The notes under the pieces were generated by a model. It was not told the origin of the DNA. It searched no databases and saw nothing but the letters and a program-made list of their open reading frames with translations. This document shows positions 1 through 64,000 of a stretch of 64,000 bases of DNA, piece after piece. Location: NCBI GenBank assembly GCA_003160215.1, contig PLQW01000276.1, forward strand, positions 1 to 64,000, written 5' to 3'. Numbering within the stretch: position 1 is the first letter of the stretch; each line of letters opens with the position of its first letter. This DNA comes from Acidobacteriaceae bacterium. GTDB taxonomy: Bacteria > Acidobacteriota > Terriglobia > Terriglobales > Acidobacteriaceae. Position numbers and translations under genes: made by a program.

Positions 1-224
1 TAGCAGGCCGCTGACAAAAGCGACGTTCGGGTAGTGCGGACCTTTAGGTCCGCGTTCAGACCGTTTGTTTTTGTCAGTTGAAGTCGGCTTCAGCCGACGG
101 CAGTCTCGGTTTTCGGGCCTTTCCGGCGGCCTCTTCAATCCCTGTTTGCCGATGAGCATTTTCCTTTTCTGACTGCAGCTTTCCGCCGTCTGTCTCATCT
201 ATAATCGCTACTACTGTTTCCGAC

Positions 225-345
225 CTCCGTGCCTAACGGAATACCCAAGGCTGCGGCGGCGGTGTTCCGCGGATTTTGCGGAACCGAGGGTGTGAAGGGA
301 AACGTTCACGCCTCCCGTGCTTGGAAAGGAAACGATTAGCAGCGC
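225..345 (+). promoter_or_regulatory. Structured 5' leader upstream of moaA; possible molybdenum-cofactor-type riboswitch
   Basis: Several hairpins, e.g. TTCCGC-ggatttt-GCGGAA and GTGAA-gggaaacg-TTCAC, plus GCCTCCCG and GGAAACG segments, about 100 nt upstream of moaA. Riboswitch class not verified. Confidence 0.35.
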
Positions 346-393
346 TGTGCCTTCCTGCGCGCTGGGTCTGTCCCTTCCTTGCACATTACAGGT

Positions 394-428
394 TTTAGCT
401 GAAAGCTGACGGCTGAGAGCTGACTGCT
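394..428. repeat. Degenerate heptamer tandem repeat, 5 units
   Basis: tttagct gaaagct gacggct gagagct gactgct, ending directly at the moaA GTG start (429). Confidence 0.8.
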
Positions 429-1418
429 GTGTTTCTCACCGACAAATTCGGACGGCGCATCAGCGACCTGCGGATCTCCATCACCGATCGCTGCAACTAC
501 AAGTGCGTCTATTGCCGCTCGGGCACCGACGGGCCACAATTTTCCGAGATGCCCATTGCCGACTACGTGCGCATCGCGCGCATCTTTGTCGGGCTCGGAA
601 TCACGAAAGTCCGTCTCACTGGCGGCGAGCCGCTGTTGCGCAGAGGTCTCGTGGAAATGGTCCGCCAACTCGGCCGCATGCGTACTCTTGAAGGCGGCCC
701 GCTGGACATCGCCATCACGACCAATGGACATTTGCTGGCCGAGATGGCGCAACCGCTTGCCGATGCCGGTCTGACGCGGGTGACGGTTTCGATGGACGCC
801 GTGGACGCAGGAGAATTCGCACGCATCACGCGCGTGCCCAACGGCTACGAACGTGTGCTGGCCGGAATCCGCGCCGCGCAACGCGCCGGACTGGACCCAG
901 TCAAGATCAATTGCGTGTTGTTGCGCGGTTTCAACGACGACCAAATCACCGCCTTCGGCCGCTTCGCACGGGAGGAAGGCGTCGCCGTCCGCTTCATCGA
1001 ATTCATGCCGCTGGAAGAAGGCCGCGTCTGGTCTCCGGAGATCGTCGTGACCCTCGACGAGATCGTGCGCCGCATGGCCCTGTTCATGCCGCTGCGCGAA
1101 GTTGGCCACGCGCGCAGCGAGACCGCCCGCCGCTATGTCTTCGAGGACGGCATCGGCGAGATCGGGATCATCGCACCGGTTTCGCGTCCGTTTTGCGGCC
1201 ATTGCAGCCGCATTCGGCTTACCTCGGACGGCAAGATTCGCACCTGCCTGTTCTCGGTCCGCGAACACGACCTGGCTGGCTTGATGGCGCGGGGAGCCAG
1301 CGACGAAGACATGGTCGAGTTCATCCTTGACGCCGTCGAGCACAAGGAGGAGCGCCACCACATCGGCGAACCCGGCTTCGTGCCGGCGTCGAGGACGATG
1401 GTGCATATCGGGGGGTAG
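429..1418 (+). CDS. moaA: GTP 3',8-cyclase MoaA (radical SAM)
   Basis: N-terminal CNYKCVYC radical-SAM motif, C-terminal FCGHCSRIRLTSDGKIRTCLFS; GTG start. Confidence 0.95.
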   Translation: MFLTDKFGRRISDLRISITDRCNYKCVYCRSGTDGPQFSEMPIADYVRIARIFVGLGITKVRLTGGEPLLRRGLVEMVRQLGRMRTLEGGPLDIAITTNGHLLAEMAQPLADAGLTRVTVSMDAVDAGEFARITRVPNGYERVLAGIRAAQRAGLDPVKINCVLLRGFNDDQITAFGRFAREEGVAVRFIEFMPLEEGRVWSPEIVVTLDEIVRRMALFMPLREVGHARSETARRYVFEDGIGEIGIIAPVSRPFCGHCSRIRLTSDGKIRTCLFSVREHDLAGLMARGASDEDMVEFILDAVEHKEERHHIGEPGFVPASRTMVHIGG

Positions 1419-1915
1419 CTATCAGCTATCAGCCGGATTCCGATTGCAGATCAGTCAGTCTCGCCTTTTCGCCCGGGTGCAATCCCAAGCCTTACCATCA
1501 TGGAATCGAGTGTCGTAGGTTTCAGACCCAGGATCTCAGCGGCCCCGTTTTTTCCTCGGACACGCCATCCCGTCATTTCCAGCACATCGCGTACGTGCCC
1601 GCGCTCAGCATCCATGAGGAGCAGACTGGAAGCTGCGTCGTTGAAAGCTGATCCAGCGCCGACAAAAGTGCACAGACATCCAATTCACCCGATCCGGGTT
1701 CTCGAAGCTGCTGGAATTCAAGCCCAACGGCAACTCGGGCTGCGGCAAGTCCATTCATACTTGGAGTTGGCGCAGGGTTAGCAGGATTTGGTGACCATTT
1801 CCATGTTCTCCACGTCTAATGGCATGAGAACTCCCAGTGAATCCCCTCACAATTCAGTCGCAGAGTTGCGCCGACTGTATAATTTACATTTGGCTTGTTA
1901 GCCGGAGGACAGTTG

Positions 1916-3544
1916 ATGGATCTGCAAGTTTCAGGTTTCAGGCAAAAGTTTAAGGCCAATCGCTTTGCCTCAACCTTGGTGGTCCTGGCGACCCTGACGC
2001 TAGGCATTCTGATTGGCACGGTTGTCTCTGGAGGCGTGAAGGGCAAGGAGAAGAATCCCTCCGCCGACGCGACTCCGCTGCAGGTTCCCTCGCCGGTGCA
2101 GTTGTCGAACCAGTTTTCCCAGATCGCTCGCCAGATGGAGCCATCGGTGGTCAACATCAGCACCGAAACGTCGATCAAGAACCCGCACCGCGGGCGTCAT
2201 GGCATGCCCCCCGGCGACGATGGACAAGGACAGGGACCGGGCGGTGGTGACGAAGACAGCCCGTTCCAGGATTTCTTCAACCGCTTTTTTGGCGGACAGG
2301 GTGGGCAAGGTGGCCAGGGCAGTCCTGACCAGGGTCAGGGTCCCGACGACCTTCGCGAACGTTCCCTGGGTTCCGGCGTCATCGTCGATTCCAAGGGCTA
2401 CATCGTTACCAACAATCACGTGGTCGAAAAAGCCGACCGAATCCGCGTCAAGCTCATGGACGATCCCGCGACCGTGACCTACGACGCCACCGTGATCGGG
2501 GTTGACAAGGAAACCGATCTCGCGGTCATCAAGATTGATGCCAAGAAGCCGTTGCCCGCCGCGAAGCTTGGCAATTCTGACGGCATGGCGGTCGGCGACT
2601 GGGTGCTTGCGGTGGGAAGCCCATTCGGTCTCGATGAGACGGTCACCGCCGGCATCGTTTCCGCCAAGGGCCGCAATATCGTTCCCAACCGGCAGTTTGA
2701 GTCGTTCATCCAAACCGACGCTGCCATCAATCCCGGCAACTCGGGCGGTCCGCTGGTGAACATGGCCGGTGAAGTGATCGGGATCAACACGGCCATCTAC
2801 ACCAGTGGCGGAGGATACCAGGGCGTCGGCTTCGCGATGCCGTCCAATACCGTGGTGCAGGTTTACAACCAGCTCATCGGACCGGAGCACAAAGTTTCGC
2901 GCGGTTCGATTGGAGTGGAGTTCAATGCCGTCCCGAATCCGGCAGTCGCCCGCGTCTATGGAGTCACGAGTGGCGTCACCATCGCTCACGTTACGCCCAA
3001 CGGTCCGGCCGACAAGGCTGGCCTGAAGACGGGCGACACCATCGTTTCCGTCAACGGCAAGCAAGTGAAGACGGGCGATGAACTGGTGGCGGAGATTTCC
3101 TCTATCAAGCCGGGAAGCACGGCCAAGGTGGGCTATGTCCGCAATGGCAAGACCTCTGCTACCGACGTCACCATTGCTGACCGTTCCAAGCTCTTTGCCG
3201 CCCGTTTGGGCGATCAGGAGGAGGGCGGCGAGCAGGCCCAGCCACAGGAAAGTAAGTTCGGCATCAACGTTCGCAGCATCACGCCGGACATGGCCAACCG
3301 CTACCAATTGCCGAATACCAAGGGTGTCATTGTGCAGGACTTGAAGCCAGACGGCTTCGGCGACACCGTTGGATTGAGCCGCGGCGATATTATCCTGGAG
3401 ATCAATAAGCAGCCGGTAGGCGGCGAAGACGATTTCCAGAAGATCCAGTCGCAGGCGAAGAGCGGCCAGGACGTCGTGTTCCTGGTTCGTCCGCGCGGCA
3501 TTCGAGACAATACCACCGTCTTCATGGGAGGGACCCTGCAATAA
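1916..3544 (+). CDS. Do/DegP-family periplasmic serine protease with PDZ domains
   Basis: [23 protein letters not shown] catalytic motifs, two PDZ-like regions, N-terminal TM/signal; ATG 1916 preceded by GCCGGAGG. Confidence 0.95.
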
Positions 3545-3629
3545 CTAACAGGTACCTCGATTGACGTAGACTGTTTACAAGTAAGCGAACAAATCAGCGG
3601 CACTGGCGCATCGGACTAAATGAGGTCCA

Positions 3630-4235
3630 ATGCCGCTGCTGTTTCATTTTGGGATTCGGGCCTCTTTTTCTTGTTCCCCAGAGGTTAAAGCTTCATTACA
3701 ATGGAACCGCATTTGGGAATTCATATATTTTTCTCTGAGGTGGTCGTTGCCTATCGGAAATCGTAAATCTCAAGTCGCCAGCATTCTTCTCGCGCTGTTG
3801 CTGATGGCCGGCGTGGCTTCGGCGACTGCAACAGCCAAGCCAAAAACCAAGCACGCACAACTCACCAAGACACATTCATCCTCCCATCATGCTTCGGGCA
3901 AATCCAACAAGAAGAGTGCTGCGCGTCCCCACGGGCAACGCGGGATCGACGAACAACGCACCTTGGAGATCCAGAACGCCCTCATTCACGAGCATTACCT
4001 TAGCGGTGGGCCTTCCGGCACTTGGGACGAGGCTACCCGCGACGCCATGATCCGCTACCAGGCGGCCAACGGCTGGCAGACCAAGCTCACACCCGATTCC
4101 CGGGCGCTGATCAAACTGGGTCTGGGGCCCGATCATAAAGGCCTGTTGAATCCCGAGACAGCGAATATTCCTTCGCCGCATGAACTCGGTGTGGACAGCG
4201 GAACGCAGCCCGGAGGCTCGACCGACCAGGAGTAA
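3630..4235 (+). CDS. Exported peptidoglycan-binding-domain protein
   Basis: Hydrophobic signal segment; IQNALIHEHYLSGGPSGTWDEATRDAMIRYQAANGW resembles PG_binding_1; start uncertain (may be near 3747). Confidence 0.7.
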   Translation: MPLLFHFGIRASFSCSPEVKASLQWNRIWEFIYFSLRWSLPIGNRKSQVASILLALLLMAGVASATATAKPKTKHAQLTKTHSSSHHASGKSNKKSAARPHGQRGIDEQRTLEIQNALIHEHYLSGGPSGTWDEATRDAMIRYQAANGWQTKLTPDSRALIKLGLGPDHKGLLNPETANIPSPHELGVDSGTQPGGSTDQE

Positions 4236-4334
4236 CTTGAATTTCTTCCAGTCCAAGCAAGGCGCGGCACAACCCGCGCCTTTTCTGCTCTCAGGCCGAG
4301 GTTTTGAGATGCGAGCATGTTATAGTTGTCAACG

Positions 4335-4353
4335 AGTATTACTGAGTAACACT
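4335..4353. promoter_or_regulatory. Imperfect palindrome, candidate toxin-antitoxin operator
   Basis: AGTATTACT-G-AGTAACACT (one mismatch) just upstream of the CopG-like antitoxin start. Confidence 0.5.
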
Positions 4354-4372
4354 TGTGAGAACTACGCAGACC

Positions 4373-4669
4373 ATGACAATTTCGTTGCCGCCAGCCCTGC
4401 TGCAACGGTTTGAGGAAGTCCGGAAGGCAGAATCCCGCACTCGCTCCGAATTGGTTCGTGAGGCGCTGCGAGCCTATTTTGAGGGCCGCTATCCCGCGGT
4501 ACGGGCGACCAAGGCCGAAATCGCAGCGCTTCGCCGTGGCCGGCTGGCTTTTCGTCGGGGTGAAACCCTTTCCCTGGGACAGTTTCTGAATGAGTTGGAA
4601 CCTGCAGCTAACCGGTCCCGCGCAAAAAGACTTTCGAAAGCTATCCCAAAAAGAGCAGCCTCGAGTTAG
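4373..4669 (+). CDS. Ribbon-helix-helix (CopG/RHH) antitoxin
   Basis: MTISLPPALLQRFEEVRKAESRTRSELVREALRAYFE is a classic RHH; the ORF can extend to 4355. Confidence 0.85.
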   Translation: MTISLPPALLQRFEEVRKAESRTRSELVREALRAYFEGRYPAVRATKAEIAALRRGRLAFRRGETLSLGQFLNELEPAANRSRAKRLSKAIPKRAASS

Positions 4670-4847
4670 GGCCGCACTCCTGGCGATGCAGGAAGATCCT
4701 TTTGCCGGCGATATCAAGCGTCTCAAAGGTGAATCCACCGCCTGGCGACGGCGGGTTGGGCAGTATCGCATCATCTATGATCTATATCTCCAAGAGCACC
4801 TGATTGTGGTAGCCGGAATCTTGCGTCGCACCTCGACAACGTACTGA
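4590..4847 (+). CDS. RelE/ParE-family toxin
   Basis: WNLQLTGPAQKDFRKL...KRLKGESTAWRRRVGQYRIIYDL...ILRRTSTTY; overlaps the antitoxin by 80 nt in another frame. Confidence 0.9.
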   Translation: MSWNLQLTGPAQKDFRKLSQKEQPRVRAALLAMQEDPFAGDIKRLKGESTAWRRRVGQYRIIYDLYLQEHLIVVAGILRRTSTTY

Positions 4848-4959
4848 ACTGCGCGCGATGGCGAATTGAGCCACTTCTGAAGATTTCAATACAGCTAATT
4901 GCTCACCGCCTTGTGCTAATCTCCATTCTTCGAACTTCAGCAGTACCAGAAGAGGGGCT

Positions 4960-5328
4960 ATGAGCCAGCAAGAGCACAACTTCCAAATGGACTACATCGA
5001 ATTTCCGGCAACCGACATTGAAGGGACCAAGCGCTTCTACCACCAGGTTCTTGGTTGGGAATTCAAGGATTGGGGCCCGGGATACACCAGTTTCCACGAC
5101 GGCCGGCTCGCCGGCGGCTTCAACAGCGAGTCCCAACCGGCCGGAGCCGATGGCGCAAAGACGCGCGGCGTGCTGGTGGTCCTCTACGCGACTTCTCTGG
5201 ACGACACCTACCGCAAGGTGAAGGCAGCGGGCGGCAGGATCGTCCGCGAAATCTTCGAGTTTCCCGGCGGCAAGCGCTTCCACTTTGCCGATCCCAACGG
5301 CAACGAGTTGGCGGTCTGGAGCGAATAA
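4960..5328 (+). CDS. VOC-family (glyoxalase/bleomycin-resistance-like) protein
   Basis: YIEFPATDIEGTKRFYHQVLGWEFKDWG...FEFPGGKRFHFADPNGNELAVWSE. Confidence 0.85.
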   Translation: MSQQEHNFQMDYIEFPATDIEGTKRFYHQVLGWEFKDWGPGYTSFHDGRLAGGFNSESQPAGADGAKTRGVLVVLYATSLDDTYRKVKAAGGRIVREIFEFPGGKRFHFADPNGNELAVWSE

Positions 5329-5433
5329 CCACTGGCAGGCTTGGTGCTACTGGTTTTGCGAGCATTTGGTCGATAACAACAGAATTCAGGATCGGCCATT
5401 CAGTCATTAGGGAAGAGTTCTTGGGATTGCTTT

Positions 5434-5468
5434 GCGAAGAGCGAATAGCGAATAGCGAAAAGCGACCG
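5434..5468. repeat. Degenerate heptamer tandem repeat, 5 units
   Basis: gcgaaga gcgaata gcgaata gcgaaaa gcgaccg, just upstream of the transporter GTG at 5472. Confidence 0.8.
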
Positions 5469-5471
5469 CGC

Positions 5472-6812
5472 GTGAACACCAAACTCAATTCCTTGCTGGT
5501 GAAGAGCATCGCAGTCGGCGCGCTTGGCGGCTTGCTCTTCGGGTTCGACACCGCTGTCATTGCCGGCACCACGCAACAGCTCAACCTGGTTTTCAGCCTG
5601 ACCCCGAAAGAGCTGGGCTTCACCGTATCGATCGCGCTCCTGGGAACGATCATTGGGGCCATGTTCTCGGGCGTTCTGGGCGATCGATTAGGCGGGCGCG
5701 AGAGCCTGCGCATCCTGGCGGGGTTCTACATCATTTCCGCTCTCGGCTGCGCCTTCGCGTGGAACTGGCCATCGCTGCTCATCTTCCGTTTTATCGGCGG
5801 ACTGGGCATTGGCGGCTCTTCGGTGCTGGGGCCGGTGTACATCGCCGAGATCGCTCCCGCGCGTTGGCGCGGGCTGCTGGTGGGTTCGTTCCAAATCAAC
5901 ATCGTGATCGGAATCATGGTCGCCTATCTCAGCAACTATTTGATCGGGCTGGCCGGCTTTGGCGTGAACGAATGGCGATGGCAGCTTGGCATCGCCGCCG
6001 CTCCGGCCATCCTGTTCCTGATCATGCTGTTCGGCATTCCGCGGAGCGCGCGCTGGCTGGTTACGCAATATCGCATTCCCGAGGCGCGCCAGGTGCTGGA
6101 GAAGCTGGGGTCGGATGATCCTCAAGGAGAACTCGACGAGATCGTCGCCTCCATTCATGTTGAAGACGCGCCTCACTCCGAACCGCTCTTCCAGCGCAAG
6201 TATTGGCTTCCGATCTATCTCGCGTTTACCGTCGCAGCCTTCAACCAACTGGCCGGAATCAATGCCATCCTGTATTACCTGAACTACATTTTCGCCATGG
6301 CCGGGTTCAGCAAGGTCTCGGGCGATCTTCAGGCGGTCGCGGTGGGCGCGATGAACCTGCTGGCCACGCTGTTGGGCATGTCACTCATCGACAAGTTGGG
6401 CCGCAAGACCCTGCTGCTAATCGGCGGTTTCGGGATGACATTCTGTTTGAGCGGCGTGGCCACCGTGTTCTTTACCCACCGGCACCAGGACCTGCTAGTT
6501 TGGCTTCTTGTCGCCTATATCGCTTTCTTTGCGATTTCGCAGGGCGCGGTCATCTGGGTGTACATCAGCGAAGTGTTTCCCAACCGCGTTCGCTCGAAGG
6601 GACAGAGCCTGGGCAGCTCGACCCACTGGATCATGAACTTCGCCATCTCGCTGGTCTTTCCCTATTTCGCGGTCCGCTTCGGCGGAGGATATCCCTTCGT
6701 ATTCTTTGCCGCGATGATGGCCCTGATGTTCTTCGTCGTGCTGTTCACCTTCCCCGAGACCAAAGGCGTGACCTTGGAACAGATCCAGCATAAGCTGGGG
6801 ATTGAGTATTAG
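5472..6812 (+). CDS. MFS sugar porter-type transporter
   Basis: GGLLFGFDTAVIAG, GDRLGGRESL, PESxR-like PRSARWL, GRKTLLLIGG; GTG start inferred (the 5055 ORF start is too long). Confidence 0.9.
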   Translation: MNTKLNSLLVKSIAVGALGGLLFGFDTAVIAGTTQQLNLVFSLTPKELGFTVSIALLGTIIGAMFSGVLGDRLGGRESLRILAGFYIISALGCAFAWNWPSLLIFRFIGGLGIGGSSVLGPVYIAEIAPARWRGLLVGSFQINIVIGIMVAYLSNYLIGLAGFGVNEWRWQLGIAAAPAILFLIMLFGIPRSARWLVTQYRIPEARQVLEKLGSDDPQGELDEIVASIHVEDAPHSEPLFQRKYWLPIYLAFTVAAFNQLAGINAILYYLNYIFAMAGFSKVSGDLQAVAVGAMNLLATLLGMSLIDKLGRKTLLLIGGFGMTFCLSGVATVFFTHRHQDLLVWLLVAYIAFFAISQGAVIWVYISEVFPNRVRSKGQSLGSSTHWIMNFAISLVFPYFAVRFGGGYPFVFFAAMMALMFFVVLFTFPETKGVTLEQIQHKLGIEY

Positions 6813-6837
6813 TGGCTAGTGGTTGGTGGTTTGTGGT
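6810..6837. repeat. Degenerate heptamer tandem repeat, 4 units
   Basis: tagtggc tagtggt tggtggt ttgtggt; the first unit contains the transporter stop codon. Confidence 0.7.
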
Positions 6838-6873
6838 GTGACCACAGTCAGCAGAGGATAGTGAGATGTTAAG

Positions 6874-7149
6874 ATGTCGCTCAGGATCGAAGCCATGAGC
6901 GAAGCGGAATTGAATTTTGGCGACCGAATCGTGCGCAGCCAGCAAATTTGCGGCGGCGAACCCGTGTTCCAAGGGACGCGCGTTACTTTGCGTACAGTTC
7001 TTGCGAGCGTGGCTGCGGGAGATACCGTCGAAGTGATCCTCGCCGATTTTCCTGGTCTAAAGGCTGCGGACATTCAAGCCGCCATCGCATTTGCAGCGGC
7101 GTCTGCCGAAGAAGATCTACCCGTTCCGGCAGTGCCGCACATCCGATGA
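6874..7149 (+). CDS. DUF433-type antitoxin
   Basis: IVRSQQICGGEPVFQGTRVTLRTVLASVAAGDTVEVILADFPGL. Confidence 0.85.
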   Translation: MSLRIEAMSEAELNFGDRIVRSQQICGGEPVFQGTRVTLRTVLASVAAGDTVEVILADFPGLKAADIQAAIAFAAASAEEDLPVPAVPHIR

Positions 7150-7517
7150 AGATCAAGCTGGATGAGAACCTTCCTCTCCGATTGGCATCCGTCCTAAAGA
7201 ACCTAGGTCATGATGTTTATACGACCCGTGACGAAGGTCTCTCTGGCCACGCGGACCGCGACATTTGGGTGAGAGCACAGGAGGAATCAAGATTCCTGAT
7301 CACTCAAGATTTGGATTTCTCCGATTCCCGAGTTTTTGCCCCCGGATCCCACTGTGGCATTCTCCTTGTCCGACTTCACTCACCGAGCCGAAGAAATCTA
7401 ATCGAGCGCGTCAGCGCTCTGTTTGAGTATGAAAATGTCGATGACTGGGCGACCTGCTTTATTGTCGCGACGGAACGCAAACTTCGCGTCCTGAGACCGC
7501 CGTCTAGGGTTACTTGA
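7146..7517 (+). CDS. DUF5615 PIN-like toxin
   Basis: MKIKLDENLPLRLASVLKNLGHDVYTTRDEGLSGHADRDIW...FLITQDLDFSD; ATGA overlap with the DUF433 gene. Confidence 0.85.
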   Translation: MKIKLDENLPLRLASVLKNLGHDVYTTRDEGLSGHADRDIWVRAQEESRFLITQDLDFSDSRVFAPGSHCGILLVRLHSPSRRNLIERVSALFEYENVDDWATCFIVATERKLRVLRPPSRVT

Positions 7518-7571
7518 GTTGCTAGATTTATGGCCTGCACGGTAAGCGTTGTTTGAGGAGGCACAGGCTTC

Positions 7572-10500
7572 ATGAATCGCATGTCGTTTCTTATTCTCTT
7601 TGTTTTCGTCGCTGCTTCCGCATTCGCCCAATCACCCTCCACCACTCCCGATCCCTACAAGCCGGTGCTCGATCGCCTGCAATCTATTACGGTCATTCCT
7701 CTGGAGACTTGGCAAGCGCACGCCGCCGACCTCCCGCACGGAGAATATCCGGCGTTAGGCACCTCCGACTGGCAGCCGGTCAAGCTGAAGGAAGATTGGA
7801 AAGGCTCGCGCTGGCTCCGACTCACATACGAGATCCCGGCGCAGTTGAACGGCTACAGTCTGCAAGGGGCGCGCATTTCTCTCGATCTGCACGTCAGCAG
7901 CGACGACGCCATCCAGATCAGCATCTTCTCTAACGGCAACATGGTGGCGCGCACCGACGAAGACGGGCAGGTGCCAATCACCCTGATCGAGAATGCCCAG
8001 CCGGGGCAGACGCTTGTGCTGGCCGTTCGCGTCCTGGACTCCGGTGGCGGCGGCTGCTGTGGCGGCGACTCGACTCGCATCGAGCACGCCGAGCTTTCCA
8101 TTCAGCCTCCGCCCAACCGCCCCGATCCCGCGCTGATGCGGCTGCAAATTCTTTCGGCTGAGCCGGTCATCGCCGCGTATCCCGACGGCAATGCCGAGCG
8201 TGAGCAGCAACTGGACGCGGCTGTGAAGGCCATCAACGCTACGGCGCTCGACCAGGGAAATCAGCAGGCGTTCGACGCCTCGCTCCGCGATGCGCAAGCC
8301 AAGCTCGGCGTGTTGCGCCCGTACATGAAGCAATTCAGCATTGCAGCCGTCGGCAACAGCCACATCGACATGGCATGGTTGTGGCCATGGACGGAGACGG
8401 TCGAAGTCGTCCGCAACACCTTCGGCACCGCGCTGCAACTGATGCGCGAATATCCCGACTTCAAATTCACCGCCAGCACCGCGCAAGCCTACGAATGGAT
8501 CGAAGAAAAGTATCCCGCGATGTTCCAGGAGATCCAGCAACGGGTGAAAGAAGGCCGCTGGGAAGTCATCGGCGGCATGTGGGTCGAGCCCGACCTCAAC
8601 ATGCCCGACGGCGAGTCGCTGGTGCGCCAGGTCCTCTACGGCAAGCGCTACTTCCAGCAGAAGTTCGGCAAGGACATCAACATCGGCTGGAATCCCGACT
8701 CGTTTGGCTACAACTGGCAACTGCCGCAAATCTACAAGCGTTCCGGCATCGACTACTTCGTCACCCAAAAGCTGCTTTGGGCCTCGGAGTTCACCAAGTT
8801 TCCCTACCGGTTGTTCTGGTGGCAGGCGCCGGACGGCAGCCGCTTGCTGACCTACTTCCCCAGCGACTACGCCAACCCGATCGATCCGCAGAAGATGGCA
8901 CGCGACTCGGCCACCTACGGCCCAATGATGTGGAAATACAACGGCGGAACAAACTCGGCGCCCGCCGGCGGCCTCGACATGATGTACCTGTACGGCGTGG
9001 GCGATCATGGTGGCGGACCGACGCGCCAGGACCTCGACACCGCGCTGCGCTGGCAGAAAGGAGATCTGGTCTATCCGAAAATTAACTTCTCCACCGCGGC
9101 GCAATATTTTGCCGACCTGGAGAAGAACAAGAGCGAGCTCAACATTCCGACGTGGGACGGCGAGCTCTATTTCCAATACCATCGCGGGGTGCAGACTACG
9201 CAGTCGGAGGAAAAGCGCGGCAATCGGCAGAATGAAGAGTTGGTGCTAAACGCGGAGAAGGTGGCCTCGATCAATACGTTATTTGGCGTTGCATGGCCGC
9301 AAGGGAACTTCGATACTGCGTGGAAAGGTATCCTGTTCAACCAGTTCCACGACATCCTGCCGGGCTCGGGAATTCACATCAACTACGTGGACGCAGCGCG
9401 TAAGTACGCGATGGCGTCGCAGATTGACAGCGACATCATTCACGCGGGCCTGGCCGACCTCGCCTCGCGCGTGCAGTCCGACGGCGTGAGTGTGCTGGTG
9501 TTCAACCCACTGTCGTGGCCGCGGACCGGTGAGGTTGAGGTCGAGGTGCAGTTCCCGACGGCTGTGGAGCGCGTTGAAGCGGTAGGACCTGATGGCAAAT
9601 CGATGCCGGTCCGAGTGCTTAGTCACGATCCGCTTACTAATCGAGTCGCGCTGAGTCTTCTGGCGAGAAACATCCCTGCGACGGGGTACAAACTGGTAAA
9701 ACTCATACCCGTGAAGCCAGAATCGCGCCTACTCGGCACCCTTGTGCCTCCCGGTTTGCTAACCACCAGCGCCGAGTTCCTTCAGAACGAGTTCATTCGC
9801 CTCAAGGTCGATCCCAAGACCGGCTGCATCACCAGCCTCTTCGACAAGCGCAGCAAGATCGAAGCGCTAGCGCTGCCCGTGCAGAGCGAAGGCTCGCCCG
9901 CGGCATCGCCGGATGGCCTGCCTTGCGGCAACCTGCTCCAGGCCTTCGTGGACAAGCCCAAGCGCTGGGACGCGTGGAACATCGACGCCGACTTCGTCAA
10001 GCAGCATTGGGACCTGATGCAGGCCGACGAAGTGAAGCTGGCGGAGAACACGCCGCTGCGCGCCGTCATTCGCGTGAAGCACCACTTCCAGAAGTCGACC
10101 TTCGTGCAGGACATCACCATGTATCCCGGCGTGCCGAGAGTTGACGTCCACATGCAGGCCGACTGGCACGAGCAGCACATCCTGCTGAAAGTTGCGTTTC
10201 CCGTCAGCGCGCGCAGCGACAAGGCGACCTTTGAGATTCCTTACGGCAGTGTCGAGCGGCCCACGACGCGCAACACGCCTGCCGAGCAGGCGCAGTTCGA
10301 AGTTCCGGCGCTGCGCTGGGCCGATATCTCGGACGCCATCCACGGCTTCAGCCTGCTGAACGACAGCAAGTACGGATACGATGCAAAGGACAACGTGTTG
10401 CGCCTGTCGCTGCTGCGTTCGCCAACCTGGCCCGATCCTGAAACCGATCAGGGACAGCACGAGTTCACGTATTCGCTCTATCCGCACGGCGGCACCTGGC

Positions 10501-10865
10501 GCGAGGCGATGACGGTGCACCAGGGCTACGAACTGAACTATCCGCTGATGACACAGACGACAACCAAGCATCCCGGCATGATGATGCCGCAGCATTCATT
10601 CTTCTCCACGGAGCAGGACAATGTGATCATCACGGCAATCAAGAAAGCCGCCGACGATGATGCGCTCATCGTCCGATTCTATGAGTGGGCCGGCAAGAAG
10701 GGGGATGTCGTTCTGCGGCTTCCCTGGGCGGCAGCGCAGGCTTGGGAGACGAACTTGATGGAGGTTACGCCAGTCCCACTCCAGTTGGATTCGACAGGCA
10801 ATGCGGTGACCGTCCCGACGAACCCGTACGAGATCAAGACAGTGAAGGTGCGGTTCGCCAAGTAG
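7572..10865 (+). CDS. Secreted alpha-mannosidase (glycoside hydrolase family 38)
   Basis: Signal peptide; GNSHIDMAWLWPWTETVEVVRNTF, GGMWVEPDLNMPDGESLVRQ, GWNPDSFGY. Confidence 0.92.
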   Translation: MNRMSFLILFVFVAASAFAQSPSTTPDPYKPVLDRLQSITVIPLETWQAHAADLPHGEYPALGTSDWQPVKLKEDWKGSRWLRLTYEIPAQLNGYSLQGARISLDLHVSSDDAIQISIFSNGNMVARTDEDGQVPITLIENAQPGQTLVLAVRVLDSGGGGCCGGDSTRIEHAELSIQPPPNRPDPALMRLQILSAEPVIAAYPDGNAEREQQLDAAVKAINATALDQGNQQAFDASLRDAQAKLGVLRPYMKQFSIAAVGNSHIDMAWLWPWTETVEVVRNTFGTALQLMREYPDFKFTASTAQAYEWIEEKYPAMFQEIQQRVKEGRWEVIGGMWVEPDLNMPDGESLVRQVLYGKRYFQQKFGKDINIGWNPDSFGYNWQLPQIYKRSGIDYFVTQKLLWASEFTKFPYRLFWWQAPDGSRLLTYFPSDYANPIDPQKMARDSATYGPMMWKYNGGTNSAPAGGLDMMYLYGVGDHGGGPTRQDLDTALRWQKGDLVYPKINFSTAAQYFADLEKNKSELNIPTWDGELYFQYHRGVQTTQSEEKRGNRQNEELVLNAEKVASINTLFGVAWPQGNFDTAWKGILFNQFHDILPGSGIHINYVDAARKYAMASQIDSDIIHAGLADLASRVQSDGVSVLVFNPLSWPRTGEVEVEVQFPTAVERVEAVGPDGKSMPVRVLSHDPLTNRVALSLLARNIPATGYKLVKLIPVKPESRLLGTLVPPGLLTTSAEFLQNEFIRLKVDPKTGCITSLFDKRSKIEALALPVQSEGSPAASPDGLPCGNLLQAFVDKPKRWDAWNIDADFVKQHWDLMQADEVKLAENTPLRAVIRVKHHFQKSTFVQDITMYPGVPRVDVHMQADWHEQHILLKVAFPVSARSDKATFEIPYGSVERPTTRNTPAEQAQFEVPALRWADISDAIHGFSLLNDSKYGYDAKDNVLRLSLLRSPTWPDPETDQGQHEFTYSLYPHGGTWREAMTVHQGYELNYPLMTQTTTKHPGMMMPQHSFFSTEQDNVIITAIKKAADDDALIVRFYEWAGKKGDVVLRLPWAAAQAWETNLMEVTPVPLQLDSTGNAVTVPTNPYEIKTVKVRFAK

Positions 10866-10872
10866 CCTTGCT

Positions 10873-12783
10873 ATGAGCTTCACTCTCCTCGACTGGTCGG
10901 CGATCGTTGGCTATCTCGCCATCACGCTCATCGTGGGCCTGTGGTTCCGTCGCCGCTCCAGCCGCAGTGTTGACGACTACTTCGTCTCCGGACGCAACGT
11001 GAACTGGTGGCTGGCGGGGACCTCGATGGTGGCGACCACCTTTGCCGCCGACACGCCGCTGGTGGTCACTGGCCTGGTCTACTCGCAGGGAATCTCCGGG
11101 AACTGGCTGTGGTGGGGCTTCCTGTTCTCGGGCATGATGACGGTGTTTCTGTTCTCCCGCCTGTGGCGCCGTTCTGGATTGCTCACTGACGTGCAATTTG
11201 CCGAGATCCGTTACTCCGGCAAGCCCGCTGCATTTCTTCGCGGCTTTCGCGCCCTCTATCTCGGCCTGCTGATGAACTGCGTCATTCTCGGATGGGTGAC
11301 GAAGGCGATGACCAGCATCATTGCGACCACGCTGGCGAACACGCCGATGCTGGCGCACATTAGCCGCTTCATGAGCGCGCACTTCGGCTCGGTGTGGAGC
11401 GGCAACGACGGCGCGGCGCTTGCCATCTGCGTATTCTTCCTGATTCCGTTCACCGGGCTGTACGTTGCTCTTGGCGGGCTGTGGGGAGTGCTGTGGACCG
11501 ACTTGTTCCAGTTTGTGCTGAAGATGACAATCGTCATTGGCGTTGCTTACTTCGCGGTCGTCGCCTGCGGAGGTATGACGGCCATGCTCGACAGCCTGCG
11601 CAGAATGCAGGCCGCCGCGGGCACAAATGCCGCCAATCCGCTCGGCTTCTTCCCCGAATTTTCGCGAGGCCTCACGGCCGAGCCGCTGTGGATGGTCCCG
11701 GTCGCGAACATTCTTGTGTTCATCGGGCTGCAATGGTGGGCGTTCTGGTATCCGGGCGCAGAGCCAGGCGGCGGGGGCTACATCGCGCAGCGCATCTTCA
11801 GCGCGCGCGATGAGAAGCAGGGTCTGCTCTCGGTGCTGTGGTTCAACATCGCGCATTACGCCATTCGCCCCTGGCCCTGGATCATTACCGGCCTCGCGGT
11901 CATCGTTCTTTATCCCGGTCTGCAGCATCCCGAGAGTGGCTACATGATGGTTCTGAATGCGCACCTGCCGTACCAATACCGGGGTATCGCCATCGCCGGC
12001 TTCCTGGCGGCATTCATGTCAACTATTGCCACGCAGTTGAATTGGGGCGCGTCTTACCTGGTCGCCGATTTTTATCGCCGGTTCGTGAAGAAGACTGCCT
12101 CCGAGGGGCATTACGTCCTGGTATCGCGTCTCAGCACGGTGCTGCTGGTCATCGTTTCTGCGTGGGTGTCGGTGCAGCTTGGGTCCATCGCCTCGGGATG
12201 GCAGGTGGTGCTGCAAGTAGGAGCAGGCACGGGAGCGGTGTACATCCTGCGCTGGTACTGGTGGCGGATCAATGCCTGGAGCGAGATCTCCGCCATGGCT
12301 TGCTCGCTGTTTGTGACCATCGTCCTGAACCGATGGCAGCCGTTCACCGGCAACAGCTCCCTGGTTTTTGCGAAAAGCACATTTGCGACCACGATTGTCA
12401 CCACCGTGGTCTGGCTCACGGTAACGCTGCTGACGAAGCCCGAGCCCGATGAAGTTCTGGTGCGCTTCTATCGCCATGTGCGGCCCGATGTCCGCGGTTG
12501 GAAGCGTGTGGCGGCGCAGGCGCCGGAAGCCGGGCAGCACCGTGACATCGGCAGCAACCTGGTGGCGTGGCTCCTTGGCTGCGCTATGGTCTATCTATGC
12601 CTGTTCGGCGCGGGGAAAATATTGTTTCGTCAGCCCATGCTCGGAGCCGTTTTGCTCGTTGGATCGGCGATCTGTGCTGTGCTGCTGTATCGCGGCGTAG
12701 TACAAAACTTCAAGGTCGAGCCGCAGGCGGCGAGCAGTGGAGTACCGAACTGGGAAGAGGTCACTGCAACGACCACGCGCTAA
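10873..12783 (+). CDS. Sodium:solute symporter (SSS) family transporter
   Basis: VDDYFVSGRNVNWWLAGTSMVATTFAADTPL...; multiple TM segments. Confidence 0.9.
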   Translation: MSFTLLDWSAIVGYLAITLIVGLWFRRRSSRSVDDYFVSGRNVNWWLAGTSMVATTFAADTPLVVTGLVYSQGISGNWLWWGFLFSGMMTVFLFSRLWRRSGLLTDVQFAEIRYSGKPAAFLRGFRALYLGLLMNCVILGWVTKAMTSIIATTLANTPMLAHISRFMSAHFGSVWSGNDGAALAICVFFLIPFTGLYVALGGLWGVLWTDLFQFVLKMTIVIGVAYFAVVACGGMTAMLDSLRRMQAAAGTNAANPLGFFPEFSRGLTAEPLWMVPVANILVFIGLQWWAFWYPGAEPGGGGYIAQRIFSARDEKQGLLSVLWFNIAHYAIRPWPWIITGLAVIVLYPGLQHPESGYMMVLNAHLPYQYRGIAIAGFLAAFMSTIATQLNWGASYLVADFYRRFVKKTASEGHYVLVSRLSTVLLVIVSAWVSVQLGSIASGWQVVLQVGAGTGAVYILRWYWWRINAWSEISAMACSLFVTIVLNRWQPFTGNSSLVFAKSTFATTIVTTVVWLTVTLLTKPEPDEVLVRFYRHVRPDVRGWKRVAAQAPEAGQHRDIGSNLVAWLLGCAMVYLCLFGAGKILFRQPMLGAVLLVGSAICAVLLYRGVVQNFKVEPQAASSGVPNWEEVTATTTR

Positions 12784-12839
12784 GGTTTAGAATTTGCATG
12801 GAAAGTCAGAGCATTGCCGCAATCGTCAAGGCAAAAAAC

Positions 12840-12861
12840 GGGGAGAGTTCTCACTCTCCCC
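12840..12861. terminator. Terminator-like hairpin
   Basis: GGGGAGAG-ttctca-CTCTCCCC, 8-bp perfect stem, no clear U-tract. Confidence 0.45.
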
Positions 12862-12923
12862 AACATGCGACAGAGGCGACATCAATTCGTGTGATTCTCT
12901 GACCGACGGATTGGTTGCACGAC

Positions 12924-13907
12924 ATGCCAGAACTAGACACGGCCGAGCAAGCTGGAGAGATTCCGGAACTGGCCAAAATTGTCGGAACCGAAGAGTGCAG
13001 CCTGACCCTCGATGGAGTGCGGTGGCGCTATCTACGTGCAGGCTCCGGTCCTCCACTTCTGCTAATCCATGGGTTTATGGCCTATTCTTTTTCCTGGCGC
13101 TTCAACATGGAGGCGCTGTCCCGGCATTTCTCGGTGTATGCCATCGATCTGCCGGGCTGTGGATTCTCGCAGCGTCCCGGTGACGCTCAACATTCGCTGG
13201 CCAGCGATGCCGAAGGCGTTCTGCGCTTCATGGATCATTTCGGAATGGAGCAGGCGGACGTGCTGGGCACTTCTCGCGGCGGCGGAGTGGCGATTGTCCT
13301 GGCTGCTCTGGCCGCGCAACAGTCAATGCGACAGCGCATCCGGCGGCTGGTGCTGGTTTGTCCCATCAATCCCTGGTCGAGCTACGGCCGGCTGTTGACT
13401 CGCTTGCTTTCCACCGCGCTGGGCGGCTTCTCCGTCACTCATATCCTACCTAGGTTGCAGGTGGTGATGCTCCGGTACTTTCGCAAACTGTACGGCGATC
13501 CGCGGCGTATTTCGCCGGGCAGCGTCGAAGGCTACACTGCGGGATTGAACGTGCCGGGAAGCTTTGAGCACATGCTGCGCATTGTGCGGTCGTGGCATCG
13601 CGACCAGGCACTCATCGAGGAGTCTTTGCCAGCGATCAGCGAAGTACCCACACTGCTGCTTTGGGGTTCCCGCGACACAGCGGTGTACCCCTCGTCAGCC
13701 TATGCCCTGCAACGCCGCATGAAGAATAGCGCGCTGATGATCCTCGATGGCGTCGGCCATGTTCCCTACGAAGAGGTCCCCGACGAGTTCAACCGGGTGA
13801 TCTGCGACTTCCTGTTGCACGACACGCCGCCAACGCCACTCGAAACTGCGCCCGGGGCACCCGCTTCATCGCAGATTTCATCGGTTACCGCTGGCCGGGC
13901 GGATTGA
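12924..13907 (+). CDS. Alpha/beta hydrolase
   Basis: LLLIHGFMAYSFSWRFNMEAL...GTSRGGGVA...GVGHVPYEEVPDEFN. Confidence 0.88.
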   Translation: MPELDTAEQAGEIPELAKIVGTEECSLTLDGVRWRYLRAGSGPPLLLIHGFMAYSFSWRFNMEALSRHFSVYAIDLPGCGFSQRPGDAQHSLASDAEGVLRFMDHFGMEQADVLGTSRGGGVAIVLAALAAQQSMRQRIRRLVLVCPINPWSSYGRLLTRLLSTALGGFSVTHILPRLQVVMLRYFRKLYGDPRRISPGSVEGYTAGLNVPGSFEHMLRIVRSWHRDQALIEESLPAISEVPTLLLWGSRDTAVYPSSAYALQRRMKNSALMILDGVGHVPYEEVPDEFNRVICDFLLHDTPPTPLETAPGAPASSQISSVTAGRAD

Positions 13908-13920
13908 TCGATCACAGAGT

Positions 13921-15183
13921 CTAGTCAGCGGCCGAATTGTCCCGCTGATAGACCTTGGCTTCGGCATGTCGGGCGGGCCACCACGCCGCCAGCCCGGCCC
14001 CCAGATACATGGCTCCCACGATCCAGAAGCCGTAGATTAGCCCGTGTCGATGGGCGGCTTCGCCCGCCAGCAACGAAGTTCCGATCTGTAGGGCGCTGGC
14101 CACGAAGGCGAAAGTGTTTTGCACCCTTCCCATGAAGTGACGCGGCACCATCTGCATCATCTCGCTGGAAAGAGCAATGCCGCCAACTCCACGGCTGGAG
14201 CCCATCATGAAGTAAATGGGCACCGCCAGCGCCAGCCAATGCGAGACTGGCAGCAGGAAGAGCGACAACGCAATGATGGACATGGTCACGGTGACCGAAC
14301 GGGCCCCATGGCGCCGGATAAACGTCGAAGCGTAGAAAACGCTCACGAAGGCCCCGACTGCCCAGCCGGCATTCAGCCACCCGTAGCCCACGGCTCCGCT
14401 GTGCAGGATGCGCTCGCTGAGCGGGGCTGACAGTACACCCTGGGTCATCATGGCCGCGACAAAAAGCGCCCACGCGATACCTATCAGCAGCACGCGCCGG
14501 TTTTGCCGGACGTAGCGGTAGCCTTCTCCGAGTTCGTGGATATAGCGCGCGACCGCGCCGGAGGGTGAGGCCGATGCCGTGGCCTCCGCTATCGGACGCG
14601 AAACCGTCACTCTACCCTTGCGCACCTGGAGGATGCAGGCCAGCGAGACCGCGTAACTGGCGCAGTCGATGAGCAACACTCCGCCCAGACCGACGTGGTT
14701 GTACATGAAGCCGACTACAGCGCCCGCCATCAGCCATCCACCCTGCAACGCCGCTAATAACAGCGAGTTTGAATCCAGCATCTTGTCGTCCGGCGTCAGC
14801 TCCTGGATGAGTGCGTTCACCGTCGGGAAGAACATCCAGAAACCGATGGCGACCAGGATGTTCATGGCGTATAGGTGCCATAGCCGCACATGATGGGTGA
14901 ACACCAGCATGGCGACGAAGAAGATGATGGCCCCGCGCGCCGAGTCGAGCCACAACATCAGGTGACGACGGTCTTCGCGGTCGATGAGGACGCCGGTAAA
15001 GGGCAGCAGCACTAGCGAGGGAAGGGTCTGCAGCGCGATGAGCGCCGCTAGGGACACCTCCGAATGCGTGGCCTGCAGGATGTACCAGATCACGGCAGCG
15101 GAGTTCATGCCGCTGCCGATCATGGAAATGAGATTGGCTACGAAGATCAGCCGCATCCCACGGTGCTGGAACATCTCCCTCAT
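13921..15183 (-). CDS. MFS transporter (EntS/enterobactin-exporter-like)
   Basis: MREMFQHRGMRLIFVANLISMIGSGMNSAAVIWYILQAT...FTGVLIDREDRRHLML. Confidence 0.88.
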   Translation of the reverse strand: MREMFQHRGMRLIFVANLISMIGSGMNSAAVIWYILQATHSEVSLAALIALQTLPSLVLLPFTGVLIDREDRRHLMLWLDSARGAIIFFVAMLVFTHHVRLWHLYAMNILVAIGFWMFFPTVNALIQELTPDDKMLDSNSLLLAALQGGWLMAGAVVGFMYNHVGLGGVLLIDCASYAVSLACILQVRKGRVTVSRPIAEATASASPSGAVARYIHELGEGYRYVRQNRRVLLIGIAWALFVAAMMTQGVLSAPLSERILHSGAVGYGWLNAGWAVGAFVSVFYASTFIRRHGARSVTVTMSIIALSLFLLPVSHWLALAVPIYFMMGSSRGVGGIALSSEMMQMVPRHFMGRVQNTFAFVASALQIGTSLLAGEAAHRHGLIYGFWIVGAMYLGAGLAAWWPARHAEAKVYQRDNSAAD

Positions 15184-15472
15184 ACCGTTCAACTGTAACC
15201 CAGTGGTGGTGTGCAATTCCGCTAACCCATTCTGAAGACGCGAACATTGCCGTTCAAGACGCACAGCTCTCCGGTGAACGGGCATTCGATTCACATGGAA
15301 TGCTCTCTCTTCTTGAACGATCGGCAATCTCACTCACCGGTGTGCGGTAGCTCATAGCGAGTCGCGGCCTGAAGAGCTACGATTTGCGGGAATAAGACTC
15401 TCGGCATTCGCTAGGTGCGGATAGCGAGCACAAACCGTCCGGCGGCTGCCCGGTCAGTCATCGAGGTGCACT

Positions 15473-16591
15473 ATGCGTTTCGTGCGTCAACTGATTTTCT
15501 GTGGGGCGCTGATTTCCTCCCTTGCGGGTTGGTCGCAAGACGTCAAGATCGTCATTCCTGCTGGTTCGCCGGAGGACAAGGAATTAGCGGCGATCACCGC
15601 CGAGTCCGATGCGCAGAAGCGCATAAGCCTCTACCAGGAGTTCCTCAAAACGTATGCCGACAATAAGCCTGCCTTGGCTTATGCGGAGTGGCAACTCTCG
15701 CAACAATATCTCTCCGCGGGCGACACTGCCAAGGCGTGGGAGTATGGCGACCAGGCGGCGGCGCTCTATCCCAACAACCTCGACATAATCGTTTCGCAGG
15801 CCGGGGTGGCGCAGGCCATGAAAGACAACGGCAAGATCGTTGATTACGCCGGGAAGGGAGCAGCGGTGTTCCATTCCATCTCCACCCAGGCGAAGGCCGC
15901 CGACGTCTCCGATGCGGACTGGGCCACTCACGTGAGTGAGGAGCAGAATTCGGCGCGCCCCAGCTACGAGTTCCTGGAAACGGCTGCCTACAACGCCATA
16001 GCTGCTGAGCAAGATCCAGCCAAGCGCATGAGCTACATCGAGAAGTTTACTCCGGCGTTCCCTAAATCGCAGTTCGAGCAGCCGGTGTCGCAACTTGCAC
16101 TCTACAGCTTGCAACAGCTAAACCAGCCGCAACGTCTGGAGGCCTATGGGGAAAAGGAGTTGGCGGCCAATCCCGATAGCGTCCCCGCGTTGCTCATGCT
16201 GGCCAACGCCTACGTGGACGATCCCAAGCAAGTGGCCAAGGCAATCACGTACGCGAACAAAGTGATCGCCCTCGAAGGTCCAGATGCGGCCACTGCCGAC
16301 AAGTCGAAGAAGCTATCGGCGGGAGTGGCACACTCTACCCTCGGTTATGTGTATTTGAAACAGGACAAACTGGCGGCAGCCGTACCGGAGCTCAAAACCG
16401 CGGTGGGCCTGTTACAGGAAGATCCCCAAGCCCAACAGGCTGCGCTTTTCCGGCTGGGTTATGCCTACGCGAAGCAGAACCGCAAAGCCGATGCCGTTGC
16501 TGCCCTGCAGAAGGCTGCCGCGATGGATGGTCCGTATCAGGCACTCGCACGCGACATGCTGGCCAAGGTAAACACGGCAGGGAAGAGGTAA
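15473..16591 (+). CDS. Secreted TPR-repeat protein
   Basis: Signal peptide; TPR-like repeats, e.g. STLGYVYLKQDKLAAAVPELKTAVGLLQ and FRLGYAYAKQNRKADAVAALQKAA. Confidence 0.8.
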   Translation: MRFVRQLIFCGALISSLAGWSQDVKIVIPAGSPEDKELAAITAESDAQKRISLYQEFLKTYADNKPALAYAEWQLSQQYLSAGDTAKAWEYGDQAAALYPNNLDIIVSQAGVAQAMKDNGKIVDYAGKGAAVFHSISTQAKAADVSDADWATHVSEEQNSARPSYEFLETAAYNAIAAEQDPAKRMSYIEKFTPAFPKSQFEQPVSQLALYSLQQLNQPQRLEAYGEKELAANPDSVPALLMLANAYVDDPKQVAKAITYANKVIALEGPDAATADKSKKLSAGVAHSTLGYVYLKQDKLAAAVPELKTAVGLLQEDPQAQQAALFRLGYAYAKQNRKADAVAALQKAAAMDGPYQALARDMLAKVNTAGKR

Positions 16592-16607
16592 CTGCGCAAA
16601 GCCGCGC

Positions 16608-17204
16608 TTATTTCTTGACCAGTGCGTCGGAAAGCAGGCGGGCTTTCGTGGCCAAGTTATATGCGCGCTCGAAATCATTGTCCGATGTGGCCTTGTGCGA
16701 TTGAGCAATGTAGGTCTTGATCTGCGCAACCATGGCTTGTTCGTCGTGACTCAGTTTGCGATTCACGCTCGTCAAGTTTTTCTCGGTGGCGGCAAGCAAT
16801 TCAGCGGTTGTCTGTTTCTGATGGCTCACCTGCTCGCTGCTGACGTCAGCGGCGATTGCGGTGTCGGGGGCGACCTCAGCCGGATTAGGTAGAGGATGGG
16901 CAGCGGCAACGGTAGAATTGCTGTTGCCATTCGCGGGAGTGGTGTCTGGGCTGCTGGCCGGGGGCTGCGCCGGTTTCTTTCGGTGATGCGGCTGTGACTT
17001 CGGCTTCTGCGGTTCGGGGGCGGGCACCTCCTGTTTCGGCTCCGGCGGCGGCGGAGCGGCCTCGGAAATTTCATCCGGTACCGGGACCGAGATGGTCGGA
17101 GCCTGCGCCTGTGGCGGAAGCTGTGGCTTTTTCTTTTTACACGCCACGCTAAGGAACAACGACAAGACCAGGACCGAAGCGGCGAGTTGGCGCCAAATGT
17201 TCAT
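16608..17204 (-). CDS. Putative lipoprotein, proline-rich N-terminal linker
   Basis: LSLFLSVACKKKK lipobox-like; Pro-rich linker, helical C-terminus. Confidence 0.7.
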   Translation of the reverse strand: MNIWRQLAASVLVLSLFLSVACKKKKPQLPPQAQAPTISVPVPDEISEAAPPPPEPKQEVPAPEPQKPKSQPHHRKKPAQPPASSPDTTPANGNSNSTVAAAHPLPNPAEVAPDTAIAADVSSEQVSHQKQTTAELLAATEKNLTSVNRKLSHDEQAMVAQIKTYIAQSHKATSDNDFERAYNLATKARLLSDALVKK

Positions 17205-17317
17205 GCGAAGTTCTGCAATACCGCTGCCGCGCTAGTTCTCTGCATGGACGACTGCCCAAGAGCAAGCGAGCAGAACAATTGCTCTCCATGATAAACCTCT
17301 GGCCGCAATACCTAACA

Positions 17318-17331
17318 CCGTAGTATTACGG
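17318..17331. promoter_or_regulatory. Short perfect palindrome
   Basis: CCGTA-gtat-TACGG between the histidine kinase 3' end and the lipoprotein gene. Confidence 0.35.
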
Positions 17332-17355
17332 TTTCTCCCCAGTGCCTCCTCGGGA

Positions 17356-19236
17356 TCAGGTGCGAGTCGCGATTTCCGCGTCTTTCAGCTCCTGCGCGCC
17401 CGCCAAAGGGAGGACCAGGCGGAAGGTGGTTCCTCGACCCATTTCGGTCACGAAATGGAGAGCGCCGTTGTGGAGTTGCAACACGCGGTAGCTCATTGCC
17501 AGGCCAATGCCGCTGCCCGCCTTCTTGGTGGTGAAATACAGATTGAAAATCTTGTCCCGAATCTCTGGGGGAATTCCGGCGCCCTGATCGCGGACCTCGA
17601 TGGTGGCTGCCGTTTCGTCGCGGCGTGCGACCATACTGAGCACGCCCCCGTCGCTCATGGCCTGCACTCCATTGAGGACGACGTTCAGCAGGGCCTGCTT
17701 AATGAGGTCGGCGTCGGCCCTCACGGGCACCGCCTCGCTGCCCAGGTTGATTTCGACCTTCACGCCCAGGAGCGCCGCCTCCGGTGATGCCAGCAGGGCA
17801 ACGTCCTCCATCAAACGGCGCAAATCGAAGTCGGAAAGGCGCAACTCCAAGGGACGATTGAAGTCCACCAGCGTCTGCACCACCCGATCCAAGCGATGAA
17901 TCTCGCGTCCGATGATGTCCATGTGGCGCCGCGTGTCAGGATCGATCTCCCGCATCTTTTCGCGCAGCAGCTCGAGGTGAACCACGATGGCGTTGATGGG
18001 ATTCTTTACTTCATGGGCAACGCCGGAGGTGAGCCGCCCAATGGCCGCCAGACGGCGGGACAGTTCAATTTCGTTCTCGATTCGGCGCACCGATTCGGCG
18101 TCGCGCATGGTGAGAAGCGCCCCTATACGCTCGCCGCGCTCGGCAATGAAATCGAGCGCAATTTGTATGCGCTGTCCGTTCTCCAGCTCGATCTCACGTT
18201 GCGGGATGGGTTGGTGCAGAGCGAAGGCATCCAGCACGATGCGGCCCAGCTTGTTGGCATCGTTGAATACCTCCTCCACCACGTTTCCCAGAATCTCTCC
18301 CCGCGGCCGCCCGACGAACCGTTCGGCCGAGGCGCTTACCAGCACCACGCGCGTGTCGCGAGTAAACAGAACGAGTCCGTCCTGCAACGTGCCCATAATC
18401 TGGTCGAGGTTCTCTTTGAGGGCGCTAAAGACTTCTTTCACGTCGCGGATCTGCCGGCCCAGGCGGTCAATCTTGGTATTAACCAGCCCGTATTCGTCGG
18501 TCCCCCTCGGATCAGGCTCGGGTGTGATGTCGGGCACGCCCGCGGTCATCTGGTCCAGACGACGGCCAATGGCCTCCAACGGGCGCAATGCAATGTTCGA
18601 TACCCCGGCTGCTAATGCGAGTGATAGCAGGATGGCAATGGCGGAGAAAAAAAGCGCGCGTGTGAGTTGCGGCTTGACCGCGCTCTTCAAAAGCACGGTG
18701 GAGATGCCCACACGGATATCGCCGAACGGCTGCCCCTCGCGCTGGATGGGCAGGTAAACGTCGTAAACCCTCGGCGCGCCATACACGACCTCGAGCTGGC
18801 GCCGGAAGCTTCCATTGCGCACATTCTGGAAGTCCTCACGCGGCTCTAGTTGAGTGCCGATGGCGGACGGGTCGGTGTGTACGATGGCCCGGCCGTTCAC
18901 ATCGGTAATGGCCGCGTCGGAGATGGTGGGAGAATAGCCAACGATGGATTGCAGCAGAGTGTTAAGCCCGGGGTCAGTCTGTAAGGCTTCGTCCAACACC
19001 GCCTCGACTTGCTTGGGGTCGTTGGTATTGACAAAGGTGCTACTGAGGTCAACCTGCGAGGCTTCGCGTGCGCTCTCCCGGATCTCCTTGGCCACGAAGG
19101 CGGCATTGTCATAAGCCTCCGCCGTGCGCTGCCGTGCCACGTGCGACACGTACAAATAAGAAAAGGCCGCAACCAGCGCGAATACCATACCGCTGATAGC
19201 AAGGACCAGCTTTGTTTTCAGGCGGATTTGAGCCAT
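17356..19236 (-). CDS. Membrane sensor histidine kinase (HAMP, PAS, HisKA, HATPase)
   Basis: SGVAHEVKNPINAIVVHLELL H-box; DQGAGIPPEIRDKIFNLYFTTKKAGSGIGLAMS; start inferred at MAQIRLKTKL. Confidence 0.92.
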   Translation of the reverse strand: MAQIRLKTKLVLAISGMVFALVAAFSYLYVSHVARQRTAEAYDNAAFVAKEIRESAREASQVDLSSTFVNTNDPKQVEAVLDEALQTDPGLNTLLQSIVGYSPTISDAAITDVNGRAIVHTDPSAIGTQLEPREDFQNVRNGSFRRQLEVVYGAPRVYDVYLPIQREGQPFGDIRVGISTVLLKSAVKPQLTRALFFSAIAILLSLALAAGVSNIALRPLEAIGRRLDQMTAGVPDITPEPDPRGTDEYGLVNTKIDRLGRQIRDVKEVFSALKENLDQIMGTLQDGLVLFTRDTRVVLVSASAERFVGRPRGEILGNVVEEVFNDANKLGRIVLDAFALHQPIPQREIELENGQRIQIALDFIAERGERIGALLTMRDAESVRRIENEIELSRRLAAIGRLTSGVAHEVKNPINAIVVHLELLREKMREIDPDTRRHMDIIGREIHRLDRVVQTLVDFNRPLELRLSDFDLRRLMEDVALLASPEAALLGVKVEINLGSEAVPVRADADLIKQALLNVVLNGVQAMSDGGVLSMVARRDETAATIEVRDQGAGIPPEIRDKIFNLYFTTKKAGSGIGLAMSYRVLQLHNGALHFVTEMGRGTTFRLVLPLAGAQELKDAEIATRT

Positions 19237-19530
19237 GGGGACACTCGCATTGCGTGGGATATTGCCGGAATCATACCAGCCGCAGAGGACAGCGGAAAGG
19301 TCGGGGCCTTCCGGAAGGGCAAACAGTTCCCAGATTTTTCCGTAAGCGACACATCGGCAGTGGTTTAGGTGGAGGACACCAAGGCTCGGATGCAGCCGTT
19401 GTGGTAAGGTTGCATGGGCATTGCGGCGCCTGAACAACGAAATCTGCCAGATCCGCGTCCAATGTCAGAAGCCCACGGGGGGAAGCAATCCGCGAGGTGT
19501 GGTTGGTACGGCAAGGCAGGAGAGAACAAG

Positions 19531-19770
19531 GTGGCCCAACCGGCAATGGAAGAAAGCAAGAAATTACAAAGCGAGACGATTACCAAACTGCGTACCCTGT
19601 CCCACGACCTGAGCAATTACATCGAAACCATCATGCAGGCTTCCTATCTTCTGGCCCAGGCGAAACTCGACGAGAACAACAAGAAGTGGCTCGATTTGGT
19701 CGACAAAGCAGCGCAAGATGCGGCCCGAGTCAATCGCGAGATTCGCGAAATGTTGCGTTCGCAAAATTGA
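19531..19770 (+). CDS. Small stand-alone HisKA/DHp-like protein
   Basis: KLRTLSHDLSNYIETIMQASYLLAQAKLDENNKKWLDLVDKAAQDAARVNREIREML; GTG start with AGGAGAG upstream; no ATPase domain. Confidence 0.55.
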   Translation: MAQPAMEESKKLQSETITKLRTLSHDLSNYIETIMQASYLLAQAKLDENNKKWLDLVDKAAQDAARVNREIREMLRSQN

Positions 19771-20210
19771 CGATCATGGCTCACCCCGCGGAGTCAGGAC
19801 TAGCAACTTCAGAGTGCAAAACCACGGCAGTGCGGACCGACTTTTCCCTGTACGCTGGCCCAATTGTCTGACACGTGTGCCTCCGCCAGATCGTTGTTGG
19901 TAGTCGCGGCTATGCTTGCAGTTGGCGCGAGCTGGCGCGGGCAAACACGCCAGCTCCCTACCTATGATGAGAGATTGCCGGGGTCTATATAGTTCATGAA
20001 GACGGAAATTCCCGGCAGGACGAGGACCGCCGACGGTTTGCTGGTGAGTGGCTGGCCCTCCCGTAGGGTGAAGGTTGGCATGAATAGCAGTCGCGTCGAA
20101 CTGGATTCAGGGAAACGTTTGAGCCCGCACATCCAGACGTGGTGCGGCCCACCAGGCCGGCGGAGACGAGACGTCTCCGCCAAACCTATGTGGGGCTCGT
20201 TTCCTAATTG

Positions 20211-20894
20211 CTACATTTTGCCGGCTTTGCTGTCGAGCAGCGAAACCAGGGACTGGCCAGCGGGCGTGGCCTTAACCCCGCCGCTCACGACCTCCCGCGC
20301 GCTGACCGTCTTCCCGTAGAGGCGCTGGTTAGCGTCGCTGTCCGGGTCGAGCGAGGCGCCGCCCAGTGACACGCCCGCAAAAAGGCCTGAAGTCCGGGCA
20401 TAGGTCAGCATGTCAGCAGTACTGGTACTCGCGCTGGCTCCGGACCCAGCCGCTGCGGTCGCGTCGGTGCCGATCTTGACTTTGCCGTCCAGCACCTTGT
20501 TCGCCGCCGACGGTGCCATAACGAGGATGACGAAATCCTTAGACGTGCCGCCGATCTGAAAACCGGCACTGGCGCCGCCGATGCTGTACATGGCGGGTGC
20601 TGACCATTTGCCGCTGAAGTCCGCCCCCTCGCGGCAAGTCATCGGACCGCGACCTCCGGTTCCGCCGATACCCACGGCGAACTTTTTCACGCTGGGCAGA
20701 ATGATGATGCAATCAGCCTTCGCGACTGTGCTGAGTGGAATATCCTTGCTGCCAACCATCGCCTGCAACACCGTGGTGGCGTTTCTGATCGTTTCTTCGT
20801 CCTTGTTCTTGTCGGCGCCCCAAACTGGCAGGGCCAAGCATGCAATCACTGATACGAGCAGAATAGGTACGGATCTTTTGGCTAAACTTTTCAT
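20211..20894 (-). CDS. SYLF/YSC84-family lipid-binding protein
   Basis: Signal peptide; GIGGTGGRGPMTCREG...GFQIGGTSKDFVILVM...AGVSLGGASLDPD. Confidence 0.85.
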   Translation of the reverse strand: MKSLAKRSVPILLVSVIACLALPVWGADKNKDEETIRNATTVLQAMVGSKDIPLSTVAKADCIIILPSVKKFAVGIGGTGGRGPMTCREGADFSGKWSAPAMYSIGGASAGFQIGGTSKDFVILVMAPSAANKVLDGKVKIGTDATAAAGSGASASTSTADMLTYARTSGLFAGVSLGGASLDPDSDANQRLYGKTVSAREVVSGGVKATPAGQSLVSLLDSKAGKM

Positions 20895-21418
20895 TTTGGT
20901 CTCCTAGGTGCTTAATTGTCCAGAATGCTCTTCGGTATGTCCTGCTTATCGAGGATGGTTTTCAGAACGGCGGTCGACTCGGACAAACGTTTCGACATTT
21001 TGTTCTGGGCGAAAAGGGGCAGCGCAACTGCGAAGCACACCATCAGCAAAACAATCTTCTATGTCACGGGAATCCTTTCGTTGACCCGCTCTAGAACTTT
21101 AAAGCACCGGCAAGATTTCCACAACCGGAAAGCGAGACTACCTTGCACACCCGCCGGGTAGTAGGCGTGTCCTTCTCGAACAATGTGACACGGACGCCCC
21201 GGCACGATGGGCACGCATCGCACAGCAAGCACCGGTGCGCATATTTCCCCGGGACGACGAGATGGTCAATCGGAATAGCGAGATCTTGAACCGGTCACCG
21301 AAACAGCCAAATATTGGGCCGAGGAACACAGCTCTTGCGTCAAACCTTCTACGTTTTCGAGGGAGTCCGGCGGAGGAACGTTGGCTGCCCAGTTCGAGCC
21401 GGGCAGCCGTCAAGAGGA

Positions 21419-21844
21419 TTAGGAAACGAGCTTCGCGTCCATGGTGATGTCGGCGTTGAGGACCCGGGAAACCGGGCACCCCTTTTTGGCATTTTGGGCG
21501 GCCTCGTCAAACTTCGCCTGGTCCGCACCGGGGATCCCGACCTTCACGTCGAGGTGCACGCTGGTGATGGTAAAGCCGGCATCGGTTTTGTCCATGGTCA
21601 AAGTCGCCTTGGTATCGATGCTCTCCGCGGTCATGCCCGCGTTTCCAAGCTGTGCGGACAGCGCCATGGAAAAGCAACCGGCGTGCGCCGCGGCAATCAG
21701 TTCTTCCGGATTCGTTCCGGCCCCGTTTTCAAAACGTGTGCTGAAGGAATACTGCGTTTCGTTGAGGACGCCGCTCTGTGTCGAAACGGTGCCTTTTCCG
21801 TCTTTCAAACCACCCGACCAGTGGGCACTGGCTGTGCGTTGCAT
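21419..21844 (-). CDS. OsmC-family peroxiredoxin-like protein
   Basis: TNPEELIAAAHAGCFSMALSAQLG...CPVSRVLNADITMDAKLVS. Confidence 0.9.
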   Translation of the reverse strand: MQRTASAHWSGGLKDGKGTVSTQSGVLNETQYSFSTRFENGAGTNPEELIAAAHAGCFSMALSAQLGNAGMTAESIDTKATLTMDKTDAGFTITSVHLDVKVGIPGADQAKFDEAAQNAKKGCPVSRVLNADITMDAKLVS

Positions 21845-21989
21845 TTGGTCCTCCTGGGAAGCGAGTCAATTGTATCTCCACGTTACACGAGTGGCCATAC
21901 TTGGGCGAAAAGCGTAGGGAGGGTAGTCGTTCCCCCAGCGTTCGATTAGCAAACCCCGAGAAGACTGTGATGATCAGCTTGCAAGGGGT

Positions 21990-22124
21990 TCAGTAGAAGT
22001 CGGAGCAACTGAGGAAGTATCCGCACTGCGGACAGACCAATTTGCAGTGGTTTTGCTGCAAGCCGGCAGAGCAGTTGGGACAAACCTGTGGGGGCTGCAC
22101 CGAGGCATTGTGATCGGCTTTCAT
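21990..22124 (-). CDS. 44-aa zinc-ribbon-like protein (not in supplied ORF track)
   Basis: Translated by hand: [44 protein letters not shown]; two CPxC knuckles. Confidence 0.6.
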
Positions 22125-22601
22125 CGCAGATCGGCGCGGAGCATGCGATTCGGATTTTGACGTGCGCCGTCCGTCATGTTCTCACCGAGGTAGAAGCCAG
22201 ACGTTCCCAGCATAGATGAAATTCTTTCCCGGCAGCGGCATAAATTGCGCAAGAGTTGGCACTTTGAGAGCCGCCCCCCCATTAGTACATGTACCTCTGT
22301 CATTAAGGGACCACCCGAAATTCTGTGAGACTTTGCCCATCGGTCTCTATAATGCGAAATGTGGTAGTGGGTCCACGGAGCCTCACACGCGCGACCGAAT
22401 AAGCCCCAAAATCTTTGGGAAAAAGAGCGCGTGTGGAACTAAAGTAGATGCGACACAGCCGTGTTTACTAAGTATCTAATGTAACTATAGTTATCACAGT
22501 TGCCGGATTAAGACAGAGGATTCGCCGGTAGGAGATTGAGCCACTCAGGGCTAAAACGTAGCGCGCAGAATGAGTTCAATTCAGGAGGTCACAACCAAAC
22601 C

Positions 22602-22769
22602 GTGAAACAGACAATGATTGCAGCCCTAGCCGCCTTAATGTTAGCCGGAGCTTTTGGTGCCGTGAGTGGTGCGACCTCCATCAGTCCTTGCAATAATGCA
22701 GTTGTGGTCATTGGGGAGGGATCTGCACCTATGCCCACGACTTTGCCCCTCTGCGATGAACAAGAGTGA
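22602..22769 (+). CDS. Very small secreted protein, 55 aa
   Basis: GTG start after a CAGGAGG ribosome-binding site; signal-peptide-like MKQTMIAALAALMLAGAFGAVSGA then a short Cys-containing tail. Confidence 0.5.
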   Translation: MKQTMIAALAALMLAGAFGAVSGATSISPCNNAVVVIGEGSAPMPTTLPLCDEQE

Positions 22770-22830
22770 TTGGACATCGCGCTCCGATACTTCTTGAGAA
22801 CTCAGCTCGAGAGCGACAAGGAGAAACTGT

Positions 22831-23094
22831 ATGAGAAGTATTCTGATTCTCGTCATTTGTACACTGTTATCCGCCGGTGTCCTGTGCGCCGCTACCAGTG
22901 CGCTTCCTGCGAGCGTCATGCCCCAGCCGGCCATCGCGAGTGAAGCTGCATTGTCGATGTCATCCTGCACCGCCGGCGAATTCTGCAGTAGCGGTCACGC
23001 CCTATTAGCTCCCGGCGATGGCGGGCCGGCGCCCTATTGCGCTCCGGTCAAGCCCTGTAACAACGACCAGGAAAGGCTGCAGATGGTGCTATAG
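22831..23094 (+). CDS. Small secreted Cys-rich protein, 87 aa
   Basis: AAGGAG ribosome-binding site; MRSILILVICTLLSAGVLCA signal; mature part CTAGEFCSSGHALLAPGDGGPAPYCAPVKPCNND. Confidence 0.55.
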   Translation: MRSILILVICTLLSAGVLCAATSALPASVMPQPAIASEAALSMSSCTAGEFCSSGHALLAPGDGGPAPYCAPVKPCNNDQERLQMVL

Positions 23095-23194
23095 CACAAC
23101 TTACCAGAGGTGGAAAGGCATTCTGGAACCCATCTGATGTAGAGTTCAATCAAGCGAACACGGTGTTTACGGTTCGGAGATTGGCGCTTGTGTT

Positions 23195-24076
23195 GTGTCA
23201 ATTTCAGAGATATGCTTAAGAAACCTCATGCACCTACGCCTGATTGATTACGTCCTTTGGTTCGTAGGCCCCCTCATGCAGTTAGGGGTGCTGGCGGCGA
23301 TGTACAGGCGTGGACTGCATCGTGAGTATCCATACTTCTTTAACTATACGGTCATTCAAGTTCTTAGCGAACCGATCCTCTTTGTAGTCCACAGGCATTC
23401 GGACGCGATGTATTACTGGGGCTACTGGGTTTCGGTAGCACTCAGCGCTCTGATTTCGTTTGCTGTTCTACAGGAGATCTTCCGCGACGCATTTCGTCCC
23501 TACGAGGCCTTGCGAGACCTGAGTGTCATCCTATTTCGCTGGTCGGCCCTTGTCGTGCTTTTGATCGGGGTCATGTGGGCCATCACGGCCGCGCCGTCGA
23601 GCCGGCTTGACACGATCACCGATGGGATTGTTCTGGTACAACGCAGTGTCCGCTTAATGCAATGCGGATTGGTGTTTTTCCTTCTGCTTTTCAGTGAATA
23701 TCTTGGCATCTCGCGCCGCCACGTTCTGTTTGGCATCGCGCTGGGATTCGGTATTTTCGCCTCCGTCAGCATGTTGGTTGCGGTAGCTATGTCGCACGGG
23801 ACATTTGTGCATGTGTCAGTTTTGCGACGGATCAACAATGCTGCGTACGACTTCTCTGCCTTGATCTGGCTGGGCTACACCGCACTGGCGCCAGTTCGTA
23901 GCCGCGTTCCTCCAGGCTCTGCTCGGTCGAAGGACTGGAATAGCGCGCTGGAAGATGCCAGGGTTCAGCCTGCAGCGGACAGTCTGCTGGACACGATGGA
24001 TCGTACGGTTGAGCGTCTGCTCTATCCAGAAGTTAAGGCCACCAGTATTGCTGCCGGCCATCGATCTTTGGGGTGA
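23195..24076 (+). CDS. Multi-pass integral membrane protein of unknown function
   Basis: Repeated hydrophobic segments over about 230 aa; no recognised family. Confidence 0.65.
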   Translation: MSISEICLRNLMHLRLIDYVLWFVGPLMQLGVLAAMYRRGLHREYPYFFNYTVIQVLSEPILFVVHRHSDAMYYWGYWVSVALSALISFAVLQEIFRDAFRPYEALRDLSVILFRWSALVVLLIGVMWAITAAPSSRLDTITDGIVLVQRSVRLMQCGLVFFLLLFSEYLGISRRHVLFGIALGFGIFASVSMLVAVAMSHGTFVHVSVLRRINNAAYDFSALIWLGYTALAPVRSRVPPGSARSKDWNSALEDARVQPAADSLLDTMDRTVERLLYPEVKATSIAAGHRSLG

Positions 24077-24135
24077 CGGCTTACCGCACGTCTAAGTTCT
24101 GCCGCTCCACGTGAGCCTGTCTTTCTTGATCGTAT

Positions 24136-25080
24136 CTAAATGGGCGTCTTGGTTTTGCGCGGTGGATTGAAGAACGGCAGGGAACGGACGGTGGCTGACA
24201 CCTTGTGCCGAACCGCTTCTACGGTCATTTCCATTTGCAGTCTGGTGCCCGGCATTGCGTGCTGAGGCTCCAAACTGGCCAGCGCAATCAGTTTTTTCAG
24301 CAGAGGCGACCACGTAGTCGAGGTCGCCTTCCCGACCTGATCGCGCCCCTTGTAGACGGGTACATGTACGCGCGAAGCGGTAGCGGGCGTCTGTGGCGCG
24401 AGTCCCATCCGGTCGAATAGAGTTTCAACTTCGTTCCAGTCGATTTCCAGCCCCATCAGAAGTCGCCGAGGTCCAGCCTGCTTTTCTTCCAGAAGCGCCT
24501 GCCAGCCGATGAAATTCTCTTTCTGGTAGTGGACGAGTTTGCCCAGGCCAACTTCGGTGGGAGTGTATTTTTGCGATGCGATCAGCGCCTTTTTGCTGCT
24601 GATACAGTCAACGTCGGCTAAGATCAGTCCGGCTTCGATGCGGGCCACATCGAGAGCCAGCATGCCCGTGGGGTGTATATCGAATCCCCGGCTTGCTTCC
24701 ATCAGCGCGTCCCACACCTTGACTGCGTCTTGCCACGGGATCCAGATCTCGTATCCCAGATCGCCGGTGTAGCCAGTGCGCGAGATGTCCACAGGCACAC
24801 CACCGATTCTGCCGCTGGTCTTACGGAAGTACTTTAGGTTCTCGATGTCGGCCTCGGCGATGCTCTTCAGCACTTTTCCCGACGTTGGCCCTTGCAAGGC
24901 GAGTGCGGCGACCTGCTCGGTGATCTCCTCGATCTGCACGTCTAGTCCGATGGCGTTCTGGCGGAACCAGCGGAGGTTTGGGTCGGCAGCAGTCCAGCGA
25001 TAGAGGTTCTCCTCCAACCGCGTAATGGTGCCATCGTCGATGATCTTGCCTTCTTCGTCGCACCAGCAGCAATAGATCAC
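24136..25080 (-). pseudogene. GcvT-like aminomethyltransferase/demethylase, 5'-truncated
   Basis: VIYCCWCDEEGKIIDDGTITRLEENLYRWTAADPNLRW...SRTGYTGDLGYEIW; N-terminal portion expected for the family is missing at the 25080 junction. Confidence 0.8.
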
Positions 25081-25084
25081 CTGA

Positions 25085-25582
25085 ATGGAACGCGCCTACG
25101 ACGACGCCAAATACGGCAACTATTCGCGGCGACCGTACATTGATATGGTGATTCCCAGCCTCACCGATCCTTCGGTCGCGCCTCCGGGCAAGCACGTGAT
25201 GTCGTGCTTTGTGCAGTACGCGCCCTACAAGTTGAAAGAGGGCACGTGGGACGAGAAGCGTGAGGCCTTCGGCGACAACGTGATCGAAACCGTTGCCGAA
25301 TTCGCGCCCAACCTGAAGAACATTATTGTGGGCCGCCAGGTGGTCACGCCGCTCGATCTGGAGCGCGAATTTGGACCGACTGAGGGAAACATTTTCCAGG
25401 GCGACCTCTCTCTGGAGCAATTGTTCTTCTTGCGTCCCGTGCCGGGTTTTGCGCAGTACAAGTCGCCCATCAAGAACCTGTGGATGTGCGGCTCGGCCAC
25501 GCATCCGGGTGGCGGCATCATGGGTGCTCCGGGCCGACTGGCGGCGCTGGAAATCCTGAAGCACGCGAAAGGGAAAAATTAG
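25085..25582 (+). pseudogene. C-terminal fragment of PYROXD2/phytoene-desaturase-like FAD oxidoreductase
   Basis: Aligns with the C-terminal third of the adjacent paralogue (ERAYDDAKYGNYS vs ERAFDASKYGEFS; PIKNLWMCGSATHPGGG vs PIKNLYLCGSGTHPGIG). Confidence 0.85.
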
Positions 25583-25584
25583 CG

Positions 25585-27167
25585 ATGGCGCAGCCGCGCG
25601 ACGTCGTAATTCTCGGGGCCGGCCGCAACGGGCTGGTCACCGCGTTTTATCTCGCCAAGGCTGGGTTTAAGCCGCTCATCCTGGAGCGCAGACCCAGTGT
25701 CGGCGGCTGCGCCATCACAGAGGAGTTTCATCCCGGCTTCCGCTGCTCCCGGCTGGCCCACGGTGCCGGGCCGATGAGGTCTGACATTGTGAGAGGTATG
25801 GAGCTGGAGAAGCACGGACTGAAGACCTACACGCCGGATGTGCGAGTGCTGTCGCTATGGGGCGACGGTAAGCCGCTCGTTCTGCATAGCGATGTGGCAA
25901 GACGCAGCAAGAGATCGCCAAGTTTTCACAAAAGGACGCCGCGAAGTACGCTGAATTTCAGAAACCCCTGGCCCGCATCGACGAAGTTGCCAATCTTCTG
26001 ATGACGATGACGCCGCCTAACCTGGAAGATCCGGCAGTAGGTAATTTGTGGGAACTGATAAAGGCTGGCCGCAAGCTACGCGGCCTGGGCGAGAAGGACC
26101 TCTATCGCATGATGCGATGGGGACCGATGGCCGTGGCCGATCTGGTCACCGAGTGGTTTGAGACTGAATTGTTGCGCGGCACCATCGCCGCCCAAGGAAT
26201 CTTTGGAACGTTTCTCGGGCCGTGGTCAGCAGGTTCCACTGCAACGTTGCTCTTACGCTGCGCGTCGGATGGAAATCCGGCAGGACCGTCATCCTACATT
26301 GTGGGAGGTATTGGCGCGCTCACGGCGGCAATGGCTGCGGCAGCGACAGAAGCCGGGGCTGAGATTCGGACATCCTGCGAAGTAACAAGCATCAAGGTGA
26401 AGGACGGCTCTGCCACCGGGGTCGTTCTCGCCAATGGTGACGAGATCGATGCCCGCACGGTCGTTTCCAATGCCGATCCAAAGCGCACGCTACTCGGACT
26501 TGTCGATGCTCAATATCTGGAGCCGAGTTTCCTGCAAAAGCTCCAGCATTACCGCATGAACGGGACCGCCGCCAAAGCGAACCTTGCTCTCGGCGGCTTG
26601 CCGAAATTCAAAGGCGCAGATGATGATACGACCGTTTTGGCCGGCAGAATCCAGGTCTCACCCGACATCGACTACCTGGAGCGGGCCTTCGATGCCTCGA
26701 AGTATGGAGAGTTCTCGCAGCACCCCTACCAGGAGGCGACCGTTCCCACATTGTGGGACGAATCGCTCGCGCCGGCCGGGAAGCATGTGATGTCCATCTA
26801 CATGCAATATGCACCGTTCCATCTACGCAACGCCGACTGGGACTCGCAGCGCGATGCTCTGGGCGACGTGGTGGTGAAGACTTTCGCAGAATACGCCCCC
26901 GATCTGCCCGGGCTCGTCGAAGCCGCCGAGGTGATCACGCCGCAGGACCTTGAGCAAACCTACGGCCTGACTGGCGGGCACATCTTCCACGGAGAGTTGG
27001 CGCTCGACCAGTTGTTCACCATGCGGCTGCTGCTCAACTGGGCGCAGTATCGCACGCCGATCAAGAACCTGTATTTATGCGGGTCGGGTACGCATCCAGG
27101 GATTGGACTGACAGGCGGGTCGGGCGCGAACGCGGCAAGAGAGATACTCAAAGATTTGCCCAAGTGA
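25585..27167 (+). pseudogene. PYROXD2-like FAD oxidoreductase interrupted by a 1-nt frameshift
   Basis: VVILGAGRNGLVTAFYLAKAGFKPLILERR Rossmann motif; reading switches frame at about 25897-25899 and continues to 27167. Confidence 0.88.
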
Positions 27168-27181
27168 AACGATCCTTGATG

Positions 27182-27303
27182 TGAATTGTCATCACGAGCG
27201 GAGCGAGGGATCTGCTTGTTGCGGCTATTGTCGAGCAGGAGATTCCTCGCGCCCCAAGTTCGCTCCACTATCAATTGTCATTACGAGCAACGGACCTGCT
27301 GGG
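27182..27303. repeat. Dispersed palindromic element, GTCATTACGAG family (rearranged copy)
   Basis: gaattgtcatcacgagcggagcgagggatctgctt ... caattgtcattacgagcaacggacctgct; shares sequence with the copies at 32692 and 47062. Confidence 0.7.
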
Positions 27304-27388
27304 GCAGGTTGAAACAGGAATGACAAAGGTCAAAACGCATATTGGTTCTATTGGGTTTGCGTCTTTGTCATTGGGAGAGCTTCGCCGC

Positions 27389-28531
27389 CTACGGTATCCC
27401 GGTCGTGTTCTCCAACCCTCGTTTCAAGTCCGCCGCCAACAGTCGATGAAGAAGATGCTCGCCGGCTTCGCGCCGCACCGATAAGCGCCCTGCTCCGTAG
27501 GCTCGCGAGTGTAATCCTCGCTGTACGGCCTCGCAGATGCCCACGTCTTCATCGTTTATGCGCTCGCCGACGGCAATGCTCTGCCGGTTGCGCTCGGCGG
27601 CGGAATCGCTCACATCGTCGAAGTAGAAATCGAAAATGACTTTGCAGCGATCGACCCCATCGGGCAGCACCAGGTTCGTATCCATGTAGCCCTGGTAGAG
27701 ATTGATCATGAAATTGGGATACTGCCAGAAGTACCAGGCGCGATCGCCCTTGCGCGTTGCCGAGGTGGCGGCGTCTTCGTTGGATGCGACCATCGGACTC
27801 GATTGCAGGCAGTAGCGGTCTTCATTCTCGATGGTGTACTGCTTGTGCTCCAGTACGCTGTTTAGCGCCTTGTGCAGGTGCGGCACGTGGTAGCTACCGT
27901 CGAGGTAGTTATCCACGAACACTTTCCAGTTGCAGTTGAGACTGTAAGACCGGCGCTCGAAGAAATGAACTGAGCCGAGATCGAGCGGAGCTACTCGCTG
28001 CACCAGCCTGCCCAGAAAATCTGCCAGGGGCGAGGCTTTCGAGTCAAGGTTCACGAAGACGAACTGTTCCCATGTTTCCACGTGCACGGGGAGCAGGCCG
28101 TTCTGCGCGCGATCGAAGGAGCAGACGCCCTCAAACTCCGGCGCGCCCTTCAGCGAACCATCGAGGCCATAGCTCCGTCCGTGATACGGACAGCGAAGGA
28201 TGCTCGCAGTGCTTTGCGCCTCGGTGACGACGGCAGCGGCGTGGTGCCGGCAGACGTTGTAGAACGCGCGCAACTGGTGGTCGTTGCTGCGCACGATGAC
28301 CAGCGGTTCGCCGGCGAGGTCGCTGGTGACGTACTGGCCCGGCTGCTGCAACTGATCGGCGCGCGCCACTACTTGCCACGTGCGGCCAAAGACATTCTGG
28401 CGCTCCAGTTCGGCGACGCGTGCATCCACGTACCACGAAGCCGGGATGGTGTAGGCCTGATCGAGCGGGCTCCGGTCGCTGTAGGACGCGAGGATGTCGT
28501 GCAGCGAACTGTCCTTGACTGGCTCAGCTAA
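27389..28531 (-). CDS. Rieske [2Fe-2S] aromatic-ring-hydroxylating oxygenase alpha subunit
   Basis: VCRHHAAAVVTEAQSTASILRCPYHGRSYGLDG Rieske centre; NWKVFVDNYLDGSYHVPHLH; start codon uncertain (ORF open to 28753). Confidence 0.88.
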   Translation of the reverse strand, partial: LAEPVKDSSLHDILASYSDRSPLDQAYTIPASWYVDARVAELERQNVFGRTWQVVARADQLQQPGQYVTSDLAGEPLVIVRSNDHQLRAFYNVCRHHAAAVVTEAQSTASILRCPYHGRSYGLDGSLKGAPEFEGVCSFDRAQNGLLPVHVETWEQFVFVNLDSKASPLADFLGRLVQRVAPLDLGSVHFFERRSYSLNCNWKVFVDNYLDGSYHVPHLHKALNSVLEHKQYTIENEDRYCLQSSPMVASNEDAATSATRKGDRAWYFWQYPNFMINLYQGYMDTNLVLPDGVDRCKVIFDFYFDDVSDSAAERNRQSIAVGERINDEDVGICEAVQRGLHSRAYGAGRLSVRREAGEHLLHRLLAADLKRGLENTTGIP

Positions 28532-28611
28532 TGCGGCTCGCCGAAAATCATAGCAGGCATGGGCGCAACAAAAGAGTTGACGGCCAGCCGCCGTCGTGTT
28601 TCCTTGTCCCC

Positions 28612-29073
28612 ATGCGTTCCCCAACAGAGTCTCTGGAAGTTGTACAGGCCACGCCGGCCGATGTCGGCGAAGTGGCGCCGCTCTTCGATGCCTACCGGCA
28701 GTTCTACAAGAAGCCTCCCGACCTGGAAGCGGCGCGCCGCTTCCTGTTCGCACGATTGAGCAAAGGCGAGTCGGTGCTGTTCCTCGCCCGTCACAACGCG
28801 CGAACGGTCGGCTTTGTGCATCTCTATCCCGTGTTTTCGTCGGTCAACCTAACGCGACAATGGATCCTCAACGACCTCTACGTGGTTGCCGATGCGCGCA
28901 AACTTGGGGTGGGACGCGCCCTGATGAAGCGCGCTCATCAACTGGCAGAGGACACGCAGGCCGACAGCCTGACCTTGGAAACGGCGATCGACAATTATGC
29001 GTCCCAAAAGCTTTATGAAAGTCTGGGCTGGAAGCGCGATGAGCAGTTCTATCGGTACTGTTTGCCGTTGTGA
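28612..29073 (+). CDS. GNAT-family N-acetyltransferase
   Basis: LNDLYVVADARKLGVGRALMKRAHQLAEDTQADSLTLETAIDNYASQKLYESLGWKRD. Confidence 0.9.
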   Translation: MRSPTESLEVVQATPADVGEVAPLFDAYRQFYKKPPDLEAARRFLFARLSKGESVLFLARHNARTVGFVHLYPVFSSVNLTRQWILNDLYVVADARKLGVGRALMKRAHQLAEDTQADSLTLETAIDNYASQKLYESLGWKRDEQFYRYCLPL

Positions 29074-29235
29074 CGGCGGATCCTGACGGTTTGAAGGGGG
29101 CACAGCTTTAGCTGCGCCGATAAGATTGCATGAAAAAACCACGGCTTTAGACTAGAATAAATATACAGGCCGCTAAAGCCACGACATCCTAGTTTGCCGC
29201 GCCGGAAGGACATCCGGCGCGGCTTTGTTTTGCGA

Positions 29236-30852
29236 TTAAGCCGACACCGCTTTCGCTTGCGGTGCCACGAAGCGAATCGCTTTGGCGAGAAGGATGGTCT
29301 CGATGCAGCGCAAGGCTTCGAGCACCTTGTCGCTGATCTCGCCATCCACCTGCACCACCGCGACTGCCGAGGTCTCCTGCCCATGCCGGCCGCGACCGAG
29401 GGAGAAGTTGGCGATGTTGACATTGTGCTGCCCGAGCACCGTCCCGACGCGGCCCACAACGCCGGGCACGTCGAGATTGCGCAGGTAAATGAAGGTGCCC
29501 TCCAGCGGCGCCTCCACGTCAATGCCGTCGATCTCCAGCAACCTTGGCAAGCCACCGGCCTGAACGCAACCGGCCACCGTGTTTTCCCGCTGGCCCGTCT
29601 TGAAGGTCATGCGAAGCACGTTGGCAGCGCCGCCCGCGTCGCGCGTTTTCTTGCGCTCGGTTAGGCGGATGCCACGCTCCTCGGCGATCGACGCCGCATT
29701 CACCAAATTTGCCCGCTCATGAGCATGAGCGATCTGGTTCAATGCGCCGGCCACGGCGGCGTTGCGGATGAGTGCGGTCTTCCATTCGGCGATCTCACCG
29801 CTGTAGCTAAGACCCATCTCTTCCACGCCGCCTTCGCCGGATTGCGCCAGGAACGCACCCAGGCGCTCGCCGAGCAAGATGTACGGCAGCATCTGCTGGT
29901 ACTCTTCTTCGCTGATCGAAGGCACGTTGACGGCGTTTTGGATAACGCCCTTCAACAGGTACTCGCGGACCTGGAGCGCGATCTGCACGCCGACGGCCTC
30001 CGACGCCTCATGCGTGGAACCCGCGATGTGCGGCGTCAGGATGACGTTCGGCAGGGTAGCGAGGGGAGAGTCCTTGAGCGGCTCATGGCTGTAAACGTCC
30101 AGCGCAGCGCCACCCAGTTGTCCGGACTGCAGGGCTTCGATCACAGCGGGTTCATTCAGCAACTCGCCACGAGCGCAATTGATCAGGCGCACGCCCTTCT
30201 TCATCTTGCGGATGGACTCGGCGTTGATCATGCCCTGGGTCTGCGGCGTGAGGCCTACGTGCAGCGTGATGTAGTCGGACTGGGCGAAGACCTCATCCAG
30301 CGACCCCAGGGTGATGTTCAATTGCTGGGCAAGACTGGGCGCCACATACGGATCGTGTGCGACGACCTTCATGCCGAACGCGAGCGCGCGGCGGGAGACC
30401 TCGACTCCGACGCGGCCCAGCCCGACGATGCCAAGGGTCTTGCCGCGAAGCTCGGTGCCTTGCAGCGTCTTCTTTTCCCATTTGCCGGCATGCATGGTTG
30501 AGTCGGCGCGCACGAGGTGACGCGCCAGGGCCAGCATGAGAGCAAGGGTGTGCTCGGCGACAGCGACAGCATTGCCGCCAGGAGTGTTCATTACCACGAT
30601 GCCGCGCTTGGTGGCAGCGTCGAGATCGACGTTATCGACGCCCACACCGGCGCGTCCGATGACGCGCAGCTTGGGGGCCTTGTCCATCATGGCGGCGTCG
30701 ACGAACGTGGCGGAGCGGACGAGGATGGCGTCCGCAGTGGCCAGTTCACCGGGGAGAGTCTCTTTGTCGGTGGTTACGACTTTCCAGTCGCCGTGTTCGC
30801 CGAAGATGGCGGCCGCGGAAGAAGAGATTTTGTCGGCGATAACGATCTTCAT
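29236..30852 (-). CDS. serA: D-3-phosphoglycerate dehydrogenase (long form with ACT domain)
   Basis: GRAGVGVDNVDLDAATKRGIVVMNTPGGN, KTLGIVGLGRVG, NCARGELLNEPA, C-terminal ACT-like region. Confidence 0.93.
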   Translation of the reverse strand: MKIVIADKISSSAAAIFGEHGDWKVVTTDKETLPGELATADAILVRSATFVDAAMMDKAPKLRVIGRAGVGVDNVDLDAATKRGIVVMNTPGGNAVAVAEHTLALMLALARHLVRADSTMHAGKWEKKTLQGTELRGKTLGIVGLGRVGVEVSRRALAFGMKVVAHDPYVAPSLAQQLNITLGSLDEVFAQSDYITLHVGLTPQTQGMINAESIRKMKKGVRLINCARGELLNEPAVIEALQSGQLGGAALDVYSHEPLKDSPLATLPNVILTPHIAGSTHEASEAVGVQIALQVREYLLKGVIQNAVNVPSISEEEYQQMLPYILLGERLGAFLAQSGEGGVEEMGLSYSGEIAEWKTALIRNAAVAGALNQIAHAHERANLVNAASIAEERGIRLTERKKTRDAGGAANVLRMTFKTGQRENTVAGCVQAGGLPRLLEIDGIDVEAPLEGTFIYLRNLDVPGVVGRVGTVLGQHNVNIANFSLGRGRHGQETSAVAVVQVDGEISDKVLEALRCIETILLAKAIRFVAPQAKAVSA

Positions 30853-32030
30853 ACGGTAGCCGCCTCGGCGAATTGTCCGGCAAAAACTTCTTGCACGGCG
30901 CGCACGCCTGCGCCCAGTTCGATGTGGTGAGACGGCGCAACTTTCAGTAGCACGTGCTCTAGTGCGCCGATGACGCCGATGGCGTCGAGATAGTCGTAGT
31001 AGCCAAGATGGGCGATGCGGAAGAGTTTACCCTTCATCTCACCCTGGCCGTTGGCGACCACCATGGCAAAGCGCTCACGGAACTCTTTCACGATGGCGCT
31101 GGAATCCACACCAGCCGGTGCCAGCACGGCGGTGACGGCGGCGGCAGGACAAGTGGGCGCGAACAGCTTCAGGCCCAGAGCCTGCGCTCCGGCGCGAACC
31201 ATTGCCGCCGAAGTTTCCGCATTGTGGATGAGGGCCTCGCGCCCATCGGCAAGGTTGCCGTTTCCGCAGCGGCGTATGTAGTCGAGGGACGCGGCCAATC
31301 CCGCGATGAGTGCGGTCGCCGGGGTAAAGGCCGATTCGCCCTTCGCCGCCGATTTGCGCTCCTTGCGCAGATCGAAATAGAAGCGCGGCTGCTTGGCAGT
31401 CTCCATACGTTGCCAGGCACGCTCGCTCACGCTGAGATAGGCGAGTCCCGGCGGGATCATGACCGCCTTCTGCGAGCCACCGATGATGATATCGATGCCC
31501 CAATTGTCCACGTCGAAATGGGTCGTGCCCAGTCCGGTGATGGCGTCGACCACGAATAGGGTGTCGGTGCCCTTCAGCAGCGCGGCGATGGCCTTCACGT
31601 CGTGACGCGCCCCGGTGGAGGTCTCAGTGGACTGCATGTAAAGCACACGCGCGCCATCGAGCTTGGACTTGATTTCACGGAGGTCGAAGGTCTGTCCGTA
31701 AGGGACCTCGATCAGCTCGATCTGGCAGGCGAAGGCCTTGGCGAGATCGCGCCAGCGCTCGCCAAACTTTCCGGCGGTGAGCACGACAACCTTGTCGCCG
31801 GGAGAAGTGAGGTTAGAGACCGCGGCCTCCATGGCGCCACTGCCGGAGGAGGCGAGAATGAGAACGTCGTTCTTGGTGCCGATGAAGGTCTTGAGATCGG
31901 CAAGTGTACGGGTGAAGATTTCACGGAATTCGGCCGTGCGGTGATGCATGTCCGCGGCGGCAATTGCATTTTGAGCGGCTGGAAGAAGAGGGGTTGGACC
32001 GGGAGTGAATAGCCGTGTCTTACGAAGCAT
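30849..32030 (-). CDS. Class V aminotransferase (serine-pyruvate/alanine-glyoxylate type)
   Basis: FTPGPTPLLPAAQNAI...FVVDAITGLGTTHFDVDNWGIDIIIGGSQKAVMIPPGLAYLS; 4-nt overlap with serA. Confidence 0.9.
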   Translation of the reverse strand: MLRKTRLFTPGPTPLLPAAQNAIAAADMHHRTAEFREIFTRTLADLKTFIGTKNDVLILASSGSGAMEAAVSNLTSPGDKVVVLTAGKFGERWRDLAKAFACQIELIEVPYGQTFDLREIKSKLDGARVLYMQSTETSTGARHDVKAIAALLKGTDTLFVVDAITGLGTTHFDVDNWGIDIIIGGSQKAVMIPPGLAYLSVSERAWQRMETAKQPRFYFDLRKERKSAAKGESAFTPATALIAGLAASLDYIRRCGNGNLADGREALIHNAETSAAMVRAGAQALGLKLFAPTCPAAAVTAVLAPAGVDSSAIVKEFRERFAMVVANGQGEMKGKLFRIAHLGYYDYLDAIGVIGALEHVLLKVAPSHHIELGAGVRAVQEVFAGQFAEAATV

Positions 32031-32180
32031 GGCATTACCTCTGCTGATTGATTGGCGGCGCAGTACGAGCGCCGATACTACAAATATAGGCTTCCGCGGC
32101 TGGGCAGGCCACAACAAGTGGGTAGTGGCTCTGTGTTCCGAATCACAAACCAGTGTGACCCACTACTCTATAATTACGCC

Positions 32181-32630
32181 ATGAGCTTGACCCAGCAGGT
32201 CCAAAAAAAAATGGTTGATGCCATGCGCAAGAAAGAAGAGCTGCGGCTCTCGACCTTGCGCATGATGAAAGCCGCACTCCAGAACAAGCGGATCGACAAG
32301 CGCGCCGACCTCGACGACAAGGAAGAGCTGCAGGTCTTCACCACCATGATCAAGCAGCGCAAGGACTCCCTCGAGCAGTTCGAGAAGGGCAACCGCCCCG
32401 AGCTGGCCGCCAGGGAGGCCCAGGAGATCGTGATCATCGAGGGCTATATGCCCAAGGCGGTCGGGGAAGAAGAGATCGTTGCCACCGTCCGTGCCGTCAT
32501 CGCGGAGATGGGATCTCCGACCATGAAAGACATGGGCGCCGTGATGAAGAATGCCAAGGCCAAGTTCGGAGACGCGCGCGTGGACGGCAAGCTTCTGAGC
32601 GAAGCGGTCAAGAAGGAGCTGGCAAAGTAG
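32181..32630 (+). CDS. GatB/YqeY-domain protein
   Basis: MSLTQQVQKKMVDAMRKKEELRLSTLRMMKAALQNKRID...GYMPKAVGEEEI. Confidence 0.92.
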   Translation: MSLTQQVQKKMVDAMRKKEELRLSTLRMMKAALQNKRIDKRADLDDKEELQVFTTMIKQRKDSLEQFEKGNRPELAAREAQEIVIIEGYMPKAVGEEEIVATVRAVIAEMGSPTMKDMGAVMKNAKAKFGDARVDGKLLSEAVKKELAK

Positions 32631-32691
32631 CATCTATGGATCGCTGCGTAAGTAAAGTCCCGTGTGGGGTACTTGGAATTCACGGTCCGTC

Positions 32692-32808
32692 TTTTGAATT
32701 GTCATTACGAGCGAAGCGAGGAATCTGCTATTCTTTCCGCCTGGAACGATGTTGGGGAAACAGCAGATCCCTCATGGCCTGAAGGCCGTTCGTGATGACA
32801 ATTCAAAA
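32692..32808. repeat. MITE-like palindromic element with 19-bp terminal inverted repeats
   Basis: ttttgaattgtcattacga ... tcgtgatgacaattcaaaa (one mismatch); inner aatctgct / agcagatc arms. Confidence 0.85.
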
Positions 32809-32913
32809 TCGCGAAGCCAGACATTGCTTATGCAGCACTCAATATTGATTGCAATTCGCGGGTAGACGTTCCGTTAGGCACCAGGTCCACAGAGAACGGG
32901 TACAATTCTCACA

Positions 32914-33156
32914 ATGAGCGAAGAAGCCACTGAACTATTGAAGAGAGCCTTGACACTTCCGTTAAAGGAACGGGCAGAACTGGCCAGTTCCTTGATGGAG
33001 AGTCTCGATCTAATTCTTGACGAGGACGTTGAGGCGGCCTGGCAAGAGGAGATAGCTCGGAGAATCGAGGATCTGCGTGCGGGGAGAGCGAAAACGGTTC
33101 CTTGGGCAGAGGTTCGCAAGAAGGCACACGTAATCCTTCATGAAGAAACCCATTGA
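32914..33156 (+). CDS. Addiction-module antitoxin component
   Basis: LLKRALTLPLKERAELASSLMESLD...EDVEAAWQEEIARRIEDLRAGRAKTVPWAEVRKK. Confidence 0.88.
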   Translation: MSEEATELLKRALTLPLKERAELASSLMESLDLILDEDVEAAWQEEIARRIEDLRAGRAKTVPWAEVRKKAHVILHEETH

Positions 33157-33434
33157 GTTTCTAAGTGAAGCCGAAACGGAATACCTGTCGGCGTTGGCGT
33201 GGTACCGCGAACGTAGTCCGGCGGCGGCGATCAAGTTCGAGACTGAGCTCAATCGATCAATAAAGCAGATCCGGGAGACTACCTGGCGCTGGGCTCCTTA
33301 TCTGCGGGATTGCCGACGGTTCACTTCACCAGTTTCCATTCGCAATTGTCTATCAAGACACCTCAACAGTTATTCGTGTCGTAGCCGTCGCTCATGGCCA
33401 TCGGAGACCTGGCTACTGGAAAGATCGGACCTGA
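33140..33434 (+). pseudogene. ParE/RelE-family toxin with frameshift
   Basis: Frame 1 gives EFLSEAETEYLSALAWYRERSPAAAIKFETELNRS...RDCRRFT; skipping nt 33326 restores HQFPFAIVYQDTSTVIRVVAVAHGHRRPGYWKDRT*. Confidence 0.85.
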
Positions 33435-33508
33435 GCGCCGTCACTCAATGGGTTCGTCTTCTGGAGACGTTTCTGAACTTCCGAATGTTGTAATCTGAAA
33501 CTGCCCGC

Positions 33509-34867
33509 ATGACCTACCAACGCACCGTGGAGCAGCTCTACGCGCTGGGACACGAGCTCGCCAGCACGCCTGCGCACAAGTTTGACCTGGCCTATGTGCG
33601 CGAGATGCTGGACGCGCTTGGCCATCCCGAGCGGCGTTTCGCCAGCGTGCTCATTGCGGGAACGAACGGCAAAGGTTCGACCGCCGCGACCCTATCGTCG
33701 ATTTTGCGCGTTGCCGGATACAGGACCGCGCTCTACAGTTCGCCGCACCTGATCCGCATCAACGAGCGGTTTCGCGTCAACGGCGAAGCCATCTCCGACG
33801 CGGAGTTCGGCGAAATGCACGATCGCGTCGAGCGCACTGCGCAAGACCTGCTGCACTCGGGCAAGTTGCCCTGGCATCCGAGTTTCTTCGAGATGCTGAC
33901 GGTGATGGCGTTCGAATATTTCGCCAGCGTCGGGGCCGAGATCGCGGTGCTCGAAGTCGGCATGGGCGGACGACTCGACGCGACCAATGTCGTCGAACCG
34001 ATGATCTCAGTTATCGCCGATATCGCGCTCGATCATCAGAAATATCTGGGCGACACGATCACCGAAATCGCTCGCGAGAAGGCGGGTATCATCCGGCAGA
34101 ATGGCATTGTGGTCACGCTGCCGCAACATCCCCAGGCCAACGATGTGATCGGCCATGCCATCCTGGAGCGGAATGCGCATGGCGTGAGCGCCGTGAAATA
34201 TGTGCCACCGGTGTTGCCCGGCGCTGCGGAGTATCTTGCCGAAAGCGCAGTCGCTGTTCCCGGCCACAGCCGTTACCCGCTCATTGTGATGGGCGAAGAG
34301 ATTGCTGTGGATTCACCGCTGGCCGGACGGCATCAACTTCGCAACCTGGCGTTGGCGATCGCGACTGCGGAAGAATTGGCGCAGTTCGGGTTCAAAGTGA
34401 CGCCGAAGCAAGTGGAGCAAGGAATTCGCGAGACCCACTGGCCCGGCCGTTTTCAGGTGCTGCCACCGTCGGCAGCGACCCATCACCGCGAGATGGTGCT
34501 CGATGTGGCGCACAATCCATCAGGCGCCTGGGCCCTGCGCTCTGCTCTTTCGGAGAATTTTCCCGGACGCGAATTGACCCTGGTCTTCGCCGCCATGCGC
34601 GACAAGGCGGTGCAGGAAATGGCAGAGATACTGTTCCCCATTGCCGAGCAGGTAATCGTGACGAAGGTTGTCAACCCGCGAGCGGCGACCACCAGCGAAC
34701 TGCGGCAAGCTGCCTCGCGCACCGGAACGCGGCTGTACGAGGAGCAGACCGTCGCTGCCGCGCTGGCGCGTGCGTGCGAGGTCGGCAAGCCGCAAGGACT
34801 AATCGTAGTGACGGGCTCCATCTTCCTGGTCGGTGAAGCGATGTCCGCGATGGATATTTCGGCATGA
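33509..34867 (+). CDS. folC: Folylpolyglutamate/dihydrofolate synthase
   Basis: IAGTNGKGSTAATLSSILRVAGYRTALYSSPHL...VLEVGMGGRLDATNVV. Confidence 0.93.
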   Translation: MTYQRTVEQLYALGHELASTPAHKFDLAYVREMLDALGHPERRFASVLIAGTNGKGSTAATLSSILRVAGYRTALYSSPHLIRINERFRVNGEAISDAEFGEMHDRVERTAQDLLHSGKLPWHPSFFEMLTVMAFEYFASVGAEIAVLEVGMGGRLDATNVVEPMISVIADIALDHQKYLGDTITEIAREKAGIIRQNGIVVTLPQHPQANDVIGHAILERNAHGVSAVKYVPPVLPGAAEYLAESAVAVPGHSRYPLIVMGEEIAVDSPLAGRHQLRNLALAIATAEELAQFGFKVTPKQVEQGIRETHWPGRFQVLPPSAATHHREMVLDVAHNPSGAWALRSALSENFPGRELTLVFAAMRDKAVQEMAEILFPIAEQVIVTKVVNPRAATTSELRQAASRTGTRLYEEQTVAAALARACEVGKPQGLIVVTGSIFLVGEAMSAMDISA

Positions 34868-34871
34868 CGCG

Positions 34872-35705
34872 ATGACGAACACTGGACCACAAATCGCAAG
34901 CCGCGAACCGGGACGGGGCTCGCTGCTGAGCCGTCTGCGCTCGTACTTGTTTTTCGCGCCGATGGTCTATCTGTACACGGGGGTGATGGGAACTTTTTCG
35001 TTGCTCTCGTCGCTGTCCGACCGCGAGGGGCGCATACAGCACTGGTTCGCGCGCACCTGGGCGCGCATGATCCTGAAGACGGTCATGATTCGGGTGCGTG
35101 TCGAAGGACTCGGCCATATCAACCCGGCGCAGACGGCCATCTATGCCGCCAATCATCTGTCGGCGTTGGACATTCCCGTGCTCTACGCGTGGCTCCCAGT
35201 GCAGTTCCGTATCATGGCGAAGAAGGAGCTGTTTCGTTATCCGTTTCTAGGCTGGCATCTAAAACGGTCAGGGCAGATCCCGATTGATGCGGGCGATGCG
35301 CGCGCTTCGCTGCGGAGCCTGACCTACGCAAGCGAGTCCTTGCGCCACGGCACCCCGCTGGTTGTGTTTCCCGAAGGCGGGCGCTCCGCCACGGGTCACC
35401 TCCAGGAATTTATGGGTGGCGCGGCTTATGTTGCGATCAGGGCGCAAGCGCCGATCGTGCCGATCGCAATCGTGGGAACGAACGAAGTGCTGCCCATGAA
35501 TAGCTTCCATCTGTTGCCGGGAGTGGTGGAGTTGATCATCGGGGAACCGATCCCCACCACCGGGCTGCGCGTGCGTGACATGGACAAGCTCACGATGCAA
35601 GTACGACAGGCGATCGCGGAGATGTACTGTTCGCGCTCGAAGACCGCGTCTTTACCGGAAACGAGCGGCGAAGCAAAGCCCAAACCGCTGCTCACGCCGA
35701 ACTAG
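34872..35705 (+). CDS. 1-acyl-sn-glycerol-3-phosphate acyltransferase
   Basis: AANHLSALDIPVLY (NHxxxxD), FPEGGRSATGHL. Confidence 0.92.
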   Translation: MTNTGPQIASREPGRGSLLSRLRSYLFFAPMVYLYTGVMGTFSLLSSLSDREGRIQHWFARTWARMILKTVMIRVRVEGLGHINPAQTAIYAANHLSALDIPVLYAWLPVQFRIMAKKELFRYPFLGWHLKRSGQIPIDAGDARASLRSLTYASESLRHGTPLVVFPEGGRSATGHLQEFMGGAAYVAIRAQAPIVPIAIVGTNEVLPMNSFHLLPGVVELIIGEPIPTTGLRVRDMDKLTMQVRQAIAEMYCSRSKTASLPETSGEAKPKPLLTPN

Positions 35706-35731
35706 TAGCTCGAGCGAAAAGAAGCGACGAT

Positions 35732-36517
35732 ATGAAACCGCGTATTGCCATTCCACTCCCCAACTCGACGCGGCCGGACTATGTGTTGCGCGCGCTGCCC
35801 CAATATGAGTGGGCGGTTCGCTCGGCCGGAGGAGAGCCCATCGTCATTGCAGCGACGGCTACCAACGCGGAGATCGCGCAGGCCGTTAAGCGCTGCGATG
35901 GCGTGCTCCTGCCGGGCAGTCCGGCGGATGTCGATCCCGAGAAATATGGTGCCCAGCGGCATCCTAAGACCGCGCCCGCCGACGCCTTTCGCGATAACGC
36001 CGATGAGCTGCTGTTGCAAGATGCCTACAACATGCGCAAGCCGATTTTCGGCATCTGCTACGGGCTGCAATCGCTCAACGTGTGGCGAACCGGCACGCTC
36101 GACCAGGTATTGCCTGCGGGAGTCAACCACAAAGCGGGGAGCCGGGTCGCTCAGGCACATCGCGTGCAGGTCGATCCGCAGTCGAAGCTGGCCGGAATCT
36201 TGCGCGACGCGGGCGCTCTGCCCGCCGGCAACGAACTTGTCATGCCGGTAAATTCCAGCCATCATCAAGCGCCCCAAACCCTCGGCGATGGATTGCGGCT
36301 GGCGGCGTGGTGTCCGGAGGACAGAGTGAAAGAGGCGGTGGAGGGAACGGCGCCCGATCAATTTGTGTTGGCAGTGCAGTGGCACCCCGAACGCACCTAT
36401 GACAGCGACGAAGGTTCGCGGGCCATGTTCCGCGCGTTCGTTCAGGCTGCTGCCCAGTGGCATAAGAAATTGGCGAACAAACAGCAGGACTTCGAGTCGG
36501 TGACGCGGAAGAGCTAG
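35732..36517 (+). CDS. Gamma-glutamyl-gamma-aminobutyrate hydrolase-type class I glutamine amidotransferase
   Basis: GVLLPGSPADVDPEKYG, PIFGICYGLQSLNVWRTGTLDQ, AVQWHPERTY. Confidence 0.9.
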   Translation: MKPRIAIPLPNSTRPDYVLRALPQYEWAVRSAGGEPIVIAATATNAEIAQAVKRCDGVLLPGSPADVDPEKYGAQRHPKTAPADAFRDNADELLLQDAYNMRKPIFGICYGLQSLNVWRTGTLDQVLPAGVNHKAGSRVAQAHRVQVDPQSKLAGILRDAGALPAGNELVMPVNSSHHQAPQTLGDGLRLAAWCPEDRVKEAVEGTAPDQFVLAVQWHPERTYDSDEGSRAMFRAFVQAAAQWHKKLANKQQDFESVTRKS

Positions 36518-36565
36518 GTCACCACCGAGGCATACATCCTGTGTAAGGATAGGTGCTGCCGTGCC

Positions 36566-36645
36566 TTTAGCTTGTAGCTCTTAGCTTTTAGCAAACAAGA
36601 ACTCATGAAGCTCCCTTTTGCTAAGAGCTAAAGGCTAAAAGCTGA
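36566..36645. repeat. Inverted pair of heptamer arrays
   Basis: tttagct tgtagct cttagct tttagca ... ttgctaa gagctaa aggctaa aagctga. Confidence 0.8.
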
Positions 36646-36655
36646 GGGGCCCCGG

Positions 36656-36727
36656 CTCTGTGTCTCTGTGCCTCTGCGGTGAAAAACACTTTCGTGCTTT
36701 TCCGTGCGCTCCGTGAACTCCGTGGTG
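36656..36727. repeat. Adjacent 8-mer and 9-mer degenerate tandem repeats
   Basis: ctctgtgt ctctgtgc ctctgcgg; tccgtgcgc tccgtgaac tccgtggtg. Confidence 0.65.
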
Positions 36728-36796
36728 AAAATCAGGACCCTGTAATAGAGTCTCCTGCTTGGTGATCGGCAGCGTCTTCGAGTAACCTGATCTCTT

Positions 36797-38089
36797 ATGC
36801 TCGATCTAGGCTTTGTACGCGATCATCTCCCGCTCGTCGAAGAAAAACTGCGGCAACGCGGCATGGTTCCCGCCACCATTCTCAAGGATTTTCACGCCAT
36901 CGATCTCGAGCGCCGCGCCGCCATCACCAAGTCCGAAACCCTGAAAGCTCAGCGCAACCAGGCCACGGAAGAAATCGCCAAGCTCAAGAAGGACAAGCAG
37001 GACGCCACTGCGCTGATCAACGAGACCAAGCAGCTGCGCGAGAAGATCTCCGAAGCCGAGAAGCATGCCGAGGAGTCGGACGCAAAGTTGCGCAACATCT
37101 TAACTGGCATTCCCAACCTGCCGCACGACAGCGTGCCCCTCGGCAAGAGCGAAGCCGACAACGTGGAGGTCCGGCGCTGGGGAACGCCTCCTCAGTTTGA
37201 CTTCACTCCCAAACCGCACTGGGAACTGGGCGAGCAACTCGGCGTACTCGACCTGGAGCGCGCGGCCAAGCTCACGGGAGCGCGCTTTGCCGTGTACTGG
37301 GACATGGGAGCGAAGCTGGAGCGGGCGCTGATGAACTTCATGCTCGACCTGCACACGCGCGAGCATGGCTACACGGAAGTGCTGCCGCCGTTCCTGGTCA
37401 ACGCCGAGTCGATGTACGGTACCGGACAATTGCCCAAGTTCGAAGCGGACCTCTTCAAGGTGCCGCATGGGGACAAGAACCTGTACCTGATTCCCACCGC
37501 CGAAGTTCCGGTGACCAATCTCTATCGCGACGAAACGCTCGACGGCACGCGCCTGCCGATCTCACTCGCGGCGTACACGCCGTGTTTCCGCAGCGAGGCC
37601 GGTTCGTACGGCAAGGATGTGCGCGGCATCATCCGCCAGCATCAGTTTCAGAAGGTGGAACTGGTGAAGTTTACCAAGCCGGAACAATCGTGGGAGGAGC
37701 ACGAAAAACTCACGCGCAACGCGGAAGCTGTGCTGCAGAAGCTCGGCCTGCACTATCGCACCGTGGCGCTTTGCACCGCAGACTTGGGTTTCTCGGCGGC
37801 GAAGACCTATGACATCGAGGTATGGCTACCGGGACAAGGTCTCTTCCGCGAGATTTCTTCGTGCTCGAACTTCACGGACTACCAGGCGCGACGTGCAAAC
37901 ATCCGTTATCGCCCTGAAGGCGGCAGGAAAACGGAGTTAGTGCACACGCTCAATGGCAGTGGACTGGCGATTGGGCGGACGTGGGTTGCGATCGTCGAGA
38001 ACTATCAGCAAGCGGACGGCAGCGTGCTCATTCCCGAAGTACTGTGGCCATACATCGGCAGCGATCGCATCACGGCGAAGAAGTTCTAG
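36797..38089 (+). CDS. serS: Seryl-tRNA synthetase
   Basis: [89 protein letters not shown]. Confidence 0.97.
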
Positions 38090-38137
38090 AATAGCGAACC
38101 GCGGCCGTTCGCCATTTACAATGATTCCGGAGGTCGT

Positions 38138-40033
38138 TTGCACATGCGCAAAGCTGTCCGCTTTTTTCCTCTCGTTCCAGCGATAATGCTCCTGATCCCT
38201 GTTATTTTCGGTTCCCTTATGAGTGCACAGACAAGTTCCGTTGCCACCCCGTCGCAGACCACAGCCCAACCAGGTACTCCCACGGTCGCCGAGGCGGAGG
38301 AGTTCATTCACCAGGCCGAGACGCGGCTCAACGATCTCACGGGGAAGGCCAGCCGCGCCGCGTGGGTGCAGTCGAACTTCATCACGGACGACACCGAGCA
38401 GATGGCGGCCGATGCCAACGAGGTGCTGATCGGCGCTACCACCGAGCTGGCCAAGCAGGCCACGCGCTACGACCACCTCAAGCTTTCCGACGAACTGACG
38501 CGCAAGATGCTGCTGTTGAAGCTTTCCGCCGCCGTACCCGCGCCCGCGCCGAACGATCCCAAGGAACTCGCCGAGATGGCGCGCATCGGAACTTCGCTCG
38601 AGGCCGACTACGGTAAGGGCAAGTACTGCCCCAAGACAGGCAAGCACGCCGGAGAATGTCTGGACATCACGGCCATTGAGCGCATCATGGCCAGCAGCAC
38701 CGATCCCGAAGAACTGAAGGACCTGTGGGTTGGCTGGCACACCATCTCCCCGCCCATGCGCAAGCGCTATGCGCGCTGGGTTGAACTCGGCAACAAGGGC
38801 GCTAAGGACATGGGCTTCAGCGATCTCGGCGCCATGTGGCGAGCGGGTTACGACATGACTCCCGACCAGTTCAGTGCCGACGTCGAACGGCTGTGGCAGC
38901 AAGTGAAGCCGCTGTACGATTCGCTGCACGCCTACGTACGCGCCAAATTGATCGAGAAATACGGTCCTACGGCGGTGGATGCCAACGGGATGATTCGCGC
39001 TGACCTGCTGGGCAATCCGTGGGCGCAGGAGTGGGGCAACATCTTTCCGCTGGTCGCGCCTCCACAGCAAAAGGAGCCGTACGACGTCACCGATTTATTG
39101 AAGGCAAAGAATGTCGATGCTATCGGCATGGTGAAGTACGGTGAAGGGTTTTTCACCTCGATGGGCTTTGCGCCGCTGCCCAAGACATTCTGGGAGCGCT
39201 CGCTGTTTGTGAAGCCGCGCGACCGTGACGTGGTCTGCCATGCCAGCGCATGGGACATCGATAACTTCGACGATCTCCGCCTGAAGATGTGCATCCAGGT
39301 CCGCGGCGAAGACTTCGTCACCGTGCACCACGAGCTGGGACACAACTTCTACCAGCGCGCCTATGAGAAGCAGCCCTTCCTCTTCAAGGGCGGCGCCAAT
39401 GACGGCTTCCATGAAGCCATCGGCGACACCATCGCGCTGGCCATCACCCCCGAATACCTCAACAAGGTTGGCCTGCTGGCGACGATCCCGCAAACCGACG
39501 ATACCGGCTACCTGCTGCGCATGGCGCTCGACAAAGTCGCGTTCCTGCCCTTCGGACTGCTGATCGATCAGTGGCGCTGGAAGGTGTTCAGCGGCCAGAT
39601 CAAGCCCGCCGACTACAACAAAGCTTGGTGGGAGATGCGCGAGAAGTATCAGGGAATCGCGCCGCCGGTGGCGCGCAGCGAGGCCGACTTCGATCCCGGC
39701 GCGAAGTATCACGTGCCGGCCAATGTGCCCTACACGCGGTATTTTCTGGCGCGGATTCTGCAGTTCCAGTTCTATCGCGCCATGTGCCGCGAGGCCGGCT
39801 TCAGCGGGCCGCTGTATCGCTGCTCGTTCTATGGCAACAAGGCTGCGGGAACCAAACTGAACGCCATGCTGGAGATGGGCCAGAGCAAGCCGTGGCCCGA
39901 CGCGCTCTACGTGCTGACCGGTGAGCGCCAGACCGATGCCGGTGCCATGATGGAGTACTTTGCACCGCTCAAACAGTGGCTCGACGAACAGAACAAAGGC
40001 AAGCAGGTGGGGTGGAAGAGCAGTAGCCAGTAG
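38138..40033 (+). CDS. Secreted M2-family (ACE-like) peptidyl-dipeptidase
   Basis: VHHELGHNFYQRAYEKQPFLFKGGANDGFHEAIGD zinc site; N-terminal signal. Confidence 0.93.
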   Translation: MHMRKAVRFFPLVPAIMLLIPVIFGSLMSAQTSSVATPSQTTAQPGTPTVAEAEEFIHQAETRLNDLTGKASRAAWVQSNFITDDTEQMAADANEVLIGATTELAKQATRYDHLKLSDELTRKMLLLKLSAAVPAPAPNDPKELAEMARIGTSLEADYGKGKYCPKTGKHAGECLDITAIERIMASSTDPEELKDLWVGWHTISPPMRKRYARWVELGNKGAKDMGFSDLGAMWRAGYDMTPDQFSADVERLWQQVKPLYDSLHAYVRAKLIEKYGPTAVDANGMIRADLLGNPWAQEWGNIFPLVAPPQQKEPYDVTDLLKAKNVDAIGMVKYGEGFFTSMGFAPLPKTFWERSLFVKPRDRDVVCHASAWDIDNFDDLRLKMCIQVRGEDFVTVHHELGHNFYQRAYEKQPFLFKGGANDGFHEAIGDTIALAITPEYLNKVGLLATIPQTDDTGYLLRMALDKVAFLPFGLLIDQWRWKVFSGQIKPADYNKAWWEMREKYQGIAPPVARSEADFDPGAKYHVPANVPYTRYFLARILQFQFYRAMCREAGFSGPLYRCSFYGNKAAGTKLNAMLEMGQSKPWPDALYVLTGERQTDAGAMMEYFAPLKQWLDEQNKGKQVGWKSSSQ

Positions 40034-40055
40034 TCAGTTGCCGGTTGTCAGTCGT
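40021..40055. repeat. Degenerate heptamer tandem repeat, 5 units
   Basis: cagtagc cagtagt cagttgc cggttgt cagtcgt; covers the last codons and stop of the M2 peptidase gene. Confidence 0.85.
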
Positions 40056-40105
40056 CATGGTTCCCACACTATCCGCTAACAGCAGGCGACCAAGGGTGGC
40101 CGGGT

Positions 40106-40136
40106 GCCCCACCCAAGCCGCTTTTGCTTGGGTGGG
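40106..40136. terminator. Strong hairpin, terminator-like
   Basis: CCCCACCCAAGC-cgctttt-GCTTGGGTGGGG. Confidence 0.55.
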
Positions 40137-40180
40137 GATTTGTCTTGAAGACTCCAGCGCCAGCAGAGGAGAGACGTGTC

Positions 40181-40423
40181 ATGCCCGTTGAACAGCAGCA
40201 CAGCGCAACGCACCGATTTGCCGTTATCTTCGAGAAGGAAGACGAAGGAGGATACCACGTATTTTGTCCGACGTTACCCGGTTGCCACACCCAAAGCGAA
40301 ACGGTCGAGGAGGGCATTCTTCGTATTCGCGAGGCGATTCAACTTTACGTAGATAGTCTGATCGAAGATGGGCTCTCAATCCCACCGATGTCTCAGGAAA
40401 TGCGAATTGAAACTGACGGCTGA
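40181..40423 (+). CDS. HicB-like antitoxin-type protein (no HicA recognised nearby)
   Basis: HRFAVIFEKEDEGGYHVFCPTLPGCHTQSETVEEGILRIREAIQLYVDSL. Confidence 0.85.
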   Translation: MPVEQQHSATHRFAVIFEKEDEGGYHVFCPTLPGCHTQSETVEEGILRIREAIQLYVDSLIEDGLSIPPMSQEMRIETDG

Positions 40424-40445
40424 TGGCTGACAACTGAGAGCTTGC
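40411..40445. repeat. Degenerate heptamer tandem repeat, 4-5 units
   Basis: aactgac ggctgat ggctgac aactgag agcttgc; overlaps the HicB stop codon. Confidence 0.75.
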
Positions 40446-40447
40446 CT

Positions 40448-40891
40448 CTAGCTCTGACCTGAAATCTTTAGCTTCAGCTCTTCGGGAATGCGGTCGCGAA
40501 TCTCTTCGGGAAGCTTCTCCAGCCCGCGGCGGGCGCCGAACAGAGCAACATCTTTCACCACCAGCGGAGCGGGAGTTGCGACGGCGACCAGCAGCCATAG
40601 CAGCATGGAGAGCAAAAACCCACCCAGCGCGCCGATTTCCAACAGAAACGCGTGGCTGGGTTTGAAGTGACGAATCACGCCATAGGCGAGGAGAAAAACG
40701 AACATGGATATCGAGGCAAGCGCCATGAGCCCGATATCGATGCCGCGATGCAGGCGCTGGCGCGAGTGGCAAAGCTCACACTCCGCCAAGTGCGCCTCGT
40801 AGTCGCCGCGCATTTCAGGAGCGAGACCAGAGATGTCGTAGCGCCATCCGGCAAGGATTTTGCCGATGACGCGGTCAGTACATTGTGCCAT
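40448..40891 (-). CDS. Membrane protein with N-terminal zinc-finger-like HxxxC..C motif
   Basis: YEAHLAECELCHSRQRLHRGID plus two TM segments; start inferred at MAQCTDRV. Confidence 0.7.
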   Translation of the reverse strand: MAQCTDRVIGKILAGWRYDISGLAPEMRGDYEAHLAECELCHSRQRLHRGIDIGLMALASISMFVFLLAYGVIRHFKPSHAFLLEIGALGGFLLSMLLWLLVAVATPAPLVVKDVALFGARRGLEKLPEEIRDRIPEELKLKISGQS

Positions 40892-40940
40892 CAATCTCGC
40901 CGAACCCTGCGCGCGCCGCAGCGGGCCCGCAGGGCGGAAA

Positions 40941-41744
40941 CTACAGTCGGACCGCAGGCAGCGGTTCATGCTGTGCCGCGAGCATCAATCGGTTGCGCAA
41001 CAAGCTGCGCTGCTCGCCCAGGGCACGTTCAGCCGTCATCCGGGCGATCTCCGGATGATTGTTCTTCTCCGAAAGGTGCGCCAGAATGAGGAACTCGGCA
41101 CCTCCATCATAGTCGCCGGTAAGGAATTCCGCGAGTTTACAGTTGGAGAGATGGCCGACCCGGCTCATCACGCGCTGCTTGACGCTCCACGGATATGGGC
41201 CGCCGCGCAGCATCTCAAGATCATGGTTCGACTCGATCATCAGCACGTGACAACCGCGCAGGTGATCGCGAACGCTGGCCGGCATATAGCCTAGGTCCGT
41301 GCAGATGCCGACTTTGATGCCGTCGCACCGGAAGGTGAATCCCACCGGGTCCTCGGCGTCATGAGGGATGGTGAACGGCTTCACTGTGATGTCGCCAATC
41401 TCGAAGGCGTGGCCGGAGTTGAATAGCTCCAGGCGATCGAGGGCGACGCGTTTCCCGGTGCTGTCGCGGGCAAATTTCTGGTACGCCTGATACGTCGCGC
41501 CGGTGATGTAGATGGGCACCTTCAGCCGCTTGGCCAGCACGCGCAGTCCACCGACATGGTCGCTATGCTCGTGGGTGACGAGGATGGCGTCAATCGCGGG
41601 CGCGTCTTCTCCGCAGAGCAGCATGCGTCGCAGCAGTTCGCGGCAGGAGAGACCGGCGTCCACCAGCAGCCGTGTGCGGGAACTGGAGACGACCGTGCAG
41701 TTGCCTCCGCTTCCGCTCGCCAGCACCGTGACCGACACCGCCAT
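40941..41744 (-). CDS. MBL-fold metallo-hydrolase (YycJ/WalJ-like)
   Basis: VTVLASGSGGNCTVV...ILVTHEHSDHVGGLRVLAKR. Confidence 0.9.
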   Translation of the reverse strand: MAVSVTVLASGSGGNCTVVSSSRTRLLVDAGLSCRELLRRMLLCGEDAPAIDAILVTHEHSDHVGGLRVLAKRLKVPIYITGATYQAYQKFARDSTGKRVALDRLELFNSGHAFEIGDITVKPFTIPHDAEDPVGFTFRCDGIKVGICTDLGYMPASVRDHLRGCHVLMIESNHDLEMLRGGPYPWSVKQRVMSRVGHLSNCKLAEFLTGDYDGGAEFLILAHLSEKNNHPEIARMTAERALGEQRSLLRNRLMLAAQHEPLPAVRL

Positions 41745-41802
41745 AATCGCGAGCATAGCGTGAACTCAGGGTTCGCGGTAGTAACAAAGTGGTTAACCAG
41801 GG

Positions 41803-41844
41803 CAGTTGTCAGTAGTCAGTAGCCAGAAGACAGTCGCTAGTCGC
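41803..41844. repeat. Degenerate heptamer tandem repeat, 6 units
   Basis: cagttgt cagtagt cagtagc cagaaga cagtcgc tagtcgc. Confidence 0.85.
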
Positions 41845-42080
41845 CAGCATTGAGGTCCACTTCTCCAAACTGTCATCCCGACCGAGGACTTTAGTCCGAG
41901 CGGAGGGACCTGCTGTTCGCGGCTCGTGAAATCATTCCTGTCTGAGATTCCTCCTCGAATTCCACAGCGCCCACATTTTTTTGTACAGGAATTTGCTCAG
42001 GAATCTTCCTCTACACCAGTTTTTTATCAACTGAGCCGTTGCGTGCGCTTGGTGTTTCTGTCTAACCTGATTGCACCCCG

Positions 42081-43451
42081 ATGGCAACCACCGACTACAG
42101 CCTGGAACGCGGACTTCCCGTCAGCATGGAGGCCGAGCGCTCGATCCTGGGCGCGATCCTACTGGACAACTCCCTCTACGATCAAGCCGCTGAAAATCTG
42201 ACGCCGGACGACTTCTCTCTGGACGCGCATCGCCGCGTTTATTCGCGCATGCGCGATCTGCAGGAGACCGGCCGTCCGGTGGACATGATCACGCTGGTCG
42301 AGGAGCTCGACCGCCGCAAAGAAGTGGAAGCGATCGGCGGCGTTGCGTACCTGTCGTCGCTGATCGATGGCGTGCCCGACCGGCCTTCGATCGAGCATTA
42401 CGTACGCATCGTGCGCAACAAGGCGCTGCTGCGCGGTCTCATCAACCTGGCGCAGAACGCCATCGCCGAAGCCATCGAGCACTCCGACGAGGCCGAGGAG
42501 GTGCTGGGACGCGCCGAGCAGGCCATCTTCCAGCTCTCGGAAAACCGCATTGGACAGGGGTTCATGAACATCCCGTCCATCATCAAAGGTTCGTTCGGCT
42601 CGCTGGAAGAGTTGTACGCGCGTGGCCAGGAAATTACCGGACTGGCGACGCACTACACGCAGCTCGACAAGCTGACCAGCGGGCTTCAGCCTTCGGATTT
42701 GATCATCATTGCCGCGCGTCCGTCGATGGGCAAGACCGCGCTGGCCATGAACATCGCCGAGAACGCGGCGGTGCTCGACGGCAAAGTGGTGGGCGTGTTC
42801 TCGCTGGAAATGTCACGCGAGGCGTTGCTGATGCGCATGTTGGCCTCGCACGCGCAAGTGGACTCCAAAGATTTGCGACAGGGCTTCCTCACCAAGGACG
42901 ACATGCGCAAGCTGACCCGCGCCACGGAACAACTCTCACATTCCAAGCTGTTCATCGACGATTCGCCGGGCATCTCCGTGAGCGAGATGCGCGCCAAGGC
43001 GCGCCGCTTGCGGCAGACGGAAGGTCTCGATTTGCTGATCGTAGATTACTTGCAGCTGATGTCGGCGGTGCCCATCGGCGGCAAGCGCTTCGAGAACCGG
43101 ACGCAGGAAGTCTCGGCCATCTCGCGGGGGCTGAAGGCGCTGGCCAAGGAGTTGAAGGTCCCGGTGGTCGCGCTGTCGCAGTTGAGCCGCGCCCCCGAGA
43201 GCCGGAGCGGCGATCATCGGCCGCAACTTTCCGATTTGCGCGAATCGGGCTCTATCGAGCAGGATGCCGATGTGGTCGCCTTCATCTTCCGCGAAGAGGT
43301 GTACAAGAAGGACGATCCCGACCTCGACGGCATCGCCGAACTCATCGTCGCCAAACAACGCAACGGTCCCACCGACATGATCAAGATGGCGTTCATCAAA
43401 CGGTACACGCGATTTGAAAACCTGGCGAAAGAGGGCGAGTTTAATCAGTGA
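42081..43451 (+). CDS. dnaB: Replicative DNA helicase DnaB
   Basis: PVSMEAERSILGAILLDNSLYD; ARPSMGKTALAMNIAENAA; LIVDYLQLMS; no intein seen. Confidence 0.97.
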   Translation: MATTDYSLERGLPVSMEAERSILGAILLDNSLYDQAAENLTPDDFSLDAHRRVYSRMRDLQETGRPVDMITLVEELDRRKEVEAIGGVAYLSSLIDGVPDRPSIEHYVRIVRNKALLRGLINLAQNAIAEAIEHSDEAEEVLGRAEQAIFQLSENRIGQGFMNIPSIIKGSFGSLEELYARGQEITGLATHYTQLDKLTSGLQPSDLIIIAARPSMGKTALAMNIAENAAVLDGKVVGVFSLEMSREALLMRMLASHAQVDSKDLRQGFLTKDDMRKLTRATEQLSHSKLFIDDSPGISVSEMRAKARRLRQTEGLDLLIVDYLQLMSAVPIGGKRFENRTQEVSAISRGLKALAKELKVPVVALSQLSRAPESRSGDHRPQLSDLRESGSIEQDADVVAFIFREEVYKKDDPDLDGIAELIVAKQRNGPTDMIKMAFIKRYTRFENLAKEGEFNQ

Positions 43452-43510
43452 ACCGCGAAATTTGGTCAGGAGTGAACATTACCAGTTGTAGCGGAACCGG
43501 GCTTGCCTGA

Positions 43511-44632
43511 ATGCTCGACATCTCAACGTTGACGAGTGCCGTAAAGGCAAAGGAGCGCACCGATCAATATGTGATCCTTGCGGCGTTGTTCGCCCTAGGG
43601 GCGCATGTCAAGTCTGTGACCGCGAAGCAGGTTACTGATTTGCTGAAGCTGCATTTGGGAGCAAAGGCCCCTGGTAATGTTAATGCTAGCCTACGTGCAT
43701 ACAAGACGTACGTGACCCCGACGGACAAAGGCCCACCTCTGCGCTGGTCCTTGACCGAAAAGGGTTTGGAACACCTTCGGTCTCTAAGTGGCCTTGCTCT
43801 GTCTACCGCCTCAGACGCGGAGAGCTTCAAGTCGGACGTAGGCATTATCTGCGCGCTTGAGTACCCAGAGCTCGCGGCTGTCCTGAAAGTGCTTGGTGGG
43901 GCAGGGGCTTGGACGGAAGTCGGCGATGCACGCCATACACACGTTTATCGTGAAATCACCATGGTAACTGCAAGCGGTGCAAAGCTGCGAGTGGTGGCTA
44001 CTGCCGCTACGTCCATGGGACTCACTGCGGCCGCCATCGCAACCACGCAACTCGTGCTCCAATTTCGCCCTCGACTTGTCGCCATGATTGGGATAGCCGC
44101 TGGAACACGCTCCGGCGGCAAGCAGTTCGGAGACGTACTGGTTGCGGACCCAAGCGTTGATTACAACTCTGGCAAGGTGGTTTTCGCAGATGGAATTCGC
44201 GAGTTCCAACCAGATCCATACCCGATTGGGCTCAATCCCCGACTTCGAAGTGTCCTGCAAAAGTATCGCGGCACGCACACATTATTTGCAGAGATCCGCA
44301 ACCGCTGGACTGGCGCCGTGCCCAGCGGAGCCAATCGCCTCCACGTAGGCCCTGTGGGCGCTGCCGATCAGGTTATTGACGACCCGACGCGTGTCCTTGA
44401 GATCCAGAAGAACTGGCGTAAGCTGATCGGCGTAGAGATGGAAACGTACGGGGTATACCGGGCGGTTCATGAGTCGCCTGAACCGAAACCCCGCGCCGCG
44501 TCTTTCAAAGCTGTTTGCGATTTCGCGGCAGAGAAGTCGGATTCCTGGCAGGAGTTCGCAGCCTTCATGGCGGCGGAGTTTGCAATCGAATTCTTGAGGC
44601 GCGAATGGGCCACACTGTGGCCAGTAAATTGA
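43511..44632 (+). CDS. Winged-helix-like domain fused to nucleoside phosphorylase (PNP_UDP-type) domain
   Basis: N-terminus VTAKQVTDLLKLHLGAKAPGNVNASLRAYK...WSLTEKGLEHLRSL; C-terminus DVGIICALEYPELAAVL, MIGIAAGTRSGGKQFGDVLVAD, IGVEMETYGVYRAV, AVCDFAAEKSDSWQEFAAFMAAEFAIEFL. Confidence 0.8.
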   Translation: MLDISTLTSAVKAKERTDQYVILAALFALGAHVKSVTAKQVTDLLKLHLGAKAPGNVNASLRAYKTYVTPTDKGPPLRWSLTEKGLEHLRSLSGLALSTASDAESFKSDVGIICALEYPELAAVLKVLGGAGAWTEVGDARHTHVYREITMVTASGAKLRVVATAATSMGLTAAAIATTQLVLQFRPRLVAMIGIAAGTRSGGKQFGDVLVADPSVDYNSGKVVFADGIREFQPDPYPIGLNPRLRSVLQKYRGTHTLFAEIRNRWTGAVPSGANRLHVGPVGAADQVIDDPTRVLEIQKNWRKLIGVEMETYGVYRAVHESPEPKPRAASFKAVCDFAAEKSDSWQEFAAFMAAEFAIEFLRREWATLWPVN

Positions 44633-44647
44633 TAGGTTGGAGGACTT

Positions 44648-45289
44648 ATGACAAAGCAGGATACTACGGTAGACGAGGAGATCGCCGCAATCAGCAATGT
44701 ATATGCCGCTCTAAAGGAACTCGAACCGGAGGCTCAAGCTCGAGTGTTGAAATACGTAGCCGAAAAGCTGAAAATTCGCGATTCAATGCTCGGCGACGAT
44801 GCGGCATCACGTCAAGAAAGATCCGAAGATACATCCAAGGATAGGAAGGACGAAGGCGCGACAGAACGCAGAGAGGACGCAAGCGAGGAACTCGAAGGAA
44901 TCAGCCCGATTGCCAAGAAATGGATGGCTCGGAACGGGCTCGAGCCAAAGAAACTTTCAACAATTTTTAGTCTCGGTGTTGACGAAATCGACTTGATTGC
45001 GAAAACTGTGCCTGGGAAAAATAAAAAAGATAAAATGCACAATGTTTTCCTGCTGAAGGGAGTGGCGGCCTACGTTGGAACCGGCGTCGCCCGTTTCACG
45101 CATGAGCAGGTAAAGGAAACTTGTTTGCACTATAATGCGTTCGACGCTAACAACTTCATCTACAACTTCAAGAGCCTAGCGGGAGAGTTGTCAGGGAGCA
45201 AGGACACGGGGTATACGCTGACCGCCCGCGGCCTCACGAGCGCTACTGAACTAGTAAAAAGCATGTCCCAGACGGATACTGGCGACTAA
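44648..45289 (+). CDS. Uncharacterised partner protein with C-terminal winged-helix-like domain
   Basis: Helical N-terminus IAAISNVYAALKELEPEAQARVLKYVAEKL, charged linker, C-terminal VFLLKGVAAYVGTGVARFTHEQVKETCLHYNAFDANNFIYNFKSL...YTLTARGLTSATELVKSM; starts 15 nt after the upstream stop. Confidence 0.75.
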   Translation: MTKQDTTVDEEIAAISNVYAALKELEPEAQARVLKYVAEKLKIRDSMLGDDAASRQERSEDTSKDRKDEGATERREDASEELEGISPIAKKWMARNGLEPKKLSTIFSLGVDEIDLIAKTVPGKNKKDKMHNVFLLKGVAAYVGTGVARFTHEQVKETCLHYNAFDANNFIYNFKSLAGELSGSKDTGYTLTARGLTSATELVKSMSQTDTGD

Positions 45290-45396
45290 AAAGCTCCTCC
45301 GCTCAACCCGCACTGAGCGCCATTCACCGCACAGACCCACATCTTCATTGGGTTAGGCGCGACTGCGCCTCGTTCGCTTCGGTATAGTTCTAGTAG

Positions 45397-46515
45397 ATGC
45401 GAGAACGTTACCGCCGCTGGATGCACGACTGGGAAGCGCGAATGACCACCCGCGACAACAATCGCGTGGTGAGGCCATTCGAATGGGGCCCTGAATGGGC
45501 GAGCCGCTGGCCCAGCTTGGAGAACTTCCCTCCGCCGCAGGACCAGAGCGACAAAGCCGCGATGCTGGCTTACTGGTCGGCAGCTAACGATCACATCGTC
45601 ACCAACAGCGATCAGTTTTACGCCTACAAGGTCCCATCGGATTTTCGGCTGGAAAAGCGCAAGGTCGAACTCTTCCACACCGGCAGCGACGCTCCCAGGA
45701 AGCAACCGAAGGACGAACTCGGCACCTACCTGCGCTTCACCTCGCCGGTGGAGTTGCCGTATCCCGAGAACAATTGCATGAACGCGCGCTGGTTTCCGGC
45801 GCGAGGGCGGCGAGCGGTGATAGTCATTCCACAGTGGAACGCCGACGGCGTTAGCCAAAACGCGCTGTGCCGCATTTTCAATTTGCTGGGCATCTCGGCG
45901 TTACGCATGAGCATGCCCTACCATGACATCCGCCGCCCGGCGGGGCTGACGCGCGCCGACTACGCGGTTTCCGCCAACATCGGGCGCACGATTGACGCCA
46001 CGCGGCAAGGCATCATCGACATTCGTTGCTGCCTCGACTGGCTGCAGCAGCGCGGCTACGCGCGGCTGGGCCTGGTGGGAACCAGCCTGGGCTCCTGTTA
46101 CGCATTTATCGCGGCTGCCCACGACGCGCGCGTCAGCGTCAATGTCTTCAACCATGCTTCGACGTCGTTCGGCGACGTGACCTGGACGGGACAATCGACC
46201 CGCCACATCCGGCAGGGAATCGAGAGCGTGCTGACCCAGGACGAGCTGCGCCAGGTCTGGCTGTCCATCAGTCCGATCGTGTACTTCGACAAGTTCGAGC
46301 GCTGGCCGAAAAAGTCGCTGATGATCTATGGCCGCTACGACCTGACGTTTCTGCCGGAATTCTCCGCGCAGGCGGCAGGCGAATTCCTGCGCCGCGGGCT
46401 CGACACCACCATCAAGGCGCTGCCGTGCGGACACTACTCCCTCGGCGAGAGCCCCTACAAGTACATGGACGCCTGGCACATTTCGCGCTTCCTCGCAAAA
46501 GCGTTTGCCGGGTAG
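45397..46515 (+). CDS. Alpha/beta hydrolase (ABHD18-like)
   Basis: RRAVIVIPQWNADGVSQNALCRIFNLLGISALRMSMPYHD...GLVGTSLGSCYAF...ALPCGHYSLGESPYKY. Confidence 0.82.
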   Translation: MRERYRRWMHDWEARMTTRDNNRVVRPFEWGPEWASRWPSLENFPPPQDQSDKAAMLAYWSAANDHIVTNSDQFYAYKVPSDFRLEKRKVELFHTGSDAPRKQPKDELGTYLRFTSPVELPYPENNCMNARWFPARGRRAVIVIPQWNADGVSQNALCRIFNLLGISALRMSMPYHDIRRPAGLTRADYAVSANIGRTIDATRQGIIDIRCCLDWLQQRGYARLGLVGTSLGSCYAFIAAAHDARVSVNVFNHASTSFGDVTWTGQSTRHIRQGIESVLTQDELRQVWLSISPIVYFDKFERWPKKSLMIYGRYDLTFLPEFSAQAAGEFLRRGLDTTIKALPCGHYSLGESPYKYMDAWHISRFLAKAFAG

Positions 46516-46559
46516 GGGCTCACATCCTTACCTGCACCCCTCGCGCTACAATGTTGGCG

Positions 46560-47024
46560 ATGAAGATTGCATTGGGATCGGACCACGCCGGCTTCGAGCT
46601 GAAAGAGAAGATCAAGCAGAAGCTTTCCGCGCAAGGCGTCGCAGTTGACGATCGCGGCACCGACTCGACCGCCTCGTGCGACTATCCCGACTTCGCGCGC
46701 GCCGTAGCCGAAGAGGTCGCCGCGCACGGAGCCGAGCTGGGCATCCTGGTGTGCAGCACGGGAATCGGCATGTCGATCGCCGCCAACAAGGTCCCTGGAA
46801 TTCGCGCAGCCAAAGTGGACACCGAGTTTGAAGCCGAGCGGTCGCGCGAACACAATGACGCCAATGTGCTGACGCTGGGAGCCTCGGTGATCGACCAAGA
46901 TGCAGCCTTTAAGATCGTGGACAAATGGCTGGCTACGAGGTTCGCGGGAGGCCGGCACGAGCGGCGCGTGGAAAAAATCGCGGCCATCGAGCGCGAAGAC
47001 GAGGGGCGGGCGGCAAAGGCGTGA
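46560..47024 (+). CDS. rpiB: Ribose-5-phosphate isomerase B
   Basis: MKIALGSDHAGFELKEKIKQKL...LVCSTGIGMSIAANKVPGIRAA...EHNDANVLTLGA. Confidence 0.93.
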   Translation: MKIALGSDHAGFELKEKIKQKLSAQGVAVDDRGTDSTASCDYPDFARAVAEEVAAHGAELGILVCSTGIGMSIAANKVPGIRAAKVDTEFEAERSREHNDANVLTLGASVIDQDAAFKIVDKWLATRFAGGRHERRVEKIAAIEREDEGRAAKA

Positions 47025-47061
47025 TGCAACCGACATCGGTAGACAGGATGGATTGATTTTA

Positions 47062-47205
47062 TGAATTGTCATTACGAGCGCCCGATTTTGGCACGAGGAA
47101 TCTGCTTTTTGCAGGGCCATGCAAAAGCAGATCCCTCGCTCCTCCACCCCAGCGAGGGCAAAAGCGGCCCTCGCTGGGGACCCCCGCTGCGCTCGTGATG
47201 ACAAA
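47062..47205. repeat. MITE-like palindromic element, GTCATTACGAG family
   Basis: gtcattacgagcg ... cgctcgtgatgac ends; core atctgctttttgca-gggcca-tgcaaaagcagat; extra hairpin ccccagcgagggc...gccctcgctgggg. Confidence 0.85.
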
Positions 47206-47268
47206 TCCGAGGCGGAACGCCGCGCTCGCTCAGCAGGACAGAGTATTTGGAGAGGGAAGGACGCAACC

Positions 47269-48558
<1,290 letters not shown>

Positions 48559-48621
48559 GGGCGGCCGGGAAAGCCCTTAGATCAAATGGGATTCTCTATA
48601 TCCACGTCTGCCGGGGACTTT

Positions 48622-48795
48622 TAGGGCGTGTGTGAGAACTCCTGTCGCCCCTACGGGACTCGGATCTATTTCCCACTTTACCCAGCACTGCGCCTGCGGC
48701 TGCGTGCTGGGCTAGACTGAGCCACGCCTACGGCGTTGGATTTTCCGGCAGCAAATTCCACTGGCAAATGCCAAGTTTGGTTCACACACGCGCTC
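48622..48795. repeat. Palindromic dispersed element (copy A) with terminal inverted repeats
   Basis: gcgtgtgtgagaac ... gttcacacacgcgc; internal stretch is repeated in inverted orientation at 50319-50404. Confidence 0.7.
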
Positions 48796-48879
48796 TTCTA
48801 GCCGCGGGGTTGGATTCGAGCGCCCAAGGCTCGGGTAAATGCCACGTGACGCTGCTTCCCACGGTTTACACTTGAGGTA

Positions 48880-50016
48880 GTGCGAATCGCCATCGACATC
48901 CGGCGCATTAACGAATTCGGTGTGGGGACCTACACCCGCAACGCCATCCGCACGCTCGCCCGGCTGGACCATGAGAACGAATATTTCCTCATCGGCATTC
49001 CCGGAAAGCTGCCGTTTACCGAGCCGCTGCCGTCGAACTTCGCCGTGGTCCCGGCGCAGCCCAACGAGTTCTCGCTGGGCAGCTACTTCGAACTGCATCG
49101 TATCCTCAAGCTGAATGGCTGCGACCTGTTGCATGTGCCGCATCTGTTCTGGAAGCCGCAGGGCATACCGTGCCCCTACGTGGTCACGGTGCATGATCTG
49201 TTCGATCACCTCTACCGCGTGAACAGCCAATCCACCCTGAAACGCAGGCTGCATTTTGAGTTCACCAAACGGGTGCTGCATCGCGCTGCCCGCATCTTCG
49301 CCGTATCCAATTTCTCCAAGAAAGACACCGAGCGCCTGTTTCAGGTTGCGCCGGAAAAGATCGAGGTCATCTACAACGCCCTCGATGACCGTTTCCGCCT
49401 TGGCCATGCCAGCGATGCCGAGCGCGAGTTCATCGCGGAGCGTTATCAGGTGAATTATCCTTTCCTGCTCTACGCCGGCCGCATCAGCCCGCACAAGAAC
49501 GTGGTGCGCATCATCGAGGCGTTCTCCGCGCTCAAGACCGAGTTGGCCAAGGAAAAACAGTTTGAGGACCTGAAGCTGATCATCATTGGCGATGAGGTCT
49601 CGAAGCATCCCGACCTGCGGCGCGCGGTGGTCAAGGGGCGGGTCCAGAACGATGTGCGCTTCCTGGGCTTCGTGCCCATCGAGGTGCTGCGGATCTTCTA
49701 CGATCAGGCAAAGATCTTCGTGTTTCCGTCGCTGTATGAAGGATTCGGTCTGCCGCCCCTGGAAGCCATGGCGCACGGCACTCCAGTGGTCACCAGCAAC
49801 ACCTCTTCCATTCCCGAAGTTGTAGGCAACGCCGCAGTCATGGTGAATCCGGAAAACGTGTTCGAGATCATGAAGGCCCTGCACCGCGTGCTGCTTGACC
49901 AGAGCGTGCGCGACAAGCTAAAGGCGCGCGGACTGCAGCAGTGTGAAAAGTTTTCCTGGGAAGCCAGCGTGCGTCGCATGCTTCAGGTTTATGGCGAAGT
50001 TGCACGACCGGCGTAG
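48880..50016 (+). CDS. Glycosyltransferase family 4
   Basis: IDIRRINEFGVGTYTRNAIRTL...FLLYAGRISPHKNVVRIIEAF...FVFPSLYEGFGLPPLEAMAHGTPVVTSNTSSIPEVVG; GTG start. Confidence 0.92.
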   Translation: MRIAIDIRRINEFGVGTYTRNAIRTLARLDHENEYFLIGIPGKLPFTEPLPSNFAVVPAQPNEFSLGSYFELHRILKLNGCDLLHVPHLFWKPQGIPCPYVVTVHDLFDHLYRVNSQSTLKRRLHFEFTKRVLHRAARIFAVSNFSKKDTERLFQVAPEKIEVIYNALDDRFRLGHASDAEREFIAERYQVNYPFLLYAGRISPHKNVVRIIEAFSALKTELAKEKQFEDLKLIIIGDEVSKHPDLRRAVVKGRVQNDVRFLGFVPIEVLRIFYDQAKIFVFPSLYEGFGLPPLEAMAHGTPVVTSNTSSIPEVVGNAAVMVNPENVFEIMKALHRVLLDQSVRDKLKARGLQQCEKFSWEASVRRMLQVYGEVARPA

Positions 50017-50318
50017 CTGCTCCACGTCTCTCCTGAGCACTTCGACGCCCCACATGAGTACAGAGGGGCCACTCCGCCGAGGCTTCGCGCGAAAATATTG
50101 CTCTGCGCCGGTTCCTTTCGAAAGCTGGTATTCGCCCGGACACGATCGCCGATTGCGCAAGTCGTTGAGACTGCGAGAACGCACATTCCTGAGTCTGACA
50201 GGCATCAAGTGGAAGTCAAGTTGCGTCTTAACTTCAGAAGGCGTCTCATACATCGGTTTTGAAGGGGCACGGCTTCAGTCGTGCCGCAAATGGCCGTTTT
50301 CGAACCGGGCTTTAGGGC

Positions 50319-50404
50319 CGTGGGTGAGAACCAAACGTGGCATTTGCCAGTGGACTTGATGGGTGAAAATCCAGCGCCATAGGCGCGGCCCAGTTTAGCC
50401 CATC
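50319..50404. repeat. Dispersed element copy B, inverted relative to 48622-48795
   Basis: gtgggtgagaaccaaacgtggcatttgccagtggacttg...gaaaatccagcgccataggcgcggcccagtttagcccatc. Confidence 0.7.
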
Positions 50405-50817
50405 CATGACAACCTCGGCGGTGTCAAGGGTTTTTTGCGACACACTTTCCCCCGCGCATTTTAAGATGCGCTACTTCGGTCTAGAAGAAAATTCTTCGTC
50501 GGCAGCAGCAGGAAACTCTGCTTTGGCGACGCTACCTGTTTGTTTGCCGATCAAGGCTCGTGTCCTAATCTTGCGATGGAACCTGCCCGGTTCCACCAAC
50601 CATCTATGCGGTGAGCTCGCACCAGCACGGAGCCGCAGGCGGAGTGCTGGGTAAAGTACTGGAGTTCACGCCAGCCAATTGGCGTTACAATGGACAGCCG
50701 TGCCGGACCTGGAACCAGCCGATCCCATGCCGTAACTTACGAAACACCATGCTGCACGTCGAATAGGCATACCGGCCTTCGAGAGTATTTGTTGCGTTTA
50801 AAAGAGGAGCGAACTGC

Positions 50818-51549
50818 ATGCGCGTAGTCCTGAAGGTAGCGCTCGGAATCCTTTGTCTCACCGCACTGGCTTCAGCCCAGACGGCCGAGGAACTGGTCGC
50901 CAAAAATATCCAAGCCCGCGGCGGCCTGGAAAAAATCAAGGCTGTGAATACCATACGCATGACCGGCAAGATTTACGTCAGCGGGTTTTACGCCGTGATC
51001 GGGGTGGAGAAAAAGCGCGGCAACTTTCTGCGCCAGAACTTCACCGTCCAGGGCATGACCCAGGTCCAGGCTTACGATGGCTCAACCGGTTGGCAGATTC
51101 AACCCTTCGGAGGCCGTAAAGACCCGGAGTTAATGGGCGAAGACGATACGCGCGACCTGATGGAAGAGTCCGACATCGACGGACCCCTGGTCGATTACCA
51201 GGCTAAGGGCAATAAAGTCGAGTACCTGGGCCACGACACAGTTGATGGCGACGACGTCTACGAACTCAAAGTCACTCTGAAAAATGGGGACATCATTTAT
51301 TACTACCTCGATCCCGACACCTACCTGGAAATCAAGCGGGAAAAGCAGCAGTTCATCCGCGGTTCGGTGCGTGAAAGCGAGGAGGCTCTAGGATCGTACA
51401 AACAGGTAGCGGGCGTTTATTATCCCTACTCCCTTGAGGTGGGCGCTAAGAACGATCCCAGTCAGCACGCAGTTATCACCGTCGAAAAGATTGAAGTCAA
51501 CGTTCCCATCGACGATTCGCAATTCAAGATGCCGGCCCCGAAGAAATAA
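50818..51549 (+). CDS. Secreted outer-membrane-lipoprotein-sorting-like protein
   Basis: Signal peptide; LVAKNIQARGGLEKIKAVNTIRMTGKI...YYYLDPDTYLEIKRE. Confidence 0.7.
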   Translation: MRVVLKVALGILCLTALASAQTAEELVAKNIQARGGLEKIKAVNTIRMTGKIYVSGFYAVIGVEKKRGNFLRQNFTVQGMTQVQAYDGSTGWQIQPFGGRKDPELMGEDDTRDLMEESDIDGPLVDYQAKGNKVEYLGHDTVDGDDVYELKVTLKNGDIIYYYLDPDTYLEIKREKQQFIRGSVRESEEALGSYKQVAGVYYPYSLEVGAKNDPSQHAVITVEKIEVNVPIDDSQFKMPAPKK

Positions 51550-51614
51550 ACGATACGGGTAGATATCGCCTGCCCTGCTTCTACACGATCTTCGCGTAAG
51601 AGGATTTAATCGAA

Positions 51615-54600
51615 ATGATTACTGCTTCCCGTGTTAACAAAACCGTCCGAGTTACTTGTTTGTCGTGCGCATTTTTCTTGTTCTTGTCCGCGATCGCGGT
51701 CGTGGCACAAACTCCCGTCAAGTTTGACTCCTCCACTATCTCGGGCTTGTCTGCCCGCAATATTGGGTCCGCCAAGATGAGTGGGCGCATCGCCGCTGTG
51801 GACGCGATCTACGACCAGGGCCGTCTGACGGTCTTTGCCGCCTCGGCCAGCGGCGGCGTGTGGAAGTCGATTAACGGCGGCACCACCTTCAAGTCAGTGT
51901 TCGACAAGCCTGACGTGCAGTCGATTGGCGCCGTGACCATCGATCCGTCCAACCCGCAGATCGTGTGGGTGGGCAGCGGCGAGTCTTGGACGCGCAACAG
52001 CGTCTCCGTGGGCGACGGCATTTACAAATCGACGGACGGTGGCGAGAACTGGACCAATGTCGGCCTGAAAGATTCCGAGCATATCGCCCGCATCCTGGTG
52101 GACCCGAAGGATTCCAACACCGTTTACGCGTGTGCCACCGGCCACCTCTGGAATGACAACCCCGAGCGCGGCGTTTACAAGACCAGCGATGGCGCCAAGA
52201 CGTGGCGCAAAGTATTGGCTGGCCGCAATGGCTCGACCGGCTGTGGCATGTTGTCCATGAGTCCGCTCGAACCGAACACCATCTTCGCCTCGATGTGGGA
52301 TTTTCGCCGCCAGGGTTGGACCTTCCGCTCCGGCGATCCGGGCAGCGGACTTTACAAGTCCACCGACGGCGGCGAACACTGGACGGAACTCACCGACACC
52401 AATAGCAAGGGCCTTCCCGCGAAACCTTACGGCCGAATCGCGCTGGCGGTGGCGCCATCCAAGCCGCAGGTCGTCTACGCCATGATCGAATCGGCAGCCA
52501 GCGCGCTGTTCCGTTCCGATGATGGCGGCAAGACGTGGGCCAAGATGGATGCCAGCCAGTTTATGGTGTGGCGTCCGTTTTACTTCGCCAACCTCATCGT
52601 CGATCCCAAGGACGAGAACAAGATTTTCAAACCTGATCTCATTCTTTTGCTCAGCGTGAATGGCGGTCGCAGCTTCAGTCCGGTCTCCAGCGCGGCGCAC
52701 GGAGACTTTCACGCCGTTTGGATCGATCCCGCGAATACAAACATCGTGTATGCCGGCGATGACGGTGGCTTGTGGCGCAGTGAGGATGGCGGAACGCGAT
52801 GGAAGCACCAGATGAATCTGCCAGTGTCGCAGTTCTATCACGTCAGCGTGGACAATGCGGACCCGTATCACGTCTATGGCGGCCTCCAGGACAACAGCTC
52901 ATGGGTGGGCGATTCGTCGTATCCCGGCGGCGTCAGCAACTCGCGCTGGGAGAACATGTACGGCGGCGACGGCTTCTGGATGTTCGAGGACCCTGCCGAC
53001 CCGGCGTACATTTATGCCGAATCGCAGGGTGGCGCCATCGGCCGGGTGAATCGCTTTACTCATGAAGGCCGTGCCATCACGCCCTACGCCCAATATGGCG
53101 AGAAGAAACTGCGCTTCAATTGGAACACGCCCATCGCCATGAGTCCCAACGAAAAAGGCACGATCTACATGGGCGCGCAGTTCCTGTTCCGTTCGCGCGA
53201 TCACGGACAATCCTGGGAGCGCATCTCGCCCGACCTGACGACGAACGATCCCGAGAAGCAGAAGCAGGAAGAGTCTGGCGGCGTCACGGTTGACAACTCT
53301 GCCGCCGAAATGCACACCACCATCTACTCCATCAGCGAGTCACCCAAGAATGGAAACATCATCTGGGTTGGCACCGACGACGGAAATTTACAGATCACGC
53401 GCGATGGCGGAAAGACCTGGACGAACGTTGTTGGCAACGTTGGCGTGGCGAAGAACTCGTGGGTATCCACGGTCGCGGCCAGCCGCTTCGACGAAGGCAC
53501 CGCCTACGTTACCTTCGATCGCCATACCTTCGGCGACATGCAGCCGTACGTCTACAAGACCACCGACTACGGCAAGACCTGGACATCGTTGCAAGCGCAG
53601 GACAACGGGGTGCGCGGGTACGCCCACGTCATCACGGAAGACACCGTCAGCCCAAACATCCTGTTTCTAGGCACTGAATTCGGCCTGTGGATCTCCGTCG
53701 ACGGTGGCAACAAGTGGGCACAATATAAAGGTAGCGATTTCCCTGCGGTTGCGGTGCGCGACATCGTGGTGCAGCCGCGCGAGTCCGATCTGGTGCTGGC
53801 TACCCATGGCCGCGGCATCTGGATCATCGACGACATTTCGCCGTTGCGCGCCTTGACTCCCGACCTGATGCCGAAAGCCGCGGCATTCATCACCAGCCGC
53901 CCGGCCACCCAGTACATCGACGCCAATGCTTCGTGGCCCGAGGGCGACGAGACCTTCATTGGTCCCAGCCGGCCGACGGACGCGCTCATCACTTACTACC
54001 AGAAGGGCCGCCACATCTATGGCGACATGAAGATCGAAGTCTTCGATCCGCAGGGCAAGCTGCTCGACACCATAAGCGGGACCAAGCATCGCGGTCTGAA
54101 CCGCGCCACCTGGTCGATGAGACTGAAAGCTCCCAGCGTGCCTCCGGCGGCGAGCGCAGCATTTGGCGCCCTCCAGGGACCGCTTGTTCTGCCGGACACC
54201 TACACCGTGAAAATGACCAAGGGCGATGAGGTGTACACCACCGAGCTAAAGGTCGTCGAAGACCCGCGTACCACGTACACGATGGCGGAGCGCCAGGCTC
54301 AATTTGATCTGACGATGAAGCTCTACAACATGCTGGACCACATGAGCTGGGCGGTCGATTCGATCATCGGAATTCGCGACGCCGCCACCGAACGGGCGAG
54401 CAAGCTGCCGGCAAACGATCCCCTGCGCCAGCGTCTCACCCAGCTGGCCACTTCGGCGGACAAGATTCGCTCGGAGATTGTGGCTACCAAGGAAGGCGGG
54501 GCCATCACCGGCGAGGAACGGCTTCGCGAATTCCTGACCACCCTTTATGGCGACGTGAATAGCTACAACGGACCTCCGACCGCTGCGCAGGTTGAGCGCA

Positions 54601-54803
54601 CTGTAGTATTGGGCCGGGAGTTAGAGGACGTGATCAAGAAGTTCCAGAATCAACTCTCGGCACAACTGCCCGCCATTAACACCGCGCTGCAACAGAAGAA
54701 ACTGGACCCCATCCAAGTCATAAGCGAATTGGAATGGCAGAAGCAGCATCCGGAAGGATCGCAAGCTAAAGCATCGGGCATGCAAATGCGCGAGCGAGAT
54801 TGA
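51615..54803 (+). CDS. Secreted VPS10/sortilin-like BNR-repeat beta-propeller protein
   Basis: Repeated S-x-D-G-G-x-x-W motifs (STDGGENW, SDDGGKTW, SEDGGTRW, TRDGGKTW, SVDGGNKW) after a signal peptide. Confidence 0.85.
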   Translation: MITASRVNKTVRVTCLSCAFFLFLSAIAVVAQTPVKFDSSTISGLSARNIGSAKMSGRIAAVDAIYDQGRLTVFAASASGGVWKSINGGTTFKSVFDKPDVQSIGAVTIDPSNPQIVWVGSGESWTRNSVSVGDGIYKSTDGGENWTNVGLKDSEHIARILVDPKDSNTVYACATGHLWNDNPERGVYKTSDGAKTWRKVLAGRNGSTGCGMLSMSPLEPNTIFASMWDFRRQGWTFRSGDPGSGLYKSTDGGEHWTELTDTNSKGLPAKPYGRIALAVAPSKPQVVYAMIESAASALFRSDDGGKTWAKMDASQFMVWRPFYFANLIVDPKDENKIFKPDLILLLSVNGGRSFSPVSSAAHGDFHAVWIDPANTNIVYAGDDGGLWRSEDGGTRWKHQMNLPVSQFYHVSVDNADPYHVYGGLQDNSSWVGDSSYPGGVSNSRWENMYGGDGFWMFEDPADPAYIYAESQGGAIGRVNRFTHEGRAITPYAQYGEKKLRFNWNTPIAMSPNEKGTIYMGAQFLFRSRDHGQSWERISPDLTTNDPEKQKQEESGGVTVDNSAAEMHTTIYSISESPKNGNIIWVGTDDGNLQITRDGGKTWTNVVGNVGVAKNSWVSTVAASRFDEGTAYVTFDRHTFGDMQPYVYKTTDYGKTWTSLQAQDNGVRGYAHVITEDTVSPNILFLGTEFGLWISVDGGNKWAQYKGSDFPAVAVRDIVVQPRESDLVLATHGRGIWIIDDISPLRALTPDLMPKAAAFITSRPATQYIDANASWPEGDETFIGPSRPTDALITYYQKGRHIYGDMKIEVFDPQGKLLDTISGTKHRGLNRATWSMRLKAPSVPPAASAAFGALQGPLVLPDTYTVKMTKGDEVYTTELKVVEDPRTTYTMAERQAQFDLTMKLYNMLDHMSWAVDSIIGIRDAATERASKLPANDPLRQRLTQLATSADKIRSEIVATKEGGAITGEERLREFLTTLYGDVNSYNGPPTAAQVERTVVLGRELEDVIKKFQNQLSAQLPAINTALQQKKLDPIQVISELEWQKQHPEGSQAKASGMQMRERD

Positions 54804-55298
54804 ACTGACAAGTGGCGTTTTTCGAAAAAAAGAGCTACTGGGAGAGCGGCCCTGCTTGCCGGTTCATCGAGCACTCGATCTGCTGTCGAGCTCTAGCATT
54901 CGGCCCGTCAGAGCCGGATTGGCTTGCTCCTGCAGCTCCCTGACTAACCGCGACATGCAGCCGTGCAAAATGCACCCCGCCAGCGCCTCACCATTCATGG
55001 GCTTCGGGGGCGCCAGCGCTCCCCCGCGCATTCTCGGCTGCAGGTAGTGAAAGGCGCGGAACAACGTCTCGGTGGCCCGGTAAAGCTTTCGTTTGTCAGT
55101 CATCATTGGAATCATCCTTTCGTCTGGTCGTGACTTTGCTTCGCTCGTCGCCGGTTGTAGGTTTGGGACATTGCCTCGCACCCGGAGGCGGGATGGTTCG
55201 CCCGCCCCCAAATGCGTCCACGACTGAGAGCAGGGCGGCCAGTTGTGCTTCTTTTCCCGCTCTCGTGAACGCACAATGCGCCGGTTCGTCTGCGCTAT

Positions 55299-55354
55299 CA
55301 ATGCACCAGCGGTGATTTGTGGGTGATCTGGATAACCGACTGATTCCAAAGCTC
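55299..55354. repeat. Direct repeat copy 1
   Basis: caatgcaccagcggtgatttgtgggtgatctggataaccgactgattcca; matches 57151-57217. Confidence 0.8.
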
Positions 55355-55540
55355 TTGGAGCAGGTCAATTAGCCTGGAGTATCTAAAGATCTGGGTGGTC
55401 AGCGTCGGTAGAGGTCGGGGACGATGGCGGTTGTAGGTTCGGTGGTGACCGAACTCGACGGCGTGGCACAGAAAAATTGAAGAGGCCCTGTCATCCAGAA
55501 CCTCTTCGCAGCCGACCGTCGAACAGCGATGACCGAAAGC

Positions 55541-56998
55541 TTACTTTCCGAGCAAGTCGCGCGGGGTGCCCACGCCCGTGCAGTAGTCCCAGTTCGCGAC
55601 CGCGGAGCTGCCGTTCGAACCGGTCTTAACATCGTAGAAGTTCGTAGGGTAGGCCGTAGCTGTCGCGAGTTGGGAATACAACAAGTTGTTTTCGAAGTTG
55701 CTGAAATAGTCATCGCCGATGGGAGTCAGGAAGACCGATCCCAGCTTGTTGCCTGCCCGGTTGACGATACTCGCCAACGCCGGGGACGAAACGCTGGTGC
55801 CTCCAACAACAGTCCAGCCCCCTGCGCCGTATGAGCTGTAGACATACACGCCGGACGCAGGATCGGCGTCAAAGGACAGGTCAGGATTGAGTCGGTTGGA
55901 CTGTCCAAAGATGGGATACTGATAGTTAGCCCACGGTCCCATATTGCCCCCGGTCCAGGATGTGGCGTACGTCTCAAAGGCACTTGTGCCGCCGCCGGAG
56001 CCGCCCCAACAGGACTCGGAAGTGACCTTATGGGTGACAGAGTCGCGCAACACGGAGGTACCGCCTGCGGCAACCACCCAAGGATTGGTGGCGGGATATC
56101 CCACACCGAAACCGCTATCGCCAGAAGAAGCAAAGGCGAGGATATGGGTGTTCCATCCAGTTAATCCGTTATAGGCGAAGTCCGCGAAGAACGAATCACC
56201 GGCAATCTGGCCCGAGAACTCCGGCCATTGCCAGCTGTTGGAAACCTGCCCGCCGGCGGGGTAGTGAGCGACGATGTAGTTGAAGGCTACTTGCTCTGCC
56301 CAAACAAGATCGTTCAAATTTTGCGTGCAGGCTTCGACTAGGAGGATTTGGGCCCTGGGAGCGAAGACGTGCGCCCACTCGATGTCCAGGGACGACTCCA
56401 CCGCCCAGCCGCGAAGTCCTGGTGGGGGTAGGGGCGGGGGGCCCGTGGGGCAGCCAGTGGGGGGGCCGGTGGCGTAGACCTTAGTGGCGGTCATTGGCTG
56501 CAGACCCCAATAGCTGTCAAAAGCATTCAGGTCGGAGTTCGCTGTTGGGTTATCGTAAGCCTCTATTACGGCGATTGCGCCATAACCTGCAAGGCTGGGA
56601 CCGCCCGACCCCGAAGCATAGTTGGGTATGCATCCCGAGCTACGCGGTTGTGGGCTGCTCACGTAAAGGCAGCCCAGCGACTGGGGGGTCTCGGCCATTT
56701 GTACCGTACTCAAAGGGCCAGGAACCTCCAAAGCAGCAGGGGAGTCTAGCCGCACAGGATTGCTACCGTCGAGACTGTACATCACGAGAGTTGTGTGGGC
56801 ATGACCCTCGGGCTGCTCCTTGCTACTTTCCGGGATGTAGACGTGCCCGCTTTGTGGTGTGGGCAGGCTGTCTTGAGCCGGCAGTGAAACCTTACCCGTG
56901 TTACCCGTGTTGTCGGTTGCAGAAGATGGAACCACCGCCAGGGTGAGGGAGAGGATTAGCGGCAGTGACAATGATGCGAATCGAGTTTGCGTTTTCAT
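55541..56998 (-). CDS. S53-family (sedolisin/kumamolisin-like) peptidase
   Basis: VESSLDIEWAHV, FASSGDSGFG, VVGGTSVSSPALASIV catalytic motifs; signal peptide. Confidence 0.92.
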   Translation of the reverse strand: MKTQTRFASLSLPLILSLTLAVVPSSATDNTGNTGKVSLPAQDSLPTPQSGHVYIPESSKEQPEGHAHTTLVMYSLDGSNPVRLDSPAALEVPGPLSTVQMAETPQSLGCLYVSSPQPRSSGCIPNYASGSGGPSLAGYGAIAVIEAYDNPTANSDLNAFDSYWGLQPMTATKVYATGPPTGCPTGPPPLPPPGLRGWAVESSLDIEWAHVFAPRAQILLVEACTQNLNDLVWAEQVAFNYIVAHYPAGGQVSNSWQWPEFSGQIAGDSFFADFAYNGLTGWNTHILAFASSGDSGFGVGYPATNPWVVAAGGTSVLRDSVTHKVTSESCWGGSGGGTSAFETYATSWTGGNMGPWANYQYPIFGQSNRLNPDLSFDADPASGVYVYSSYGAGGWTVVGGTSVSSPALASIVNRAGNKLGSVFLTPIGDDYFSNFENNLLYSQLATATAYPTNFYDVKTGSNGSSAVANWDYCTGVGTPRDLLGK

Positions 56999-57150
56999 AG
57001 TGACCTCCTTGTGGTCATAGGGTTGTGGCGAAGATCTGAGCTGAGGTCGTCGTCGATTGTGCTGCGGTCAAAGTCGGTCACCGCCTAGGAACCGAATTCG
57101 CTAATCCGGTTCAAATTCGTGCCGAGTGTGCGTTAATTGGCTTGCGAAGA

Positions 57151-57217
57151 CAATGCACCAGCGGTGATTTGTGGGTGATCTAACGGTGATCTGGGTAATC
57201 GACTCATTCCAGAGCCG
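57151..57217. repeat. Direct repeat copy 2
   Basis: caatgcaccagcggtgatttgtgggtgatctaacggtgatctgggtaatcgactcattcca; carries an extra 11-nt stretch. Confidence 0.8.
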
Positions 57218-57341
57218 CTTAACTTGACGCTCGGCTTGGATTTCCGGGGCTGACGCGGTTGAATTTCGTGGGGAGGCTGCAAACTTCGCTTGGAACTGAG
57301 GGTGGAGCGGTGTACACTTTGCCCCACATCTCTCCCAACGG

Positions 57342-60300
57342 ATGAAGAACACGCTGCCACTTCGCGTTCGCTTCGGTGTCTTCGAACTCGATCTGAAGTC
57401 TGGAGAACTGCACAAGTCCGGCCAACGGGTTGTACTGCAGGAACAACCCCTCCAAATCCTGCGAATCCTCGTCGAGCACGCTGGCGCAATAGCGACTCGC
57501 GAAGAAATCCAGCAGCAGCTTTGGCCCAATGACACCGTGGTGGAGTTTGACCACAGCATCAACGCAGCTATTAAGAAGCTTCGCGTCGCGCTCGGCGACT
57601 CGGCTGACAATCCCAAATATATCGAGACCGTCGCCCGCCGCGGCTACCGGCTGATGGTGCGGGTGGAGCGGGTGGATTCCACTGCTGGCGATATGTCGGG
57701 AACCGGTGTCGTGTCGAGCAGCCACGATGGGACTGGGGTGCAGCTACAGCTCGAGCCGGCCGGCCTTACCGGCAAGACGGTCTCGCATTATCGCGTGTTG
57801 GAGGTCGTGGGCGGCGGCGGCATGGGAGTGGTGTACAAGGCAGAAGATTTGAAGCTGGGCCGCGCCGTGGCGCTGAAGTTTCTGCCCGAAGAGGTAGGCA
57901 ACGATCCGCGGGCGCTGGAACGGTTCGAGCGGGAGGCTCGCGCGGCTTCGTCCCTAGACCATCCCAACATTTGTTCCATTTACGAATTCGGAGAGCACGA
58001 AGGCCGGCCCTTCATCGTGATGCAGTTGCTGCAAGGGCAAACCTTGAGGGACTGCCTGGCCTCAGGCGCGTTGAAGGGCACTGCTTCGGGGGCGCAGGTT
58101 GCCCTCGACCGGTTACTGGATATCGCGATTCAAATTGCCGACGGTCTGGAGGCTGCGCATGAACAAGGCATCGTTCACCGTGACATCAAGCCAGCCAACG
58201 TTTTCATCACCACCAAGGGCGTAGCCAAGATTCTGGATTTCGGGTTGGCGAAGCTGCCCCTTCAGCCGAGCGCAGTACAAGCGATACCGGCCGAAATCGG
58301 TGGCAAGCAAGCATTGAACCCTAGCCGTCCCGTTAGGGCCGCTGGTACTGCAGCGTACATGTCACCGGAACAAGTGCGCGGGCAGCAGTTGGACGCGCGC
58401 ACCGACCTGTTTTCCTTTGGCCTGATTCTGTATGAAATGGCGACCGGGCGGCGGCCATTCACAGGCGACAGCGCGGCGGCGTTGCATGACGCCATTTTGA
58501 ATCGTGCGCCGACGCCTCCAGCCGAGCTCAATCCCGAACTGCCTACTGAGCTGCAAGACGTTATCCAGAAGTGCCTGGAGAAGGACCGCAACCTGCGCTA
58601 CCAGACGGCTGCGGAGATCCGCTCCGCCTTGGAGAAGGTCAAGCGTCGCAGGGAGCATCCCGTGCTCAGCCGGTGGAAGCTGCTGGCGACGGCCGCAGTC
58701 CTTGTAGTTGCGCTGGTTGCCGCAGGACTTTACTGGCGCGCACGGAAGGCCACCACCCTGACAGAGAAAGACACTATCGTTCTCGCCGACTTCGTCAACA
58801 CCACGGGCGATTCGGTGTTTGACGACAGCCTGAAGCAGGCGCTGGCCACCGACCTGGGGCAGTCACCGTTTCTGACCGTACTCTCCGATCGCAAGGTGAT
58901 CGAAACCCTGAAGCTGATGAACCGTTCCCCGGACGATCGAGTCACAAAAAAGGTCGCGGAAGAAGTCTGCCTACGAAACAACAGCAAGGTGCTGTTGGAA
59001 GGCTCGATCGCTCCCATTGGAGATCACTACCTGATTACGCTGAAGGCGATGAATTGCCAGACGGGGGACACGATCGCGAGTGCGGACGCAGAGGCTGAGA
59101 ACCGCAACCAAGTTGTGAAGATGCTCGGCGAATCAAGCAGCCAGTTGCGCAAGAAGCTGGGCGAGTCGCGGCCCTCGGTAGAAAAGTACAGCGCTCCGCT
59201 GGACGAGGCGACAACCTCATCGCTGGAAGCACTGGAGGCCTTTACCCAAGCTCAAAAGATTGAGATGCAGGGCGGGAAGGCCTTTCCGCTGCTTAAGCAT
59301 GCGCTAGAGCTGGATCCGAACTTTGCTCTCGCCTACGACGCCCTAGGGTTGGCTTACTACAATCTCGGCGCGACCGCCTTGGCGATCGAGAATTTTAGTA
59401 GGGCGTATGAACTGCGCGAGCGGGTGAGCCGCCTGGAGCGCTTGCGAATCGAGGGCCATTATTACGGGTTTGTGACCGGCCAGAAAGAAAAGGCCATTGA
59501 GACCTATTTGGAGTGGGTCCAGACGTACCCGGACGATCCTAAACCTCACGGCACTCTAGGCTTCATCTACACCGTGTTAGGCCGCTATGAGAAAGCGGCG
59601 AGCGAAATGCAAGAACGAATTCGCTTGTCGTCTGATCCCTCCGATTACAACCTAGTGGGGGTTTACGGTTGTCTGAATCGGCTGGATGACGCCCAAGCTC
59701 TTCTCGACCAAGCCCGGCAGCAAGATGATGGTCCCTCCTTGCGCGAGACAAGGTACTCGCTGGCCTTTCTTCGGGGTGATAATGCGACCATGCAGGAACA
59801 GTTGATGTGGGCCGTGGGCAAGCCGGAGGCTGAGGCTTGGATGCTATCGGCCCAGTCCGACACCGAGGCCTACCATGGTCGCCTCGCCCAGGCCCGCCAG
59901 CTTTCTGAGAGAGCGGTGCAATCGGCAAGGCACGCCGAGGTTCCGGAAACGGCAGCGGGATGGAGGGCTAACGAAGCCTTGCGGGAAGCCGAGATTGGCA
60001 ATGCCGCCTGGGCTCGGCAGCGCGCGGAAGAGGCGCTGGCCCTGAGCACCGGGCCTGATGTGGAGGTGAATGCGGCACTTGCCTTAGCAAGCGCAGGAGA
60101 CGCAGCGCCAGCCCGAAAGCTGGTCGACAAGCTCAACCGTGAGTTCCCTCTCGACACTATGATCCAGAACTACTCCATCCCAAGCATCCGAGCGGCCATC
60201 GAACTGGAGAAGAATAATCCGGTAAAGGCAATTGAGCTGTTAAATGCGACGATGCAGTATGAGCTGGGCAGCACCACTAAAATCGTCGCGTTCTATGGGT

Positions 60301-60581
60301 ATCTGTACCCCGTGTACATTCGCGGGCTGGCATATCTGAAAGCGGGCCAAGGACAGCAGGCGGCTGCCGAGTTCCAGAAGATGCTCGACCACCGGGGAAT
60401 CGTGGGAAATTTCGTGCTGGGGGCTCTTGCGCATTTGCAACTCGGACGGGCGCAGGCGATGATGGGCGACAAGGAAGCCGCCCGCAAGTCATATCAGGAT
60501 TTCTTTGCGCTCTGGAAAGACGCCGACCCCGACATCCCCATCCTCCATGCCGCCAAAGCGGAGTATGCAAAGCTGATCTAG
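57342..60581 (+). CDS. OmpR/PhoB-type wHTH - Ser/Thr protein kinase - TM - TPR protein
   Basis: N-term FGVFELDLKSGELHKSGQRVVLQEQPLQILRILVEHAG...YIETVARRGYRLM; kinase GGGGMGVVYKAEDLKLGRAVALKFL, HRDIKPANVF, DFGLAK; C-term TPR. Confidence 0.93.
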   Translation: MKNTLPLRVRFGVFELDLKSGELHKSGQRVVLQEQPLQILRILVEHAGAIATREEIQQQLWPNDTVVEFDHSINAAIKKLRVALGDSADNPKYIETVARRGYRLMVRVERVDSTAGDMSGTGVVSSSHDGTGVQLQLEPAGLTGKTVSHYRVLEVVGGGGMGVVYKAEDLKLGRAVALKFLPEEVGNDPRALERFEREARAASSLDHPNICSIYEFGEHEGRPFIVMQLLQGQTLRDCLASGALKGTASGAQVALDRLLDIAIQIADGLEAAHEQGIVHRDIKPANVFITTKGVAKILDFGLAKLPLQPSAVQAIPAEIGGKQALNPSRPVRAAGTAAYMSPEQVRGQQLDARTDLFSFGLILYEMATGRRPFTGDSAAALHDAILNRAPTPPAELNPELPTELQDVIQKCLEKDRNLRYQTAAEIRSALEKVKRRREHPVLSRWKLLATAAVLVVALVAAGLYWRARKATTLTEKDTIVLADFVNTTGDSVFDDSLKQALATDLGQSPFLTVLSDRKVIETLKLMNRSPDDRVTKKVAEEVCLRNNSKVLLEGSIAPIGDHYLITLKAMNCQTGDTIASADAEAENRNQVVKMLGESSSQLRKKLGESRPSVEKYSAPLDEATTSSLEALEAFTQAQKIEMQGGKAFPLLKHALELDPNFALAYDALGLAYYNLGATALAIENFSRAYELRERVSRLERLRIEGHYYGFVTGQKEKAIETYLEWVQTYPDDPKPHGTLGFIYTVLGRYEKAASEMQERIRLSSDPSDYNLVGVYGCLNRLDDAQALLDQARQQDDGPSLRETRYSLAFLRGDNATMQEQLMWAVGKPEAEAWMLSAQSDTEAYHGRLAQARQLSERAVQSARHAEVPETAAGWRANEALREAEIGNAAWARQRAEEALALSTGPDVEVNAALALASAGDAAPARKLVDKLNREFPLDTMIQNYSIPSIRAAIELEKNNPVKAIELLNATMQYELGSTTKIVAFYGYLYPVYIRGLAYLKAGQGQQAAAEFQKMLDHRGIVGNFVLGALAHLQLGRAQAMMGDKEAARKSYQDFFALWKDADPDIPILHAAKAEYAKLI

Positions 60582-60671
60582 CCTTCCTCTGGCTTTCGAT
60601 TTTCGCTGGCTTTTCAGCAGCCGGTTGCAGCCGCCTCCCACAACTCCGGCTCTTCGCCTACAATATCCCCC

Positions 60672-61829
60672 ATGCCTGACGAACTTCTGCGCTACCGCAC
60701 CGAGTTCCCCATCCTCAGCCGCACTGCCTATCTCATCAGCAACTCGCTCGGGGCGATGCCCTGCGGCGTGGAGGATTCGCTGCACACCGAACTGTGGAAC
60801 ACGCGGGGCGTTCGCGCCTGGGAAGAGGAATGGTGGATGCTGGCCGCGCAGGTCGGCGATGAGATCGGCGCGCTGTTTAACGCTCCTCAGGGCTCGGTCG
60901 CCTGTCTGCAAAACGTGACCACCTGCCAGGCGACGGTGGCTTCGTGCTTCGACTTCAGCGGTCGCCGCAACAAAGTCGTCTATACCGACCTGAATTTTCC
61001 CTCGGTGATGTACCTCTGGGAAGCGCAACGTTTGCGCGGCGCTCGGGTCGAGATGGTACGCAACGACGACAGCATCAACGTCAACACTGAGCGCCTGCTT
61101 GCGGCGATCGACGAAGAGACGCTCATCGTCCCGATCTCGCACGTAATCTTTCGCAGCGCCTTCATCCAGAATGTGGAGGCCATCGTGGAGAAGGCGCACC
61201 GCGTCGGCGCTTACGTATTGCTCGATTCCTTCCAGGCGACGGGCACTGTGCCCTTCGACGTGCAAAAGCTCGACGTGGACTTCTGCACCGGCGGCGTGCT
61301 GAAGTGGTTGTGTGGCGGGCCGGGCACGGCGTATCTGTATGTGCGTCCCGATCTGGCGAAGAAGCTTGAGCCGACATTCACTGGATGGAACAGCCACGAA
61401 AACCCCTTTGGGTTCGAGATTGGCGCAACGCGTTATGCGCCAACTATCTATCGCTTCACCCAGGGCGCGCCAAACATTCCCGCTCTGAAAGTTGCGCAGC
61501 CGGGATTGAAAATCATTGCCGAAGCTGGGGTCGAGAGTATCCGCGAAAAGTCGAAGCGTCAGACCGCGCTGCTCATTGCGATGGCCGACCGCCACGGCTG
61601 GCGGGTAAACACGCCACGCGATCCCGAGCGTCGCGGCGGCACCGTGTCGATTGACATGCCCAACGCGCAACAGGTTTGCGCCGAACTACTCAAGCGCGAG
61701 GTGCTGGTGGATTACCGTCCCAAGGCGGGCGTGCGCTTCTCGCCACATTTCTACAACACCGACGAAGAGCTGACAAAAGGGATCGCCGCAGCGGAAGAGA
61801 TCTTGAGCGAAATGAAGGTGGGACCGTAA
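60672..61829 (+). CDS. Class V aminotransferase / kynureninase-like PLP enzyme
   Basis: LLDSFQATGTVPFDVQKLDVDFCTGGVLKWLCGGPGTAYLYV. Confidence 0.87.
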   Translation: MPDELLRYRTEFPILSRTAYLISNSLGAMPCGVEDSLHTELWNTRGVRAWEEEWWMLAAQVGDEIGALFNAPQGSVACLQNVTTCQATVASCFDFSGRRNKVVYTDLNFPSVMYLWEAQRLRGARVEMVRNDDSINVNTERLLAAIDEETLIVPISHVIFRSAFIQNVEAIVEKAHRVGAYVLLDSFQATGTVPFDVQKLDVDFCTGGVLKWLCGGPGTAYLYVRPDLAKKLEPTFTGWNSHENPFGFEIGATRYAPTIYRFTQGAPNIPALKVAQPGLKIIAEAGVESIREKSKRQTALLIAMADRHGWRVNTPRDPERRGGTVSIDMPNAQQVCAELLKREVLVDYRPKAGVRFSPHFYNTDEELTKGIAAAEEILSEMKVGP

Positions 61830-61992
61830 GAAGAGGTGCGCCAAGATCAAGGAGCACCCCTTCAGCCAGAACCTCTCATACCAATCCCTTCGCAGTGTAC
61901 CCGTCCGTCATCCTGGTGATAGCATTCCCCGTAGAGCGGAATAGCCGCGCCACTCTTACTGACGTTGTGAAAGCGGCCTGAGCGGGGTGTGC

Positions 61993-63390
61993 ATGACCGA
62001 TCAATCTACCAATGCTGTAAAGGTGCCCTTTCGTTCGATGGGTGTGAAGCTGATCGTTGTCTGCTTCCTTGCATTGTTGATGACGATTCCTGCGCTGTTT
62101 GTGTGGAGCCTCATTGAAGACCGTAGCAATCGTGCGGCCGAGGTTGTGAACGAGGTCGGCGGACTCGTCGGAGGGCCGCAGACCTTCCTTGGTCCGGTGC
62201 TGGCCATCCCTTATGAAGTTCCTCGTAGTCTGGTCAATGCTGCGGAGCATGAAGTCTACATAGTATTTCCAAGCCGCGCCGAGGCAGCCGTTGGCACGAA
62301 GACCGAAGAGCGCCACCGATCGCTGTTTAAAGTGCCGGTGTATCAGTCGGATATCGCCTTTAATGCATCATTCGACCTTTCTGGGATCCCGGCCAATGCG
62401 CCCGATGGTGCACGGCTGGACTGGAATCGGGCGGAATTCCTGGTGGGCGCCACTGATGCACGCGGCGCGCAGGCCGACGCCACCATCACCGCCGGGGGTA
62501 AGGTTGGGTCGTTTGCGCCAGCCGCAGCTCTCCAAAGCGTGACGATCAATTTGCGGCAGGGTGGCGAGACGCAGCTTGCTTTGTTTGGCGCGCGAGCCGC
62601 AGGCCTTGCCCAGCCGAATGCGAAGTTCGACGTGACTGCCACGCTAAAGTTTACTGGCGCGCAGCGGCTTGCTATTCTCGCTTTTGGCAAGGCCACCGCA
62701 GTGTCTGTCAAAGGCGATTGGCCGCATCCCAGCTTCAACGGAGGGTTTCTGCCGGTCACGCAGACGGTCACGGACCGGGGATTCGAAGCGAATTGGTCTG
62801 TACCGTTCATCGCGCGCGGGGTACAGGCGGAAGGCAGCGCCGATGTCATCGGTCGATTGGGCCGCACAGCGCTGGGCGTTTCCTTCGTCGAGCTGGCCGA
62901 TCCCTACCAATCTGTAACGCGATCCCTCAAGTACGCGTTGTTGTTTGTGGGACTGGTCTTTCTCTCTTACTTCCTATTTGAGGTGGCGACCGGCAAACGC
63001 GTCCATCCAGCACAATACATTCTCATCGGCGTGGCGCAATTGGTCTTTTACCTGCTGCTTCTATCGATTGCCGAACGCATCGGCTTTGATCTCGCCTTTG
63101 CTATTGCCGCCACCGCGACGGTCGCCCTCATCTCGGCCTATGCCGGATGGGTGTTCGAGAGCCGGAAGTTCGGCCTGCGCGCTCTGGTCGCCTTCGCCAC
63201 CCTCTACGGTCTCATCTACCTGTTGCTGCGGTTGGAGGACAAAGCCCTGCTGGTAGGCGCTGTGGCTAGCTTCGCAGCCATCGCGGCCGTCATGTACTTC
63301 ACCCGCAGGATGGACTGGTACGGCTCTTCCGGAGTACCGCTGCAGGTGTCATTGAGGGAGCGCGGAAGCGAGGCACCAGGAACCAACTGA
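61993..63390 (+). CDS. CreD-like inner-membrane protein
   Basis: LVGGPQTFLGPVLAIPYE, FSVPFIARGVQ-like region, YALLFVGLVFLSYFLFEVATGKRVHPAQYILIGVAQLVFYLLLLSIAERIGFDLAF. Confidence 0.88.
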   Translation: MTDQSTNAVKVPFRSMGVKLIVVCFLALLMTIPALFVWSLIEDRSNRAAEVVNEVGGLVGGPQTFLGPVLAIPYEVPRSLVNAAEHEVYIVFPSRAEAAVGTKTEERHRSLFKVPVYQSDIAFNASFDLSGIPANAPDGARLDWNRAEFLVGATDARGAQADATITAGGKVGSFAPAAALQSVTINLRQGGETQLALFGARAAGLAQPNAKFDVTATLKFTGAQRLAILAFGKATAVSVKGDWPHPSFNGGFLPVTQTVTDRGFEANWSVPFIARGVQAEGSADVIGRLGRTALGVSFVELADPYQSVTRSLKYALLFVGLVFLSYFLFEVATGKRVHPAQYILIGVAQLVFYLLLLSIAERIGFDLAFAIAATATVALISAYAGWVFESRKFGLRALVAFATLYGLIYLLLRLEDKALLVGAVASFAAIAAVMYFTRRMDWYGSSGVPLQVSLRERGSEAPGTN

Positions 63391-63413
63391 ATAAGACTCA
63401 CTTCAAACTCCCG

Positions 63414-63442
63414 TTGACATTCGCCTTTTATTCGCTAACAAT
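63414..63442 (+). promoter_or_regulatory. lexA promoter with candidate LexA-type direct repeat
   Basis: TTGACA (63414-63419), 17-nt spacer, AACAAT (63437-63442); ATTCGC-N5-ATTCGC direct repeat at 63419-63435. Confidence 0.55.
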
Positions 63443-63466
63443 AGGAGTGGAGGTCCGGGCCCAGCC

Positions 63467-64000
63467 ATGGCACTCACTCGCCGTCAGAAACAGGTGTACG
63501 ACTTTATCTCCGAATTCGTGGACAAGCACGGCTATTCGCCGTCGTTCGAAGAGATTGCCGAGGGGCTCGGCCTGAGCTCGCTGGCGACCGTGCACAAGCA
63601 CATCACCAACCTGGAGCAGAAGGGCTTGTTGCACCGCGACTACAATCGCAGCCGCTCTATCGATCTGCTGAAGCCGCGGGGACGCATGAAGCAATCGCTC
63701 GCCGTGGCTGCTGCGGCGGCGGCCGAGAACGGGATGAGTCTGCCGCTGATGGGACGCATCGCCGCTGGCCGCCCGCTGGAGGCGATGGAGAACCCCGAGT
63801 CCATTTCGCTCGCCGACTTCACCCGCTCGAAAGACGTGTACGTGCTTCAGGTAACGGGCGAGAGCATGCAGGACGAGCACATCGTAGATGGCGACTATGT
63901 TCTGGTGGAGAAAACCAATGTCGCGCGCGATGGCGAGATCGTGGTCGCGCTAGTGAATGGCAGCGACGCCACCCTGAAACGAATCTACCTTGAAGGCAAC
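63467..64000 (+). CDS. lexA: LexA repressor (truncated by window end)
   Basis: MALTRRQKQVYDFISEFVDKHGYSPSFEEIAEGLGLSS; cleavage-region AAG, VTGESMQDEHIVDGDYVLVEK, ATLKRIYLE. Confidence 0.95.
   Translation, partial: MALTRRQKQVYDFISEFVDKHGYSPSFEEIAEGLGLSSLATVHKHITNLEQKGLLHRDYNRSRSIDLLKPRGRMKQSLAVAAAAAAENGMSLPLMGRIAAGRPLEAMENPESISLADFTRSKDVYVLQVTGESMQDEHIVDGDYVLVEKTNVARDGEIVVALVNGSDATLKRIYLEGN

Follow-up and report, generated by a model that had tools for sequence, protein, structure and literature searches.

A two-gene winged-helix/nucleosidase cassette from an Acidobacteriaceae genome, apparently a so far undescribed form of an established anti-phage defense

Results

A gene pair between dnaB and a hydrolase gene

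The window analyzed here, a stretch of 64,000 nucleotides from an Acidobacteriaceae genome (contig PLQW01000276.1), contains two genes placed head to tail on the plus strand and flanked by dnaB (42081-43451) and an alpha/beta hydrolase gene (45397-46515; Table 1). An earlier note on this DNA, made from the letters alone, had described two open reading frames 15 nt apart between dnaB and an unrelated hydrolase; the coordinates are correct, the products have 373 aa and 213 aa, a GGAGG lies ahead of gene 2, and the neighbors are those named. The arrangement of gene 1 and gene 2, as read from the sequence, is operon-like; neither a promoter nor a terminator could be identified with significance at the cassette. 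Elsewhere in the window, a HicB-like antitoxin gene lies at 40124-40423 (PF15919, 2e-11). The flanking hydrolase scores 180.9 bits against a cut-off of 182 for the RcgR putative quorum-lactone hydrolase family and is present in 9 of 9 genomes of the genus searched.

Table 1. Features of the cassette in the window, and related loci in other genomes
Feature	Position	Strand	Basis
Gene 1, winged-helix + PNP-superfamily nucleosidase, 373 aa	43511..44632	+	Pfam, PADLOC, seven homologs
Gene 1 N-terminal winged-helix domain, residues 1-100 (predicted)	43511..43810	+	AF2
Gene 1 PNP domain, residues 106-373, DtcC-type	43826..44629	+	Alignment with DtcC, tree
ADPSVDYNSGK motif, common to gene 1 and DtcC (ADPxxDxxSGK)	44144..44176	+	Alignment
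VEMETYG motif of gene 1, PNP/MTAN catalytic-glutamate region	44432..44452	+	Homolog and DtcC alignment
KAVCDFAAEK motif of gene 1, containing D337	44507..44536	+	Homolog and DtcC alignment
Spacer between gene 1 and gene 2, 15 nt, ribosome-binding site GGAGG	44633..44647	+	Sequence
Gene 2, putative two-module adaptor/regulator, 213 aa	44648..45289	+	Seven homologs
Gene 2 N-terminal helical hairpin, residues 10-40 (predicted)	44675..44767	+	AF2 H10-23, H27-40, moderate confidence
Gene 2 acidic linker, residues 45-82	44780..44893	+	14% mean pairwise identity
Gene 2 middle three-helix block, residues 83-125 (predicted)	44894..45022	+	AF2 H87-95 H100-107 H114-120
Gene 2 C-terminal winged-helix domain, residues 126-211, basic (predicted)	45023..45280	+	AF2
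Inserted segment between dnaB and alpha/beta hydrolase gene	43455..45286	.	Same-genus nucleotide alignment, GC 0.545
Small winged-helix protein + about 250-aa RNxRGxGH protein	L033:5793-7059, L035:5642-7663, L036:3627-4930, L061:2856-4155		Two-/three-gene loci

The domain layout proposed in the earlier note is largely borne out. AF2 predicts a winged helix at the N-terminus of gene 1 (pLDDT about 77-92), and the nucleoside-phosphorylase/nucleosidase domain that follows is recognized by PNP_UDP_1 (residues 110-352, E 1.5e-14). For gene 2, the AF2 model and the net charge of the poorly conserved linker (-5 to -9 across homologs) agree with a helical N-terminus, a charged linker, and a C-terminal module, and the middle block is the best-conserved part of the protein (68% mean pairwise identity). 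Searches of Pfam, PADLOC, NCBIfam, and PHROGs gave no match for gene 2, Pfam contains no family for either winged-helix module, and no recognizable sensor domain was found in either gene.

Distribution and site of insertion

Homologs were sought in one genome per GTDB species, a scan that detects close relatives only, and gene 1 was found at seven other loci (two in Nitrospira, three in Acidobacteria/Terriglobia, and two in Bacteroidota) with 65-84% identity. Gene 2 lies directly 3' of gene 1 at all seven, across three phyla, with 50-64% identity, a linkage on which the earlier note had staked its proposal, and full-length matches to the gene 2 profile occur only alongside gene 1 in the samples of 396 and 297 genomes. 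The closest gene 1 homolog in the scan belongs to a different phylum (Nitrospira), as expected from horizontal transfer. None of the 40 relatives searched (eight other same-genus genomes and 32 more) carries gene 1, and in the 297-genome phylum sample the only full-length match comes from the window's own genome. This is not the distribution of a conserved housekeeping nucleosidase, the possibility that the earlier note had set against its own reading; the cassette is a rare two-gene unit that moves between unrelated bacteria. Neither phage records nor viral contigs yielded a relative of gene 1, nor did viral contigs or plasmids yield one of gene 2, so a phage origin of the cassette is unsupported.

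The distribution is patchy, and recognizable defense neighbors occur at one of the seven loci only. There, in Chryseosolibacter histidini (L007), a DUF4062 gene flanks the pair on one side and an AbiJ_NTD4 gene (PDC-S32 match, 1e-108) on the other; the Nitrospira and other Acidobacteria loci have ordinary neighbor genes.

Nucleotide alignments of same-genus genomes follow the window up to 43454 and resume at 45287-45289 or at 45374. The break from 43454 to 45287-45289 means that the segment without a counterpart is exactly the two genes, and its downstream boundary coincides with the stop codon of gene 2. The composition of the segment is foreign (GC3 of 0.61 for gene 1 and 0.57 for gene 2 vs. 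0.77-0.82 for the neighbors), in keeping with the earlier impression of a less GC-rich pair. No target-site duplication or direct repeat flanking the insert was found. At the same junction, genome G399 has a gene-free interval of about 116 bp, G400 a TPR gene, and G396 a SIR2/AbiH-like gene with a 189-aa gene (L087:1850-3502; AbiH 7.6e-5, under the Pfam cut-off; PADLOC SIR2 2.2e-8). The variability of the junction and the second defense-like gene in G396 suggest that it may be a small insertion hot spot. Separately, in another same-genus genome, G403 (L093:1452-4334), genes for a PIN-domain protein and a trypsin-like peptidase (the latter a weak match to PADLOC PDC-S45) lie 3' of dnaB.

The enzyme domain of gene 1

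Residues 102-364 of gene 1 match the PADLOC profile PDC-M60C best by far (9.6e-66, 220 bits, beginning at profile position 143), followed by the CBASS PNP effector model (4.9e-20), and the MTA/SAH nucleosidase equivalog model yields 1.4e-13 and 50.9 bits vs. a cut-off of 169. Plasmid relatives of gene 1 (about 30-35% identity over the matched stretches) lie in three-gene loci, in which a large protein of about 1100-1160 aa is encoded together with a small response regulator and a protein that joins a receiver to a PNP domain. In a scan of one of these loci, from Klebsiella, PDC-M60A, B, and C matched, in order, the large first gene, the response regulator, and the receiver-PNP gene, an arrangement that is the one of Detocs. 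The equation of PDC-M60 with Detocs is our own reading and not a statement of the library.

Alignment of gene 1 with DtcC from four Detocs-type loci revealed three common motifs (ADPxxDxxSGK, VEMExYG, and KxVCDFA). VEMETYG and CDFA are invariant in the eight homologs, while in DtcC the former is nearly invariant and the latter invariant; D337 in KAVCDFAAEK is presumably the catalytic aspartate, judging from what is known of MTAN/PNP enzymes. In a tree built without a distant MTAN-like row (a misleading long branch), gene 1 groups with DtcC at 98/98, apart from the other PNP fusions of the phylum, with some long branches. With only eight close sequences available, AF2 modeled the PNP half poorly, many residues having a pLDDT below 50, and the Foldseek matches of the gene 1 model to PNP enzymes (best 1.4e-3) therefore restate the Pfam result. 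Judged by profile, tree, and motifs, the PNP domain is of the defense-effector type and closest to Detocs DtcC, consistent with the immune-effector kind named in the earlier note. PNP effectors of CBASS, Detocs, pAgo, DRT8, and NLR-like systems degrade (d)ATP (PMC10952713, PMC11249213), and by analogy gene 1 would cleave ATP or dATP.

It is very improbable that gene 1 is instead a metabolic nucleosidase under regulation, acting on MTA/SAH or the like, whose partner resembles a transcription factor and which has no role in conflict. The PNP fold is common to housekeeping enzymes, but the DtcC-type match reaches 220 bits vs. 51 for MTAN, and the absence from close relatives, the foreign composition, and the exact insertion all argue against a metabolic role. 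Identity as a housekeeping nucleosidase was rejected on the MTAN score, which falls under the cut-off, and on the count of other same-genus genomes carrying gene 1 (0 of 8).

Two winged helices

From an alignment by eye, the earlier note had proposed that the N-terminus of gene 1 and the C-terminal module of gene 2 are one adaptor domain, shared for homotypic coupling. The folds are not unrelated, as both modules are predicted winged helices with an identical order of elements (helix, short strand, helix, helix, two-strand wing, long helix): H18-28 H38-52 H57-63 E68-70 E78-81 H83-93 in gene 1 and H126-145 H152-161 H167-175 E181-184 E188-191 H193-211 in gene 2 (pLDDT about 62-89). The similarity in sequence did not prove significant (p about 0.03-0.15 overall), whether by Smith-Waterman comparison against shuffles (p = 0.14) or between profiles (P = 0.11-0.15, and 0.032 with a deeper gene 2 profile, which was judged not significant), though the proposed register is plausible and the profile alignment falls in it. 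Of the shared-adaptor proposal, then, the common predicted topology stands and significant sequence similarity does not. Because winged helices are so widespread among proteins, the same topology is weak evidence of homology; with homology of the modules unproven, homotypic coupling is unproven as well.

Both modules are basic in all eight homologs (pI 9.5-9.9 in gene 1 and 8.8-9.3 in gene 2). Nucleic-acid binding accounts for this no less well than homotypic coupling does, and DNA sensing by the two winged helices is as plausible as such coupling. The best fold and profile neighbors (MarR, MntR, MUS81, F93, the pNOB8 centromere protein, and TubR at E 0.2) are DNA-binding winged helices, none of them significant, and the fold matches of the gene 2 C-terminal module are mostly winged-helix proteins, again none significant. 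Such observations favor a DNA-triggered sensor, in which both winged helices would bind phage DNA or a DNA structure, as DNA readers and not protein adaptors, and their co-assembly would activate the PNP domain. We nonetheless consider this account quite unlikely, given that some winged helices mediate protein contacts and that an autoregulatory repressor would be as good a reading of gene 2. The winged helix of gene 1 was not found with any other effector.

Relatives of gene 2

The C-terminal module of gene 2 recurs in small proteins that adjoin a 250-aa RNxRGxGH protein (L035, L036, and L061; Abi_C-like, under the cut-off) or a HEPN-like protein (L034 and L056). The N-terminal hairpin adjoins the same 250-aa family in L033 and is found, more weakly, beside a ParA-like ATPase and a RelA/SpoT synthetase in L037 and L038. 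The RNxRGxGH proteins of L033, L035, L036, and L061 have no PADLOC or NCBIfam family and a weak Abi_C hint in Pfam only. In L033, L035, and L036 this neighbor has a C-terminal winged helix of its own, which the gene 2-type profile matches with an hhalign probability of 83% and a pairwise E of 9e-6 (three sequences only), so that matching winged helices on effector and partner are better supported there than in the window. From the recurrence of its modules beside HEPN-like, Abi-like, and RelA/SpoT genes, gene 2 looks like a modular adaptor. The C-terminal module is not defense-specific, since most Bacteroidota copies are standalone: seven lie among housekeeping neighbors without an effector, which rules out that the gene 2 wing always marks defense.

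Two groups of these loci can be described further. The hairpin protein, the ParA/MinD-like ATPase, and the RelA/SpoT synthetase-domain protein form a three-gene locus in two genomes of the phylum (L037:3915-6190 and L038:4004-6268), possibly an alarmone-synthetase conflict system. The standalone chromosomal winged-helix proteins have long low-complexity charged linkers and are conserved in some Bacteroidota beside housekeeping genes, either a lysA-like gene (L053, L054, L055, and L058) or recJ-like and fbp-like genes (L057, L059, and L060).

The properties of gene 2 bear on whether the pair is a classical toxin-antitoxin module, in which gene 1 would be a constitutive ATP-depleting toxin, gene 2 a labile antitoxin that silences it, and phage defense secondary or absent. 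The tight linkage with a toxin-like enzyme first, the patchy distribution and exact two-gene mobility, and a small, fast-evolving partner with a disordered, acidic linker (14% identity) would all fit. We regard this as unlikely all the same, as gene 2 is large and multi-domain, with a middle helical block as its best-conserved part and not the form of a short neutralizing peptide, and the nearest relatives of the enzyme are regulated defense effectors.

Discussion

Comparison with known systems

Detocs provides the nearest comparison to the cassette. DtcC and gene 1 belong to the same PNP clade, have three motifs in common at about 30-35% identity, and are horizontally mobile effectors, but DtcC carries an N-terminal receiver where gene 1 has a predicted winged helix, and in place of the kinase DtcA and the response regulator DtcB the cassette has an unrelated 213-aa partner. 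Neither DtcA nor DtcB was found beside the pair in the window (dnaB and the alpha/beta hydrolase gene) or at the other loci read. Type I/III CBASS (Cap17) also employs a PNP-superfamily effector (PADLOC Effector, 4.9e-20), while the CBASS cyclase, the SLOG-type cyclic-nucleotide sensor domain, and adjacent Cap genes are all absent from the cassette, and no CD-NTase cyclase occurs in the two-gene insert or the adjacent genes. Without the sensor genes that define these systems, the cassette belongs to neither; membership in Detocs was rejected for want of a receiver, kinase, or response regulator, and in CBASS for want of a cyclase.

The idea of a small shared module that links an effector, PNP included, to a next-door partner, as proposed for the cassette, also underlies systems built on effector-associated domains (EADs), small adaptor domains to which Kaur et al. 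ascribe homotypic interaction (PMC7159879, PMC8195603). The modules of the cassette differ in being predicted winged helices without significant mutual similarity, and there is no NTPase hub. The HEPN/Abi-like loci (L033, L035, L036, and L061; L034 and L056) resemble the cassette in that a gene 2-type module adjoins a toxin-like gene, but the effector is Abi_C/HEPN-like and not PNP, without a family in the libraries searched. No description of the two-gene winged-helix/PNP layout was found in the libraries and open-access papers searched, a set that lacks the original Detocs publication (Rousset et al. 2023) and in which absence is not proof. The cassette seems to be a so far undescribed form of a familiar kind of anti-phage defense, in which an effector of established type is set in a two-gene winged-helix arrangement.

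A proposed mechanism

On balance, we favor, by a little, the explanation that the cassette is a horizontally mobile abortive-infection unit, with gene 1 as a DtcC-type effector and gene 2 as its dedicated controller. Gene 1 would lie dormant until switched on, with infection as the trigger, and once active would most likely cleave ATP or dATP to adenine and ribose triphosphate; the loss of ATP would then starve the infected cell. The winged-helix domain would replace the usual phospho-receiver on the effector, and gene 2 may bind gene 1, probably by way of their winged helices, perhaps while on DNA, and so license or restrain it by relaying or withholding the infection signal. The pairing at every locus, the rarity of the unit, the exact insertion, the foreign GC3, the DtcC-type PNP domain, and the winged-helix topology all count for this explanation, as do the defense genes around the Chryseosolibacter pair and the gene 2-type module beside Abi-like and HEPN-like genes. 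The ordinary neighbors in most loci, the non-significant homology of the winged helices, the lack of a sensor domain, and the standalone modules count against it. The toxin-antitoxin pair and the DNA-triggered sensor described above are its serious rivals.

A broader reading, which we hold only tentatively and incline against, is that gene 2 represents an undescribed family of modular winged-helix adaptors for different suicide effectors (the ATP nucleosidase in the window, and Abi/HEPN-like proteins and perhaps an alarmone synthetase elsewhere). The version in the window would re-wire a Detocs-type nucleosidase in two genes, exchanging two-component signaling for DNA- or adaptor-triggered winged-helix control of the enzyme.

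Should the abortive-infection explanation be correct, a minimal two-gene layout would join the ATP-cleaving PNP effector systems (CBASS, Detocs, pAgo, DRT8, and NLR-like), and a PNP effector could be driven without a kinase, cyclase, or NTPase. It would also point to a reusable winged-helix controller common to several effectors, and this controller would offer a direct route to further uncharacterized defense loci in soil bacteria.
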